Assembly (NCBI GenBank): GCA_937928555.1
Contig: CALFWR010000014.1
Span: forward strand, 1 to 64,000
Direction: 5' to 3'
From: an uncultured Pirellulaceae bacterium
GTDB lineage: Bacteria; Planctomycetota; Planctomycetia; Pirellulales; Pirellulaceae
Length of the DNA stretch: 64,000 nucleotides
Below, in pieces: positions 1 through 64,000 of this stretch. The notes below the pieces were generated by a model that was not told where the DNA came from, made no database searches, and saw nothing but the letters and a program-made list of their open reading frames with translations. The translations under genes were made by a program, and so were the position numbers. Numbering within the stretch: position 1 is the stretch's first letter; each line of letters opens with the position of its first letter.

Positions 1-182
1 CGAAACCGTGGCAAGCTTTGGAGCGCTGGAGTTTTTCGATTGGCAAAGTGCAAGGGCAGGGCAGATGCCGGAGCGGCGGACACGGCAGAGAGATTGGACC
101 GTGTTGAGAAAGCGCAGAATCGCAAACCGGGTTTGGATGTCGGAGTAATTCAGCGTCCTTGATCCGGCCTACAAATACAGCG

Positions 183-2192
183 CTACCCGAGCGACGAATT
201 GAGAACCGTTTCGAGTTCTTCGATCTCGCGTTTGAAGCCGCCGGAGAGGATCGGGAAGCGGCACCAAGTCTTGGGGTCAAGGTTTTTGTCGTCCAGGTGG
301 AACGAAGGCGCGTAGCGCTCGCGTTTCCACTGGTTGCGACACCAGAGACGAAAGAAACGAATCGTCCATGCGCCCAACTGTGCCGAATCGATCTGCGGAT
401 AGTCGACCTTGAGATTCTCAAGGACTTCCATCGGAACCATCTTGTCGCGAATCGCGAAACACTCGATCGCGTCAAGAATTTCATACGGCATCAAATCGCC
501 TTCGTCGGTCTGGTTGTCTTCAGGGGGACGAAGCTCTGCGGTGGGTTGTTGATCGTTGACGGCTTTGAGAGCCGGAATCGCACTGCCGCCAACGGGACCG
601 GACTGTTCCATCCAAACCAGCCACTGGCGAAGATAATCTTTGTCGATCCCGGCGATGGGGCTGATCCCGCCGGATGTATCACCGTCCATCGTCGCGTACC
701 CAACGGCCGCTTCGCTGCGATTGCTGGTGGAAACCAACAATGCATTTTTGATGTTAGCCAGCATCCAGACGCCCGGAGAGCGAACCCGGGCCTGAATGTT
801 TTGCAATGCAATATCGTGCTTTTCCCAGGTCAGCGGTTCACCGATCGCGGCGCTGACGATCGACTGGTAGCCCTGGACCAGCGAGTCGACATCGAATTGG
901 TAATGCGTTGCGTTGACTGCGGCAGCAAGTTCGGCGGCGGCGTTTCGGGTGACATCGCCACTGTTTCGAGTTGACTGGTAAACGGTCGTGAGCAGCCGAC
1001 TGGCCATCTCGTCAACATCGGCAGGAAGGTTTTCGCCGGCAGCGCCGGGGATGGAAAACTTGAGCCGTTCGACGACGCCATCAAAACCAAGTTCGTCGAC
1101 AGAAAGCTCCAGCATGCAGCGAATCAGGGCAACAATGCTGGACGAATCACAGCCACCGCTGAGCGAGACGACGAAGCCTTTGGACCAGCTTTTTCGCAGG
1201 TAGTCAAAGAGCCCCAAGGAGACCGCGCGGGTAAATTCTTCTGCTTTGAGGTCCGTGCCCTGCTCCCATTGCATCTTGATCGGTTCGTTGCGTTGCAGTT
1301 GGCAGGCGGGATAGTCAAAAGTGACTCCAACGACATCTTTTTCGTCGCCATCGATGTCGGGCACAAAACTTCCGGTGCGTGCCCGGGCCATCCGTGTCGC
1401 TTCGATGTTGACGACCGCAGACGTAACCAGGACGGGTTTGAAGGAAAGCCGCTTGCCGCAAGCCAACAGGTTACCGCCGGTGGCGATCATGGCGTCGCCA
1501 TCAAAGATCGCGCGGCCCGATTCGTTGCCGGTAAGATTGCTGTAGATGTAGGAGACATTGAACGCGCGGCTGCCTTCGAGGACAAATCGTTGCCGAACTT
1601 GGTGTTTGTCGAAAGCAAAATGGCTGGCGCTGGGGTTGAGGATAATATCCACGCCACGTTCGGCGAGGCTTGCTCCGGGGCGCGTGCCGACCCATGCGTC
1701 CTCGCAGATTTCGAATCCGATGCGGATGCCTCCGACGTCGAAAAGCAGATCGCCGATCGGGTAAGACCTGTCGCCGACTTCGATTTCTCCGTCGATGCCC
1801 GCCGGCCATGGCTTGAACCAACGCGGCTCGTAATGAATGCCGTCGCCGGCGAGGTGTTGCTTGGAAACAAAGCCGGCGATCGTTCCGTCGACCACTAGGG
1901 CGGCGCAGTTGAAGACACCTCCGGCGTACATCATCGGCAGTCCTAGTGAAACAATCATGCCTTTTGTTTCAGGCACAATTTCGAGCAGGACTTTTTCTGC
2001 CGTCGCACGGATGCCGGGGCTGTGAAATTCGTCTTCGCAGCCGTAACCGGTGACGCAAAGCTCCGGGAGGCAGAGGATGGAGACGTTTTCACTGCGAGCC
2101 TGCTCAATCGCTTCGAGAATGTTCTGTTTGTTGGTGTGCCAATCGATTGGCGTTTGGTTGAGCACGCCGGCGGCGACCTTGACAAGCTTCAT
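183..2192 (-). CDS. nadE: glutamine-dependent NAD+ synthetase (N-terminal nitrilase/amidase + C-terminal synthetase)
   Basis: Translation MKLVKVAAGVLNQTPIDW..., nitrilase motifs (LPELCVTGYGCED, GFEICEDAW), ATP-pyrophosphatase loop SLSGGCDSS, and TSNRSEAAVGYATMDGDTSGGISPIAGIDK. Start placed at internal Met17 of the ORF. Confidence 0.93.
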   Translation of the reverse strand: MKLVKVAAGVLNQTPIDWHTNKQNILEAIEQARSENVSILCLPELCVTGYGCEDEFHSPGIRATAEKVLLEIVPETKGMIVSLGLPMMYAGGVFNCAALVVDGTIAGFVSKQHLAGDGIHYEPRWFKPWPAGIDGEIEVGDRSYPIGDLLFDVGGIRIGFEICEDAWVGTRPGASLAERGVDIILNPSASHFAFDKHQVRQRFVLEGSRAFNVSYIYSNLTGNESGRAIFDGDAMIATGGNLLACGKRLSFKPVLVTSAVVNIEATRMARARTGSFVPDIDGDEKDVVGVTFDYPACQLQRNEPIKMQWEQGTDLKAEEFTRAVSLGLFDYLRKSWSKGFVVSLSGGCDSSSIVALIRCMLELSVDELGFDGVVERLKFSIPGAAGENLPADVDEMASRLLTTVYQSTRNSGDVTRNAAAELAAAVNATHYQFDVDSLVQGYQSIVSAAIGEPLTWEKHDIALQNIQARVRSPGVWMLANIKNALLVSTSNRSEAAVGYATMDGDTSGGISPIAGIDKDYLRQWLVWMEQSGPVGGSAIPALKAVNDQQPTAELRPPEDNQTDEGDLMPYEILDAIECFAIRDKMVPMEVLENLKVDYPQIDSAQLGAWTIRFFRLWCRNQWKRERYAPSFHLDDKNLDPKTWCRFPILSGGFKREIEELETVLNSSLG

Positions 2193-2317
2193 GTTTTTTC
2201 GCACTGGAATCAGGATTGGGCGGTGCAACGGGTGATGCACGGGTTTGGCTTGCGTCTATAATAGGGACTGGGAATAGACTCACATAGTTCACCTGAAAGA
2301 ACTTCAAAGGAGAACCG

Positions 2318-4012
2318 TTGTCAGGCGGTAGTGGAAAACAGGCCAGTTGCTCAAAATGTAGCGCGTCGTTCGCGGTCAAATCGGAAAACGACAAACCGTT
2401 GTGCCCCGATTGCCGGTCCGATGATATCGATGCGTTACTCGAAGGCATCCATCCGGGCATCGAAGCGGGAGCGTCGCGGGCGGATGACCACCCCGGTTCG
2501 CTTCGAATCGATGGACTGGACGATCTGCACCACGATTCGGATTCGTGGAGCATCAGGTGTCCGATTTGCGAATCGACGCTGCTGGTGACCGAGGAACTTA
2601 TTGGGTCCAAGGTCAAGTGTAGCGATTGCTATTCGAAGGTAAATGTGCTGCCCAGGCCCGGTGGTTCAGCGTCTGGTTCCTCGCGGGCCAACAAAAAAAC
2701 GCCCGCATCGCAGTCGCCGGGTGGTGATGTCGGTGCGGATCAATCGGCAGAATCAACATCAGACCTGTTCGAAGATCTGACACCCGCCTCGGAGGACTTC
2801 GGCGAACTGACTTTGGCGCCACCGGTTGAGCTAGATAATGAATTGATTCAGGCAATGCCGTTGGAAGTCACAATCGACGACGCTGTCGAAGAGGACGATG
2901 TGACCCAAGACGGCAACGGGGAAGTTCTCCAACTGGGCGATCCCCCGATCGAGGAAATTGAACCGGCGGTTCCGATGCCTGAAGTTCCGATCGCTGCTGC
3001 TGTAATGCCGACGGTCGAAGATCCGTTTGCCGACGACGATGACGATGACGACGAGATGATCGAATTGATCGACATGCCGCCGGAGATTGCCAATGCGGAT
3101 GTGTCGGCGGCGACACCGGTGGCGATGCCGCGAATCCCGCGACAGAAGAAAACTCCCGATCCGGTCAAAGTCGAAGACGATGCGCCGGTCCGCGTTCATG
3201 CGAAAAACAAAAAGAAACCAAAGCCAGAGAAACCGAACGAGTCCGCTCGCAACGGTGCCAAACCGGCAAAGGATCGTTTGCGAATCGGTGACTTGGGGCC
3301 CGCCGGGGTGTTTGACAAGTCGCTGGCAATGCTGCAGTCGATCGGTGTTTACATATGGGCCGGGTTGGCGATCGTGCTACTGTGGGTAGGCAGTGCCGCC
3401 TGGCACGGCTTTGGCCCGGCGAACCCTACTGAAGGCGCAGCGATGACCAATCGGATCGTCGACTGGGGGGTTGGCATGGCAGTGGGAAGAATCCCCTGCT
3501 GGATTGGCTACACGCTGCTGCTGTTTGTTTCAGGCGTGATATTTCGAGACGCAGCCAACGGGAAAACGACGGTGGAAGAAACCAGACCCACCGATGCATC
3601 GGACTTTTTCAGCACCGCGATGTTGTTTGGATTCAGCATGTTTATTGCGGCCTTGCCGTGGTTGCTGACCGGCTTGCTCAGCGTGATCCTTCCGCTGCAA
3701 TTGATTCTGGCGGTGCTGTTTCTGACTTCTGCCTGGGACAACCAGTCGCCGTACGGGATTGTCTCGGCGACAATATTGACCTCATTTTCGGAATGTCGTG
3801 ATGCGTGGATGGTTTGGGGCAAGTGCATTGCTCTGGCGATTCTGGGTGTGGCGATCGGTGGTGGGATGATGGACATACCTCTTCGCGGCGTGAGTATTTT
3901 TACTTCACTGGTAGGCGCGGTTTTAGTGACGTTTGCGACGTTGATTTATGCAACGGTCACCGGATGGCTGGCTGGCGAAGTTTCCGACACACTCAGCAAG
4001 GAGGTCGACTAG
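2318..4012 (+). CDS. membrane protein with two N-terminal zinc-ribbon motifs and a disordered acidic linker
   Basis: CSKC...CPDC and CPIC...CSDC pairs, acidic low-complexity middle (DDDDDDDE), several C-terminal hydrophobic segments; apparent TTG start. Confidence 0.7.
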   Translation: MSGGSGKQASCSKCSASFAVKSENDKPLCPDCRSDDIDALLEGIHPGIEAGASRADDHPGSLRIDGLDDLHHDSDSWSIRCPICESTLLVTEELIGSKVKCSDCYSKVNVLPRPGGSASGSSRANKKTPASQSPGGDVGADQSAESTSDLFEDLTPASEDFGELTLAPPVELDNELIQAMPLEVTIDDAVEEDDVTQDGNGEVLQLGDPPIEEIEPAVPMPEVPIAAAVMPTVEDPFADDDDDDDEMIELIDMPPEIANADVSAATPVAMPRIPRQKKTPDPVKVEDDAPVRVHAKNKKKPKPEKPNESARNGAKPAKDRLRIGDLGPAGVFDKSLAMLQSIGVYIWAGLAIVLLWVGSAAWHGFGPANPTEGAAMTNRIVDWGVGMAVGRIPCWIGYTLLLFVSGVIFRDAANGKTTVEETRPTDASDFFSTAMLFGFSMFIAALPWLLTGLLSVILPLQLILAVLFLTSAWDNQSPYGIVSATILTSFSECRDAWMVWGKCIALAILGVAIGGGMMDIPLRGVSIFTSLVGAVLVTFATLIYATVTGWLAGEVSDTLSKEVD

Positions 4013-4013
4013 C

Positions 4014-6899
4014 GTGCTCTTTATCACCGCGATCAGAAGTTTAATTTTTCTTGCTGCGTTGTTGGTTCAGCAACCGGCGACACCGCCCACCGCACCGCCA
4101 GCACAGCAGGAGCAGACCGGCAAGGCCGATGCGGAGACTGTCGAATCGGTCAAACGATGGGTCGGGCTATTGTCGAGTCCCATATTTGAGCGACGCCAGG
4201 AAGCGACACGGGAATTGTGGCAGTTGGGGCCCAAGGCGCTTCCAGAGCTGGAGAGCTGGGCATCGCGTTCACGGGGCGACGCGTTGATCCGCCTGAATGA
4301 CCTGATCCTGTTTGCGCGCTGCGACGTCGGGCCGGAGGAGAACGAAAACGTGATTGATTGCGTGTCAGGTTTTTTGGAGCGTGAGTACACCGTCCAGCGA
4401 CGGTCTCTTGAAAAACTGTGCTTCCTTGACCGACGACCGGCTGCGTTTCGACTGGTCGAATTAGTGGAAGATAACGAAACGAGAATCAAGCTTCGCAGGG
4501 TTTGCACCAGCTCGATCGACGATGCCAAAAAGGCTTTGCGCAGCGAGGATAGCGAGAAAATCAAAGCGTGGATCGAAGATCCAACATCCAAAAGCAGCTT
4601 CAAGGCGGCCTACTATTACTGGCGTTGGATGCGAGGCGAATTGGATGACGAGATCAAAGCGCTAAAAGAGCAGGTCAAGCCTGAATTGGAAGCAGGTGCG
4701 AAGTACAAAGTGGCGTTGGAAAAATTCAAAAAGAAAAAAGGGGCTCAACGACGCAAGAAAGACAAAATGAACCCGCCCAAGGTTCCGTCTCAGGAAATCC
4801 TGCGTGACCTGATTGGAGTGCTTCGTTTTCAGCGGCGGGCAAAGGAGGCTGCGGAATACGCGAACGAGGTCGTGAATGAGTCGAAGCGACGCGAGCTAAC
4901 GCACACCATTCTGATGGAAAGCGGCGACTGGTCGTCGCTTCAATCGCTGATCGTGAGTGCCAAACAGGACGAGGACGAGGACGAAGAAGGCATTGACCAG
5001 GACGCAGACGAAGACACGCAAACCAAAAAGCCGCCCAAAGATGGGCTCGCCTACACCGCTGATGGTTACAAAAAAGCGTTGATCGAATTCTACGCAGGTG
5101 ATGAAAAAGCTTTTGCCGCATCGCTCAGCGAAATCAAGAAAGGTTTGAAGCCCGGGTCAAGCAAAAGCACTTACCGGGAGTTTCTGGATTACACCCTTGA
5201 GCGGGAGCCGGATGAACCGGAAGAGAATAATAAGAAAAAGAAGAAGCTCACCAGGAGCTACACGATGTTTACGACGCTGGCCAGCCAGCGCCGCTACGAT
5301 GAATTGTTTGACCTTTTCGGGTGGAACACCGTTGAGCAGCGGATCAAATATTTCAAACGCAGGCTTTCGACGATCAAGGCGGTAGCGAGTTCGGCGAGGT
5401 TGATCCGCAAAGCAAATGTGCTTGAAGAGCTTGCCGTCAAAGAAATTGAAAAGCTTGACGACCGTCGGCAGCAGATGACCAATCACTATCAGCAAGCGGT
5501 ACGACTGGTCGCGTCCCTAGGGATGACAGAAGAGTCCGAATACTACTTGCGGCGGTTCTATTTTGAACTCGCTGGCGACAGGGAATTTGATTTCGTGGCC
5601 AAAGCAGTGATCGTCGCGCTTCAAAGTCAGGGTGCGTATCAGTCGGCGATGGAGATTGCTTCAATTGAAGCAAAACGCACCGACGACGGGGATGCTTTTT
5701 CACTGGTTTTGAAAACCTACGATGCGCGGGGACGGATCCTGAACAACGATGCGATTTCGGAACTGGAAAGCAAACTCAAGGATTCAATCAAAGACCCGTC
5801 TGAACGCTACAAAGTCATCGCCAAACTGGTCAAAAGCCCCGCTGCCAGCGAGACATGGAAGGACATCGACATCTGGTCCGAATTTGACCGCTACGGGATC
5901 ACGTTTGGCAATGGCCCTGCCGATCAGCTTTTTCGAATCTGGCACATCGATGAGAAATTCCTGTCACGGTCGACGAGATCCAATGAGCCTATCGTGCTTG
6001 CGAGAGACTGCGTCTCGTCAGGGAATTATTTGCAAGCCGGCCAACTGTTTGAAACGTTGGCTTCTTCCAACGATTCGCATTCCTACTTTGGCAAAGCAGC
6101 GTGGGCTTACCGCAAGGCGGGCAACGAGCAGAAAGCACAAGTCATGCAAATGCTTTTCATGCTCGACTTTGAGCCGGATGATGCTTACGAATACTTGGAT
6201 GAATTCAATGGCGAACAATGGCAGATGATCGCGTTTGATGCGATGCGACTACATGACTGCCTGCGGGAAGATAGCATTGGCGAAAACTGCTACTATCTGT
6301 GGCGAATGACCGAACAGGACGAAAAAGGATTTGTTGATCCGTTTCAGGCGATGATCCGAACCCAGCTTTTGCGGCTGTACTATATCGACTCGCCGTACCT
6401 CGACGACAGCGAGCAAGACATTGCGCGATTCGTACGCGGGGGCTTTGCCAACGGCAATATTGAAACCGCCGCACGCTGGTACCGAAAGATTCTCAAGCAC
6501 CGCGCGGCCGATGCAAGCCTGTGCGAATCGGTATTTCCGCTGCTAATCAAAAGCAACCAGACCGAAACGTTGGACGACCTATTTATGCTGACATCAGAAG
6601 AATTTTACAAAGTGCTTTCGCGGTTTCCCGACAGCCCGTTGCTGTTGAACAACTACGCGTGGGTCTGTGCCAAAGCGAAAAAGAATCTGGACAATGCGAT
6701 TGAGTTGTCGCAAAAATCGGTCAAACTTCGTCCCGGCAACCCGCAGTATTGGGATACCCTTGCGGAGCTTTATTTTGCCAATGGAGAAAAGCAAAAAGCG
6801 ATCGAAGCAATCCGCAGGTCGATTGAACTGGCCCCCGAGACAAAACGTTATCGTGAGCAACTGAAGAAGTTTGAAGGCACCCGGGCGACTAACGGATAA
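4014..6899 (+). CDS. secreted/periplasmic TPR-like repeat protein
   Basis: In-frame GTG at 4014 gives a signal-peptide-like N-terminus (LFITAIRSLIFLAALLV); C-terminal TPR-like NPQYWDTLAELYFANGEKQKAIEAIRRSIELAP. Confidence 0.7.
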   Translation: MLFITAIRSLIFLAALLVQQPATPPTAPPAQQEQTGKADAETVESVKRWVGLLSSPIFERRQEATRELWQLGPKALPELESWASRSRGDALIRLNDLILFARCDVGPEENENVIDCVSGFLEREYTVQRRSLEKLCFLDRRPAAFRLVELVEDNETRIKLRRVCTSSIDDAKKALRSEDSEKIKAWIEDPTSKSSFKAAYYYWRWMRGELDDEIKALKEQVKPELEAGAKYKVALEKFKKKKGAQRRKKDKMNPPKVPSQEILRDLIGVLRFQRRAKEAAEYANEVVNESKRRELTHTILMESGDWSSLQSLIVSAKQDEDEDEEGIDQDADEDTQTKKPPKDGLAYTADGYKKALIEFYAGDEKAFAASLSEIKKGLKPGSSKSTYREFLDYTLEREPDEPEENNKKKKKLTRSYTMFTTLASQRRYDELFDLFGWNTVEQRIKYFKRRLSTIKAVASSARLIRKANVLEELAVKEIEKLDDRRQQMTNHYQQAVRLVASLGMTEESEYYLRRFYFELAGDREFDFVAKAVIVALQSQGAYQSAMEIASIEAKRTDDGDAFSLVLKTYDARGRILNNDAISELESKLKDSIKDPSERYKVIAKLVKSPAASETWKDIDIWSEFDRYGITFGNGPADQLFRIWHIDEKFLSRSTRSNEPIVLARDCVSSGNYLQAGQLFETLASSNDSHSYFGKAAWAYRKAGNEQKAQVMQMLFMLDFEPDDAYEYLDEFNGEQWQMIAFDAMRLHDCLREDSIGENCYYLWRMTEQDEKGFVDPFQAMIRTQLLRLYYIDSPYLDDSEQDIARFVRGGFANGNIETAARWYRKILKHRAADASLCESVFPLLIKSNQTETLDDLFMLTSEEFYKVLSRFPDSPLLLNNYAWVCAKAKKNLDNAIELSQKSVKLRPGNPQYWDTLAELYFANGEKQKAIEAIRRSIELAPETKRYREQLKKFEGTRATNG

Positions 6900-6938
6900 C
6901 TTTGGTACCGCCGGACTGCGATGGCTTGCAGCCGGGAG

Positions 6939-7607
6939 CTAACTGCCCTGGCCGGTAGTCTTGATACGGGATTCGGCCAACTGCACTAGCTCTGCAACGA
7001 CCTGATCGATCGACTTGTTGTCGGTGTCAACTTCGACCGCATCTGCGGCTCGAACCAGCTTTCCAACAGGGCGGTTAACGTCCTGTTGGTCGCGAATTTT
7101 TTGGTCCGCAATCACCTGATCAAAATCGACGTACTGACCTGCGGCCTTCATTTGATCGGCTCGCCTGATCGCACGAAACTGCGGCGAGGCGGTCAGGAAG
7201 ATTTTCAGAAAGGCATCGGGAAAAGCTATCGTTCCCTGGTCGCGGCCTTCGCAAACGAAATTGCCTGTGGATGCGATCTGACGCTGCAAGCCCACCAGAC
7301 GACTGCGAATTTCCGCATGGTCCGCCACGTGGACGATGCTACGGGTGACGAGCGGATCACGGATCTGGACAGAGGCATCAACGCCGTCAACGAACACGCT
7401 TTCTCCGTCAAACCGGATATCGATTGCTTGAGCCAAAGCGAGAAGCGCATCGCCGTCGTCGAACTGCACGCCGCGATCGATCGCCGCCCAGGTCACGGCC
7501 CGATACATCGCTCCGGTATCGAGAAAAGCAAAGCCCAATCGCTGGGCAAGCCGACGGGTCACGGTGCTTTTTCCCGCACCGGCCGGCCCGTCAATCGCGA
7601 TCACCAT
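6939..7607 (-). CDS. cmk: cytidylate kinase
   Basis: MVIAIDGPAGAGKSTVTRRLAQRLGFAFLDTGAMYRAVTWAAI, VCEGRDQGTIAFPDA. Confidence 0.93.
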   Translation of the reverse strand: MVIAIDGPAGAGKSTVTRRLAQRLGFAFLDTGAMYRAVTWAAIDRGVQFDDGDALLALAQAIDIRFDGESVFVDGVDASVQIRDPLVTRSIVHVADHAEIRSRLVGLQRQIASTGNFVCEGRDQGTIAFPDAFLKIFLTASPQFRAIRRADQMKAAGQYVDFDQVIADQKIRDQQDVNRPVGKLVRAADAVEVDTDNKSIDQVVAELVQLAESRIKTTGQGS

Positions 7608-7713
7608 ATGGCATCCTCACTGCAAATAGGACGGGATTTCCGTCAGTCGTTAAATCTATGCGGCACTCTGCACGCGTTTTACAAAGTGTTGCCCTGGTCG
7701 GGGAACGTGCCCG

Positions 7714-10590
7714 CTATTGAAAATTTAGCAGCAGTTGGAAAAAGTCGAAAGCGCCACAGTCAAATTGGCACGACCACCAGTTTTCAGATTGCCCCTGAGT
7801 GGATTCGACGGCCAGCTCGCGGATCGATTCGTTGGCGAATGATTCTTTGGTGGCAGAGAGAATCTTTCGTTGGGAGTAGAGTTTCAGCGGTCCGTTCTGG
7901 CCGTGGACTTCCTGGAATCGAATTCGAACAGAATCACAGCGACTGTCGGCGGCAGCAAAAACCGGTTGCATGGAAGTGACAACAATGTTGCGATTGGCAA
8001 TGTGAATTCCTGCCAATGGATCGGCATTGATTGCAATCGGCGGGACCGATTCTGAAATGGCGGTTTGCATAATATTGGGGACGTCGATCGCATAGGCAAA
8101 ATCAAAACTGCAATCGGCATCGCATTGGCGGGCTGCAAGTGTGGTTTCGAGTTTGTTTCGCTCAGTCCGGGTGTGCAGCGGAAGCCCTTTGCAGAGCAGG
8201 GCAAAACGGTGGTCGGCGTCGATGACTTCGATAAAGTGCGCGGCGTTGATTTGCGGCTTGCGCACATCCTGGCGAGTGCCCACGCTGTCGCAAGCAAGCG
8301 ACGACGCTTCGCTGGCCCAGGCAGTGCGCAGGCAAAATGTTCCGCCGGAATCCAGCAGTTTCTGGCCTAGGTCGGTCGGCTGGATATCGACATGGACATC
8401 GATCAGTTTTCGTCCACGAGAGAGTGTTGTTGTTTGCTGAAACGACGCGAGCGTCTGGCTGCCGTCGAGCAGTTTTCCGCTTGCTGTTATGTGGGAGCGA
8501 ATTCTCGAATCGCGAACCGTTTCAAGTTTTTCGCAGACGTTCTGGCCGTAGCGGGCTTTGCCGGACCCGTTGAGCCTTGCAGAGACCTGCTGACCGAAAA
8601 GGCTGCCGCGTTTGCCGTAGAAAGCAACGCCCTTGATGCCGCCCGACTGCGGGTCGATGCGGACTTCGAAGCTCTCGTTCTGCAACCTGTTTTCGTTGTC
8701 GACAAAGGGGGCTTTTGCAAGGTCCGTCGTTTCGGGCGGCGATGGGCCGGGCAGTGCGACGGTCTGCATGCCGTTGAGCTTGGTGACTGTCTCCCAGCCT
8801 CGGGGCGAATTGGCGGCGAAACGAAATTTTCCCCGGGAGGCGAATTCAGGACCGCTGTGCCCGCTCACCGTGGCGTGAGACTGAGTGGTCCAGACGGCAG
8901 GATTGAAGAGCGATGCAGGGCCGTCGGTCGTGGCTTTGATGTCGCTTGTCAGCCGAATCAGTTCGTCGTCAATGTCGGCGCTGGAATCGCCCGCCGCTGC
9001 AGACTCGATTTTGTTTTGGAGTTGGTTGCCTTGCTCCAGAAGCAGTGCGATTTTTGTGTTGTCACAGGAATTGGCAAGGGCCAGTTGGCAGGCGAGTGAG
9101 CGGACTGAAAAGAGTTGATACCAGCGCCGCCAATAGGTAACGGCGGTTGCGATGTCCTGATTTGGCCACGCGTTTTCATACTCGTCGGCTTCGAAGTGAT
9201 CACCGTAACCGGGATCGTAGGCTTCACGAAAACAGGCTTCTGCGGTCACGAAATCACCCAGCGGATTACCGAACTGACAGGAAGCCTTGAGGTCGTCGTA
9301 GGCCGTACAGGACTGGCCGGGCCAGCGAGCAAAGACCACCGTCGCGGTATGGGTCGAATCAAGTTCGGTTCCAATCTTTGGACCCAAACCCAAAAACGAT
9401 CCGTCATTGGCGGCGTTGAGGGCTCTTTCTCCCAGCGCCATCACCGAGGAGCCATCGATACCATTCCAACGGATGCAATTGGAAGAACTGCGGGGGTACT
9501 TTGTTGCGTCGAGGGTAAAGTGCATCGCACCGGCAAAGCCAAGTCCTTCCAGGAGGCGAGGGGTCAGATGATGAAGCCCGGATTTTCGCCGCATGTAAAC
9601 CCCAGGGCTCACGCCAAGGTGCTTTGCGAAAGCCTCGCGTCCGACAAGGAGCTGGTTCAAGCCCGATTCGATGGACATCACTCCGAGCGGAAGTTCACCT
9701 GCTTCACCACCGACAACCGACAGGCTTTCGGAGTCAACCCGGTCGCGAATCGCGCGGGTCAAATCGGGACAGGTGTCGGCAATAGATTGCAGTGTTTCGC
9801 CGTGAAGGAGAATGTTCGTTGCTTGCCGATGGTTGACTTCGGCTGTGATTTTTTCGGAGCGTGTGCCGCGGTGAGTCAGAACAACATCGAGCAATTCGGC
9901 GGAAACCGGGTAGTAGCGGTTTCGTTCTTCGATCAGCAAGTCAAAGGCAGCCTGAAGCTTTGCCCGGGCCGTTTCTTTAGAGGAACCGGCAGACTCGGCA
10001 GCGGCAAAAGCTGCCGCCCGGGTGGCGTCGTTAAACTTTTCGACATCAAGTTCTGATGAAAAACGCAGTTGCCGGGTCATCAATTCGACTTGAAGGCGAA
10101 CGTATCCCAACGCAAAGAAGCCTTTGACGAGATCGTCTGCGACTTTTGAGTCGATCCCGATCTGATCGAGAAACTGATTGCGGTCATCGCAATGAACGAC
10201 CGTCGCACCGGCTTGGGCGGCAGCGGACGCGAACCCCGCGTGGATCTTGTCCGACGCGTGAGCCGCCACAGCGACCAGGCTGCCTTGCCAATGGTTGTTG
10301 AATTGTTCGCAGTCGAACAGTTCGTCGCCCTCAGCCCAGTCTTCGGTGTTTTCGTAGTAGATTTGCTGCAGCCGGTTTTGTCGTTGGATTTCGGCTTCTT
10401 CGTCGTTGGAAACCGTATCTTCGGCGGGATGCCAATCCGGGATCGATCCGCAATGGTGAATCAGCAGCGGATGCCATAGCGCGGTCCAAGCGTGATGCAG
10501 GCTACTGGCAGATTTTTCGCTCAGGTGAACGGGAAAGTCTTCGAGGTGGCGACAGGGGAACAGTGTGATCAGACGGGAAAATTTTTCCAT
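7714..10590 (-). CDS. large glycoside-hydrolase-like protein (possible GH38/GH57-type fold)
   Basis: 959-aa ORF from internal Met (MEKFSRLITLFPCRHLEDF); N-terminal region resembles a polysaccharide deacetylase/GH38-57-like (beta/alpha) domain, C-terminal half beta-rich. Family is tentative. Confidence 0.5.
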   Translation of the reverse strand: MEKFSRLITLFPCRHLEDFPVHLSEKSASSLHHAWTALWHPLLIHHCGSIPDWHPAEDTVSNDEEAEIQRQNRLQQIYYENTEDWAEGDELFDCEQFNNHWQGSLVAVAAHASDKIHAGFASAAAQAGATVVHCDDRNQFLDQIGIDSKVADDLVKGFFALGYVRLQVELMTRQLRFSSELDVEKFNDATRAAAFAAAESAGSSKETARAKLQAAFDLLIEERNRYYPVSAELLDVVLTHRGTRSEKITAEVNHRQATNILLHGETLQSIADTCPDLTRAIRDRVDSESLSVVGGEAGELPLGVMSIESGLNQLLVGREAFAKHLGVSPGVYMRRKSGLHHLTPRLLEGLGFAGAMHFTLDATKYPRSSSNCIRWNGIDGSSVMALGERALNAANDGSFLGLGPKIGTELDSTHTATVVFARWPGQSCTAYDDLKASCQFGNPLGDFVTAEACFREAYDPGYGDHFEADEYENAWPNQDIATAVTYWRRWYQLFSVRSLACQLALANSCDNTKIALLLEQGNQLQNKIESAAAGDSSADIDDELIRLTSDIKATTDGPASLFNPAVWTTQSHATVSGHSGPEFASRGKFRFAANSPRGWETVTKLNGMQTVALPGPSPPETTDLAKAPFVDNENRLQNESFEVRIDPQSGGIKGVAFYGKRGSLFGQQVSARLNGSGKARYGQNVCEKLETVRDSRIRSHITASGKLLDGSQTLASFQQTTTLSRGRKLIDVHVDIQPTDLGQKLLDSGGTFCLRTAWASEASSLACDSVGTRQDVRKPQINAAHFIEVIDADHRFALLCKGLPLHTRTERNKLETTLAARQCDADCSFDFAYAIDVPNIMQTAISESVPPIAINADPLAGIHIANRNIVVTSMQPVFAAADSRCDSVRIRFQEVHGQNGPLKLYSQRKILSATKESFANESIRELAVESTQGQSENWWSCQFDCGAFDFFQLLLNFQ

Positions 10591-10914
10591 GGAAGGGATT
10601 TGTGTGGGGAACTTTTGTCTGATTTGCTTCGTCGTATGGGTACTGGTCAGCCCGCCGCGTGTCGGTAACTCAGGCAATGAGGATCGTGAGGCCCAGGCAG
10701 GGCGTACAACCCACGCATACGGCGACCGGTTTGTTGAAGGTTTTTATCCGAGTAAAACAGGGATAATTTGACATTTTGGGGCATCCTTCACTAGAGTATA
10801 ACGTGGGAGAATCCTTCCCGAAAACGCAACATTGTTGCGACTTTCATCAGGCACTGAGCGTAGACGATTTTTTGTTTGCGTGGATACAGGTGCCAAGACA
10901 AAAAAGGCTGACTC

Positions 10915-13215
10915 ATGGCGAAAACTAATGCCGTTTGGGGAATCGATATCGGGCAATCGGGCTTGAAGGCGCTTCGGTGCACCAAGGGCGAAGGCGATTC
11001 GATCGTCGCGGACCGGTATGACTTTATTGAATACCCAAAGATTCTAAGTGCTGCTGACGCGGAACCCGAAGCCATCATCAAAGAGGCGTTGGAGCAATTT
11101 CTTTCTCGCAATGAGGTTGCCGGAGATTCGATCGCGATCAGCGTTCCGGGTCAGGCGGGCCTTTCAAGATTCTTCAAGCCGCCACCAGTCGAAGCCCGCA
11201 AGATGGGCGACATCGTCAAATTTGAAGTCTCCCAGCAGATTCCTTTTCCGATCGAAGACGTGATCTGGGACTGGCAGCAGATGGGCGGAAGCACCGACGA
11301 GGATGGCCGAACGGTCGATGCCGAAATCGGCTTGTTCGCGATGAAGCGTGACGCAGTGTTCCGGGCCTTGCAGCCGTTTGACGATGCCGGTGTCGAAGTT
11401 GACATTGTTCAGTTGTCGCCGCTTTCGGTTTTTAATGTTGTTTGCCATGACTACATTGACGAACTGCCAACCGCCGAGGAGTTCGACCCTGAAGATCCTC
11501 CGGAATCCATCGTGATGATTTCGATGGGCACCGACACCACTGACTTGATCGTTTCCAACGGCGTCAAGCTCTGGATGCGAAACATTCCCATCGGTGGAAA
11601 TCACTTTACGAAACAACTTTCGCGCGAGATGAAACTGACTCAGGCCAAAGCCGAGCATCTCAAGCGCAATGCAAAGATGGCGGAGAATCCCAAGGCTGTC
11701 TTTCAGGCGATGCGACCGGTTTTCAACGACCTGGTCAACGAAGTCCAGCGTTCGCTGACTTTCTTTGAAAGCATGGACAAATCCGCCAACATTTCCGAAA
11801 TGGTTCTGCTGGGCAACGCGGCCAAACTTCCGGGTTTGACTCAGTTTCTTGGCAAACAGCTTGAGATCAAGGTTTCCCGTGCGAAAGGGTTCAAGCATCT
11901 CGACGGCGACGAGGTTACCAGCCAGTCCACGTTTGCAAACAATTCACTTTCCTTTGCTCCCTGCTACGGCCTCTGCTTGCAGGGACTCAGCCACGGGCAG
12001 ATCAAGACCAACCTGTTGCCCAACGAGATGGTGATCGAGCGTGTGATTCGCGCCAAGAAACCATGGGTATTGGCATCGGTCAGTTTGTTGCTGCTGGGTT
12101 GTTCGCTGGGGCTGTTTTACAAGACGCTGGCCAACGAAAACGTGGCTGAAACTCACGTTGACGCCGACGGCACCACGACGTGGGACTCGGCCATGAAAGC
12201 AGCCGACCGGGAATCCAAAGCCAGCAAGACGTTCGTTACCCGTGACACCGAACTGAAGGAGCTGCTGGGCAAATTCAAAGTCGTCGCCAACGAGCTGACG
12301 GCTTCGGATCTGGACCGTGCGTCGTGGATCGAGATTTACAGTGCTTTGTATCAGGCATTGCCCAAGGACGAAAATATCGAAAAGAAGTTGAGTGAACTTC
12401 CGGATGATGCCTTCAAGGCGATCGACCCCAAGGAAGTTCCCTTTGCGGGGCGGCGCGAGATTTACATCGATCATATCGAAACCGAATTTCAGAAGGATCT
12501 GGGCGAATGGCATGCCAAAATCGAGAAGATCTTTGAAAACCAGAACGCACGCGACATCGACTCGCTTCAGGACGACGTTGCCGCTGACAAAACCCCCAAA
12601 CCGGCGACCGCTGCTGGCGCTGGCGATGAAGGCGAGGACAAAGGAAAGCTGAAAGACAAAGCCGGCTGGGTGATCGAAATTCAGGGGCATCACTTCTTCA
12701 ACGAGGACCCTCTGACTGGGGAACTTGACTTTGTGCGTTCAACCTTTCTCAAGAACTTGACCAGTGGAACGGTCAAGCTTCCCGAAGGCGACTTCACCTA
12801 CGAGGACTTGGGGATCAGCTACCCGACGGTTGTCCGCGTATCACCGAAAAGCAACCCAAAAATCATTTCCATCGAATCCGACACATCCGGTTCAGGGATG
12901 GGCGGCATGGGCATGGGCGGTATCGGCAGCGGTGGTGGAAAGCGCTCTGGCGGTAGCCTAGGCGGCGGACCCGGCGGCATGGGCATGGGAGGTATCGGCG
13001 GCATGGGAATGGGCGGCATGGGAATGGGCGATTCTTCCGGTCAATCCCTGGTCGACAACGAGAAGGTTTTCGAGGCCAAAGAGTACATCTTTGTTGTGCA
13101 AATGGCCTGGATTCCCAAGAGCACAGCCGAACGCAATGAAGCCAAGACAACCCGTGAGGAAGCTGCCGCCAAGGCAGAAGCCGACGCGGCAGCAGCCGCA
13201 GCAGAGACCAACTAG
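10915..13215 (+). CDS. pilM: type IV pilus assembly PilM-like protein with a TM segment and C-terminal Gly-Met-rich region
   Basis: MAKTNAVWGIDIGQSGLKALR (actin-like fold), PPVEARKMGDIVKFEVSQQIPFPIEDVIWDWQ typical of PilM; TM segment PWVLASVSLLLLGCSLGLFY; GMGGMGMGGIGSGGG...GGIGGMGMGGMGMGD. Confidence 0.85.
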   Translation: MAKTNAVWGIDIGQSGLKALRCTKGEGDSIVADRYDFIEYPKILSAADAEPEAIIKEALEQFLSRNEVAGDSIAISVPGQAGLSRFFKPPPVEARKMGDIVKFEVSQQIPFPIEDVIWDWQQMGGSTDEDGRTVDAEIGLFAMKRDAVFRALQPFDDAGVEVDIVQLSPLSVFNVVCHDYIDELPTAEEFDPEDPPESIVMISMGTDTTDLIVSNGVKLWMRNIPIGGNHFTKQLSREMKLTQAKAEHLKRNAKMAENPKAVFQAMRPVFNDLVNEVQRSLTFFESMDKSANISEMVLLGNAAKLPGLTQFLGKQLEIKVSRAKGFKHLDGDEVTSQSTFANNSLSFAPCYGLCLQGLSHGQIKTNLLPNEMVIERVIRAKKPWVLASVSLLLLGCSLGLFYKTLANENVAETHVDADGTTTWDSAMKAADRESKASKTFVTRDTELKELLGKFKVVANELTASDLDRASWIEIYSALYQALPKDENIEKKLSELPDDAFKAIDPKEVPFAGRREIYIDHIETEFQKDLGEWHAKIEKIFENQNARDIDSLQDDVAADKTPKPATAAGAGDEGEDKGKLKDKAGWVIEIQGHHFFNEDPLTGELDFVRSTFLKNLTSGTVKLPEGDFTYEDLGISYPTVVRVSPKSNPKIISIESDTSGSGMGGMGMGGIGSGGGKRSGGSLGGGPGGMGMGGIGGMGMGGMGMGDSSGQSLVDNEKVFEAKEYIFVVQMAWIPKSTAERNEAKTTREEAAAKAEADAAAAAAETN

Positions 13216-13267
13216 TTTGCCCCAGGCAATCGCAACGAATCATTTTTGAAAAACATCGGAGAGTACC

Positions 13268-15172
13268 GTGGAACAACTGGCTCCTTTTATCGCCTGGATG
13301 CAACGCAATAAATTTTGGATTAGCTGCTTCATGGTGGCGGCGACTTCGATTGGAATCTGGTTCTTTACGTCCAACCAACTGGTCGCCGCGCAGAAAAAGC
13401 GTGAAAACGAGATTCGCAAGCGTGTCGGTGAACTTGACAGAGTCATGAAAGTAAATGCCGAGGAGGACGGCGAGAGGGCTCATCCGAACAAAGCCACCCA
13501 GGCAGGCATGGACGCTGTCATCGACGACACAATTTCTTCGATCGTCGCTGGCTGGAACGAGCGCTACAGCGCCCAGAAGGGATCTTTTCAGTGGCCCAAA
13601 GAGATTCTTGGTGACGAGGCGACCCGGTTCTTCAGTCAGATTGAAGTGGTTGAGAAGTTCAATCCAAAAAGCAGCCGGGGATTCGAGAAGTACCTGATCA
13701 CGTTTTACAACCGCATCCCACAGTTCATGGACAAAATTACCCGCGAATTGGGCACCAACTGGCAATACGATCCCGAGTACATCAAAAAGAAACAGGAAGC
13801 CCAAATGGGCGACAGCGAAGGCAGACGCGGTGGTACTCCTGGCATGGGCATGGGAATGGGAATGGGCATGAGCGGAGGTGGCGATTCCGGGCTTTCACTG
13901 ATCGACGAGCTGAACAGCTATCCGGTGCAGTGGGAGGAGCCCAACCAGCTTCTGTGGCAGCAAAAGCTGACGCAGTTTGCCGGTTACGATGACAACAAGG
14001 GAGCCTCTGTTGCGCCCAGTTTCCTGCAAGCCAACATGCTGATGCAGGATCTGTGGCTTTTGGAAGCGATGTTCAAGAACATCAAGGATATCAATGGCGA
14101 TTCGTCGTCAAACGACACATCGATCATTCGAAATATTGACCACATTGCTTTTGGTCGTGAAGCAGACGGAGACTTGGGGGTATTGCATGAACCGGACCCA
14201 CGTCTGAAGGGGGAGGTTCCCGGTGAAGACGATGCCGCAGCATCCACTGGCGCAAGAGGGCCCATGGGAGGAGCGAGCATGAGCATGGCGGGCGCCCGGG
14301 GAGCCTTGCCCGGGGCAGAGGATGGTCTTGATATGAATGCCGAGCGAAATCCATATCACGGTCGCTATGTCACGCCGGATTTTGAAAAAATTGCTGCGGC
14401 GGACATTCGTGCCGTCATCGGCGGCGAAGCACTTCCGGAGAAGAATCTTGAACTGATTGTTGCCAAGCGCGTTCCGTTTCGATTGGGTGTGACCATGGAT
14501 GAACGAAAGATTCCCGAGTTCATCGCGTTGTGTGCTAATTCAAACTTTGTATTCGAGATTAACCAGTTACGTGTGAATCGTCACCAGGACGAAGACGTTC
14601 AGATCGCATTCAATGGCGGGATCACCAAAAACGATTCCGATGACGGCATGGGCATGGGAATGGGCGGCATGGGAATGGGCGGCATGGACATGGGTGACAT
14701 GGGTGACATGGGCATGGGCGGAGGCGGTGGTCCTTCTGTGTCGCTCGATGCACTGGAATCGCGCCCTGTCGAAAGCCGAATCAACTTCGACGTGTCGGTG
14801 GAATTCTTTGGCATCGTCAAGCTTTACAACCCGGTCCGGGAGAACTTTCTCAGAAAGGCCGCCGGCCAGAAAGTTGTTGACGAAACGGTCCAGGAAATCG
14901 AAGCTCCCGAACAACCGCCAAAAGTGGCTGCACCGGCCAATCGCACTGCACCTGCGGCAGGGGCTGGTCAGGCTGCTGCGGGCAATGCTCAGCCTGCAGG
15001 CGGTGTCGCAGCCCCGATCCCTGGTGCTGAAGCGACACCTGCCGCAGCTCAACCCAATCCACGGCCTGCCGGAGCGGCTCCAACTGGACAAGCCGGTGCT
15101 CCGGCGGTACCTCCTGTCGGTGGCGTTCAGGCTCCGGGACAGGTTCCCGAAGCTGGCGGTGCCAGCCAGTAG
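13268..15172 (+). CDS. single-TM inner-membrane protein with GMGMGM repeats, position and topology PilN/PilO-like
   Basis: N-terminal TM (FWISCFMVAATSIGIWFF) followed by a charged helix; GMGMGMGMSGGG and GMGMGMGGMGMGGMDMGDMGDMGMGGGG; Pro/Ala-rich tail. Confidence 0.7.
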   Translation: MEQLAPFIAWMQRNKFWISCFMVAATSIGIWFFTSNQLVAAQKKRENEIRKRVGELDRVMKVNAEEDGERAHPNKATQAGMDAVIDDTISSIVAGWNERYSAQKGSFQWPKEILGDEATRFFSQIEVVEKFNPKSSRGFEKYLITFYNRIPQFMDKITRELGTNWQYDPEYIKKKQEAQMGDSEGRRGGTPGMGMGMGMGMSGGGDSGLSLIDELNSYPVQWEEPNQLLWQQKLTQFAGYDDNKGASVAPSFLQANMLMQDLWLLEAMFKNIKDINGDSSSNDTSIIRNIDHIAFGREADGDLGVLHEPDPRLKGEVPGEDDAAASTGARGPMGGASMSMAGARGALPGAEDGLDMNAERNPYHGRYVTPDFEKIAAADIRAVIGGEALPEKNLELIVAKRVPFRLGVTMDERKIPEFIALCANSNFVFEINQLRVNRHQDEDVQIAFNGGITKNDSDDGMGMGMGGMGMGGMDMGDMGDMGMGGGGGPSVSLDALESRPVESRINFDVSVEFFGIVKLYNPVRENFLRKAAGQKVVDETVQEIEAPEQPPKVAAPANRTAPAAGAGQAAAGNAQPAGGVAAPIPGAEATPAAAQPNPRPAGAAPTGQAGAPAVPPVGGVQAPGQVPEAGGASQ

Positions 15173-15237
15173 TTTTCTTTTGTTCAACCTTTTCCCTTTT
15201 TCCGACAACCATTTGTTTTCCCAACGGGTTACGAATC

Positions 15238-17757
15238 ATGAAAAAACCAGACCTGAGTTCCGCAGCGATCAAGAAATTCTTTCTCTATCACGTTGAGAAA
15301 ATCGTTCTTGCGTTGGGCATCATTTTGCTTGGCCTGTTCTTCTGGCTGGGTTACGCGACGCCTGTCTGGGATCAAATCTCACCCAAGGGGATGGTCGACA
15401 AAGCCAAAAGCGCCAATCGATTCATGGTCGCTGAAAGCAATTGGGACAAAATCTCGTCGCGCAGGGCCGGCGACGACAAGGTGCTTGAGCGGATCCGCGG
15501 CGCGGGTTCGATTGCAGCGGGTGATTTCGTAATGACGCCAGCGTCCTATCCGGTCAAACGCGATTCGATGCGCCGCGACCGGGACCTTGCGCAAGTACGT
15601 GACATCTCGGGGACTTCTTTTTCTTCGACCGTCATCCTTCAGCCACAACAACGTGCTGTTGTGGACGCACTGGTTAACTTTGAAGTGGTCAAACCAGAGT
15701 TCCCCAAGCAGATCGGCAGTTCCAGCAAAAGCATGGGCGGATTCGGTGGCATGGCAATGGGTGGCCCGGGGATGAGCGATGAAGATGACGATAGCGGCGA
15801 AGGCGGCATGAGCATGGGAATGGGCATGAGCATGGGAATGGCGATGGGCGATTCCAAAAAGAAGAAAAAGAAAAAGAAGAAAAAGAAAGGCGAAGAAGTA
15901 GAAGCCGGAACGTACGTTGCCAAATGGAACGAGTACACATTCCCCGGCTATCGTCCACGCAACCTTTCACCGACAGAGGTTGCTCCGTTTTCATTGGACG
16001 TTGTGGCGGTCAGTGGTGTTATCGACCACAAGAAGATGTGGGAAGATTTCCGCGACCACTATTCCGGTAGCTTTGCTTTCCATCCGGAGCGTGATGCCCC
16101 CAACTACGATTACCTGCAGATTGAGCGACGCGAAGTTGCTGCCGATGGCAGTGCCGGTGAGTGGAACGATGTCTCCGAAGCCATCCTTCGTCAGGAAGAA
16201 CTTTTTCCGGGCAATGGATTCACTGCCGCCGAAGTCGTTTCACCTCAAGAGTTCGATGTTGCGATCTGCCTTCCCATTCCGGCGATGACGGGAATCGACT
16301 ACAAGTCGCTCGCGATGCATGGTGGCTGGGATCCAAAGCGGGCTCGTGATTTCCCGTTCCCCGAAAAGGAAGAAGTCAAGATTGCCACCGGTGACGATAT
16401 CCTCAAGGACAACACCGACAAAGACGATGACGATGACCAGATGATGGATCGCCCAAGTGGCCGACGCCGGGGAACCATGAGCGGTAAAGGCAACATGGGT
16501 ATGGGTATGGGAATGGGCATGGGAATGGGCGGTAGCCGTGGCGGACCTGGCGGCGATCTAGGCATGGGTGACATCGGTGGCATGGGCATGGGTATGGGCA
16601 TGGGAGGTATCGGCGGGGCCCGGTCTTCTGCCGACACGACTGCCTATGACGAAATCGACATCAAGAAAAAGCCTGAGAGCGATGTCAAAGTTGTGCGTTT
16701 CTTTGACATGGCTGTTCGTTCTGGAAAAACCTACCAGTATCGCATGCGAGTTTGGGTCCGAGACCCCAACAATGAAGATCCGGAACTTGCCAGAGGCGGA
16801 AGCGGTATGGGAGCTGGCGGCATGGGCATGGGTGGCATGGGCATGGGTGACATCGGTGGCATGGGCATGGGTAACGCTGGTGGTCGCAGCAAGAAGGGCA
16901 AAACAGGAGATGACGGTGACGACGATGACGATGACGATCAGTTTGAGTTCGTCAAAAAGGAGCCCGTCTCATCAAAGATGATTCATCCACAAGCTCGTAA
17001 ACGTCTTGCTTTGGCTCGCGAGGAAGAGGCCGAAGACGGAACCGTGACTTACTTTGTTAGCGAACGCTATGGCGAGAACGACGAGTGGGTTGAGTACAAG
17101 GTTCCCGGAAACGGAAATCGCGACTACCTGAGGTTTGCACGTCCAAGCCGCTGGAGTGATCCAGTCGAGGTCAGCGTCAACAATTCCCGTTCGTTTGTCT
17201 ACGCTGGCAATCCTGTCGAACCTCGCAAAGTCGAAATCGGCAATCGGCAGATTGTTGATGGCGATCGTCGCATGGAAGTCGCTGCCGGAAAGTCTTTCCG
17301 GGGCGGAAAGCTGAGCGGAATCACGGTTCCATTCAAAGCGGAAGTTCGTGCGGGACAACTGCTGGATTTCTCAAAACCAACCCATGTTCTTCATCCGGTC
17401 ACCTGGGCGATCCATCGCCTTGAGAACGTTGACCTTGACGGAGACCAGGAACCGGATCCCATCAAAACGGGTTCGGTCGTGGTTGATATCTCTGGTGGAG
17501 ATCGCTTGGGCATCAAACGTAACGAGCCAATCCAGTATCAGTACCCGGGTGAGACTTTGGTGATGTTGGCCGATGGCCAACTGTCGCTGCGAAACGACCT
17601 TGAGGATCGTCGCGAATACCTTTCTTCGTTGCTGAAAGCAGATGACAAATTCGAATTCGGTGCCAAGAAGGCTGCCAGAAAGGCGGCCCGTGCAATGGAA
17701 GAAGCCGAGGACAGCGGTTTCGGACCGGGACCAGGTATCGGAGCCGGTCGGCAATAG
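15238..17757 (+). CDS. single-TM inner-membrane protein with Gly-Met repeats and poly-Lys/poly-Asp tracts
   Basis: N-terminal TM (IVLALGIILLGLFFWLGY), SKKKKKKKKKKKGEEVE, several GMGMGMG blocks, DDDDDDDQ; follows the two preceding genes on the same strand. Confidence 0.7.
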   Translation: MKKPDLSSAAIKKFFLYHVEKIVLALGIILLGLFFWLGYATPVWDQISPKGMVDKAKSANRFMVAESNWDKISSRRAGDDKVLERIRGAGSIAAGDFVMTPASYPVKRDSMRRDRDLAQVRDISGTSFSSTVILQPQQRAVVDALVNFEVVKPEFPKQIGSSSKSMGGFGGMAMGGPGMSDEDDDSGEGGMSMGMGMSMGMAMGDSKKKKKKKKKKKGEEVEAGTYVAKWNEYTFPGYRPRNLSPTEVAPFSLDVVAVSGVIDHKKMWEDFRDHYSGSFAFHPERDAPNYDYLQIERREVAADGSAGEWNDVSEAILRQEELFPGNGFTAAEVVSPQEFDVAICLPIPAMTGIDYKSLAMHGGWDPKRARDFPFPEKEEVKIATGDDILKDNTDKDDDDDQMMDRPSGRRRGTMSGKGNMGMGMGMGMGMGGSRGGPGGDLGMGDIGGMGMGMGMGGIGGARSSADTTAYDEIDIKKKPESDVKVVRFFDMAVRSGKTYQYRMRVWVRDPNNEDPELARGGSGMGAGGMGMGGMGMGDIGGMGMGNAGGRSKKGKTGDDGDDDDDDDQFEFVKKEPVSSKMIHPQARKRLALAREEEAEDGTVTYFVSERYGENDEWVEYKVPGNGNRDYLRFARPSRWSDPVEVSVNNSRSFVYAGNPVEPRKVEIGNRQIVDGDRRMEVAAGKSFRGGKLSGITVPFKAEVRAGQLLDFSKPTHVLHPVTWAIHRLENVDLDGDQEPDPIKTGSVVVDISGGDRLGIKRNEPIQYQYPGETLVMLADGQLSLRNDLEDRREYLSSLLKADDKFEFGAKKAARKAARAMEEAEDSGFGPGPGIGAGRQ

Positions 17758-17792
17758 CGATCTGCGAATTCCCGATCTCTTCAACAGCCAAT

Positions 17793-17825
17793 CAAAAAGG
17801 CACCCATTCCGGGTGCCTTTTTTTT
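17793..17825 (+). terminator. rho-independent terminator downstream of the pilM-like gene set
   Basis: Inverted repeat AAAGGCACCC-ATTCC-GGGTGCCTTT followed by a T-run. Confidence 0.85.
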
Positions 17826-17919
17826 GTGGTTCATCCGGGTTTTCGACCCGGATTTATTAACCCGGATTAAATTCCCGGAAGGACTCCTTTGTTGGGCAAG
17901 AAGCATTCCGGTCAATGGG

Positions 17920-19179
17920 TTACTTGACCGCAGTCGTGGTGGCGGTTGATTCGCCTGCGTACTGATCGGAGACTCCACAGATAACTGATTGAGTCAGATC
18001 GCCAGGGTCTCGTGCGACCGCTTTGTACTGAATCAATTCGGACTGGCCGTTGGCAAGGGCATCAATTTCCCACGTCAGCTTTCTGGTTTGTTCGTCGAAC
18101 CAGGCCGAGCGATCCAGAATGGCGACTTCGAGAGAATCGGGAATCGTCAGTTGGATCAGGATTTTGCTCGCTTTTCTTCCCGAGTTATTCTGCACAGAAA
18201 TGGCGTAGTCGGTGATTTCTCCAACCTTGACACTTTGAGGTGATTCGATCGTTGCCGTGAGTCCCGCAAAGAAACTGGGAGTTTTTGTCGCCTGTTCCGT
18301 TTCGATGGATTCAACTTGCCGGACGGTTGCTTCGGTTGGCAACGAATCGACTTGCGTGACTTCCGTCGGAACAACATTGAGTTCCGGGAGGATGTTGTCG
18401 ATACCCTGAGGCTGGTCTGCGATGACCAGTGGCAGAAAGGGCTTGTCATCGGTTTCGGTGGTTGGCCGATTGGAAATCACAGGCGAAAAGGGGTCCACCG
18501 GAAGAGAATCGGGAGTCCGTCGATGTGCGGCAAGGATTGCTTTGGGACTGGTTTTTCGGACCCATTCGACATCAGAAATTCCAGTTGCCTTTGACTTTGA
18601 AACGTCTGCGAAAACTTTCGCGGGGAATTCAACTCTCTCACCATCGGGGGTCGTGGCGGCGATACTAATCTTGTGCTTGTCGCGGCCGGTCAGTTCAGGG
18701 ATACTGAAAATGACATTGGTTCCCGACACTGCGATGGGTTTGGGAAGGATTTGGTGGACTTTGCAATTATCCGGTATCTTCACGACAATCAACAACGATT
18801 TGTAATCGGTAGTGCCTGTGTTGGTCACCGAAAGCGTGTAATTGTCATGCAACCCCTCTTCGAAATTGCTGACCGTGACAGCGATGTCGTTGGAATGGGT
18901 ACCGAACTGGGCGGTTTTGTCGCTGAATTTGGTAGGTGTTGTTGACTGGGAGATCGGCTGGAGCAAAGAATAATTCCTGTCCGAGCGGATTTGCACTGCG
19001 GACGCCGAGGTGACGTTGCTTTGGTCGGGATCGACATCGATCGTCGACGCGACGTCTTTGTCCGGAGAGAGGACTTGCCCGGAAACAAGCATTACCTCTT
19101 GCTGGTTGGCAAAAGCGGCGCAAGGAAGCGACAGACAGGCTAAAATGGCAAAACGAAAAAGTTGCGTGGGCCGGTGCAT
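17920..19179 (-). CDS. secreted DUF11-type conserved-repeat protein
   Basis: Signal peptide-like N-terminus; two repeats of the DUF11 type (NYTLSVTNTGTTDYKSLLIVVKIPDNCKV; ITDYAISVQNNSGRKASKILIQLTIPDSLEV). Confidence 0.75.
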   Translation of the reverse strand: MHRPTQLFRFAILACLSLPCAAFANQQEVMLVSGQVLSPDKDVASTIDVDPDQSNVTSASAVQIRSDRNYSLLQPISQSTTPTKFSDKTAQFGTHSNDIAVTVSNFEEGLHDNYTLSVTNTGTTDYKSLLIVVKIPDNCKVHQILPKPIAVSGTNVIFSIPELTGRDKHKISIAATTPDGERVEFPAKVFADVSKSKATGISDVEWVRKTSPKAILAAHRRTPDSLPVDPFSPVISNRPTTETDDKPFLPLVIADQPQGIDNILPELNVVPTEVTQVDSLPTEATVRQVESIETEQATKTPSFFAGLTATIESPQSVKVGEITDYAISVQNNSGRKASKILIQLTIPDSLEVAILDRSAWFDEQTRKLTWEIDALANGQSELIQYKAVARDPGDLTQSVICGVSDQYAGESTATTTAVK

Positions 19180-19359
19180 TTATGGGCTCCTGAACGAGCG
19201 GGAATCATTCCTCTTGCGAATCGGTATAATTCATGCCTCTTCACGAACCCGATTTGCCATTACATCCGCAATAATCCGGCCCGGCCAATCCACCAATCGA
19301 CAAAACCGTTACACTTTATCATTTTCAATTCGTAAACAACTTCGGAGTGCTGTCCCTCA

Positions 19360-20223
19360 ATGAGCGATCAAAGCGATTCAGACAAGGATCTCAGCCAGAC
19401 TGCTGGCAAAAATCAGGGTGACGCCCCCAACCGCAGGGACTTTCTTGAGTCAGCGTCTGTAGCGGCATTTGCCGGCGGGCTTGCTGGCGCGGCGGATTCC
19501 CCGACACAGGATTCGGAAGATCTTTTCCAGCCCGAGGAGTTCTGGAAAGACCGGATGCAGGCACCCGATGACGGCAAGCGTTACGGTTGGTTTATCGACA
19601 CCCGTCGTTGCTTTGGTTGCCATGCCTGCGAAGTGTCGTGTAAGGCCGAGAACGACGTTCCCCTGGGCAGTTACATTCGCCAGACGTTTTACCAGGACGT
19701 TGGGGAATATCCCAAGGTAGCACGGATGTTTCTTCCGATGGCATGTCAACACTGCGAAGACGCACCATGCGTCAAAGCCTGTCCCTGCGGCGCGTTGCAC
19801 AAGGGTGGCGGCGGCAGCGTGGTGGTGGACTACGAAAAATGTTGCGGTCACGCGACCTGCGTGGAAGTTTGTCCTTACGGTGCGATCTACATCGATTCGG
19901 TAGCCAATCAAGCCGTCAAATGCCACAACTGTTACCATCGCGTTGAGAACGACATGGAGCCAGCGTGTGCGTCGACGTGCCCCTCCGATGCGATCCATTT
20001 CGGCGATCTCAACGATCCCGATTCGAAGGTTTCGGTTGCGATGCGAGAAGCCAAAAAGGCGACGCCTCTGGTTCAATTGCGTGGCGAAAAAGAAACAAAA
20101 CCTCGCATGTGGTTTGCAGGCGATGGCCCCACCGAAGTCGAATCGCGCGTCCCTCGCGAGGGCGAATCGTACAACAACGACGCCTACAATATTTACAACT
20201 GGAAAAAGGAATCGGATTCGTAG
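19360..20223 (+). CDS. Tat-type 4Fe-4S ferredoxin (DmsB/NrfC/PhsB-like electron transfer subunit)
   Basis: NRRDFLESASVAAFAGGLAGA Tat-like signal; multiple cysteine motifs CFGCHACEVSCKAEN, CQHCEDAPCVKACPCGAL, CCGHATCVEVCPYGAI, CHNCYHRVENDMEPACASTCP. Confidence 0.9.
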   Translation: MSDQSDSDKDLSQTAGKNQGDAPNRRDFLESASVAAFAGGLAGAADSPTQDSEDLFQPEEFWKDRMQAPDDGKRYGWFIDTRRCFGCHACEVSCKAENDVPLGSYIRQTFYQDVGEYPKVARMFLPMACQHCEDAPCVKACPCGALHKGGGGSVVVDYEKCCGHATCVEVCPYGAIYIDSVANQAVKCHNCYHRVENDMEPACASTCPSDAIHFGDLNDPDSKVSVAMREAKKATPLVQLRGEKETKPRMWFAGDGPTEVESRVPREGESYNNDAYNIYNWKKESDS

Positions 20224-20309
20224 CAGTCTGATGCACGGCCGACGGGCATTGGTGATGACCTGTTGGCCGGTGCCAAAGATTTGATGATTCCAATTGGTAA
20301 CAGGTAATC

Positions 20310-21614
20310 GTGCCCGGCAAACGGATTCTGATCGCGACCGATGTTCCGTACTGGCGATCCTGTACCGGCGCCCAACAGCGAATTCTGCACCTGGTCAAAG
20401 CACTGGGAACAGACGTTTTGGGCGAGCACGTGATTGGGACGTTTTACGTTGGCGAGAAGTTCGGCATCGAAGACGCGGACCGGGTCGCCGAACTGGGACT
20501 GAGCGTTGAGCACCACCAGTCCCACGACCCGCCATCGGGTGCCATGAAAAGGATTCGCTGGCACGTCGATGGGACGCTGCATTTTGTGCGGCAGGCCTTT
20601 CGCGACAGGTCACAATCAAAAGAGGCACTGGAGCCTGTTTTGCTGGAGGATTTTTGCTGGCCCTGGGCGATGGAAGCTTTTGCCGATCAGGTGAATCGAT
20701 TTGAGCCCGATGTGGTTATCTGTGAATACGTCAAAATGGCGTATTTGCTCGATGGCGTAGATCAGACGAAACGGCAGCAGATCGCTTGGGCTATCGATAC
20801 GCATGACGTTTTGCATCAAAGGCAGCAGCAGTTTGTCGAATTTGGATTCGATCACTGGTTGATCATCGGAAAGAATCAGGAGTCGCGGACGCTGTCGAAA
20901 TTTGATGCCGTGATGTCGATCAATGCAGCAGAGTCGGTTACGTTTCGGGAAATGTCGCCCGGGTCGGAGGTCATCACGGTGGGTCACAGCGTTGAACCGC
21001 TGGTGGAAGAAAACGGGCTCCCGGATGCCGGTGCGGTTTCGCAAGACGGTTTGGTGATCGGCTACATCGGGTCGGGAAACGCTTCCAACAGTCACGCGTT
21101 GACGAAATTCTTTCGCACCGCGTGGCCGGTTGTGCGCAAGTCGCTTCCCGGGGTGAAGCTTGTGGTCGCCGGCAGCATTGGCGACTGGCTGTTGTTTCAG
21201 GAAGACAGTTTGCTGGAGGATGATGACCCCGTCGCGCTCCGGATGGAACTGACGGCCGATCCACAGGTCGAACTGCTGGGGCGGGTGGATCATCCTCGCG
21301 CGTTCTATCGCCGCATTGACCTTTCGCTCAACCCGGTCGAATTCGGAACAGGCCTGAAGATAAAGTGCTGTGAGGCCTGCGCGTTTGGGGTGCCTTCGGT
21401 CGTGACGACGCAAGCTCTTGATTCGGTGCCCAAGGAAGCCGCTAGTGCGTTTTTGGCTGCAAACTCGGTTCTTTCGATGGCCGGATTGATCCAGCAGTTG
21501 GGCGAAGACGCGGAGCGATTGCGAGGTTTGAAAGAGGAAGCGATGCGGGTCGCGAAAGAGGTGTTTAACGACGGCCAAGCGTACGGTGATTTCGCGAAGT
21601 GGCTCTCGGGATAA
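20310..21614 (+). CDS. glycosyltransferase (GT4/group 1-like)
   Basis: Two-domain architecture; GYIGSGNASNSHALTKFF, GVKLVVAGSIGDWL, LSLNPVEFGTGLKIKCCEACAFGVPSVVTTQA. Confidence 0.8.
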   Translation: MPGKRILIATDVPYWRSCTGAQQRILHLVKALGTDVLGEHVIGTFYVGEKFGIEDADRVAELGLSVEHHQSHDPPSGAMKRIRWHVDGTLHFVRQAFRDRSQSKEALEPVLLEDFCWPWAMEAFADQVNRFEPDVVICEYVKMAYLLDGVDQTKRQQIAWAIDTHDVLHQRQQQFVEFGFDHWLIIGKNQESRTLSKFDAVMSINAAESVTFREMSPGSEVITVGHSVEPLVEENGLPDAGAVSQDGLVIGYIGSGNASNSHALTKFFRTAWPVVRKSLPGVKLVVAGSIGDWLLFQEDSLLEDDDPVALRMELTADPQVELLGRVDHPRAFYRRIDLSLNPVEFGTGLKIKCCEACAFGVPSVVTTQALDSVPKEAASAFLAANSVLSMAGLIQQLGEDAERLRGLKEEAMRVAKEVFNDGQAYGDFAKWLSG

Positions 21615-21648
21615 ATGTGGCGCGTTAGAAGAGTGAAGAAAGCGACAT

Positions 21649-21688
21649 CTGGCGAGCCCGGCTACGCGTAGCGCGGGCTGTTTGCCAG
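21649..21688. terminator. hairpin between convergent genes (possible bidirectional terminator)
   Basis: CTGGC-G-AGCCCG-GCTACG/CGTAGC-G-CGGGCT-GTTT-GCCAG nested inverted repeat; no clear T-tract. Confidence 0.45.
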
Positions 21689-21697
21689 AGAGAAGCG

Positions 21698-22813
21698 TCA
21701 GATGAGTTTGGTCACCCGATCGCTCAGGTTGCCTCCATCGCCAAGCATGACCTGGAGGCTGCTGCTTTCGGCGATCTTTTCGAGGACTTCGAGTTCACGA
21801 AGTCGCATCAGCGTTGGGCTGGCGTCGAGCAGTTTCGCGGTGTTGGCCTGACTGCGGATTGCAGACGTTTCTTCGCGTCGCGAAATCAGGTTCGCTTCGG
21901 CCGCTTTCTTTGCCGCTGTCACCTGGTTGAGCAGATCCTTCATTTCGCCCGGCAGGATGATGTCCCGAATACCGAACGAAACGAGTGCCAATCCAAACTC
22001 GCGGACCCGCCGCTGAAGCTGCTGTTGAGCTTCGGCAGCAGCCTTGTCCTTGCCACCGAGCAGATCGTCCAGAGTCCGGCCGCCGATGACGTCACGCAGA
22101 ACCAACTGGGATTCGCGGTAAAGCGTGGGGCCAATTTTTTCGCTGGTTCCGACCACGGCACGGGCATCGACAACCTTGTACGCCACGACCGCATTGAGCC
22201 GCAGAGTCAGGTGGTCGGACGTCATGACATCCTGACCGGCAATATCAAGCATCTGTTCGCGCGTATCGACTTCGATCACACGCGTGTTGCCTGCCTTGCT
22301 CCAGAATGCGTAGCGGCCCGCTGACAGCGTTTGCACGTAGCGACCATTGTGAAAGTAAACTCCCTCGTGATCGCGAGCGACGTCGCAGACTTCCATGTGA
22401 TCCGCAGCGGTGCTGTGCCGAGTGATGATTTCGATGTCGTCGTGTTCAAATCTTGGGCTTTGTACATCAACCACATCAATCCGCACGCGACGGGATTGAG
22501 TCCAGAGGACATGGGCGCCAGCGCCCAGGGTGGTGAAAAATCGACCATCAACCCAAACGAGGCCGCGCTGATGGTCGGTCAGGTCCAGGGACGTCGCTAC
22601 GCCTTTGAGAGTACCGTTCTCACGGTCGGCGCGGACGACATCGTTGAGCAGACGATTTTTTAGCAGGATGTCCCGGGTAGAAACGACCTCGACTCGTTCC
22701 TTGCCAAATGGAGTAAAACTCCAGTGGCGACCCGCCAACTTGATTCCAATGAACTGATCGTCGCGAAAATGAAGGCCGATTTCGTGCGGCATGATTTTGT
22801 AGATTCGAAGCAT
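21698..22813 (-). CDS. SPFH/band-7 (slipin/stomatin-like) protein
   Basis: SPFH core with VDTREQMLDIAGQDVMTSDHLTLRLNAVVAYKVVDARAVV and C-terminal coiled coil. Confidence 0.8.
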   Translation of the reverse strand: MLRIYKIMPHEIGLHFRDDQFIGIKLAGRHWSFTPFGKERVEVVSTRDILLKNRLLNDVVRADRENGTLKGVATSLDLTDHQRGLVWVDGRFFTTLGAGAHVLWTQSRRVRIDVVDVQSPRFEHDDIEIITRHSTAADHMEVCDVARDHEGVYFHNGRYVQTLSAGRYAFWSKAGNTRVIEVDTREQMLDIAGQDVMTSDHLTLRLNAVVAYKVVDARAVVGTSEKIGPTLYRESQLVLRDVIGGRTLDDLLGGKDKAAAEAQQQLQRRVREFGLALVSFGIRDIILPGEMKDLLNQVTAAKKAAEANLISRREETSAIRSQANTAKLLDASPTLMRLRELEVLEKIAESSSLQVMLGDGGNLSDRVTKLI

Positions 22814-22834
22814 TCTTTCCTCTTGTTATTTACC

Positions 22835-23020
22835 CCGGATTATTCACGAGGCGTGGGCGTCAGAATCAGTTCCGACATTGATCGGTTACTCTGATGCGCT
22901 GAAACGATCGCTGCGGCTTTCACCTACCGAATGATTCACATTTCTTGTTGAAATTCAGTTTTCCCCTTGCTCCTGTTGGCCAAACGTAGAATTAACGCCC
23001 GTCGTCGTGAATAATCCGGG
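22835..23020 (+). mobile_element. MITE-like element, copy A
   Basis: 186 bp; TIR CCCGGATTATTCACGA / TCGTGAATAATCCGGG; flanked by the perfect 5-bp direct repeat TTTAC (22830-22834 and 23021-23025). Confidence 0.9.
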
Positions 23021-23457
23021 TTTACTTTGAACCCGGACGGATCGTGGCGAAAAACGTTCGGCCAAAAACAGGGAAGGTGCATAAAAAGAGCCCGGGAAGC
23101 TTCGGCGCTGTTCATTCACACCGATCAATGCGGAGTGTTGCTTGAAACGATGCAGGAAATGAGACGACTGAAAGTTAGCGTGCCTTGTGGGATGGGACGC
23201 GGCAAACAAAGGCGACGATGCGCGATCGGTTGCGTTGTTCCAGCCCGCTGGCAAGCCAGAGCTTTCTTGTGAGTTCACGTCTGCGATCGGTTCAGCGGCA
23301 CACTGCAAGGCATCTTTCAGTGCTGCCCGAAGTTCTGTTCGTGTTGTCCGAAGACGCATCGAACGTGGACGCCGGGAAGAATTTACAGTCGCTTTCTGCC
23401 TCCCGAGCCAAATGGAATAACCCGTTGGTTACAGGTGCAAGGTTTTCAGGCTTGCGG

Positions 23458-23528
23458 TTGGTATGGGACTCGAACCCATGACATCCAGATAACAATCTGA
23501 TGCTCTGCCTACTGAGCTAACCAGAGGT
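23458..23528 (-). tRNA. tRNA-Asn(GUU)-like gene, possibly degenerate
   Basis: Reverse strand CTCTGGTTAGCTCAGTAGGCAGAGCATCAGATTGTTATCTGGATGTCATGGGTTCGAGTCCCATACCAACC: D-arm GCTC/GAGC, T-arm ATGGG-TTCGAGT-CCCAT; anticodon loop reads as 6 nt (TTGTTA) and the terminal three acceptor pairs do not match. Confidence 0.55.
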
Positions 23529-23921
23529 GAAATGGCCTTTGTCCAAAACCGTTCACGGAACACAGACGGCAGAAACCCGGGGGCTTGCCGCTGCGCCGCC
23601 GGCACGGAGCACATTTCATGGAACAGGAGCATTTGGCCCGGATTTGGTTCGCTTTGGAATCGCTTTGGTACGTCGCGGACTCGCTGGCAGGGATGCCCGT
23701 TTGGCCAAGTGTCGCGACAAAAGGAGGCTTTAATTTTTTTCCAGCGTACGACTCAATCCAAAACTTCTGCAAAAACAACGTAATTTTGGCCATTTGCGGG
23801 ATGCAGAAAGTGTGAAAACTTGTTGGATTGAGTAAGGGGTACTATTTTTGATAGTTCGGGAAGGAACCTGTCGCGACCCACATCATGTCCACTTCACATC
23901 CACCTCGGCGTACAAGGCTCT

Positions 23922-24848
23922 TTGATGATCAAACGGAAATCAGGATTCACGCTGATTGAATTGCTGGTGGTGATGTCGATCATCGGCATTCTCGTCGGGA
24001 TGCTACTGCCGGCTGTACAGGCGGTCCGCGAAGCGGCTCGCCGTACTCAATGTGCCAACAACCTCAGGCAACTGGGGCTGGCAATTCAAAATTTCGAATC
24101 CGCTCAGATGATGATTCCGCCGTCTCGACCTGCGGACGGGTTTTTGACATGGCCGGTATTCCTGTTGCCATGGGTTGAACAGGAAAACCTTTTTCGTCGC
24201 TTTGACACTCAGGCGATGTACGTGGATCAGGATCCTGAAGTCCTCCAGCAGGGAGTTCCTGTCATGATCTGTCCCAGTCGCCGCTCGGGTCCGATGGTCA
24301 GTCTCGCCGAAGCAAATGACTATCCAGTTGGAGCCGTCGGAGACTACGCTGGAAACGCGGGTTCGCACTTACATTTTTTGAACTTCAGGTGGGCGTTGTT
24401 TGTTGATGAAGTCGACGGCGTGTTTAACTCGGGTCTAAGCGGTGACAATCCGGTTGTAAACAGACGCCTGGCCGGAGGCCCAAGAGGTCGTTACAACTAC
24501 GACAAAGTCACCGACGGGTTATCGAACACGATCTTTTTGGGTGAAAAACATCTTGATCCGTCCTTCCTCGGACAGCCGTCTGGCTGGGCTGATGGTTCCA
24601 TCTACAACGGCGACGAACCGGCCACCATCATGCGTATCGGCGGCATCCTGCTCCAGATGGCATCCAGCCCGGACTACGGGATCGCGCCCGGCGATGCGCC
24701 GGTTTGGGGTTCGGCTCATCCTGGCACCGTGAATTTTGTTCTTGGTGACGGAAGCGTTCAGACGTATCCGGTGGAAACATCTCCGGAGCCCCTGTTTCGG
24801 CTCTGTTCTCGCAACGACGGCCTGACGGTCAACAGCCAGGATCCGTAA
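23922..24848 (+). CDS. DUF1559-type prepilin-like protein (N-terminal cleavage/methylation motif)
   Basis: MMIKRKSGFTLIELLVVMSIIGILVGMLLPAVQAVREAARRTQCANNLRQLGLAIQNFE. Confidence 0.92.
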   Translation: MMIKRKSGFTLIELLVVMSIIGILVGMLLPAVQAVREAARRTQCANNLRQLGLAIQNFESAQMMIPPSRPADGFLTWPVFLLPWVEQENLFRRFDTQAMYVDQDPEVLQQGVPVMICPSRRSGPMVSLAEANDYPVGAVGDYAGNAGSHLHFLNFRWALFVDEVDGVFNSGLSGDNPVVNRRLAGGPRGRYNYDKVTDGLSNTIFLGEKHLDPSFLGQPSGWADGSIYNGDEPATIMRIGGILLQMASSPDYGIAPGDAPVWGSAHPGTVNFVLGDGSVQTYPVETSPEPLFRLCSRNDGLTVNSQDP

Positions 24849-24871
24849 GGCCTGTTGCCGGGGGAAATTCG

Positions 24872-26212
24872 ATGAAAAGGAAAGTTTGGTTCGTGGGAAC
24901 CGCAGCGGAGGTCGCCCATCAAGCTGCGCCGCTGGCCGACCGTTTGTCCTTTGACGTGGTAGTGATCGACGCCAGCGAAGTCGCCAGTGCTGCGTCTGAA
25001 GGCGACCTTGCGGTTTTCTTTTCAGAGCACTTTGAGCGATTTCGACGGGCCGTGATTGAGCTTCGCGAGAAACGCGTTGGCACGGTTTACCTTGTGGACG
25101 GGATCCTTGAGTGGCGAAACGCCTGGGAGAATCGGGACGATGAACCGGCATGCCCGTTTACGATGCGCCCGGTGCTGTCGGACAAGGTTGCATCGATTGG
25201 CTTTTCCCAGTCCAGAATCCTTCACAGTTGGAGCAACGGTCCGAAGGTCGAAACGGTCGGCATTCCGCGGCTTGACGGGCTCAGGTCGCGATGGCGAGAG
25301 TCTGATTTCTCGGTTACTGACGCGGACGTGTCGAGAGTTTTGGTGATGACCGCGAAAACGCCGGGCTTCACACCGAAGCAAATTGAAACGACGAAACAGA
25401 GTCTGATTGCGATCAGGGAGTTCCTGACGAATCAGCCGCAGATCGGTGGCCGGAAATTGGAAGTCACATGGCGGTTAACAGCGGGACTTGCCGAATCGAT
25501 CGGCGTGGAAAATCGCTTGGATGATTTTGCCGGTGGCGATGTTCAAAATGCAATTCAATCCAGTGACGTTGTAATCACGACGCCTTCGACAACGATGCTT
25601 GAGGCGATGCTGCTGCGAAAGCCGGTTGCGATGTTGGACTTTCATCACTGCCCCGGTTACGTGCCGGCGGTCTGGAACATCAACAGCCGTGAGTCGATCG
25701 GGCCGGTGATGAAAAGCCTGCTGAATCCGACCGGCGCAAAATTGAATCTGCAGGATGCCCTGCTGTGCGACGCGATGCAGATGTCTGAATCGGCGGTGGA
25801 CCGCTTTGAACGTTTGGCCGGTGCGATGTTCGAGGCCATCGAACAGCAGGCTGGCTCGGGAAAAGCGTTGGCGTTTGAAGCGAATTTACTGGGCGAGAAA
25901 AATCATGTTGTCGATTCGTTCGCACACGAAAAAGTGTTCGAGCGTTTCGACGAATTCTCGCGAGGTGAACTGACAGAGTTACAAGCGGAGCTTGCCCACG
26001 CACGCCGCGAGGTCCAGCGGCAAAAGCAGATTGCGAAGCAATTGGCGGAAGAACTGGGGCAGGCTCACGAGATTTTTGAGCAGATTCAAAAGCATCCGAT
26101 TGCCGGACCGGTCGTGCGGATTCGCGAGCGAGTGCTGAACCTGCTACAGCGAAGCGAATCGCACAACGGAGCAGGTGCAACTGCATCGCCAAACCAGGGG
26201 ACGTCAGACTAG
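24872..26212 (+). CDS. putative glycan/glycerophosphotransferase-like protein with C-terminal coiled coil
   Basis: VVITTPSTTMLEAMLLRKPVAMLDFHHCPGYVP resembles the C-terminal nucleotide-binding half of GT-B/CDP-glycerol transferase proteins; coiled coil ELTELQAELAHARREVQRQ. Confidence 0.5.
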   Translation: MKRKVWFVGTAAEVAHQAAPLADRLSFDVVVIDASEVASAASEGDLAVFFSEHFERFRRAVIELREKRVGTVYLVDGILEWRNAWENRDDEPACPFTMRPVLSDKVASIGFSQSRILHSWSNGPKVETVGIPRLDGLRSRWRESDFSVTDADVSRVLVMTAKTPGFTPKQIETTKQSLIAIREFLTNQPQIGGRKLEVTWRLTAGLAESIGVENRLDDFAGGDVQNAIQSSDVVITTPSTTMLEAMLLRKPVAMLDFHHCPGYVPAVWNINSRESIGPVMKSLLNPTGAKLNLQDALLCDAMQMSESAVDRFERLAGAMFEAIEQQAGSGKALAFEANLLGEKNHVVDSFAHEKVFERFDEFSRGELTELQAELAHARREVQRQKQIAKQLAEELGQAHEIFEQIQKHPIAGPVVRIRERVLNLLQRSESHNGAGATASPNQGTSD

Positions 26213-26214
26213 TC

Positions 26215-27276
26215 ATGTCAGACTTGCTACAGCAACCGATTGAGCAACTTGCGGCCAGGGCTTTGCCCGGTGACCCGGTTCTGCTGTGCGCGGCGGATGA
26301 AAATTACGTGCGTCCACTGACGGTGATGCTGCATTCAGCCGCCATGTCGATGCGGGTCGGCAACCAACTCAACGTGGTGCTGTTTGATGGCGGGATTAGC
26401 GAGTCCAGTCTGGAGGGAATCGCGGAATCGCTGCGTGGACTTTCGGTGAGTCTTTCCGTTATTCGTCCCGGCTTGAATGATGTTTCGGACCTTGTCACGT
26501 CGCACCACATCACACACACGGCGTACCTGCGATTGCTGGCCGCAAGGTTGCTTCCCCGCGAGATTGAAAAGGTGATTTACTTGGATTCCGACGTGATGGT
26601 GCGGGATGATCTGACGGAGCTTTGGGAGATGCCGCTGGGGGACAACTATTGCCTTGCGGTGACGGATGTTTCATGTCCCTTTGTAGATGCCAGAGAAGTT
26701 CGCGATTCGGAAATTCAGGCAGCAAAGCCATACATGAATGCGTTGCAGCCGATCGGAAACTGGCAACAACTGGGGCTCGACGGTGCCGCGAATTACTTCA
26801 ACAGCGGTGTGATGGTTTTGAATCTGGACAAGTGGCGGCGCGACGGCGTCGAAGAAAAACTGCTGCGTTGCCTGCGGGAGAATGAGGCCTATGTCTGGTG
26901 CTGGGATCAGTACGCCCTGAACGTTGTATTCGCCGGGCGTTGGGGACGTTTGCCGCTTAGGTGGAACCAGGGGGCGCATGCGTTTGAGTATCCCAATGCG
27001 AAGCTTGCCCCTTTTGACAGCGATGAGTTTTTGGCGATGCGTGACCGGCCGGCGATCGTACACTTTACGACGGAATTCAAGCCATGGGATTTCGAGTCCA
27101 CGCATCCACTGCGGTCACGGTTCTACGAGCAGTTGGACCAGACGGCGTTCGGTGGCTGGCGTCCGGACGATCCCGGATTCAGATTTCGTAGCTGGATGGA
27201 TCGAAAAGTAATCGACGCCATTCGCGCGTGGCTGATTCAGTGGCGCAAGTTCAAGTTGATGTTCGCACAGATTTGA
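26215..27276 (+). CDS. glycosyltransferase family 8-like
   Basis: EIEKVIYLDSDVMVRDDLTELWEMPLGDNYCLAVTD, NYFNSGVMVLNLDKWRRDGVEEKLL, IVHFTTEFKPW. Confidence 0.88.
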   Translation: MSDLLQQPIEQLAARALPGDPVLLCAADENYVRPLTVMLHSAAMSMRVGNQLNVVLFDGGISESSLEGIAESLRGLSVSLSVIRPGLNDVSDLVTSHHITHTAYLRLLAARLLPREIEKVIYLDSDVMVRDDLTELWEMPLGDNYCLAVTDVSCPFVDAREVRDSEIQAAKPYMNALQPIGNWQQLGLDGAANYFNSGVMVLNLDKWRRDGVEEKLLRCLRENEAYVWCWDQYALNVVFAGRWGRLPLRWNQGAHAFEYPNAKLAPFDSDEFLAMRDRPAIVHFTTEFKPWDFESTHPLRSRFYEQLDQTAFGGWRPDDPGFRFRSWMDRKVIDAIRAWLIQWRKFKLMFAQI

Positions 27277-27284
27277 GGAATTCT

Positions 27285-28214
27285 ATGGCTCAGGTTTCAA
27301 GGCAACAGGAACAGACCGATCGCGCCGCGGGCTTGCGAACGGTCTGTCATGCGCCGGTGACACTTTTTGCCCTTCCCAAACCTTTTACTGGCCAAGCCCA
27401 ACGAATTCAAGCGAACGCGATTTCGTCGTGGTTGCGGCTTCGGCCTGCGGTCGATGTGCTGCTGCTGGGGGGCGAAGAGGGAATCGAAGAGTTCGCAGAG
27501 CAAAGCGGTGCCTTTTATGGGGGCAACGTTCGGCGAAACGAACACGGAACTCCGCTGGTCAGCTCTGCATTTGAGATCGCTCATCAGGTTTCGACCAGTC
27601 CGATTCTTGTGTACTGCAACGCGGATGTGATTCTTGATCGCGGGTTTGTGCGAGCGCTCGAGCAACTCTCAGAACACTTCTTGGACAACGGCAACGATTT
27701 CCTTGCGATTGGGCAGCGGACCGATCTAAAGGTCGAGCAACTGGTTGACTTTGCGAATGCTCATGACGTCGAAGCGTTGAAGGATCACTGCAAACAATCA
27801 GGCCAATTGTCGTCTGCGGTTTGCAAGGAGTATTTTGCGTTTCGGCGAACGCAGTACCGGTCGATTCCGCCTTTTGCTGTCGGCCGAGGCAACTGGGACA
27901 ACTGGATGGTGGCTCATGCTCATCGAAGTAACTTTCAGGTGATCGACTTGACGCCCGCCGTGTTGGCGATTCATCAGTCACATGACTATACGCACGCTCT
28001 CAGCAGTCGGATGGCGTGTTATGTCAACGGAGATGAAGCACGGGAGAACCAGCGACTCGCCGGCGGCAGAAATTTGCTTAGCGGATCGACTTGCTCGCAC
28101 GAGCTTCGCGACGGCATGGTAAAACCGATTGGGCTGCTGAAAAGAACCTGTCGGACCATCGGCGACATTCCCCGATTTTCAAAGCTGTTGGTTCAGCTGT
28201 TGGTGCAAAAGTAA
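27285..28214 (+). CDS. putative GT-A glycosyltransferase-like protein
   Basis: TSPILVYCNADVILDRGFVRALEQL; lies within the GT gene run and its stop overlaps the next start (TAATG). Confidence 0.5.
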   Translation: MAQVSRQQEQTDRAAGLRTVCHAPVTLFALPKPFTGQAQRIQANAISSWLRLRPAVDVLLLGGEEGIEEFAEQSGAFYGGNVRRNEHGTPLVSSAFEIAHQVSTSPILVYCNADVILDRGFVRALEQLSEHFLDNGNDFLAIGQRTDLKVEQLVDFANAHDVEALKDHCKQSGQLSSAVCKEYFAFRRTQYRSIPPFAVGRGNWDNWMVAHAHRSNFQVIDLTPAVLAIHQSHDYTHALSSRMACYVNGDEARENQRLAGGRNLLSGSTCSHELRDGMVKPIGLLKRTCRTIGDIPRFSKLLVQLLVQK

Positions 28215-29446
28215 TGTTTCCGCTGTTTTTGTTTTTGGCAGCGGCGGTCCAGTGGATGTTGACGCTGTGGTTCTGGAAATGGCTGCAGGGTCGACCCAAA
28301 GTTGACCCCGTGGACGACGAAAGCCACGATTCGGTTTGGGCGATTGTGTGTGTACGCGGCCCGGACCCGTCACTTGAACAAGGCTTACGTCGCCTGTTGG
28401 GCCAATCGTATCGGGGGTTGAGAGTCTGCGTGGTCATCGACCATCGCGATGATGCGGCTTGTGCGGTGGTTGAATCAGTGCGGGAAGGCCTCGCGGACTC
28501 GCATCGCCTGACGGTGTTGCACTTGCAGCGGCCGCTTGAGTCCTGTTCGCTCAAATGCAGTTCGCTTGCCGAAGGCATTGAGTTTGTGCTGGAACACGAT
28601 CCGTCGGTCGAGTATTTCGTGATGTTCGATGCCGATGCGGGGATTGACCGGAAGTATGTTTCGAGGCTGTTGGGGCCACTGGCGGACCCCAAAGTAGGTG
28701 TTGCAAGTGGCAATCAGTGGTTTGAGCCCGGGGCGCAGGCCAACTTGGGCACGGTGGTGAGAAGCCAGTGGTATGCTGGTGCGTTTTTCTTTTCGATGCT
28801 TTTTGGCAATCCGTGGGCGGGGGCGTTTGCGGTTCGGGCAACCGATGTGCGACGACTGGGACTGGTAGCGTTGTGGCGAAAGTCCGCGGTCGACGATGGG
28901 CCGCTAAAAAAAGTCATGCACTCGGACGGGCTCGAATGTGTCAGCGTGCCGGAGCTTGTGACCGTCAACCACGAGAAATGCACTCTTGGATACGCGAACC
29001 GGTGGATGACGCGAATTCTGACGTGGTCCAAAATGTACGAGCCAGGATTCTGGTTGACGTTTCTGCAGATGACGTTTGCGACTACGCTGATTTTCGGATC
29101 GGCCGTTGAACTGATCGCGTGGCCCGGACGGTTCCGGGCGGCATGCTGGTTCGTCGGAAGCGGTGTTCTTTCGGTGTTCGCGTGGCTGACGATACGCAGT
29201 GCTGTTGCAAATGCACTCGCAACCGGCGTTGAGCTGCCAAAGCTTTCCGGGGCTTTGATCTACGTCAAGGCACTCATTGGCGTTCCGATCGCTCAGGCCG
29301 TGTACGCGATTGCGTGTACAAAGGCGGCGTTGGCATCAAAGGTCAAATGGCGGGGTGTTGAGTACCGCATCGAGGGACGCGGCCTGAGACTGGAGCAATA
29401 CCGGCCCTTCAAAAGCGAAAACCAAGCGGGGCATTCGATCGATTAG
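28214..29446 (+). CDS. glycosyltransferase family 2 / ceramide glucosyltransferase-like membrane protein
   Basis: YFVMFDADAGIDRKYVSRLLGPLADPKVGVASGNQWF; N- and C-terminal TM segments. Confidence 0.75.
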   Translation: MFPLFLFLAAAVQWMLTLWFWKWLQGRPKVDPVDDESHDSVWAIVCVRGPDPSLEQGLRRLLGQSYRGLRVCVVIDHRDDAACAVVESVREGLADSHRLTVLHLQRPLESCSLKCSSLAEGIEFVLEHDPSVEYFVMFDADAGIDRKYVSRLLGPLADPKVGVASGNQWFEPGAQANLGTVVRSQWYAGAFFFSMLFGNPWAGAFAVRATDVRRLGLVALWRKSAVDDGPLKKVMHSDGLECVSVPELVTVNHEKCTLGYANRWMTRILTWSKMYEPGFWLTFLQMTFATTLIFGSAVELIAWPGRFRAACWFVGSGVLSVFAWLTIRSAVANALATGVELPKLSGALIYVKALIGVPIAQAVYAIACTKAALASKVKWRGVEYRIEGRGLRLEQYRPFKSENQAGHSID

Positions 29447-29685
29447 GGGTGGTCGAAGAGAGCCTGCGGAATGGGCGACCGATTCACCCAACCACGCTGG
29501 CAAAGTGAGGATCGGCATTGGATTACCACGAAGTCGCTGTAAAAGCCTGCCGATGGTCTGTGTTGGGTAAAAATTACAGCCCTCAGAAAGGTTACAGCTG
29601 CGATCTGGGTCAAAGAATTTGACTCAGAAACTTCGCCGGTTGATAATATTGGGACATCGTTTCAGGATCCCAACACAGCACGCCC

Positions 29686-32600
29686 ATGGCAGTTCGGTGC
29701 CCCAGTTGTAACTCCCGTCTGGCAGAATTCGCGATCAATTGCGATGCGTGTAATTGGTCTGTTTCGACGGCCGAATCGTCTGCGAACGCGACTGCTGCGG
29801 ACAATTCTGTTGCTGACTCTAGTTCCAGAGGCAAATCGAAAAACAACGGCACAGCACAGCACAACGGTCGGGCCGACAAGCAAGTCGACCAAACAGCTAG
29901 GCCGCAAAAGAAAAGCGTCAATCAGCGGAGTGATTCAATCGCCGAAGCTCACCTTAACAAGGCGATGGAGCGAATTGAAAATGAACACTGGGAAAAGGCA
30001 ATACGCTCCATCAACCGGGCCATTGTTGCGGCACCGCTGGGACGAATCGGGGAATGCTATTCACTGCGAGCCTACTGCCACCTGAAACTGGATGACTTTG
30101 AGCGATCGGAAAAGGATTGCTCCGAGGCGATTCGCCTGAACTGGAGCGATTCGCAGACCTTTGCCTGGCGGGCAGCGGCCAGGGGAGAGCAGGACAAATG
30201 GCGTTTGGCCTTCGCAGACCTCGATCGGGCATGGAGGATGTCGGAAGAGTCCCGGGATCGATTTTCGGTTTTGATGGATTCCTACGCCCAAGCTTGCGAA
30301 AACTGGTTTGGAGAGCAAAAACGTGGACCCGATGCATTGTCTGAAATGGGCTGGGTTTACTTTCGGCGGAATCACTACAAAGACGCCGAGCTTTGTTTTC
30401 GCGAGGCGATCGACAAACAACCGGGCCATCCGATGGCCAGCGCGGGGTTGGCTCGGTTGATTTTTGAAGGCCGATCGGCGGCCGGAAGGTACACCTCTCG
30501 GCAGACCGGCGAAGTCCTTGACCTGTGCAACACTGCGGCGATCGCTGACGAAGAATGCCAAAAGATCGCGGTGCCGATTCGCGCCCGAATTTACCGCGAC
30601 AAAGGCGATCTTGAGCGTGCCCTTGAGGATCTGGTTTTGCTTCGTGGACTCGCACAGGACGACATGGAGTTGACGGTCAAATGCTGTCGCTTGCGGATCG
30701 ATGCCGGTGACTACATGGTCGCCATTGATGAACTTTCACGGATCATGCAAGCGGATCCTGTGCCACCCGAAGCGCTGATGCTGCGAGGCGATTGCTACCG
30801 CGAGATCCGAAATTTTGCCTTGGCCAAGGTCGACTATTCGCGATTCATCGAGCGTCGACCACGATCGCCAGATGGTTTTACACGGCGAGCGGATATATGG
30901 GTTTCGATGGGGGAACTTGATCACGCAGCGGACGATGTCGCCGACGCCATCGCGTTGGATGAAGCATGCTTTGACGCCTATATCTGCAGCAGCCGAATTG
31001 CGCTGCAAAAGGGGAAGCTTGACGAAGCGATGACGGCCTGCCGCAAGGCTTCGCTGATCGACAACAGCAAGACGGAAGTCTTTGCGACCCTGGCGTCGAT
31101 TTACTTCAAACTGGGTCAGTACACAGAGTCAATCGAGGAGTACTCGCGGTCGATCGAACTGGAAGAGGATAGCAAGCAAAAAGCAAATATGCTGTATTTA
31201 CGAGGCATCGCGTTTTATGAGTTGGGCAAATTCCAGCAGGCCTACGCCGACCTGAAAAAGGCCTGCCATCTTCGACCCAACCACGCCGGTAGCTGGATTT
31301 GGAAATCGGCAGCGTGTGCGCGGTTGGAGAAGTGGACCGATGCGATCGCCGGGCTGCAGCACGCGATCGCAACTCGGCCGACCTCTCGGGAGGAGTACCG
31401 AAAGCTGGGCAGGCCTGTCGCGGAAAAGGCGATTGAGTTCTTTGATCGACAGCAGCAGCGTGAGCAGGTGAGTGCGGATCTTTTCCGGCGGCGTGCGTTG
31501 GCGTTTCAGTTTCTGGGAAAGTTTCGCGAAGCCGCAGAAGACTACTCCAACGCCTTGAAAATGGATCCGGGCAATGTGGAGACGTTAATCCGTCGCGGGC
31601 AGACGTGGGCTTCGCTGGAGCAAACAGAAAAAGCGGTCAAAGACTTCAAGTCCGCGATCAGTCGCGATCGCGGCAACGATCAGGCACTTTATCATCTCGC
31701 CCGAACACGGTTTTTTGCTGGAGAGTTCAAGCTTGCAAAGCGTGACATTCAGCGGGCCATTGACAGTTCGCCCCGAAACGTTCAGTACCACTCGCTGTAC
31801 GCCGATGTGCTGCAAAGGCTTGGCGACCACAACGGAGTGGTGCAGGCCCTGGACCGGGCAACGCTTCTCGATTCCACCGATCCGTCAATCTACAGGCAGC
31901 GCGGGCAGGTGTACTTCCTGAGAAAAGATTACGTTCATGCGGTCAGTGACTTTACTCGCTCGCTGGAACTGAACCCGGCTCAACCCGACGTTTTGCTGAA
32001 CCGGGCTCAGGCTTATTCGAGAGCCAACCAGTTGACCGAAGCAATCGAAGACTACGAGCGGGTGCTGACCCAGAACCCAAACTGCGCAAAGGCTTGGTCG
32101 GGCCGAGCGGCGGCGTTGGTGCTGCGGGGCCAGCACGAGTACGCACTGATTTGGCTGACGAAAGCTTTTCACCGGTTCAAAACCGCCCGTGACCTGAGTG
32201 AGGTCGTGTTTGCCAGGGGCAAGATTTTTTACCAGATGGGTCGCCCTGCCCCGGCGATCGATGACTTTTCGACCGTTGCCAAGTTAATGTCAGAAGACGC
32301 CGTCACTGTTGCAGCGGCGCGATACGCCCGCGGTTTGGCTCGGTTTGCATCCGGAAAGCTGGAAAAAGCAGTGCGAGACTTCAATCACGTGCTCAAGGCG
32401 GACCCTAACCACGAGGGATCCCGGCAGGCAATTGCCTGGATCGCCAACCCACAAGACAGCGTTCAGCCGACGTTTCTGGACGACTCAAAAGAAGTCATTC
32501 GGCCAACACGACCGCCGGTGATACGTTCCGCAGTGCAAATCACGACGCGGACCAAAGATTGGGCTGCCGAACGCCCCTACAGCCAGTGGATCCTGCGGAC

Positions 32601-32808
32601 GCTGGATAAAAAAGAATATGGGCCCCTTTCTCGTGAGACCCTGAATTTGTGGATCGAAGAGGGAAGGCTCGATTTCGGAATGAAGTTGCTTCGTGCAGAC
32701 TGGTCAAAATGGAAGCGGGTCGAAAAGATCTTTCCGGAACTACAGTCGAATTCGGGCGTGTCCCGGCCTCCGCAAAAAGTGCCTTTAGCGCCGAATGTCG
32801 AGCAATAA
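29686..32808 (+). CDS. large TPR-repeat protein with N-terminal zinc ribbon and C-terminal GYF_2-like domain
   Basis: CPSCNSRLAEFAINCDACNW; many TPR units (e.g. FREAAEDYSNALKMDPGNVETLIRRGQTWASLEQTEKAVKDFKSAI); C-terminus WILRTLDKKEYGPLSRETLNLWIEEGRL. Confidence 0.85.
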   Translation: MAVRCPSCNSRLAEFAINCDACNWSVSTAESSANATAADNSVADSSSRGKSKNNGTAQHNGRADKQVDQTARPQKKSVNQRSDSIAEAHLNKAMERIENEHWEKAIRSINRAIVAAPLGRIGECYSLRAYCHLKLDDFERSEKDCSEAIRLNWSDSQTFAWRAAARGEQDKWRLAFADLDRAWRMSEESRDRFSVLMDSYAQACENWFGEQKRGPDALSEMGWVYFRRNHYKDAELCFREAIDKQPGHPMASAGLARLIFEGRSAAGRYTSRQTGEVLDLCNTAAIADEECQKIAVPIRARIYRDKGDLERALEDLVLLRGLAQDDMELTVKCCRLRIDAGDYMVAIDELSRIMQADPVPPEALMLRGDCYREIRNFALAKVDYSRFIERRPRSPDGFTRRADIWVSMGELDHAADDVADAIALDEACFDAYICSSRIALQKGKLDEAMTACRKASLIDNSKTEVFATLASIYFKLGQYTESIEEYSRSIELEEDSKQKANMLYLRGIAFYELGKFQQAYADLKKACHLRPNHAGSWIWKSAACARLEKWTDAIAGLQHAIATRPTSREEYRKLGRPVAEKAIEFFDRQQQREQVSADLFRRRALAFQFLGKFREAAEDYSNALKMDPGNVETLIRRGQTWASLEQTEKAVKDFKSAISRDRGNDQALYHLARTRFFAGEFKLAKRDIQRAIDSSPRNVQYHSLYADVLQRLGDHNGVVQALDRATLLDSTDPSIYRQRGQVYFLRKDYVHAVSDFTRSLELNPAQPDVLLNRAQAYSRANQLTEAIEDYERVLTQNPNCAKAWSGRAAALVLRGQHEYALIWLTKAFHRFKTARDLSEVVFARGKIFYQMGRPAPAIDDFSTVAKLMSEDAVTVAAARYARGLARFASGKLEKAVRDFNHVLKADPNHEGSRQAIAWIANPQDSVQPTFLDDSKEVIRPTRPPVIRSAVQITTRTKDWAAERPYSQWILRTLDKKEYGPLSRETLNLWIEEGRLDFGMKLLRADWSKWKRVEKIFPELQSNSGVSRPPQKVPLAPNVEQ

Positions 32809-33019
32809 ACGGGCACTTTCGGTAACGAGTCTTGCTTTACGGCAACGAAGCGTCGGGCGGTCCTGTTCATGAATCATCAATGCTTACACCAAAGCGCGTA
32901 AGCGGCAATCTTTGCCGTCTCGACAATTGAAACGCGGCTGGCCACCCTGCCATTGCCAACACAAAAGACCGCTGGTGGCATTCCCGGACAATTCCTTGAG
33001 AATTTCCTCAATTTCACCG

Positions 33020-33048
33020 TTGACGCTCTCCGACATCAACTTTACATT
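33020..33048 (+). promoter_or_regulatory. candidate sigma70-type promoter upstream of the S10 operon
   Basis: TTGACG - 17 bp - TACATT, about 200 bp upstream of rpsJ. Confidence 0.3.
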
Positions 33049-33247
33049 TTTGCTTTCCCAGCGAAAACACCTCTGGGCATTGCTGTGCCCATGGTTGCCG
33101 TCCGTACGGGAAATCGTGCGATTTCCGGCAGCCAATGCTTTCATTCTGCTTGTGGGTAGCGTGTAGCTAGACATGCCAGCAGGTTGGAGTTGTGTTTTTG
33201 TGGTCGAAGTAGTTGGCTTTGTTGCCGTTAACTGGAGTTGAATCCGC

Positions 33248-33568
33248 GTGGCTAATCACGAAGTAATCCGAATCCGAATGGAAGCTTACGATCACTCGAT
33301 CCTTGATCAGAGTGCTCAGGACATCGTGGACACTGCAAAGCGGACACACTCGGAGGTTCACGGGCCGATTCCATTGCCGACACGAATTGAAAAATACACC
33401 GTCCTTTCGGGGCCGTTTGTTAACAAGAAGGCGCGACAGCAGTTCGAAATTCGGACTCACAAGCGTCTGATCGACATCGTTCAGGCTACAGCCAAAACGA
33501 TTGAGGCGTTGAACAAACTGAACCTTCCAGCTGGTGTGTCGATCAAGATTAAGGCTTCGACCAAGTAG
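33248..33568 (+). CDS. rpsJ: 30S ribosomal protein S10
   Basis: [27 protein letters not shown]...[15 protein letters not shown]...[20 protein letters not shown]. Confidence 0.97.
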
Positions 33569-33686
33569 GGACGATAACTAACGCTCAAGCGATTTAAGAT
33601 ATGAACGGAAGTCGCAGGGATAACCCTTTTGCACGCTAGTGCGGAATTGTTCTCTGACGGCAATCACTGAAATACAAGGCACAGTC

Positions 33687-34406
33687 ATGACAAAAGGCAT
33701 ACTCGGCCGTAAGGTCGGGATGACCCAGGTGTTCGACCAGGAGACCGGGGTCGTCACTCCAGTTACGGTTATCCAAGCGGGCCCCTGCAAGGTACTGCAG
33801 GTTCGCACTCCAGAAGTCGACGGATACTCAGCTGTGCAGCTTGGTTTCGGTGAAAAGGCGCGTCCCAAAAAGGACCGACGCTCGCGACAAAGTCAGGCGT
33901 CTCGTTCAGAACGCGGGCATGTTGCAGACATTAAGAGCAAGCGAGTTCAAAAGCTTGCCGCTGGCGGCCAAGAGGTTCGTGCCAAAGCGGGTTGTGAGCC
34001 CTGCAAGTTCATCCGAGAGATTCGTGGCGAAGCCGCTGAAGCCGAGGTTGGGCAGGAAATCAAAGTCGATGTGTTGGCCGAAGTGGGCCGCGTGGATGTC
34101 TGTGGCATCAGCAAGGGGCGCGGTACCGCTGGTGTGATGAAGCGTCACAATTTCTCTGGTCAGCGTGCCAGTCACGGCGTCAAGAAATGTCACCGTCATG
34201 CTGGGGGCACGGGCATGAGCGCCTACCCAAGCCGCACATTCAAAGGCAAGCGTATGGCGGGTCACTATGGCAACGCCAAAATTACTGTTCGCAATCTGAA
34301 TTTGGTCAGCGTGGACGAAGAAAACAATCTGTTGCTGGTCGAGGGCGCGGTCCCCGGTCCCAATGGTGGTTTTCTCGTGATCCGTGAAACCAACATGAAG
34401 AAATAG
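33687..34406 (+). CDS. rplC: 50S ribosomal protein L3
   Basis: MTKGILGRKVGMTQVFDQETG...GTAGVMKRHNFSGQRASHG. Confidence 0.97.
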   Translation: MTKGILGRKVGMTQVFDQETGVVTPVTVIQAGPCKVLQVRTPEVDGYSAVQLGFGEKARPKKDRRSRQSQASRSERGHVADIKSKRVQKLAAGGQEVRAKAGCEPCKFIREIRGEAAEAEVGQEIKVDVLAEVGRVDVCGISKGRGTAGVMKRHNFSGQRASHGVKKCHRHAGGTGMSAYPSRTFKGKRMAGHYGNAKITVRNLNLVSVDEENNLLLVEGAVPGPNGGFLVIRETNMKK

Positions 34407-34446
34407 TTCGCTGGTCGAAGGTTAATAGGAATACAGGTCAAAAATC

Positions 34447-35121
34447 ATGGCGAGCTTGCCCGTTTACGATGCTTCCGGAAGTGAAGTCGGAAAGTACGAG
34501 ATTGATCCCGATGCGATTGCCGCAAACATCAACAAGCAGTTGTTGCACGATGTTGTTGTGATGTACCAGGCGAGTGCTCGTCAGGGAACGCACAAGACAA
34601 AGAATCGATCTGAAGTTGCCGGCACCGGCAAGAAGATGTATCGCCAAAAGGGAACTGGTAACGCTCGTGCTGGTAGTAAGCGATCCAACATTCGCCGTGG
34701 TGGTGGTCACGCGTTTGCAATTCGTCCTCGCGACTACTCATACCGTTTGCCGAAAAAGGCTGTCCGTGCTGCGACTCGCATGGCTTTGGCTGGCAAAATT
34801 AAAGGCGAGCAGGTTGTTGTGATTGACAAGCTGTCGATGGACGAACCGAAAACAAGCGCCATGGCAAAGATGCTCAAAGGCATCGGCGTCGATGGCAAGA
34901 CGGCGTTGATTGCGACATCCAGTGTTGCCTCCAATGTGCACAAGAGTGCTCGCAACATTCAGGGGGTTTCGGTTTTGCCGGTCTCTGATTTGAATGCGTT
35001 CGAAATCCTTCGTCCCGACAAGGTTCTTTTCACCAAAGAAGCGTTGGACCAGATGAAGGAAGGCGGGGTGCTTTCCAAATCGCAGGCAGAAGCTGAAAAG
35101 CCTGCCGCGGATCAGGAATAG
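34447..35121 (+). CDS. rplD: 50S ribosomal protein L4
   Basis: ARQGTHKTKNRSEVAGTGKKMYRQKGTGNARAGSKRS. Confidence 0.97.
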   Translation: MASLPVYDASGSEVGKYEIDPDAIAANINKQLLHDVVVMYQASARQGTHKTKNRSEVAGTGKKMYRQKGTGNARAGSKRSNIRRGGGHAFAIRPRDYSYRLPKKAVRAATRMALAGKIKGEQVVVIDKLSMDEPKTSAMAKMLKGIGVDGKTALIATSSVASNVHKSARNIQGVSVLPVSDLNAFEILRPDKVLFTKEALDQMKEGGVLSKSQAEAEKPAADQE

Positions 35122-35162
35122 GCCTTTTAAGATCACGGTCGCAACGACCGCAGGAGTAAGTC

Positions 35163-35486
35163 ATGGCCAAGGCCAAAAAGAAAGAACAAGTCAAAAAGGG
35201 GCCGACCCTTGAGCCGCATCAGATAATCATCAAGCCGATGGTGACTGAGAAGGGTGTGTATCAGTCGAATGAGCTGAATCAGTACACGTTCAAGGTCAAT
35301 GCTCTGGCTACCAAGACCGAAATCAAGAACGCCGTTGAGGGTTTGTTCAAGGTCAAGGTCGTCAAAGTCGCCACGCAGAATCGCAAAGGTAAGCCACGGC
35401 GTTACCGATTCACGTGGGGGCGAACCAAGCCGTGGAAGAAGGCGATCGTCAAGCTTGATGCCGAGCACAGGATTGACTTCTTCTAA
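35163..35486 (+). CDS. rplW: 50S ribosomal protein L23
   Basis: IIIKPMVTEKGVYQ...NQYTFKVNALATKTEIKNAVEGLFKVKVVKV. Confidence 0.95.
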   Translation: MAKAKKKEQVKKGPTLEPHQIIIKPMVTEKGVYQSNELNQYTFKVNALATKTEIKNAVEGLFKVKVVKVATQNRKGKPRRYRFTWGRTKPWKKAIVKLDAEHRIDFF

Positions 35487-35561
35487 GGTTCAAAGGTTTA
35501 GATGCGTGGCGAAACTCGTCGCGTCCAGGGAACTTAACCGGAACATTCCGGAGCCAATAAA

Positions 35562-36419
<858 letters not shown>

Positions 36420-36431
36420 AAGTAAACCGAC

Positions 36432-36698
36432 ATGAGCAGATCACAGAAAAAAGGGCCGTACGTCGACGACAAGCTTTATGCGAAAGTCGAAAAGGCCGAA
36501 GCCGCTGGCGACAAGCAGCCCATCAAAACATGGGCTCGGGCTTGCACGGTTGTCCCCGAGTTTATCGGGTACACGTTTATGGTTCACAACGGTCGACAGC
36601 ACGTCAAAGTGTACGTGACCGAAGACATGGTCGGCCACAAATTGGGCGAGTTCGCGGCGACGCGTACTTTCCGTGGTCACGGCGGCAAGAAAAAGTAG
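36432..36698 (+). CDS. rpsS: 30S ribosomal protein S19
   Basis: [16 protein letters not shown]...[29 protein letters not shown]. Confidence 0.97.
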
Positions 36699-36707
36699 GA
36701 ACAAGTC

Positions 36708-37055
36708 ATGGCTTTTGAATCATCCATTCGCTACGCGAAAATCAGTCCTCGCAAGGTGCGTCCTTTGGCGAACCTTATCCGGGGGCAGTACGTCGACGAC
36801 GCCCTGGACATCCTTCGTTACCAGCCCCACCGTGGTGCTCGAATGTTGGAGAAGACCATCAAGGCAGCTTTGGCGAACGCACAGGATCCGGAGCAGAATC
36901 CGGGTCGGATTGTTGACGAAAAGGACTTGGTGGTGTCGGAGGCTCTGGTCGATGGCGGCCCCATGTTCAAACGAGTTCGTCCCCGCGCCCGTGGCATGGC
37001 GATGATGATCCTCAAGCGTCAATCGCACATCAAAGTAAAGTTGGAAGAAGTTTAA
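36708..37055 (+). CDS. rplV: 50S ribosomal protein L22
   Basis: YAKISPRKVRPLANLIRGQYVDDALDIL...RVRPRARGMAMMILKRQSHIKV. Confidence 0.96.
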   Translation: MAFESSIRYAKISPRKVRPLANLIRGQYVDDALDILRYQPHRGARMLEKTIKAALANAQDPEQNPGRIVDEKDLVVSEALVDGGPMFKRVRPRARGMAMMILKRQSHIKVKLEEV

Positions 37056-37125
37056 GCCGTCCGTAGCCGGCATCTGCCGGGACGCCCTTTGGGTGTAACT
37101 ACCAAGCTCAAATCGAGAACAAATC

Positions 37126-37833
37126 ATGGGTCAAAAAGTCAATCCAGTAGCTTTCCGTACCGGCGTCATGGAGACATGGAAGAGTCGCTGGTACGCGTCA
37201 AAGAACGAATTCGCTGACTTCCTTCTGGAAGACAAAAAGATTCGGGATTTTGTGGCAAAGCACCCAACTCAAAACTACAAGGCCGCCGGCATCGACAAAA
37301 TCGAGATCGAGCGAACACGTGACGAGGTTAAGGTGACCCTGTTTGTGGCTCGTCCCGGTTTGATCATCGGCAAAAAAGGTCAGGAAGTCGAACGGCTTCA
37401 AAACGAAATTCAGAATCTGGTCGGTCGCCGAATCAATCTGAAGATTGAAGAAGTATCCCGCCCAGATCTGCAGGCTCAGCTTGTCGCTGAGAAAATTGCG
37501 GAGCAACTTTCCAGACGCGCCAGTTTCCGTCGCACGATGAAGCGGGCCGCTGAGGAAAGCATGGATGCGGGAGCCAAGGGGATCAAGATCCAGTTGGCTG
37601 GACGATTGGGCGGTGCCGAGATGGCTCGCCGGGAAAAACACATTACTGGTTCGATTCCACTGAGCACACTTCGTGCAAAGATCAATTATGGCTTTACCGA
37701 AGCGTTGACCGCTCAGGGCCACATTGGCGTTCAGGTTTGGATCAATCAGGGTAACTACGGAGAAGAAGACAATGGCGCAGATGCCAAGACGGGTCAAACA
37801 CCGAAAGGTCCAAAGAGGTCATATAAAAGGTAA
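37126..37833 (+). CDS. rpsC: 30S ribosomal protein S3
   Basis: MGQKVNPVAFRTGVMETWKSRWYA...RPGLIIGKKGQEVERL...KINYGFTEALTAQGHIGVQVWIN. Confidence 0.98.
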   Translation: MGQKVNPVAFRTGVMETWKSRWYASKNEFADFLLEDKKIRDFVAKHPTQNYKAAGIDKIEIERTRDEVKVTLFVARPGLIIGKKGQEVERLQNEIQNLVGRRINLKIEEVSRPDLQAQLVAEKIAEQLSRRASFRRTMKRAAEESMDAGAKGIKIQLAGRLGGAEMARREKHITGSIPLSTLRAKINYGFTEALTAQGHIGVQVWINQGNYGEEDNGADAKTGQTPKGPKRSYKR

Positions 37834-38188
37834 TGCGACCCGGGGCAACAAAGTTGTCTTTGGGGACTATGGCCTTCAGGCCCTTGATCCAGGTTGGCTC
37901 AAGGCGCAGACCATCGAAGCTGGACGTATCGCGGCTCAACAATATATTCGCGGCGAAGGTAAACTCTACATTCGCGTATTCCCGCACCGGTCGATCACTT
38001 CGACTCCGCTGGAGACGCGCATGGGTAAAGGTAAGGGTGAACCTGAGTACTGGGTGGCTACTATCAAGCCCGGCACGATCCTTTATGAGATCGGCGGGGT
38101 GACCGAACAGCAGGCAAAAATCTGTTTTGCCCGCCTCGCTCACAAGATGCCGTTCAAAGTTCGTATGGTAAAACGACTTCCAATGTAA
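37772..38188 (+). CDS. rplP: 50S ribosomal protein L16
   Basis: MAQMPRRVKHRKVQRGHIKGNATRGNKVVFGDYGLQAL...RVFPHRSITSTPLETRMGKGKGEPEYWVA. Confidence 0.97.
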   Translation: MAQMPRRVKHRKVQRGHIKGNATRGNKVVFGDYGLQALDPGWLKAQTIEAGRIAAQQYIRGEGKLYIRVFPHRSITSTPLETRMGKGKGEPEYWVATIKPGTILYEIGGVTEQQAKICFARLAHKMPFKVRMVKRLPM

Positions 38189-38254
38189 GTGTGCTGTGGT
38201 TTGGAAACTGTTCCGGCCACAGCCAAAAAGGGATAACAGTCAAAGAGACAAATC

Positions 38255-38485
38255 ATGACCAGCATGAACGACATTCGTGACATGGACGAAGAGCAGATGG
38301 ACGCCACTCTCAAGGAGTGCTATCAGGATCTGTTTCGTCTGAAGGTCAAAGCTCAGACCGACCGTCTGGACCAGCCTTCGGAGTTGATGCGGAATCGCAA
38401 GCTCATCGCACGTATTAAGACCGTTCAGTCCGAACGTCGGATTGCTGCCGCCAAAGCGGAAAAAGCCGCGCCGGCCGACGCGTAA
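38255..38485 (+). CDS. rpmC: 50S ribosomal protein L29
   Basis: MTSMNDIRDMDEEQMDATLKECYQDLFRLKVKAQTDRLDQPSELMRNRKLIARIKTV. Confidence 0.93.
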   Translation: MTSMNDIRDMDEEQMDATLKECYQDLFRLKVKAQTDRLDQPSELMRNRKLIARIKTVQSERRIAAAKAEKAAPADA

Positions 38486-38512
38486 CAGAACACTTTTGAG
38501 ACAGGTAACGAA

Positions 38513-38935
38513 ATGCCAAAACGAGTTTTGATTGGTCGCGTCAAAAGCGACAAGATGAACAAGACGCGCGTGGTTGAAATTCCACGTACGGTCAAGCATC
38601 CGAAGTACGGCAAGTACTATCGCGATCGGACCACTTGTTACGTCCACGACGAGAACAATGAATCCAACGAAGGCGACACCGTTCAGATCGTCGAAGCCGC
38701 ACCGACGTCAAAAAAGAAGCGTTGGCAGTTGGTAAAGGTGATCGAAAAGAGTAACGCGGTTGACGTCGTCGCGATGCGTGCGGCGCGGAAACAAAAAGAA
38801 ATTGAACGGCAGGAAATGGAGGGCGGCAAGCCCGCCGAAGTGGCTGTCGCGACCGCACCGGCGGTGACTGAAGAAGCAACCGCCCCCGAGGCACCTGCTC
38901 CGGCTCCCGAAACGACCGAGCAACCCACTGAGTAG
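38513..38935 (+). CDS. rpsQ: 30S ribosomal protein S17 with C-terminal Ala/Pro/Glu extension
   Basis: MPKRVLIGRVKSDKMNKTRVVEIPRTVKHPKYGKYYRDRTTCYVHDENNESNEGDTVQIVEAAPTSKKKRWQLVKVI; tail EEATAPEAPAPAPETTEQPTE. Confidence 0.95.
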   Translation: MPKRVLIGRVKSDKMNKTRVVEIPRTVKHPKYGKYYRDRTTCYVHDENNESNEGDTVQIVEAAPTSKKKRWQLVKVIEKSNAVDVVAMRAARKQKEIERQEMEGGKPAEVAVATAPAVTEEATAPEAPAPAPETTEQPTE

Positions 38936-39000
38936 GACCGGGCACTGCCCAACAGAGATAAGTCGACAAAGGTTCGACCTACCCAATCAGGCGAAGAAAA

Positions 39001-39369
39001 ATGATTCAACAGGAAACAAGATTACAGGTCGCAGACAACACTGGAGCGCGTGAGATCATGTGCATCAAGGTGCTTGGTGGTTCCCGTCGGCGAACCGCAG
39101 GGCTTGGTGACATCATCGTTTGCAGTGTCAAAAGCGTGATTCCCGGCAGCGACGTGAAGAAAAAGTCGATCGTCAAAGCCGTCATCGTGCGAACGAAAAA
39201 GGAAGCCCGCCGGGCCGATGGTTCCTATATTCGCTTTGACTCCAATGCAGCTGTACTGATCGATAACGACAAGAACCCACGCGGCACTCGCATTTTTGGT
39301 GCGGTCGCTCGTGAGCTTCGTGAGAAGAATTTCATGAAGATCGTCAGCCTCGCCAGTGAAGTGATTTAA
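39001..39369 (+). CDS. rplN: 50S ribosomal protein L14
   Basis: [44 protein letters not shown]. Confidence 0.98.
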
Positions 39370-39431
39370 GAAATATAAGTAACCCAGCAATGTCCGGGTC
39401 TATTTGCGACCTTCATGACACGGGAAAACAA

Positions 39432-40001
39432 ATGACAACTCCAAGACTTAAAACCAAGTACAACACTGAGATCCTGCCATCTCTCAAGGAAGTCTGCGGT
39501 CGAAAAAATCGGCTTTCACTTCCAAAGCTTGAGAAGATCGTGATCAACATGGGAGTGGGCGAAGCCGTTCAGGACAAAAAGAACCTGATTGACGCCCGTG
39601 AAGCTCTTGGTTTGATCGCCGGTCAACGGCCAGTAGCGACTTTGGCTCGCAAATCGATCGCGAACTTTCGTCTTCGCGAAGGCCAAGCGATCGGCTGCAA
39701 AGTGACGCTGCGTGGGGATCGGATGTTCGAATTCATGGATCGTCTGTTTGCCTTGGTCCTGCCTCGCGTGCGTGACTTTCGCGGCGTCAGCAGCAAAGCA
39801 TTTGACGGTCGGGGCAACTACAGTCTTGGGCTCAATGAGTACTTGGTTTTTCCGGAACTCAACCCCGATAAATTTACTCGCCGTCAGGGAATGAACATCG
39901 TGTTTGTCACCTCGGCGGAATCCGACGAGGAAGGTCGCGAACTGTTGAAGCAGTTCGGGATGCCCTTCAAGGAAAACAAGGCAGCCGAGGCTGCATCGTA
40001 G
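39432..40001 (+). CDS. rplE: 50S ribosomal protein L5
   Basis: [23 protein letters not shown]...[16 protein letters not shown]...[27 protein letters not shown]. Confidence 0.97.
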
Positions 40002-40069
40002 AACTGTTTGAAGGTGTGTGGCGGCGTGTATCGCCATGCAAACCACTTACGAATTAAAAAGGTTAACTT

Positions 40070-40255
40070 GTGGCTCGAAAAGCAAAGATCGCCAAAGCGA
40101 ATCGAAAACCGAAGTATCCCACCCGTCAGGAGCGGCGCTGCAAACTCTGCGGTCGTCCCCGAGCGGTTTACCGCAAGTTCGGCATTTGCCGAATCTGCTT
40201 TCGTAATCTGGCCGATCGCGGCTTGATTCCCGGCGTCCGCAAGTCCAGTTGGTAG
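40070..40255 (+). CDS. rpsN: 30S ribosomal protein S14, zinc-binding (type Z)
   Basis: 61 aa with CKLC...[44 protein letters not shown]. Confidence 0.96.
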
Positions 40256-40273
40256 TGAACGAGGAACATCATC

Positions 40274-40669
40274 ATGATGACTGACCCTATTGCTGACATG
40301 CTTACCCGCATTCGTAACGCTGTCAGCGTTGAGAGACCAACTGTTGAAATGCCCATTTCAAAGGTCAAAATTGGCGTAGCGGAAGTGCTCAAGCGTGAAG
40401 GCTATATCTGGGATTGGAAAGCGGAAGAAGCCGAACCGATCGGCCAACTCCACATCGATCTCAAGTACGGCAACTCCGGTGAAAAAGTCATTCGCAGAAT
40501 CAAGCGAGTGAGCAAACCCGGATGTCGTGTGTATTCAAAATCCAAGGATCTTCGTCCGGTGCTTAACGGCATGGGCATCGCGATCCTGAGTACTTCCCAA
40601 GGCCTGATGAGCGACCGTGAGTGTCGTCAGCAGAAGGTCGGCGGCGAAGTCCTTTGCGAAGTCTGGTAG
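40274..40669 (+). CDS. rpsH: 30S ribosomal protein S8
   Basis: [19 protein letters not shown]...[38 protein letters not shown]. Confidence 0.97.
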
Positions 40670-40738
40670 GAAAATCGAGTTCGTAGTTATCCGCTACCGG
40701 GACTAGCTACTGGGATTACACAAACGGAAAGCAAAACA

Positions 40739-41284
40739 ATGTCACGACTTGGTAAAAAACCTGTTGCCATCCTCGACGGCGTGAAAGTTAGCGTGGCTAA
40801 CGGATCGTTGAACGTGGAAGGTCCGGCTGGAAAGCTTGATTACATGCTCCGCCCGGAAGTCGATGTGCAGGTCGACGAAGAAACAAAATCCGCTTTGGTC
40901 ACCCGCAAAGGCGACGATCGCATTTCCAAAGCCATGCACGGACTGACCCGTGCATTGCTGGCCAACATGATTGTTGGTTGCAAGGAAGGCTACGAAAAGA
41001 ACCTTGAGCTTCAGGGAGTCGGTTACGTCTGCAACCTCAAAGGAACAACTCTTTCGCTTCGCGTTGGTTTGGCCAACGAGTTGAAAAAAGAAGTTCCCGA
41101 AGGTCTGGATGTAACCTGTCCTGATCAGACACACATCAAAGTTCGCGGGTGTGACAAGCAAAAAGTTGGTCAGTTCGCGGCCGAAGTTCGAGCCCTTCGC
41201 AAACCCGAGCCTTACAAGGGCAAGGGGATTCGTTATGTCGGCGAGTACGTGAAGATCAAACCTGGTAAGGCGGCTCAGAAGTAG
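40739..41284 (+). CDS. rplF: 50S ribosomal protein L6
   Basis: MSRLGKKPVAILDGVKVSVANGSLNVEGPAGKLDY...EPYKGKGIRYVGEYVKIKPGKAAQK. Confidence 0.97.
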   Translation: MSRLGKKPVAILDGVKVSVANGSLNVEGPAGKLDYMLRPEVDVQVDEETKSALVTRKGDDRISKAMHGLTRALLANMIVGCKEGYEKNLELQGVGYVCNLKGTTLSLRVGLANELKKEVPEGLDVTCPDQTHIKVRGCDKQKVGQFAAEVRALRKPEPYKGKGIRYVGEYVKIKPGKAAQK

Positions 41285-41367
41285 CGCTGAACTAAAAGTA
41301 CTGATTGAGCAATTAACACAAATGTTGGCAACCTGGATGGAAGCCAGCGCAGAAGTGAGACAGTCCG

Positions 41368-41736
41368 GTGAAACATCAAAAATCACTCAACAAACAACGT
41401 TGGCGTCGCACCAACCGGGTACGCAAAAATATCCGGGGCACTGCCGATCGCCCGCGCCTTTCTGTGCATCGCACCAACAAGCATATTTATTGCCAGTTGA
41501 TCGATGACGAGTTGGGCAAAACTTTGTGCTCAGCCAGCACACGCGACACGGAGCTCGCGGCAAAAATTGCCAACGGCGGCAACTGCGAAGCTGCTAAAGT
41601 CATTGGCGAGGCTCTCGCGGCGAAAGCTGTCGCTGCGGGTGTCAAGCAGGCGAAATTTGATCGAGGTCGATTCAAGTTTCATGGACGAGTGGCTGAGTTG
41701 GCAAAGGCAGTCCGCGAAGGCGGCGTAGAACTTTAA
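41368..41736 (+). CDS. rplR: 50S ribosomal protein L18
   Basis: RPRLSVHRTNKHIYCQLIDDELGKTLCSAST...FDRGRFKFHGRVAELAKAVREGGVEL. Confidence 0.96.
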   Translation: MKHQKSLNKQRWRRTNRVRKNIRGTADRPRLSVHRTNKHIYCQLIDDELGKTLCSASTRDTELAAKIANGGNCEAAKVIGEALAAKAVAAGVKQAKFDRGRFKFHGRVAELAKAVREGGVEL

Positions 41737-41764
41737 TTGAACCCCATTTGGGTACGAGGATATC

Positions 41765-42265
41765 GTGGCTAAGAAGCAACGCGAAGACAGAGACAAAAAA
41801 GACTCCGGCATGATCGAACGGACGGTCAAGATCAAGCGCTGTGCCGCTGTGGTCAAAGGCGGTCGTCGATTCAGCTTTGCTGCGATGGTCGTCTGCGGCG
41901 ATGGCAAAGGCAAAGTTGGCTGGGGCTACGGCAAAGCTAACGAAGTTCAGCCATCGGTCGAAAAGGCCAACAAGCAGGCGATACGAAGCCTTGTGAAGGT
42001 GCCCATGGTTGATGGTGCACTTCCTCATCGCGTCGACGGTCGCTACGGCGCGGCCCGCGTGGTGCTGCTTCCGGCCGGGCCCGGTACTGGAATCATCGCC
42101 GGTTCTGCTGTTCGTGCCGTTTGCGAAGCAGCCGGTGTAAAAAACATTCTGACCAAGAGCTTTGGCAGCAACAATCCTGTCACTCTGGTCAAAGCAACCA
42201 TTGACGCCTTGCAAAGCGTTCGCACCAAAGAAGACGTAGAGCGTCTGCGAGGAGTGGAACTGTGA
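41765..42265 (+). CDS. rpsE: 30S ribosomal protein S5
   Basis: [53 protein letters not shown]. Confidence 0.97.
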
Positions 42266-42768
42266 AAATTCATGACGTAAACGAAGGTATCAACAAGTTC
42301 AAGAAGCGAAAGCGGATTGGACGTGGTACCGGATCTGGCTTGGGCAAGACTTCGGGTCGCGGCCACAAAGGTCAAAAATCGCGAAGCGGTTTCTCGCAGC
42401 ACCCGACGTTTCAGGGTGGTGCAATGCCGATGATTCGACGCGTCGCCAAGCGTGGCTTCAACAACAAGTGGGCCAAGAAAATCGGCGAAGTCAACCTTTG
42501 GGAACTAGAAGCCAATTTTGACGCCGGCGCCGAAGTGACACCGGAATTGCTCAAAAAGCGAAACCTGTGCAACTACCGCTTCGACGAATTGAAAGTCCTC
42601 GGCAAAGGCGAGCTCAAGAAAAAGTTGACCGTGACGGCTCATCGGTTCAGCAAATCGGCTCGCGAAGCGATCGAAAAGGCGGGCGGGACCTGCGTGGTTT
42701 TGGAAACTGCCAAACCAGTGATCAAGAACAAAATGGGTTCTGCCAAGGCGGCTGCCGCAAAGGCCTAG
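42262..42768 (+). CDS. rplO: 50S ribosomal protein L15
   Basis: [30 protein letters not shown]...[19 protein letters not shown]. Confidence 0.97.
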
Positions 42769-43187
42769 TCCTAGCATGAATTCAGCGATTGGCGCAGCCC
42801 TGCACGTTGCTGCGGGGGTTTGCTTGCAGGGTTGACTGGACTTGCAACGCGTCAGATGGGCCGTTCTGCGATCTGGCGATGGCCCCTTGATTTACCTGCC
42901 TTTACCTGCCTTTTGGCAACTGGCCCGCCAGCTTGAGCCAATCAGGACATTTGCACGTGTTGTTCTGAGGGTCGTAAAATTCGTTTGGCACCAAGTTTGC
43001 TTTTCCTTGTTTGGAAACCGGCTTCTGCTGCCAATCTGTCTTGAAGAAAACTGCGGAAGCAACGACAATCCCCGGTTGAGGCAACGTGCCACTTTGTCGG
43101 CGAAACACTCGCCAACTGTCGGAACTCGGATCCTGTAATCCCCTTTGTTAACGCGAACAGATAGTCGCGAAACCCAAGGCAAAACCC

Positions 43188-44591
43188 ATGCTGGAAAAGC
43201 TTCGAATCATCTTCACGATCCCTGATCTTCGGTACAAGATTTTGCTGACGCTTGGTCTGTTGGCTGTCTATCGCATTGGTTGGCAGATCCCGCTACCGAT
43301 CATCGATCAGGCGCAGGTGTCGCAGTTCGCTCAAAACATGGAAGGCAGTACGCTGGGAGGCTTTCTGAGCAAGGTCTCCGTTTTCAGCGCCAGCCAGTTG
43401 ACCAATGCGACGATCTTCGGACTGGGCATCATGCCCTACATTTCGGCATCGATTATTCTTCAGCTGATGGGGACGGTTTACAAACCGCTCGAGGAATTGA
43501 AGAAAGAAGGAGAAGCCGGCCGCAAGAAGATTACAGAATACACTCGCTACCTGACGCTGGTTCTTTGCCTCCTGCAAAGCTACCTGTATCTGAAATTCAT
43601 CCTGATGGGGGCCAACGTCGAAGGCAACCTGATCGACAACAGCTTTGAGGCTGGAGGCGGGTTAGGGTTCTTTTGGCAAGCCATCGCAATTCTGGTCATG
43701 ACCGGGGGAAGCATCTTCCTGATGTGGTTGGGTGAGCAGATCGACGAATACGGGATCGGTAACGGAATCTCCCTGTTGATCATGGCGGGTATCGTGGCTC
43801 AGATGCCGGGTGCTCTGTTTGGCTTGCTGGCCAATGTTTCGATGAAGCTTGAGGGTCTCAACTACGGCGGAACCATCGGCTTGGAAAAGATCCTGCTACT
43901 GATCATGATCTTTGTCGGGGTCGTTGCCGGGGTAGTGTTTATCACCCTCGCACAGCGGCGTATCCCGACGCAAAGCGCAAAACATGTTCGCGGTCGCAAA
44001 GTCTACGGCGGAACCCGTCAGTACATGCCGCTGCGAATCAATCAGGCCGGCGTGATGCCGATCATCTTCGCCCAGTCGCTGCTGATGCTTCCACCGGTTT
44101 TGTTTGTCGCGATTGGCAAGTCATTCGGTGGCGGCGCTGAAAGCACTGGCTTTTGGCGATTCCTGTCCCAGTTAATCATTAACTTCGGCAACACGCTGCA
44201 GGATTACTCATCCATGCTGTACGTCCTTGTGTACATCGCGATGATCTACTTCTTCTGTTACTTCTGGACCGCGATTACTTTCAACCCGAAAGAGATCTCG
44301 GACAACCTCAAGGACAGTGGAACGTTTATTCCCGGCTATCGTCCGGGTCGCCGAACCGAGGATTACCTCGAAAAAGTGCTCGAGCGGATCACTTACGTGG
44401 GTGCCGGGTTCCTTTCGCTGATCGCGATCGTGCCGACAATCATCACCGAAACACTCAGTGTCGACTACATGGTCGCCAGTTTCTACGGTGGTACGGGCCT
44501 CCTGATCGCCGTGAGCGTTGCCTTTGACCTTGTTCAGAAAATCGACAGTCACTTGGTGATGCGGAACTTCAGCGGACTGCTGGAAGAGTAA
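43188..44591 (+). CDS. secY: preprotein translocase subunit SecY
   Basis: LLAVYRIGWQIPLPIID...LGIMPYISASIILQLMGTV...GIGNGISLLIMAGIV...PRQYMPLRINQAGVMPIIFAQ-like region; multi-TM. Confidence 0.97.
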   Translation: MLEKLRIIFTIPDLRYKILLTLGLLAVYRIGWQIPLPIIDQAQVSQFAQNMEGSTLGGFLSKVSVFSASQLTNATIFGLGIMPYISASIILQLMGTVYKPLEELKKEGEAGRKKITEYTRYLTLVLCLLQSYLYLKFILMGANVEGNLIDNSFEAGGGLGFFWQAIAILVMTGGSIFLMWLGEQIDEYGIGNGISLLIMAGIVAQMPGALFGLLANVSMKLEGLNYGGTIGLEKILLLIMIFVGVVAGVVFITLAQRRIPTQSAKHVRGRKVYGGTRQYMPLRINQAGVMPIIFAQSLLMLPPVLFVAIGKSFGGGAESTGFWRFLSQLIINFGNTLQDYSSMLYVLVYIAMIYFFCYFWTAITFNPKEISDNLKDSGTFIPGYRPGRRTEDYLEKVLERITYVGAGFLSLIAIVPTIITETLSVDYMVASFYGGTGLLIAVSVAFDLVQKIDSHLVMRNFSGLLEE

Positions 44592-44773
44592 CAATGCTGC
44601 CGGGCTGGTGCTCGTTCGACTGCCTCGCGCCCGCTTCATTAGCTTGTATTTAATCTGGACCGGAACTATTTACGACGTGAGTAATCCGGGCTGAATTTTG
44701 CAGAAATTATCGCAAAGCTTTCGCTGGTTCCAGGGAAGAGTTTGGCGGTACAAATGCATAAATCGGTGATGCC

Positions 44774-45226
44774 ATGTTTGGATTTCTCGCTCCCGCTCGC
44801 CAACACCGCGAATATCGACAGGTTTACGCTGCCTATTGTTCACATCAGCGGCAACACTACGGAAGCCTCGCGTCGATCTTCACCAGCTACGAGGCTAGTT
44901 TATGTGAATCGGGATTCGACGGATGCGACTGCAACGACGGTTTCTCAAGCTGCCTGAACGGTTGTGGCCACGAATGTGGCATCGGAGTTTGCGACTGTTG
45001 CGTTGGGACAGAAAAGAATCAGGATCAAAAGGAGAGCCTCTCCGAAGCAGATCCGCTGATTGGCAGCGTCGCCGAGGCCGTGTCGCCACTTGTCCCCACC
45101 GGATATCTCCTCGTTGATGGCAAAGAGGTTCCCGTCCAAATCGAAAGCGGCTCGGCAAAAGCCGGCGAGAAGGTCGTTATCCTGCGTCGGGGAAGTTTTG
45201 GCTACGTTGTCGGTCGACCCGATTAG
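44774..45226 (+). CDS. small Cys-rich protein; DUF5685-like N-terminus and NfeD-C/OB-like C-terminus (tentative)
   Basis: MFGFLAPARQHREYRQVYAAYCSHQRQHYGSLASIFTSYEASLC...; C-terminus IGSVAEAVSPLVPTGYLLVDGKEVPVQIESGSAKAGEKVVIL. Confidence 0.6.
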   Translation: MFGFLAPARQHREYRQVYAAYCSHQRQHYGSLASIFTSYEASLCESGFDGCDCNDGFSSCLNGCGHECGIGVCDCCVGTEKNQDQKESLSEADPLIGSVAEAVSPLVPTGYLLVDGKEVPVQIESGSAKAGEKVVILRRGSFGYVVGRPD

Positions 45227-45285
45227 CCGGAATCACAGGATCGCATCACGATGCATTCGACGAACCCGCGGACGGCCGAGCAACA

Positions 45286-46368
45286 TTATCGCCGCGACTT
45301 CATTCGTTCGCTGGCGTGATTGAGAATTCTTTTTTCCCGTTCGCCCAGTGACTCGATCCCGGATGCCGAAATCTTTTCGAGAACCTGATCCAGTTCGGCC
45401 TCCAAGCGTTTCTCTCGGGAACTGGCGCGAGTGGAAACGTTGGAATCGCCGGGAGGTTGCGACCGATCCGAAGCATCCCCAAGGCTCCCACGTTGATTCG
45501 ATCCGGAGAAGAAACCCAAAAACCGATCGGCCAGCGGCGTCAGGTGCCAATCGTATTGCCAGTAGAGAAAACCAAACAGCAAGCCACCGAGGTGAGCGGC
45601 ATGTGCGGTACCTGTGAACACTGGCGTTCCGGCAAGCTTCAGCAGCAGCGGATGCAAATCAAAGGCGATGTAGATCAGCAACAGAAACCGCATTTGAATC
45701 GGAATCAAAAACCGAAAATGGAACTCTTCGTAGGGGTGGTGCATTGTGTACAGGCAAAAGATGGCCATCACCGCCCCCGACGATCCGATCGCCGGGATGC
45801 GTTCGCCCAACCAGAGCTGCAATCCGAAAAAGAACAAACCAGCCAGTGTCGCCGCGAACAGGTAAAACGCGACCAGCTCTTTGGAGCCGTACATTTCTTC
45901 GATCCGCCGACCGAACCAGTACAGCAACAGCAGGTTCACAAAGATATGCCAGATGCCGAATCGACTGTGTACAAACGCGTAGGTCGTCAGCCTCCAGACC
46001 TGACCGCCCAAAACCCGGCCGGTATCGAGCTTGAACCATTCTTCAAGGACGGAGACTTTCGCAGGAGCCATGTGGGCAAACGCTTCGTCTAGGACAACCG
46101 ACTGCGTCTCTTCATCGATCAGCACCCGGTTGGAATTTTCCTGAAGCTGCCGCGACATCTGCTCGACTTCAGACCGGTTCACCGCTTTCGTGAAGATAAT
46201 CTGACCGATGAAAAAACCAACTGATATGAACAAAAGCCAGCGGCAAGCCGGGTAGCCGGGCATGATCGACGATCCACCGCCCGAATTGTTCTGCATGTAG
46301 TCGCGGTCTTCGTAGCCCATGTTCTCTGTTGCGTCGGTCCGATTGAATTCTGACGATGCGATGGGCAC
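45286..46368 (-). CDS. rhomboid family intramembrane serine protease
   Basis: RRIEEMYGSKELVAFYLFAATLAG, IPAIGSSGAVMAIFCLYTMHHPYEEFHF, TAHAAHLGGLLFGFLYW (GxSG Ser and conserved His). Confidence 0.88.
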   Translation of the reverse strand: MPIASSEFNRTDATENMGYEDRDYMQNNSGGGSSIMPGYPACRWLLFISVGFFIGQIIFTKAVNRSEVEQMSRQLQENSNRVLIDEETQSVVLDEAFAHMAPAKVSVLEEWFKLDTGRVLGGQVWRLTTYAFVHSRFGIWHIFVNLLLLYWFGRRIEEMYGSKELVAFYLFAATLAGLFFFGLQLWLGERIPAIGSSGAVMAIFCLYTMHHPYEEFHFRFLIPIQMRFLLLIYIAFDLHPLLLKLAGTPVFTGTAHAAHLGGLLFGFLYWQYDWHLTPLADRFLGFFSGSNQRGSLGDASDRSQPPGDSNVSTRASSREKRLEAELDQVLEKISASGIESLGEREKRILNHASERMKSRR

Positions 46369-46434
46369 CGAGTTTACGCCCTGCCCCTTGCAAATTCAAA
46401 TGTTTTCTCGATTGTCATCAATGAGACGATAACC

Positions 46435-47046
46435 ATGCAACGAAAAAACATCTCGTCAGGCGCTCCTTGGGAAGAAATCGTGGGCTATTCCCGCGCGGTG
46501 CAGGTTGGTTCCTTTCTGGAAATCGCAGGCACAGTCGCGACAGATGCCAACGGTGAAATTCCCGCTGACGATGTCGCTGCACAGACAAAGATGATTCTGG
46601 AAAAGATCAAAAGCGTCATCAACCCGGATTATTCACGACGACGGGCGTTGATTCTACGTCTGGCCAACAGAAGCAAAGGAAAAGCTGAATTTCAACAAGA
46701 AACTTGAGCCATCCGGTAGATGAAAACCACAGCGATCGTTCCGTCGCATCAGAACCGCGGATCACTATCGGAACTGATTCTGACGCCCACGCCTCGTGAA
46801 TAATTCGGGATCAAAGAAGCCGGCGGTTCGCTTGGTGACGTCGTGCGAACACGGATCTTTGTCGCCGACATCACCCAGTGGGAATCCATCGGACGCGTTC
46901 ACGGACAGTTTTTCGGTGCCATCAAACCGGCATCGACGATGGTCGAAGTCAGCCGCCTGGTGGACGACCGCTATTTGGTGGAAGTTGAAGCTTCGGCGAT
47001 TCTTTCAGGTGCAGACAAAGACTCAGTCGGTAAAACCCGAGATTAG
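46435..47046 (+). pseudogene. RidA/YjgF-family gene interrupted by MITE-like copy B
   Basis: MQRKNISSGAPWEEIVGYSRAVQVGSFLEIAGTVATDANGEIPADDVAAQTKMILEKIKSVI | element | KEAGGSLGDVVRTRIFVADITQWESIGRVHGQFFGAIKPASTMVEVSRLVDDRYLVEVEASAIL; excising the element plus one ATCAA restores the frame exactly. Confidence 0.92.
46623..46809 (-). mobile_element. MITE-like element, copy B (inserted in RidA gene)
   Basis: 187 bp with CCCGGATTATTCACGA TIRs; perfect 5-bp direct repeats ATCAA at 46618-46622 and 46810-46814. Confidence 0.95.
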
Positions 47047-47114
47047 AACCATCGGCAAAGCGAACCGTCTGAAAGCCACCGCATTGCAGCGATGCGATTG
47101 ACTCCGGGTCGCCA

Positions 47115-47687
47115 CTATTTGCCGATGCTAGGGGTCGGTTCGCTGTCTGTATCTTCCGCCCCAACCTCCAGGCCCTCGACTTCGGCTTTAAGAAGCTCAA
47201 GGCTCTGCTGGTATTTCATCTGCATCCCATTCTCGTACACGCCGCGAAAGAAGCCATAAAACGGACTCCATGGAAGCCGCCCGCTGCTCCTCCAGGTGAC
47301 CTTTGTCCGCTCGCCTTCGGAATCGAGTTCGATCGTCGAATCCATTTCCGGAAAGTTCGCAAAGCGAAGCTTGTACGCGACTTTTTTGTCAGCAACCTGA
47401 TCGGTAAACCAAAGCTTCCCACTGCCGCGAACATCGGTCCACGACTGGCTGGTCCCATCTGCACCGTATTCGATTTGCAGGCTGTCGATTTTATCGGGGT
47501 TGAAGTGCGACCAGCTTTTCCAGTCCTGCAATTTGTCAATGCGATCGTAAACGGCAGAAGGCTGGTCAGCGATGGTTGTTTGTGCTGATATGTCGTAGCC
47601 CCGTGGGAGCAGACAGCCAATCCCGGCAATGAAAGCCAGCACAACGGCGACAAGCAAGAAAAGTCGGATCCAGTATTTCATTCCCAA
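47115..47687 (-). CDS. SRPBCC/polyketide cyclase-like family protein
   Basis: N-terminal TM; SAVYDRIDKLQDWKSWSHFNP...GSGKLWFTDQVADKKVAYKLRFANFPEMDSTIELDSEGERTKVTWRSSG. Confidence 0.8.
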   Translation of the reverse strand: MGMKYWIRLFLLVAVVLAFIAGIGCLLPRGYDISAQTTIADQPSAVYDRIDKLQDWKSWSHFNPDKIDSLQIEYGADGTSQSWTDVRGSGKLWFTDQVADKKVAYKLRFANFPEMDSTIELDSEGERTKVTWRSSGRLPWSPFYGFFRGVYENGMQMKYQQSLELLKAEVEGLEVGAEDTDSEPTPSIGK

Positions 47688-47791
47688 ATGATAACACAGT
47701 CGGTACCAGGCGATACGAGCGTTTGCAATTGAATCAGCAGCTTGCGATTCTTTTGCTATGATGCTGAAAACATTCCTTCGAGAATCTCAAC

Positions 47792-49120
47792 ATGCATCGA
47801 TACGCCCAGGCCGTCATTTTATCCGCGCTCTCTTTGCTGCTTTTCGCCCGTGGCACCGAAGCCCAAACGACATCTGCGGTTCAGCAATCGCGGGCATGGG
47901 CATCTGAAAACAGAGAGCAGCTTGGGCGGCTGTACATGGAATTCCATCGCAACCCCGAACTGTCCTTTCAGGAAGAGCAAACCGCCAAACGGCTTGCCGA
48001 CCAATGGCGGAAGGCCGGTTTTGAGGTGACCGAAAAGGTCGGCGGCCACGGAGTGGTTGGCTTGCTACGAAACGGAGACGGCCCGACCGTGATGGTGCGA
48101 ACCGACCTTGACGCGTTGCCGATCACCGAAGAGACCAACATCCCGTACGCTTCGGAAGTCAAAGTCAAAAACTCCAAAGACGTTACCGTTGGCGTGATGC
48201 ATGCTTGCGGGCATGACATTCACATGACCTGTGCTGCGGGTGTGGCACAGTATCTTGGCAAGCACCGCGATCGCTGGAATGGAACTTTGATGCTCATCGG
48301 CCAACCCGCCGAAGAACGCGGTGCCGGTGCCAAAGCCATGCTCGACGAAGGCCTGTTCACCCGTTTTCCAAAACCCGATTTTGGCTTGGCGCTTCATTGC
48401 CATGCGGGCCTGGCGACGGGCAAAATCGCCATGCGTGGCGGCTACACGATGGCGAACGTGGATAGCGTCGATGTGCGACTGTTTGGTTCCGGTGGCCACG
48501 GGGCGTATCCGCACAAGACGATTGACCCAATCGTTCAGGCAGCCAAATTTATCCTGGACATTCAGACGATTGTGTCCCGCGAAGTCAAACCGATCGATCC
48601 GGCCGTTATCACCGTGGGTTCGATTCATTCCGGAACCAAACACAACATTATTTCGGACTACTGCGACCTGCAACTGACGGTGCGTAGTTACTCCGATGAA
48701 ACAAGAAACACGCTGCTTGCCGGGATCAAGCGAAAAGCCAAAGCGGCCGCGATGAGCGTAGGCGCAAACGAGCCCGAAGTGTTGGTATCCGAAGGAACTC
48801 CGTCGCTGTACAACGACCCCAAGCTCACCGCAAGGATTCGGACGGCTCTGGGAGAGCAAATGGGTACCACGAATGTGCTTGCCGGCGAGCAAGTGATGGG
48901 CGGGGAAGACTTCAGTCAGTTCGGGCGGGAGGGCGTTCCCCTTCTGATGTTTTCGTTGGGAACGGTGAACCAAAAACGCCTTGATCGATTTGCGAAACTG
49001 GGAACTTCGGTGCCGTCACTGCACTCGCCGCGATACTATCCGGACTTTGACGAAACCATCGAATCGGGAGTTGCCGCAATGTCCGCATCGGTCATCGAGT
49101 TGATGCCGCCAAAGCAATAA
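47792..49120 (+). CDS. secreted M20-family amidohydrolase (hippurate/IAA-amino acid hydrolase-like)
   Basis: Signal peptide; LYMEFHRNPELSFQEEQTAKRLADQW, VMVRTDLDALPITEETNIPYAS, GVMHACGHDIHMTCAAGVAQYL. Confidence 0.92.
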   Translation: MHRYAQAVILSALSLLLFARGTEAQTTSAVQQSRAWASENREQLGRLYMEFHRNPELSFQEEQTAKRLADQWRKAGFEVTEKVGGHGVVGLLRNGDGPTVMVRTDLDALPITEETNIPYASEVKVKNSKDVTVGVMHACGHDIHMTCAAGVAQYLGKHRDRWNGTLMLIGQPAEERGAGAKAMLDEGLFTRFPKPDFGLALHCHAGLATGKIAMRGGYTMANVDSVDVRLFGSGGHGAYPHKTIDPIVQAAKFILDIQTIVSREVKPIDPAVITVGSIHSGTKHNIISDYCDLQLTVRSYSDETRNTLLAGIKRKAKAAAMSVGANEPEVLVSEGTPSLYNDPKLTARIRTALGEQMGTTNVLAGEQVMGGEDFSQFGREGVPLLMFSLGTVNQKRLDRFAKLGTSVPSLHSPRYYPDFDETIESGVAAMSASVIELMPPKQ

Positions 49121-50186
49121 CCGCAAAACTGGTTGCGATGATCGGGTCGTCTTCTCGCATCAGAGCCACCGGATTTTGAAAACGGCCGTCGGACTGTTGT
49201 CGCTTACAGATCGCGTCTTTGAGGTCGCTCAGTCGTTGCGGAGCCCAGTCGCGATCTTTCAAAATGGAAAGAGACGCACCCAGAGCCTGGCAGTAGTAAA
49301 AGTAAAGCCCCTGGCTCCAACCCGGCTTGTTGGGCATCGCCTCGAATCCCGGCACAGAATCGACCGCAGGATTGCCTTTGATCCAATCCGCCGCAGCGGC
49401 GAAGTAACCGCTCTGGTCTTCAAAGATCGCATTGCAGGCAATCAGGTAATCGCAGTTGGCCGAACCGTAAGGGATCGCTTTGTTTTCGATGTCGCGCGCT
49501 TTGTTGAGCGCCGTCTTGGGCTGGGTGGAGAAAGTGCTTCCCAGTTCGCCGGACTGCTGGAACAGGAAAGTCAGCCATTTCTTGACAAGCCGCTCAGAGC
49601 CAACGATGCGATCTTGAGACGGACCATCAAAGCCCTGCGCGGTAGCTTGTCTGCGATCGAGTCGATAGAAGGAGGCCATCGCTTCGACGACGTAGCGGGT
49701 CACCGAGATGTTCGGTCCCGAGGTCTTTCCTGGTTTCACGTCCGGACCAAGGACATCCCAGCCACCGGACTGCGGATTTTCGTCGTCAAAGCCTCGCGGT
49801 TTGGAAACTTGCGAGGCAACAAGAAAGTCAACCAACTTACTGCGGGTGCCAGCGGGAACCGCTCGCCCCAGCTTTTTTGTAGCCGCAAGGTACATCGCTG
49901 TCGCGTAAACCGGGTTGTCCAGCGAGCCATCGGTGTTGGCGACTTGTTGCCTTTTTTCAATGCCCGCGCCCAGGAATTCCATCGTGCGATCGATCGCGGG
50001 CATGCTCTTGTCGCGCCACGCGTCGGGCAAATGAGACATCGCGTACAGGACCAGCGACGTTAGCGCCGCCCCCTGTTTCATGCCGCCATATGTTTGGCTT
50101 TTCCAGGAGCCATCTTCATCCTGTGCCCGCTGCAACCATTGAATCGCACTGGCGAGCGCCTTTTGATGCGCGTCGTTGTCTCGCAT
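49092..50186 (-). CDS. prenyltransferase/squalene-oxidase-repeat-like protein
   Basis: ALASAIQWLQRAQDEDGSWKSQTYGGMKQGAALTSLVLYAM; LKDAICKRQQSDGRFQNP. Confidence 0.7.
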   Translation of the reverse strand: MRDNDAHQKALASAIQWLQRAQDEDGSWKSQTYGGMKQGAALTSLVLYAMSHLPDAWRDKSMPAIDRTMEFLGAGIEKRQQVANTDGSLDNPVYATAMYLAATKKLGRAVPAGTRSKLVDFLVASQVSKPRGFDDENPQSGGWDVLGPDVKPGKTSGPNISVTRYVVEAMASFYRLDRRQATAQGFDGPSQDRIVGSERLVKKWLTFLFQQSGELGSTFSTQPKTALNKARDIENKAIPYGSANCDYLIACNAIFEDQSGYFAAAADWIKGNPAVDSVPGFEAMPNKPGWSQGLYFYYCQALGASLSILKDRDWAPQRLSDLKDAICKRQQSDGRFQNPVALMREDDPIIATSFAVIALAASTR

Positions 50187-50195
50187 GGAGTTTTG

Positions 50196-51260
50196 TTACC
50201 TTTGCGAAATCGGCAGGTAGCGATTGGGCGCCGAAAGCACCAGGACCGCTGCCGCTGTGCAGAAGGTGCGACTGGTGATGCAATGATGCCCCGTCCAGCT
50301 TCCGTCTTTGTTTTGCACCGAAATCATTTTGTCGCGAACGATGGGAAACCAGGTCTTCCAGTCGTCGTCTTCTTTTTGCAGCATCGTTTCGGTGATCAAG
50401 TGGAAGGCAAGAAATTCTTCGCCGCCGGCCTGGTTGAAAGCCGTGTTATCCGTTTTGACCAGCCTGATGACATTCTTGAATGCTTCCTCTGAAACGGCTT
50501 CGTTCTCTTTGCCCATCGCGTACAGCACGCGGATGCCTGTAGCATTTTTGTAGAGCGTGTGCATCCAGTGTTCACGCCGAACAAGGTTGGAGTTCATCTG
50601 CTTCATCAGGTGTTCGGCAGTCTTCTCCGGCGAACCACCGACTTTGAATCCTGCAAAGTGCGCCGACCGCAGACTGGTCCAACCCATCACCGTCCCCAAT
50701 GTCGGAGCCCACGACTCCTGCCCCCAGTCACCTCGCGGACTTTGCGCTTTCACGACCGTATCGGCGAGCTTTGCGCAGGCGGCACCGACGCGATTGTGAA
50801 CGTTGACTTCTCCCGCCACTTGGCTGAGAAACAGCAGGGCAAAGAACGTGTGGGCTTGTCGTCCGATTTTGTTTTGAAGCTGCGTTCCCGATTTTGATGT
50901 GATGTTTCCCTTTGGCATCGCGTCAACACAGCCGATCAGGTAATTCACAATCCGGCGCAGGTGAAGCTTGTGGGGGCCCTGGCTGGGAGTACTCCCATTA
51001 GCCAACAACGCCAGACCCGTCATCGCACTACAACCGATGTCTTCGGGTTGCCCAATGTCGACGCCGTGTCCACCCTGGCGGTTTTCGGTTCGCTTCAACC
51101 ACTCGATACCGCTCTTGATCGTTGCGATGGATTCGGCCGTCTGCTCCTCAAAGTCGGGCTCTGGCCAGAAGCTCGCATCGGATCGACCCAAAAAGCACCT
51201 AGAAGCGGGAAGCAGGGTGAGTCCTGCCGAGATGGCCTGTCGCCGGTTAATCCACATCAA
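50196..51260 (-). CDS. Tat-signal-bearing prenyltransferase/squalene-oxidase-repeat-like protein
   Basis: NRRQAISAGLTLLPASRCFLG signal; GDWGQESWAPTLGTVMGWTSLRSAHFAG; MISVQNKDGSWTGHHCITSRTFCTAAAVLVL. Confidence 0.7.
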   Translation of the reverse strand: MMWINRRQAISAGLTLLPASRCFLGRSDASFWPEPDFEEQTAESIATIKSGIEWLKRTENRQGGHGVDIGQPEDIGCSAMTGLALLANGSTPSQGPHKLHLRRIVNYLIGCVDAMPKGNITSKSGTQLQNKIGRQAHTFFALLFLSQVAGEVNVHNRVGAACAKLADTVVKAQSPRGDWGQESWAPTLGTVMGWTSLRSAHFAGFKVGGSPEKTAEHLMKQMNSNLVRREHWMHTLYKNATGIRVLYAMGKENEAVSEEAFKNVIRLVKTDNTAFNQAGGEEFLAFHLITETMLQKEDDDWKTWFPIVRDKMISVQNKDGSWTGHHCITSRTFCTAAAVLVLSAPNRYLPISQR

Positions 51261-51483
51261 ACATTCTCCATAAGGGTGGCCGAGGGCTCATTATGACGCT
51301 TCGCGGCAGTTGCGTCAATTTTCCGCCCTGATGCATCGTCGTTCTTCTGACACAAACCCTAATAAAGCGACAAGGACTCACGCCAAACCGGATCAATTGC
51401 CGGTATCGCGGCCAGTAATCCCGACACAGAGCGTTTTTTAAACGTAAGTTTCCCCAAGGTTTCTTTCATTTAGGGATTTGTCC

Positions 51484-53076
51484 ATGGCAGAAGTGACTGC
51501 AAATACTGAGTTCAACGATCTGGATTCGTCTGTGGAAATGCTTCAGCAGATTCAGAGCCTTGCATCTCAGGTGGAGCACTATGAACGCGAACGGGAGATT
51601 CAAAATGCGGTTTTTCGCATTGCGGACATCGCGGCTTCTTCCGAAGACATGGGAGACTTCTATGGCTCACTTCACGAAATAGTTACCGACCTTACATCAA
51701 CCGATGCGTTCTTTGTGGCGATCTATCACGAACAGGAAAATTGCATCAGCTTTCCCTACTACGAAGACGAATACGACGATGAACAGGAAGCAGAATCGAC
51801 ACCGCTTCGCAATCGCGGCCTGATTCCTGTCGAGCAGTTGAGTCATTCGTTGACGTGGCGCGTGCTTCAAAACAACAGTGTGGTTCGCGTTGAAGACATT
51901 GCCAATAGCGGCCTGAGCGCCTTCGGAAAGCTGGCTCAAGACTGGCTGGGAGTGCCGCTGCAGCGGGATGATGGAAAGCCAATTGGAGTTTGTGCGATTC
52001 AGAGCTACGTGGAGGGCTTTCGCTACACGGATGCCGAAGTCGAACTGATGGGGTTCATGTCACGGCACATCGCGACCGCAGTGCAACGAAGGCGTGACGC
52101 GTTTTCGCTCAAGAAAGCGCACGATGATCTTCAGGCTACCGCGGCACAACTCGCCACCGCAAATGAGGCTTTGAAAAAACAGATCGACGAACGCGAGGAA
52201 ATCTCGGATCGAATGCTGGCGCTTTCTCATCAGGCCGGAAAAGCCGAAGTTGCAACGGGTGTCCTGCACAACGTTGGCAATGTACTCAACAGCATCAATG
52301 TTTCTGCACATCTTGTTCGGGATCTACATCGCAAGTCACGATTGCCGTCACTTCGCAGGGCCATCGACCTTGTCCACGAACAATCCGACCCAGGCGCGTT
52401 CCTGTCCCTTGATCCGCGTGGCAAGCAATTGCCGGGATTCATTGGAGAACTCACAACCTGCCTTGAAGGCGAAGTTCACGAGAGCCTCAAAGAGCTCGAG
52501 AAACTGATTGAACATCTTGAGCACGTCAAAGTCGTCGTGGCGATGCAACAATCCTTTGCCGGAGTATCGGGGCTTAAAAAGCCCGTCTGCATTGCAAAAC
52601 TTTTCGACGATGCAGAGATTCTTCTGTCCGATTCGATGTATCGACACGAAATCAATGTGATTCACGAATTTAGCGGATTGCCGAACGAAATTATGATCGA
52701 ACGGCAAAAACTGTTACAAGTCGTGGTGAACCTTTTGAAGAACGCAAAAGACTCTCTCATTGAAGGACGCCAGGACGGTCGGAAAATGACCATTCGCGCC
52801 GGCAAAGTCGGCTCCAATCTGAAGATTGAAATCGACGATAACGGTGTCGGGATTCGAACAGAAGATCTGACAAGAATCTTTTCTCACGGTTTCACAACAA
52901 AGTCGAATGGGCACGGTTTTGGCTTGCACAGTTGTGCCAACACAATCGGGAGCATGGGAGGAAAATTGACAGCCCGCAGCGACGGCCCCGGCAAAGGCGC
53001 CACGTTCACAATGGTTTTGCCCTTTGTGGATGCCAACGATGAAACAAAATCTAACGCGGGTTCGTTAAATGAGTAA
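51484..53076 (+). CDS. GAF-domain sensor histidine kinase
   Basis: GAF-like region; KAEVATGVLHNVGNVLNSINVSAHLV; HATPase motifs NLLKNAKDSL, DNGVGI, GFTTKSNGHGFGLHSCA. Confidence 0.85.
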   Translation: MAEVTANTEFNDLDSSVEMLQQIQSLASQVEHYEREREIQNAVFRIADIAASSEDMGDFYGSLHEIVTDLTSTDAFFVAIYHEQENCISFPYYEDEYDDEQEAESTPLRNRGLIPVEQLSHSLTWRVLQNNSVVRVEDIANSGLSAFGKLAQDWLGVPLQRDDGKPIGVCAIQSYVEGFRYTDAEVELMGFMSRHIATAVQRRRDAFSLKKAHDDLQATAAQLATANEALKKQIDEREEISDRMLALSHQAGKAEVATGVLHNVGNVLNSINVSAHLVRDLHRKSRLPSLRRAIDLVHEQSDPGAFLSLDPRGKQLPGFIGELTTCLEGEVHESLKELEKLIEHLEHVKVVVAMQQSFAGVSGLKKPVCIAKLFDDAEILLSDSMYRHEINVIHEFSGLPNEIMIERQKLLQVVVNLLKNAKDSLIEGRQDGRKMTIRAGKVGSNLKIEIDDNGVGIRTEDLTRIFSHGFTTKSNGHGFGLHSCANTIGSMGGKLTARSDGPGKGATFTMVLPFVDANDETKSNAGSLNE

Positions 53077-53605
53077 AGCGAAATACAGAATCATTGTGAT
53101 CGATGACAATCCCGCCGTTCACGAGGACTATCGAAAAGTTCTGTGCCCCAGTTTGCAGGACCACAAACTGTTGGACGATCTTGAGGCGTTGCTGTTCGAC
53201 CAGACGCCTGAAAAAGAAAGCCCAGAATTCGAATTTGAGATCGATTCGGCGTACCAAGGGCAAGTCGGATTCGAGCTGGTACAAAGATCCCTCGAAAACG
53301 ATCAATCTTACCACGTTGCCTTTATCGATATGCGAATGCCTCCTGGTTGGAACGGATTGCGAACCGCCAAAGAAATCTGGAACATTGATCCAAATTTGCC
53401 AATCGTTATCTGTACCGCCTACGCCGACCACACCTGGGAACAGATCGTTGCCGAACTTCCACGTAGCGAATTGTTGCTGATCCTGAAGAAGCCCTTCGAC
53501 AACATTGAACTCAAACAGATGGCGATGTCGCAATCAAAGATGCGGTCTCTGGTAGAACTGGCAGAAAGCGCTGGCAACCAAATGCGAACCGCACTGGGCA
53601 ACTGA
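53069..53605 (+). CDS. stand-alone response regulator receiver protein
   Basis: RIIVIDDNPAVHEDYRKVL, FIDMRMPPGWNGLRTAKEIW, LLLILKKPFDNIELKQM; overlaps the kinase by 8 bp. Confidence 0.85.
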   Translation: MSKAKYRIIVIDDNPAVHEDYRKVLCPSLQDHKLLDDLEALLFDQTPEKESPEFEFEIDSAYQGQVGFELVQRSLENDQSYHVAFIDMRMPPGWNGLRTAKEIWNIDPNLPIVICTAYADHTWEQIVAELPRSELLLILKKPFDNIELKQMAMSQSKMRSLVELAESAGNQMRTALGN

Positions 53606-53668
53606 CACGCCCAACCCGGGCTCTTCGCCGGGAAGCAAACACAGCAAGGCTCAAAATCGCCATCCAAT

Positions 53669-54967
53669 TCAGGCCGTCAGCGTGTCGACGACGATTGTCT
53701 GTTCCCGATCCGGACCGACAGAGATAAATTCAATCGGCCGGCCAATCAGCTCCTGGATTCGTTGGCAATAGGAGATGGCTTTCTCGGGAAGATCGGCAAC
53801 GGTTCTGGCACCCGTGACGTCATGATTCCATCCCGGAAGCGTCTCGTAGATCGGCGTCAAGCGTTTGAGGTCTTCGGCGTGAGACGGGAAGTAATCGATT
53901 CTTTCGCCGTCAAGTTCATACGCCGTGCAAACCTGAATTTCGTCCATCGCACTGAGCACATCGAGCATCGTCAATGCAACCGAAGTGATTCCGCCGAGCC
54001 TTGCGGTGTAGCGAACAGCAACCGCATCAAACCAACCGCAGCGCCGCGGCCTGCCCGTAGTGGTGCCAAACTCTTTGCCCATTTCGCGAATATGCTCTCC
54101 ATGTTCGTTATCCTGTTCCGTCGGGAACGGGCCGCCGCCGACGCGCGTGGAATAGCTTTTACAAACACCGATGATCCGCGTCAGCCAATTGCCGGGCGCT
54201 CCGGAGCCCGAAGAGATCCCCGTGCCCGACGCGTTGCTGCTGGTTACAAACGGGAACGTGCCGTGGTCGATGTCCAACAGAGATCCCTGTGCACCTTCAA
54301 AGAGAACTTGCTTTTCGGCTTCAACCGCATCAAGAACAATTCGGTTGGTGTCTGTCACGAAAGGCCGCAAGCGATCCGCATACCCGGAGAACTCACTCAC
54401 AATCTTCGCGGCGTCCAGCGAGCCGATGTCTTCGGCCCCCGTTGCCGACAGGACTTTCTTTTTGACTTCAACAATTTGATCGACGCGAGATGCAAAGTCA
54501 TCACGAATCAGATCGCCCATCCGAATCGCGAAAGATCTTCCGATCTTGTCTGCGTAGCAGGGGCCAATTCCGCGCAGCGTCGTGCCGATGTTCGCTTCGC
54601 CGGAAACCAGGCGATTCCACATCCGGTCTTCGAGGGTGTGCCAGGGCATCACGACGTGCGCCCTGCGGCTGATCTTCATTCTGCTGGCGACATCAACACC
54701 ACGAGCCTGCAAGCCATCAATTTCGTCAAGGATCGTGGCAGGATTGATGACCACCCCCGCAGATATCAGGTTCAGCACGCCGTCATTGAGGATGCCACTG
54801 GGAATATGGTGGAGCTTGTAGACGTCGTCGCCGTAAACGACGGTATGCCCCGCGTTGGCTCCGCCCTGGTAGCGGACAACCAAATCCATGCCCTCGGTGA
54901 GGATATCGACCAGTTTCCCCTTGGCCTCATCACCCCACTGCAGCCCAATGACACAAGTTCCCCCCAC
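53669..54967 (-). CDS. purA: adenylosuccinate synthetase
   Basis: [44 protein letters not shown]...[12 protein letters not shown]...[23 protein letters not shown]. Confidence 0.97.
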
Positions 54968-55128
54968 GATGTCTCCCGATATTATCGAATCCCGAGAACC
55001 AGAACTTGTCCTGCTCTCGCAAAAGCAAACTTGAAAGTTTACGGTTGTCTGTAAAGAATGGTCAAGCGTCTGCTCGATTAAAGTCGGAACGTCGGTTTTC
55101 TGGCATTGTTTTTCCCTTGGCCCTTCCC

Positions 55129-56211
55129 ATGAAGTCCTTTTTTCACGTTATTTCGCTGCTGCCAGTGATCCTGCTTGTGGTGGCATTCTCAGCCGATATT
55201 GCCGCCGCTCAGCGGGGCAGTGCTCGTGAGAAACAGGTCAAGAAAGAGCTTGCGGTCGTCAGTGGCGTGATCGAAGTCGATAGCCGAAAAGCGTTTCAGG
55301 TCAAGTACGAAGAAATTAAAACCAAACTTCGTCAGGAAGTCCAGGTCGAGAAAGTCCCGACTCCGCCGCAGTGGAACACCATGGTGGAAGTCGACCGCAA
55401 GCAGTGGTTGACGAAATTCTACCAGTCCGACAAAGGCAAGCGTTTCCTGCAGACGCAAGACAAGAAAATCAAAGACGCCGCCGTATTCGATGTCCGCTAC
55501 AACGACAAAGGAAAATTCGAAGTCTACGACGTACCTGCGGGCACCTATGGCTTGCAAGGACGCGTCGACAAGGAAATCGATGGCGTGCTTTATGGGTTTG
55601 AGGTCTTTGCAAAAATCGTCGTCAGTGAGGACGTTGACCAGGTCAACCTCGAACCGATTCCAATCGAAATCACACCCCTGTTCAAGCCTAACCAGGCGGC
55701 CCCGCCGATCAACGTCAGTACCAACGATGGCAAACAACTGACTTACGATTTGGCGGCATACAAGGACCACTACATCTTTTTGAATTTTCTCAACAGCAAA
55801 GACCAAACTCCCGGATACCAGGAACAGGTGCAGCAGATGTACAAAGACCTGGGCAAGTCACACAAGGTGAAGCTTATTTCGATTGTCGTGGACGACAAAG
55901 ACTACAAGAAAAAGGGGGACGGCAAAGGGCGCGCGGTGGCGATCAAATGGCTCTTGGAAAAAAAGCTGAAGTTCGGCAGCTATGGCTTTACCGATGGCTG
56001 GGAACATCCAGTGACTCAGGCTTACGGAATTCGCTCCACGCCTTCCGGTTGGCTGATCAGCCCCGACAAAGAGCGCAAGATCCTGATGAGCCAACACGAG
56101 TTCTTTCAGCAGGCTCGCGTCAAAGCTTCGATCACAGAAATTGTTCGCGACCGCATCGACGGCAAGGACAAACCTACATTGGCCAAGCCGCCTGAAAACG
56201 CCAAAAAATAA
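55129..56211 (+). CDS. secreted thioredoxin-like/redoxin protein
   Basis: Signal peptide; [61 protein letters not shown]...[16 protein letters not shown]. Confidence 0.65.
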
Positions 56212-56246
56212 CGTGGTTGTGGCTTCTAACCGCAATCATTTCTTAC

Positions 56247-56433
56247 CCCCGATTATTCACGAGGCGTGGGCGTCAGAATCAGTTCCAACAGTGATCCACG
56301 ACTCTGATGCGATGAAACGATCGCTGTGGTTTTCATCTACCGGATGATTCAAATTTCTTGTTGAAATTCAGCTTTTCCCCTGCTCCTGTTGGCCAGACGT
56401 AGAATCAACGCCCGTCGTTGTGAATAATCCGGG
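56247..56433 (+). mobile_element. MITE-like element, copy C
   Basis: Near-identical to copies A, B and D; flanks CTTAC / CTTAT (4 of 5 match). Confidence 0.88.
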
Positions 56434-56517
56434 CTTATCAACCGCTCCCCTGTTCCAAAACGTTGTGGGTTCCAACGCTGGAGCTCTCCACAACGTTTTG
56501 ACATGCGCCATGTCGCG

Positions 56518-57834
56518 CTAGCGGTCAGGCTTTGGGTCATCCAAACGGAAAGCTTCAAGCACAGCTTCTTCAGCTCCATCCTCAATGAATTGATATTCAG
56601 ATTCAAAAACCGGAAAGGCCTTGAGCGGAATGGGCCGATTGGGTGTCGAATCCCACGACATCATCCAGTTTGCCCGTAGCCGGGGCGTCGTAATGGAACC
56701 TGGCTTCAGATGATCCGGCAGCGAATCTCGCAACCAGGCCTGCGCTTCCTCAACGGTAAGCCCTTTTTCTCGCATAAAAATACTTGCCTTTAGGCTACCC
56801 AGAAGCATTGGGCTCAGTTGCGAGGCAGAGGTAAATGGCTTGCCCTCGCGGGTCAACCCCAGAGTCTCTACGTGCCATAGTTGCCACTTGTCCACAAGCC
56901 CTTGAAACTCTTCTGGCGAGCAAAACTCGGAACACAAAAACAGGCTCGAATCCATTGCATGCAATAGTGCAACAGGAACTGAACTATGGTAGAAATTTTC
57001 GTCGAAATAATCTGTGAACAGGTTAAATTGTTTGTCAAAATTCCCTCGTGCCAAAGTTTCGGCGACTTCCGGTTCCAATGCCGATAGCAAGTCATGAATT
57101 CGCGAAATCCTGCGATCAGCGAGGATCCCCCACATACTAATGGTGTTTCCACCACTGGTCGGCAGTGTCGCAGGGGCAATGAATCTCACTGATGCTTCCG
57201 AATTTTCTCCCAAGGCTGTTAGCAGTTCACCCAAACTCATGTTGGCCGTGTCTTCCAGAAACCGCAGTTGCAAATCGCTGCTTTTGGAAAAGGTCAGCCA
57301 CCATTTTTTCAGCTTGGCAAAGTCTTTGAAGACACCCGACTTGGAGCGTATCGAAACGTTGGAAAGCTCTGTTTTCTCCTTGGCAAAAACGGCCAAGCGA
57401 AGCGGGCTATTTCTGTCCAGTTTCTGCGGCAACAAGAATACTAACGTTGTTTCATTGGAGCCAAGCTGATCTAGTTTGATTCTTTTCCCATGGTCATCCA
57501 GAAGCTCAACCGCCTCAATACTTTTGATTCCGGTTTCTGACCGAAGAACCAATCCGTCAAAAAAAGCCATCGCTTTGCCCGTTCCTTCAGGCAGAGCCAA
57601 CTCATTCTCGATATCAAGCTTGCCACTCAAAAGCTGAACTTCGAAAAGCTTGTCCCGGCTTTTGTTCCACTGGCACTTTTTCTCTTTGATGAAGTCCTTT
57701 AACAGAATCTCATGTTCAGCCTTATGAGCATCGAGACGGTCATGTACAGACACCGGCTTCTCATCAGCAGGCAGCACTCGCACAAGCAGAAGTGACCAGG
57801 TTAACGCAAAAACTACTCTTAATTTGAATTTCAT
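56518..57834 (-). CDS. secreted protein of unknown function
   Basis: 438-aa ORF with signal peptide MKFKLRVVFALTWSLLLVRVLPADEK; no family recognised. Confidence 0.6.
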   Translation of the reverse strand: MKFKLRVVFALTWSLLLVRVLPADEKPVSVHDRLDAHKAEHEILLKDFIKEKKCQWNKSRDKLFEVQLLSGKLDIENELALPEGTGKAMAFFDGLVLRSETGIKSIEAVELLDDHGKRIKLDQLGSNETTLVFLLPQKLDRNSPLRLAVFAKEKTELSNVSIRSKSGVFKDFAKLKKWWLTFSKSSDLQLRFLEDTANMSLGELLTALGENSEASVRFIAPATLPTSGGNTISMWGILADRRISRIHDLLSALEPEVAETLARGNFDKQFNLFTDYFDENFYHSSVPVALLHAMDSSLFLCSEFCSPEEFQGLVDKWQLWHVETLGLTREGKPFTSASQLSPMLLGSLKASIFMREKGLTVEEAQAWLRDSLPDHLKPGSITTPRLRANWMMSWDSTPNRPIPLKAFPVFESEYQFIEDGAEEAVLEAFRLDDPKPDR

Positions 57835-57866
57835 TTGCTCGACTACTGTGGTGATCCAGTGTTGGG

Positions 57867-58928
57867 TTAATTTGCTCCGGAGCCAGGCGGGTTTGCTCCG
57901 GAGCCAGGCGGGTTTGCTCCGGAGCCAGGCGGGTTTGATCCAGAATCCGGCTCATGTGGTCCTGAGCCGGGCTCATGTGGTCCTGAAAAACCAGACAGAG
58001 CTCTTCGGAATTTGAAACCTCTAAATCCGCCAAACTCGCCTTTTGAAAGATCGTGAACCTCTTCATGGCGTTCAGCAATATTCAAACCAATCTGATCTTC
58101 ATCACAGCTCTTGTTTTGGTTTCTGGTGTAAGTGCCACTTTCCCGCCACTGCTCCGACGTCTCACGAATGACAAAGTTACTGCAGCGTCTCCATCTGCCT
58201 TCAATGAAATCGTACGCCTCACACTGAAACCATTCGGCATCGGGGAATTCACATTCCTCAACCTTATCAATCCTGATCGTGTGTCGACGATTCGTTGCGA
58301 CCTGCGCCTCCTCGACTGCAACTTCGGGGAAACACACCAAGTCTGCCCCCCACATGCTGGCATCAAGTTCTTCCTCTGGAGCAGGCGCGCCAAGGCCAGC
58401 ATCCACTGGGGCCGATATTTTGCCTGGTACATGAGAGAAAATCCAAACTCCCAGACCGTGTGCATAACCATGACAGTTTTGCGTATAATCACACCTGCCT
58501 TGTTCACATTCATATCCCCAATAGTACCAATCCCACCACCACTTATTCTGCTCATGTGACCAAGTTCTCACTGCTTCTTTTGAAGGCGATTTCCAGTCCA
58601 TTGAGATGTCGAATTCTTGGTAGGAAAACTTTTCCTCCATGCAATTTTCCAAATTGTTTCTGACGATTCTGCCTGAACTGGGATGCATAAACCCTCCTCC
58701 AAGTCGCGGATTTTCCTGCCAGTCAGGATCCAAAAAGATGAACACTTTCTTCGGATGAGGAAATACATCTTTCCCTATTGGCTCACGAGCAACACAGAAA
58801 ACAGCCATTGTTTTCAATATCCTAATATTCTCGTCGCCGTCCTGACCGTGTGAATCAGATGAAGAAATAAGGAGTTGATAGATCAACACCGATACAACCA
58901 TCAGAAGTTTTGTGTTTGTCATGTTCAT
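57867..58928 (-). CDS. secreted Cys/Trp-rich protein of unknown function with C-terminal heptad repeats
   Basis: Signal peptide; C-terminus GPHEPGSGPHEPDSGSNPPGSGANPPGSGANPPGSGAN. Confidence 0.6.
   Translation of the reverse strand: MNMTNTKLLMVVSVLIYQLLISSSDSHGQDGDENIRILKTMAVFCVAREPIGKDVFPHPKKVFIFLDPDWQENPRLGGGFMHPSSGRIVRNNLENCMEEKFSYQEFDISMDWKSPSKEAVRTWSHEQNKWWWDWYYWGYECEQGRCDYTQNCHGYAHGLGVWIFSHVPGKISAPVDAGLGAPAPEEELDASMWGADLVCFPEVAVEEAQVATNRRHTIRIDKVEECEFPDAEWFQCEAYDFIEGRWRRCSNFVIRETSEQWRESGTYTRNQNKSCDEDQIGLNIAERHEEVHDLSKGEFGGFRGFKFRRALSGFSGPHEPGSGPHEPDSGSNPPGSGANPPGSGANPPGSGAN
57870..57985. repeat. 21-bp coding tandem repeats (about 3 perfect units plus diverged units)
   Basis: TTTGCTCCGGAGCCAGGCGGG repeated three times, followed by diverged GGGCTCATGTGGTCCTGA(GCC) units. 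Confidence 0.9.
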
Positions 58929-58962
58929 GTTTTTCCTAAGAGCAAGTCATGCGTCGAAACAA

Positions 58963-60066
58963 CTACTGCCTCGACGAAACAATTTTTGCGTGAACAATTG
59001 TGCTGGATGACTCAGAACTAAAAACCTCGGCTTTGAGCGAAGCCGCGTCACTCTTGAGAAGTGTGCGTGGGAATTCCACCAGTACGAGTTTTCTTTTCGA
59101 ATTTCCGCTCGTTCTTTCAACACGTGTAGTAACAGCCTGTCCGTCCACAGAACAACGAACCGATTCGTCGCCATCAAGAAAACCAATCTTAGAGGTGACA
59201 ACGAACCGCACGCGACAAACTAAGCCAGCTTCGTCTTCTCGAAGTGTCAATACAGTAGAGATTAGGCTGACTGCCGGCACATGACGTATCACGACACAGA
59301 CCTCTCGAGATTTGCCAGTTTCAGAATCAGAAACTGTGACGTTTGCCGAATTAACCTTAAGATCTTCCAGTCGCTCCTTCAGCGGGCTAGCCTTCAAGAC
59401 AAGAAATGCTTCTCCCGACGATTCTTCTCGAATTTCCGCATGAAGACCCGCATCACCATTGACAGCACATGTCAGGTTCTGCGCACGAATCGGTTTGGAA
59501 ACGACAACCGGAATTCGCCTTTCAACGGTACTGGCGAATTCTCCTGCAGGAACCTCAAAGCTCACCTGCCGTTCTCCAACGGAAAGATTGTCATCCAAGA
59601 AATATTTAAATACCAAAGATGCCATTCGCTCGCCCGCTTCATTTACAAGTTCCATGCGCAACGATCGTTCACTTTTCGAAGAATGTGCAGGAGCGCGAAA
59701 GGAAAACTCTCCCTCAGCAGATTCGCCCATGCCAATCGATTTAGAGGAAAAGGAGATCTGACGGCACCTACATCCGCCGCTTGCTTTGAAAAACACCAAG
59801 GGGCCAGTTAGAGAAAACCGAACCTTCTTGACCGTTGAGCAGGGCACTGATCCAAGATTGGCCACCCGAACCCCAGTTGCGTTTGTGTCGAAGTGCACAA
59901 CATCTGAATTCACCCGTGTTGCCGCTTCGAACACATCTCTGGCTACGACGGGAAGGTACGCAGGCGCGGCGTGAAAGCCAAGAACAAATATCAGCAGACA
60001 AAAACGCGTAATCGAAACAACCATGGGATCAAAGTTCCGCATAAGCATGCACACATCCATTGCCAA
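58963..60066 (-). CDS. secreted DUF1573-like protein
   Basis: TRVNSDVVHFDTNATGVRVANLGSVPCSTVKKVRFSLTGPLVFFKASGGCRCRQISFSSKSIGMGESAEGEFSFRA resembles DUF1573/Ig-like secreted proteins. Confidence 0.6.
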   Translation of the reverse strand: MAMDVCMLMRNFDPMVVSITRFCLLIFVLGFHAAPAYLPVVARDVFEAATRVNSDVVHFDTNATGVRVANLGSVPCSTVKKVRFSLTGPLVFFKASGGCRCRQISFSSKSIGMGESAEGEFSFRAPAHSSKSERSLRMELVNEAGERMASLVFKYFLDDNLSVGERQVSFEVPAGEFASTVERRIPVVVSKPIRAQNLTCAVNGDAGLHAEIREESSGEAFLVLKASPLKERLEDLKVNSANVTVSDSETGKSREVCVVIRHVPAVSLISTVLTLREDEAGLVCRVRFVVTSKIGFLDGDESVRCSVDGQAVTTRVERTSGNSKRKLVLVEFPRTLLKSDAASLKAEVFSSESSSTIVHAKIVSSRQ

Positions 60067-60227
60067 GATTTCTAGAATGTCAGGTGATCAGACATGTGTC
60101 AAGCGACCTGGCTGTCTTAATTCGTGTTTTGCACTTATTTGAGCATTGCTATGGCATAAAAAAAGCGACATCCGTAAAAGAAAATGATTCTCTAAAATCC
60201 AATTCTTTCGACACGGACGTCGCAGAC

Positions 60228-60437
60228 ATGGAGCTTACCAGTTCGTTTTCAAATTTACTACTGACATTTTCTCCCGTCTTCACCGAGCCGAGTTTTGTCA
60301 CGTTTCGGCTTCTGATGACCGGCTGGATCATGTCAATGCGGCATCGCTACATCACTGACATGATCGTCTCCAGTGACTCGGTGCATTTTGGCCACTTTTC
60401 CGACTACCATCGTTTCTTCAGCCATGCGGTCTGGCAA
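60228..60437 (+). pseudogene. N-terminal remnant of a DDE_5/IS701-like transposase
   Basis: MELTSSFSNLLLTFSPVFTEPSFVTFRLLMTGWIMSMRHRYITDMIVSSDSVHFGHFSDYHRFFSHAVW resembles the N-terminus of this transposase group; no catalytic region follows. Confidence 0.65.
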
Positions 60438-60440
60438 ATG

Positions 60441-60804
60441 TCAGGTCGAGGGACAGCCAAAGTCTCTCAAGAGCCTGGGGCAACTTGAAAACTGCTACAT
60501 TGCCGATTGCGATCTAATGGGTTGGGATTGGTTGGCAGGGTGCTCGGCTCTTTCACACCTGATACTTAAATTTGAGCACCGTTCTGAAGTGAAGCTTGAC
60601 GCCCTCGAGTCGTTACCAAAGCTCAAAATTTTGATTGCCAGGAATTTCGATGTTTTGGACTCAACAGCTCCCGTGATGCCTGCACTTGAGATATTCAGGC
60701 TTGAAGAAGCAACGATAGATGATGCACTTTTGAGCGAATTTAAACAGCTGAACCCTGACATGAGAGTCGAGGTTCAGCATCATCAATCGCCTGCGGACAG
60801 ATAG
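60441..60804 (+). pseudogene. leucine-rich-repeat-like C-terminal gene fragment
   Basis: LKSLGQLENCYIADCDLMGWDWLAGCSALSHLILKF...LDALESLPKLKILIARNFDVLDSTAPVMPALEIFRLEEATIDDALL; begins abruptly at the transposase remnant in a different frame. Confidence 0.5.
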
Positions 60805-60880
60805 GTCGCCGACAATCGTCGTTTGGCAAGTTTGTTAAGAGAAACTTCAGTACGTCGAGGGTGCTGTAAGTGAATTTAAG

Positions 60881-61067
60881 CCCGGATTATTCGCGACGAC
60901 GGGCGTTGATTCTACGTCTGGCCAACAGGAGCAAGGGAAAAGCTGAATTTCAACAAGAATCGCGAATCATCCGATAGATGAAATCCACAGCGATCGTTTC
61001 ATCGCATCAGAGCCGCGGATCACTGTCGGAACTGATTCTGACGCCCACGGCTCGTGAATAATTCGGG
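60881..61067 (-). mobile_element. MITE-like element, copy D
   Basis: 187 bp, near-identical to copies A-C; flanks TTAAG / GTAAA are not a clean duplication. Confidence 0.88.
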
Positions 61068-61125
61068 GTAAAACTAATCCGGGCTCGCCAGACAATTCAT
61101 GAACCCGGAAACCAAGCGTGGTCAA

Positions 61126-64000
61126 TTAGCCGTTGGCCAATCCGGGGGTTGGAATTGGCTGTGGTTTGTCGTTGGGTTGCGAAGCCTCTTCGGCGTGATC
61201 GAACACAAGCGGAATGCCCATGGTCTTCAGGGCTGAACCGTAAAGCGAATAGAACACCGGAACAAGAATCAGAATCAACAGCGTTCCAAACAACAGACCA
61301 AAGATCAGACTGACCGCCATCGGGATCAGGACTTGAGCTTGCATGGACGTCTCCAGCAACATCGGGAACAGCCCGGCGATCGTCGTCATCGAAGTCAACA
61401 TGATTGGGCGGAATCGTCGCCGTCCGGCCTGGGTGAGTGCTTCCTGAAGCGGCACGCCGCTGCGAACGCGGTGGTTGATAAAGTCCACCAGCACGATCGA
61501 ATCGTTCACAACCACGCCGGTCAGTGCGATCAAGCCAAAGAAGGTAAACAGTGTCAGTTCCAGGCCCATCACCGCGTGTCCAATGATCGCACCCAGCAGG
61601 CCAAAGGGAATGATCGACATGATGATCAGCGGCTGCATGTAGGAGCGGAACTGCAGGGTCAGCAAAACGTACATGCACATGATCGCGATAAAGAATCCCG
61701 TGATCATGCTGCTTACCGACTCCTGATTCTGGGCCTGTTCGCCTTCCCAGTTCACCGAAAAATTCGCCCCCGTGCGCTCGCGCCACGACTGAAGAAGTTC
61801 CGGAAGAAACTCGTTCTGCATTTCGACGACCAACTGACGACCGTTGACGCGTTTGCTGTCCGCATCGGCGGTCACGGTGATGCTGCGTCGTTGATCCAGC
61901 CGATTGATTTCAGCCAATTCTTTCTCGTGGCTAATGTTGGCGACTTCGGTGATGGGTCGTTCGACGCCCTGGGCATCCCGCACGCGAATCTCTTCAAACG
62001 CTGCCTGGGTTTCGCGGTCAGCCCGGGGATAACGGACCATCAGCTTGACCTCGTGCCGCCCCCGCTGAAGCCTCATGACTTCGTTGCCGAAGTAGACCGA
62101 TCGAATTGTTTCGGCAAGGTCCTGTTCGTTGAGCCCCAGAGCCTGGCCTTCGTTGTTCAGGCTCAGGTTCCGCTGCCACTTTCCGGGTCGCATGTCGTCT
62201 TCGAGGTCGAAGACACCGTCCTTGCTGGCCAGCCATTTTTTGCAATCTTCGGCGATGTCTTCCAGGAAAGGAGCTCCTTTTTCGTCGGCGAGAATTTTGA
62301 ATTCGACGGCCGCACCACCGGGGCCCATCGAACGGGCTCCAAACCGCAGAATCTCCGTGCCGGGGACTTTGGGGATCTCCTGCCGCCACATGTCGATCAG
62401 TTGGCGCGTGGTGATTTCGCGTTCATCCGGCGGGGTGAGCAGAACAGAAACATTACCGACGTGGCTACCGGTGGTGACACCGTTGGGGCCCTTGATCGCG
62501 TCGCCGACTTCGCCGACTTTTTCGTACAGGTTTTTGATCACCGACGGCTGGCCCGAATCCTGAATCTTCTGGTCGATATCAAGGATCGCGGCCTTCAGCT
62601 TTTTTATCGACTCCTGTGAGTACTCAGCCGATGTGCCGTTGGGAAAGACAACGGTGCCGCTAATTTCGCGTCCATCGAGTTTCGGGAAAAGTCCAACCGG
62701 AGCGATGCCCGCCGCAACGAGCCCGACGCAGACCGCGCCGAACGCAAACGCACCTGCACAGGTGATGCGGCGATTGCTCAGGGAAAATTCCAGCAGCGGC
62801 GAATAAATGCTGTCGATACTGAACTGCATGGCCTTCGATGCGGCGGCGTTGAGTTTTTTGAACAACCATAGCAATGGCTTGAACACATACAGGACGACGC
62901 CAACGGCGCGCATGAACAGGTTGTTGTCGTGGGCCAGGTGAGCCGGAAGAATAAAGGCACTTTCAATCAATGAAATGAACAGCATCGCGATGACCGCCAG
63001 CGGCATCACTGCGATGAATTTGCCCATCACGCCCGAAACGAACATCAGCGGCACAAAAGCGATAATGGTGGTGGTGACCGACGCCGTCACACTGGGGAGG
63101 ACTTCGACCGTACCTTCGATCGCCGCCGCGACAAACCCCAGGCCCTGTTCGCGTTTATTGTAGATATTCTCGCCGATCACGATCGCGTCATCGACAACGA
63201 TCCCGAGGGCCATCAGAAAGGAAAACATGGAAAGCATGTTCATCGTCTGACCAAAGGCAAGCAGCATCACTCCTGCGCCCAGGATCGAGATCGGGATCCC
63301 CATGGCAACCCAAAACGCCAGTCGCAAATCAAGGAAAACGGCCAGAACCACGAAAACAAGCAGCAGTCCCTGAGCGCCGTTTCGCATTAGCAGGTCGATG
63401 CGATCGTAGACGTCTTCGGACATGTCACCCCAGTACGTGATCTCGTAGCCGGTGGGCATCTGTTTGCTCTGGATATAGTCTTTGACCGTTTCGACGACGG
63501 TGAACAGGTCTTCCTTGTTGGTTTTCGAGACCTGCAAGACCATGCCCGGCTTGCCGTTGATCAGGTTGATGGAAGTCGTTTCGGCAAAGCCATCGATGAC
63601 GTTGGCGATGTCGCCGACACGAATCACGTCTCCGTCAGATTTGGTGATCGCGGGAAGATCCGCAATGCCCTGGCCGTCTTCGCGTTTATTATTTCCGCGA
63701 AGCAGCATTTCTTGTGATCCGGTAACCATTTTGCCACCGGGCACGTCGATGTTCTGCTGGCGAATGATGTTGGCCAATTGGTCCATGCTCATCCCGTACT
63801 GCCGCAACGCGTCTTCGGAGACTTCGACGGAAACCTCGTAGGGACGCTCGGCGGAAATTTCCGCGGAGGTGATCGCGGGGCCCTTGGGTTGGAAGAGGTC
63901 TTTGAAAACTCGCCGCACCGGACTGAGCGGTTCGGTGGGCCGCAGTTGCAGCATCTGACTGCGGACTTCTTCCGCCAGGGAGCGCAGTTGCCTTTCGGAT
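61126..64000 (-). CDS. RND (AcrB/HAE1-like) efflux transporter, 5' end beyond window
   Basis: LDLRLAFWVAMGIPISILGAGVMLLAFGQTMNMLSMFSFLMALGIVVDDAIVIGENIY; GLLGAIIGHAVMGLELTLFTFFGLIALTGVVVNDSIVLVDFINHRVRSG; frame stays open upstream of Met at 63954 (RQLRSLAEEVRSQM). Confidence 0.95.
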   Translation of the reverse strand, partial: SERQLRSLAEEVRSQMLQLRPTEPLSPVRRVFKDLFQPKGPAITSAEISAERPYEVSVEVSEDALRQYGMSMDQLANIIRQQNIDVPGGKMVTGSQEMLLRGNNKREDGQGIADLPAITKSDGDVIRVGDIANVIDGFAETTSINLINGKPGMVLQVSKTNKEDLFTVVETVKDYIQSKQMPTGYEITYWGDMSEDVYDRIDLLMRNGAQGLLLVFVVLAVFLDLRLAFWVAMGIPISILGAGVMLLAFGQTMNMLSMFSFLMALGIVVDDAIVIGENIYNKREQGLGFVAAAIEGTVEVLPSVTASVTTTIIAFVPLMFVSGVMGKFIAVMPLAVIAMLFISLIESAFILPAHLAHDNNLFMRAVGVVLYVFKPLLWLFKKLNAAASKAMQFSIDSIYSPLLEFSLSNRRITCAGAFAFGAVCVGLVAAGIAPVGLFPKLDGREISGTVVFPNGTSAEYSQESIKKLKAAILDIDQKIQDSGQPSVIKNLYEKVGEVGDAIKGPNGVTTGSHVGNVSVLLTPPDEREITTRQLIDMWRQEIPKVPGTEILRFGARSMGPGGAAVEFKILADEKGAPFLEDIAEDCKKWLASKDGVFDLEDDMRPGKWQRNLSLNNEGQALGLNEQDLAETIRSVYFGNEVMRLQRGRHEVKLMVRYPRADRETQAAFEEIRVRDAQGVERPITEVANISHEKELAEINRLDQRRSITVTADADSKRVNGRQLVVEMQNEFLPELLQSWRERTGANFSVNWEGEQAQNQESVSSMITGFFIAIMCMYVLLTLQFRSYMQPLIIMSIIPFGLLGAIIGHAVMGLELTLFTFFGLIALTGVVVNDSIVLVDFINHRVRSGVPLQEALTQAGRRRFRPIMLTSMTTIAGLFPMLLETSMQAQVLIPMAVSLIFGLLFGTLLILILVPVFYSLYGSALKTMGIPLVFDHAEEASQPNDKPQPIPTPGLANG

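Follow-up and report, generated by a model that had tools for sequence, protein, structure and literature searches.

The window, i.e., the whole stretch of 64,000 nucleotides analysed here, carries on its forward strand a gene of the RidA superfamily that is broken in two by an inserted element. The broken gene as a whole spans 46435-47046 (+), the element itself occupying only 46623-46809. The 5' part (46435..46622, +) comprises 62 codons plus 2 bases, and the 3' part (46815..47046, +) lies in the same frame since the 187 bp of the element and the 5 bp of duplicated target add up to 192 bp, which is divisible by three. Because this net gain preserves the frame, the inactivation of the gene is due to the stop codons of the element, which cut off the 3' part, and not to a frameshift. 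From the ATG at 46435, the truncated ORF runs through the 62 native codons into the element and ends at a TGA (46705-46707), giving a predicted product of 90 aa (46435..46707, +), namely the 62 native codons followed by 28 residues from the junction codon and the element. When the element and one ATCAA are removed in silico, the remaining 420 nt read through without interruption as 139 codons and a stop, and the restored protein matches PF01042 (Ribonuc_L-PSP) over profile positions 8-120 of 121 (E=3.6e-29); among solved structures its best match is 3i7t (E=2e-30), with the junction ungapped. On the strength of the letters alone, the earlier note had described a Rid-family gene interrupted by a 187-bp MITE-like element with exact borders and a perfect 5-bp ATCAA duplication, and truncated at about 62 native codons with an element-encoded tail; the restored frame and the 90-aa ORF bear out the interruption and the truncation, and the same borders and duplications of this type recur in hundreds of family members, as described below.

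Intact homologues of the gene were compared from the Bacteroidota, other bacteria, two congeners (G027 and G024) and two other genomes of the order; about 20 of them, at 46-67% identity, run ungapped over the junction. An assembly split into 168 contigs and harbouring hundreds of similar repeats could conceivably join unrelated loci at a repeat, but here ATCAA stands on both sides of the element and the frame resumes beyond it at the correct codon, ungapped against these homologues, so that a misjoin can be dismissed with near certainty. The restored frame is as such a full-length member of the RidA/YjgF-YER057c-UK114 family (PF01042), from which the gene as it stands differs in being split after residue 62. 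A further difference lies in the alignment column of the VEVSRL arginine, where the homologues vary, and the label "RidA deaminase" is therefore too strong: the gene would be better described as encoding a Rid-superfamily protein, for which the archetypal imine deaminase activity is not assured. The earlier note had also proposed looking for an empty site in sister strains and for a second intact RidA gene. Regarding the former, the homologues are intact and ungapped at the junction but the search for a syntenic empty site in a sister species yielded none, since the genes flanking the interrupted gene, i.e., rhomboid, cyclase-like and M20 peptidase genes, were not found beside the homologues, the congeners with the closest RidA (L113, L116) having non-matching flanking genes. 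Regarding the latter, the sole other PF01042 gene of the assembly (C14:76061-76465, outside the window) is intact but a distant paralogue (41 bits).

Whether the gene is truly dead deserves consideration, as both halves are open in the same frame and a 67-aa ORF starts from a GTG at 46843, so that the C-terminal part might be re-expressed or the fusion product might have a role. The element nonetheless carries stops in every frame, the break after residue 62 divides the Rid domain, a promoter-like site was not found, and the 90-aa product matches PF01042 at residues 15-63 only, covering profile positions 8-57 of 121; continued function thus seems very unlikely and the truncated Rid protein is presumably inactive. 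An in-frame protein insertion of the kind known for Rickettsia palindromic elements, which the 192 bp would permit, is ruled out by these same stops. The gene is broken by a MITE, a disruption that is in itself ordinary.

The element (46623..46809, +) reads CCCGGATTATTCACGA...TCGTGAATAATTCGGG and has no spanning ORF of its own. Its left terminal inverted repeat, CCCGGATTATTCACGA (46623..46638, +), recurs unchanged at the ends of IS1380-family elements from other genomes, and its right terminal inverted repeat, CCCGAATTATTCACGA (46794..46809, -), carries one mismatch, the 16-bp ends being complementary at 15/16 positions. The target-site duplication, ATCAA, lies immediately outside on both sides (46618..46622 and 46810..46814). 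These ends are not a chance occurrence because the terminal repeat pattern (≤3 mismatches) is present 9 times in the window vs 0.43 expected, and the exact 16-nt end 792 times in the genome vs 0 for the reversed control. Both subfamily consensuses (see below) contain stops in each of the six frames and no transposase is encoded; with a length below 500 bp, terminal inverted repeats, a target-site duplication and many dispersed, mainly intergenic copies, the element has the attributes of a MITE. A lone sequence resembling the terminal repeat, CCCGGATTACTCACGT, is present at 44675-44690 (-), 3' of a secY-like gene, where no partner end was found.

Besides the copy in the Rid gene, the window contains three other full family-1 copies, at 22834..23020 (-; target-site duplication GTAAA on its own strand), 56247..56433 (-) and 60881..61067 (+), the latter two with degraded duplications, i.e., four in total. 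The census beyond the window relies on pattern counts in the draft assembly (4.87 Mb, 168 contigs, 91% complete) and on profile searches of a 464-kb sample (20 stretches plus the window). A 21-nt right-end pattern, found about once per copy (≤2 mismatches), occurs 667 times in the draft genome. The 464-kb sample contains 80 copies, 57 of them near full, which make up 2.7% of its bases; extrapolated genome-wide, this gives about 600 near-full copies, or about 840 with fragments. A similarity search of the genome yielded, among the candidates scored, at least 40 near-full copies that are 89-95% identical. At least two subfamilies can be discerned (L044-L063 and the window), with 25-30 bp at both ends in common and different interiors, family 2 being represented by 17 near-full copies in the 464 kb. 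Among 27 congeners, the 21-nt pattern is found 0 times in 26 and 4 times in G015, a sister species with ~120-bp relatives bearing the same end motifs at very low copy number (L066 and L067). The family is thus present in bulk in only one of the 28 species of the genus searched, and its size is unusual. Of note, some copies appear to have inserted into others (G000:C65:16945-17321, G000:C15:15871-16249 and G000:C85:10478-10856), a full copy lying between partial matches to query positions ~1-130 and 126-187.

Prokaryotic MITEs, e.g., Correia, ERIC, Chunjie and QMITE, are typically below 500 bp, lie mostly between genes and show direct repeats where copies are younger, and Chunjie-1 is known to disrupt a phosphate uptake operon (PMC10969869). 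The present family resembles them in length, terminal inverted repeats, direct repeats, mostly intergenic location and occasional gene disruption. It differs in abundance, the 711 ERIC copies of Photorhabdus being cited as a high example with other MITEs at tens to ~150 copies (PMC10969869), and as much as 2% being given as the share that MITEs may reach in a bacterial genome (PMC3281130); with ~600-700 near-full copies and 2.7% of the sample, it stands at the upper end of the abundances given in these papers. In the literature searched on IS1380 MITEs and on MITEs of Planctomycetes, this family is not described, nor is any IS1380-driven MITE family of comparable size. As such, it is a new and very abundant MITE family, of a known kind of element.

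With an unbiased view of the insertions provided by the 464-kb sample, an exact 5-bp duplication borders 25 of 54 full copies, with the consensus NTNAN (T at position 2 in 25/25, A at position 4 in 24/25), to which the ATCAA at the Rid gene conforms. Only 15 of 50 insertions (30%) lie in stop-free frames of at least 200 codons, vs 88% of random NTNAN sites (p=6e-21); because insertions are depleted in long frames, the copy in the Rid gene belongs to a minority class. Such an intergenic bias, together with hundreds of copies and a stable fold (z=-4.6), is also what would be seen if the repeats were a structured RNA or REP/ERIC-like regulatory repeats with a function for the host, their mobility being secondary. 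The fold, though, derives largely from the inverted ends, compensatory change on both sides affects 1 of 52 pairs (24 copies), and Rfam gives no match for the repeat; moreover, exact duplications and insertion into a coding gene are marks of transposition, the repeats occur in bulk in one species only, and purifying selection predicts the intergenic bias equally well. A host function as the primary explanation is accordingly regarded as very unlikely.

Regarding the age of the insertion, the earlier note had suggested recent mobilisation, which stands in part. On the one hand, the duplication is perfect and the two gene halves are still open. On the other hand, the nearest sampled relative of the copy in the Rid gene is 5.3% away, with a terminal branch of 0.022 close to the family median of 0.027. 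For the family as a whole, copies differ by a median of 5.3% from the consensus and 4.8% from the nearest sampled neighbour, and with values of about 5% for both the burst is not fresh by this measure. The term "recent" is only partly supported and the insertion is better taken as "not yet decayed".

As for the mobiliser, the exact 16-nt end was found in 20 of 397 genomes of the order, with 1-20 copies each outside the source genome, and complete IS elements with these ends could be delineated: a 1775-bp element (L165:671-2445) with the 5-bp duplication ATTAG, 1682-bp elements at L162:949-2630 and L163 with the 4-bp duplications CTAA and CTAG respectively, and an element at L177:6-1690 with the 4-bp duplication CTAG. 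The transposases of three distinct elements with these ends belong to the IS1380 family (NF033539, above cut-off, E ~1e-83), and further ends of the L165 type adjoin TTGAG and TTGAA, both of the form NTNAN. Since the 16-bp ends match complete IS1380 elements, of which one is bordered by a 5-bp NTNAN duplication, the MITE was probably mobilised in trans by an IS1380 transposase; IS1247, also of the IS1380 family, has 16/13-bp ends and 5-bp direct repeats (PMC3281130). The MITE thus shares with elements of this family in related genomes ends identical over 16-18 bp and a 5-bp duplication, but differs in having no transposase and, beyond the terminal 13-18 bp, no resemblance to any IS1380 element seen. 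It also counts against the model that half of the copies have no exact duplication and that other IS1380 elements with the same ends give 4-bp duplications. Eukaryotic piggyBac elements are related to IS1380. They resemble the MITE in CCC-type ends and TTAA-like targets and differ in being eukaryotic and in using a 4-bp TTAA target instead of the 5-bp NTNAN. In a published analysis, IS1380 serves as the outgroup for piggyBac elements (PMC10813416).

In the source genome, a 91%-complete draft, the search for an intact IS1380 transposase with these ends turned up relics only, so that the pairing of MITE and IS1380 is drawn solely from end sequence and duplication class. Directly adjoining one MITE copy is a decayed C-terminus of an IS1380 transposase with two stops (L187:178-387; G000 C83). 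At C96, an IS1380-type end of ~113 bp (L043:1107-1235) closely resembles, by eye, the end of an element in the congener G009 (L191), an end which itself adjoins IS1380 transposase fragments. The latter element (L191:1003-1760; G009 C3), in which the transposase matches skip residues ~93-320 and no right end was located, has an internal deletion and represents a type of element from which a MITE could arise. The C96 locus shows nesting: an IS4-type element sits inside the IS1380-type end and is in turn broken by a MITE where the contig stops. The IS4-family transposase of this locus, or one like it, might then be credited with moving the MITE, as its ORF adjoins the identical 13-bp end CCCGGATTATTCA at L043:1107. 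Yet relatives of this IS4 have the ends GAATGGCACT and 11-bp duplications, so that both ends and duplication size fail to fit, GAATGGCACT is also present at the IS4 boundary in L043, and CCCGGATTATTCA is part of the separate IS1380-type end similar to that of G009; mobilisation by IS4 is on these grounds highly improbable. A site resembling the terminal repeat and adjoining IS4 in G004 (L072) lies inside a coding gene and was set aside as a chance match.

Returning to IS1380, the reading favoured with high confidence is that IS1380 mobilised a non-autonomous MITE in trans, that this MITE was amplified within one lineage, and that one of its copies inactivated the Rid gene. Judging from the shared ends, a DDE transposase of the IS1380 family would recognise the CCCGGATTATTCACGA ends and move the MITE in trans, probably by cut-and-paste, insertion at NTNAN generating the 5-bp duplication. 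Amplification to ~600-700 near-complete copies would have followed the split from the sampled congeners, with copies mostly tolerated in intergenic positions and one inserting after codon 62 of the RidA-superfamily gene, whose inactivation the stops of the element would bring about. The transposase itself may by now be lost, decayed, or missing from the 91%-complete draft. A bolder statement, i.e., that of a burst among the largest known in bacteria (~670 copies in two or more subfamilies, taking up 2.7% of the genome), confined to a single species that is probably a planctomycete to judge from its gene content, driven by an IS1380-family transposase now lost or relic, and left as a fossil burst inactivating scattered genes, may be right or wrong with about equal probability. 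The insertion in the Rid gene fixes the borders and the target rule of the MITE, by which hundreds of copies become recognisable, and a burst in one species with its probable driver traced to IS1380 relics offers a natural setting in which to ask how the amplification of non-autonomous elements proceeds and why it ceases.

The source genome also contains one unrelated IS1380 element, at C119 (L041), with the ends CCTAGTCC. It was considered as a partner of the MITE and rejected, its ends, CCTAGTCCTTAA, being different from those of the MITE. At C30 (L042:1608-2531; G000), a frame of 308 codons adjoining an IS1380 relic is, by eye, a candidate resembling REP-associated (Y1/RAYT-type) transposases.
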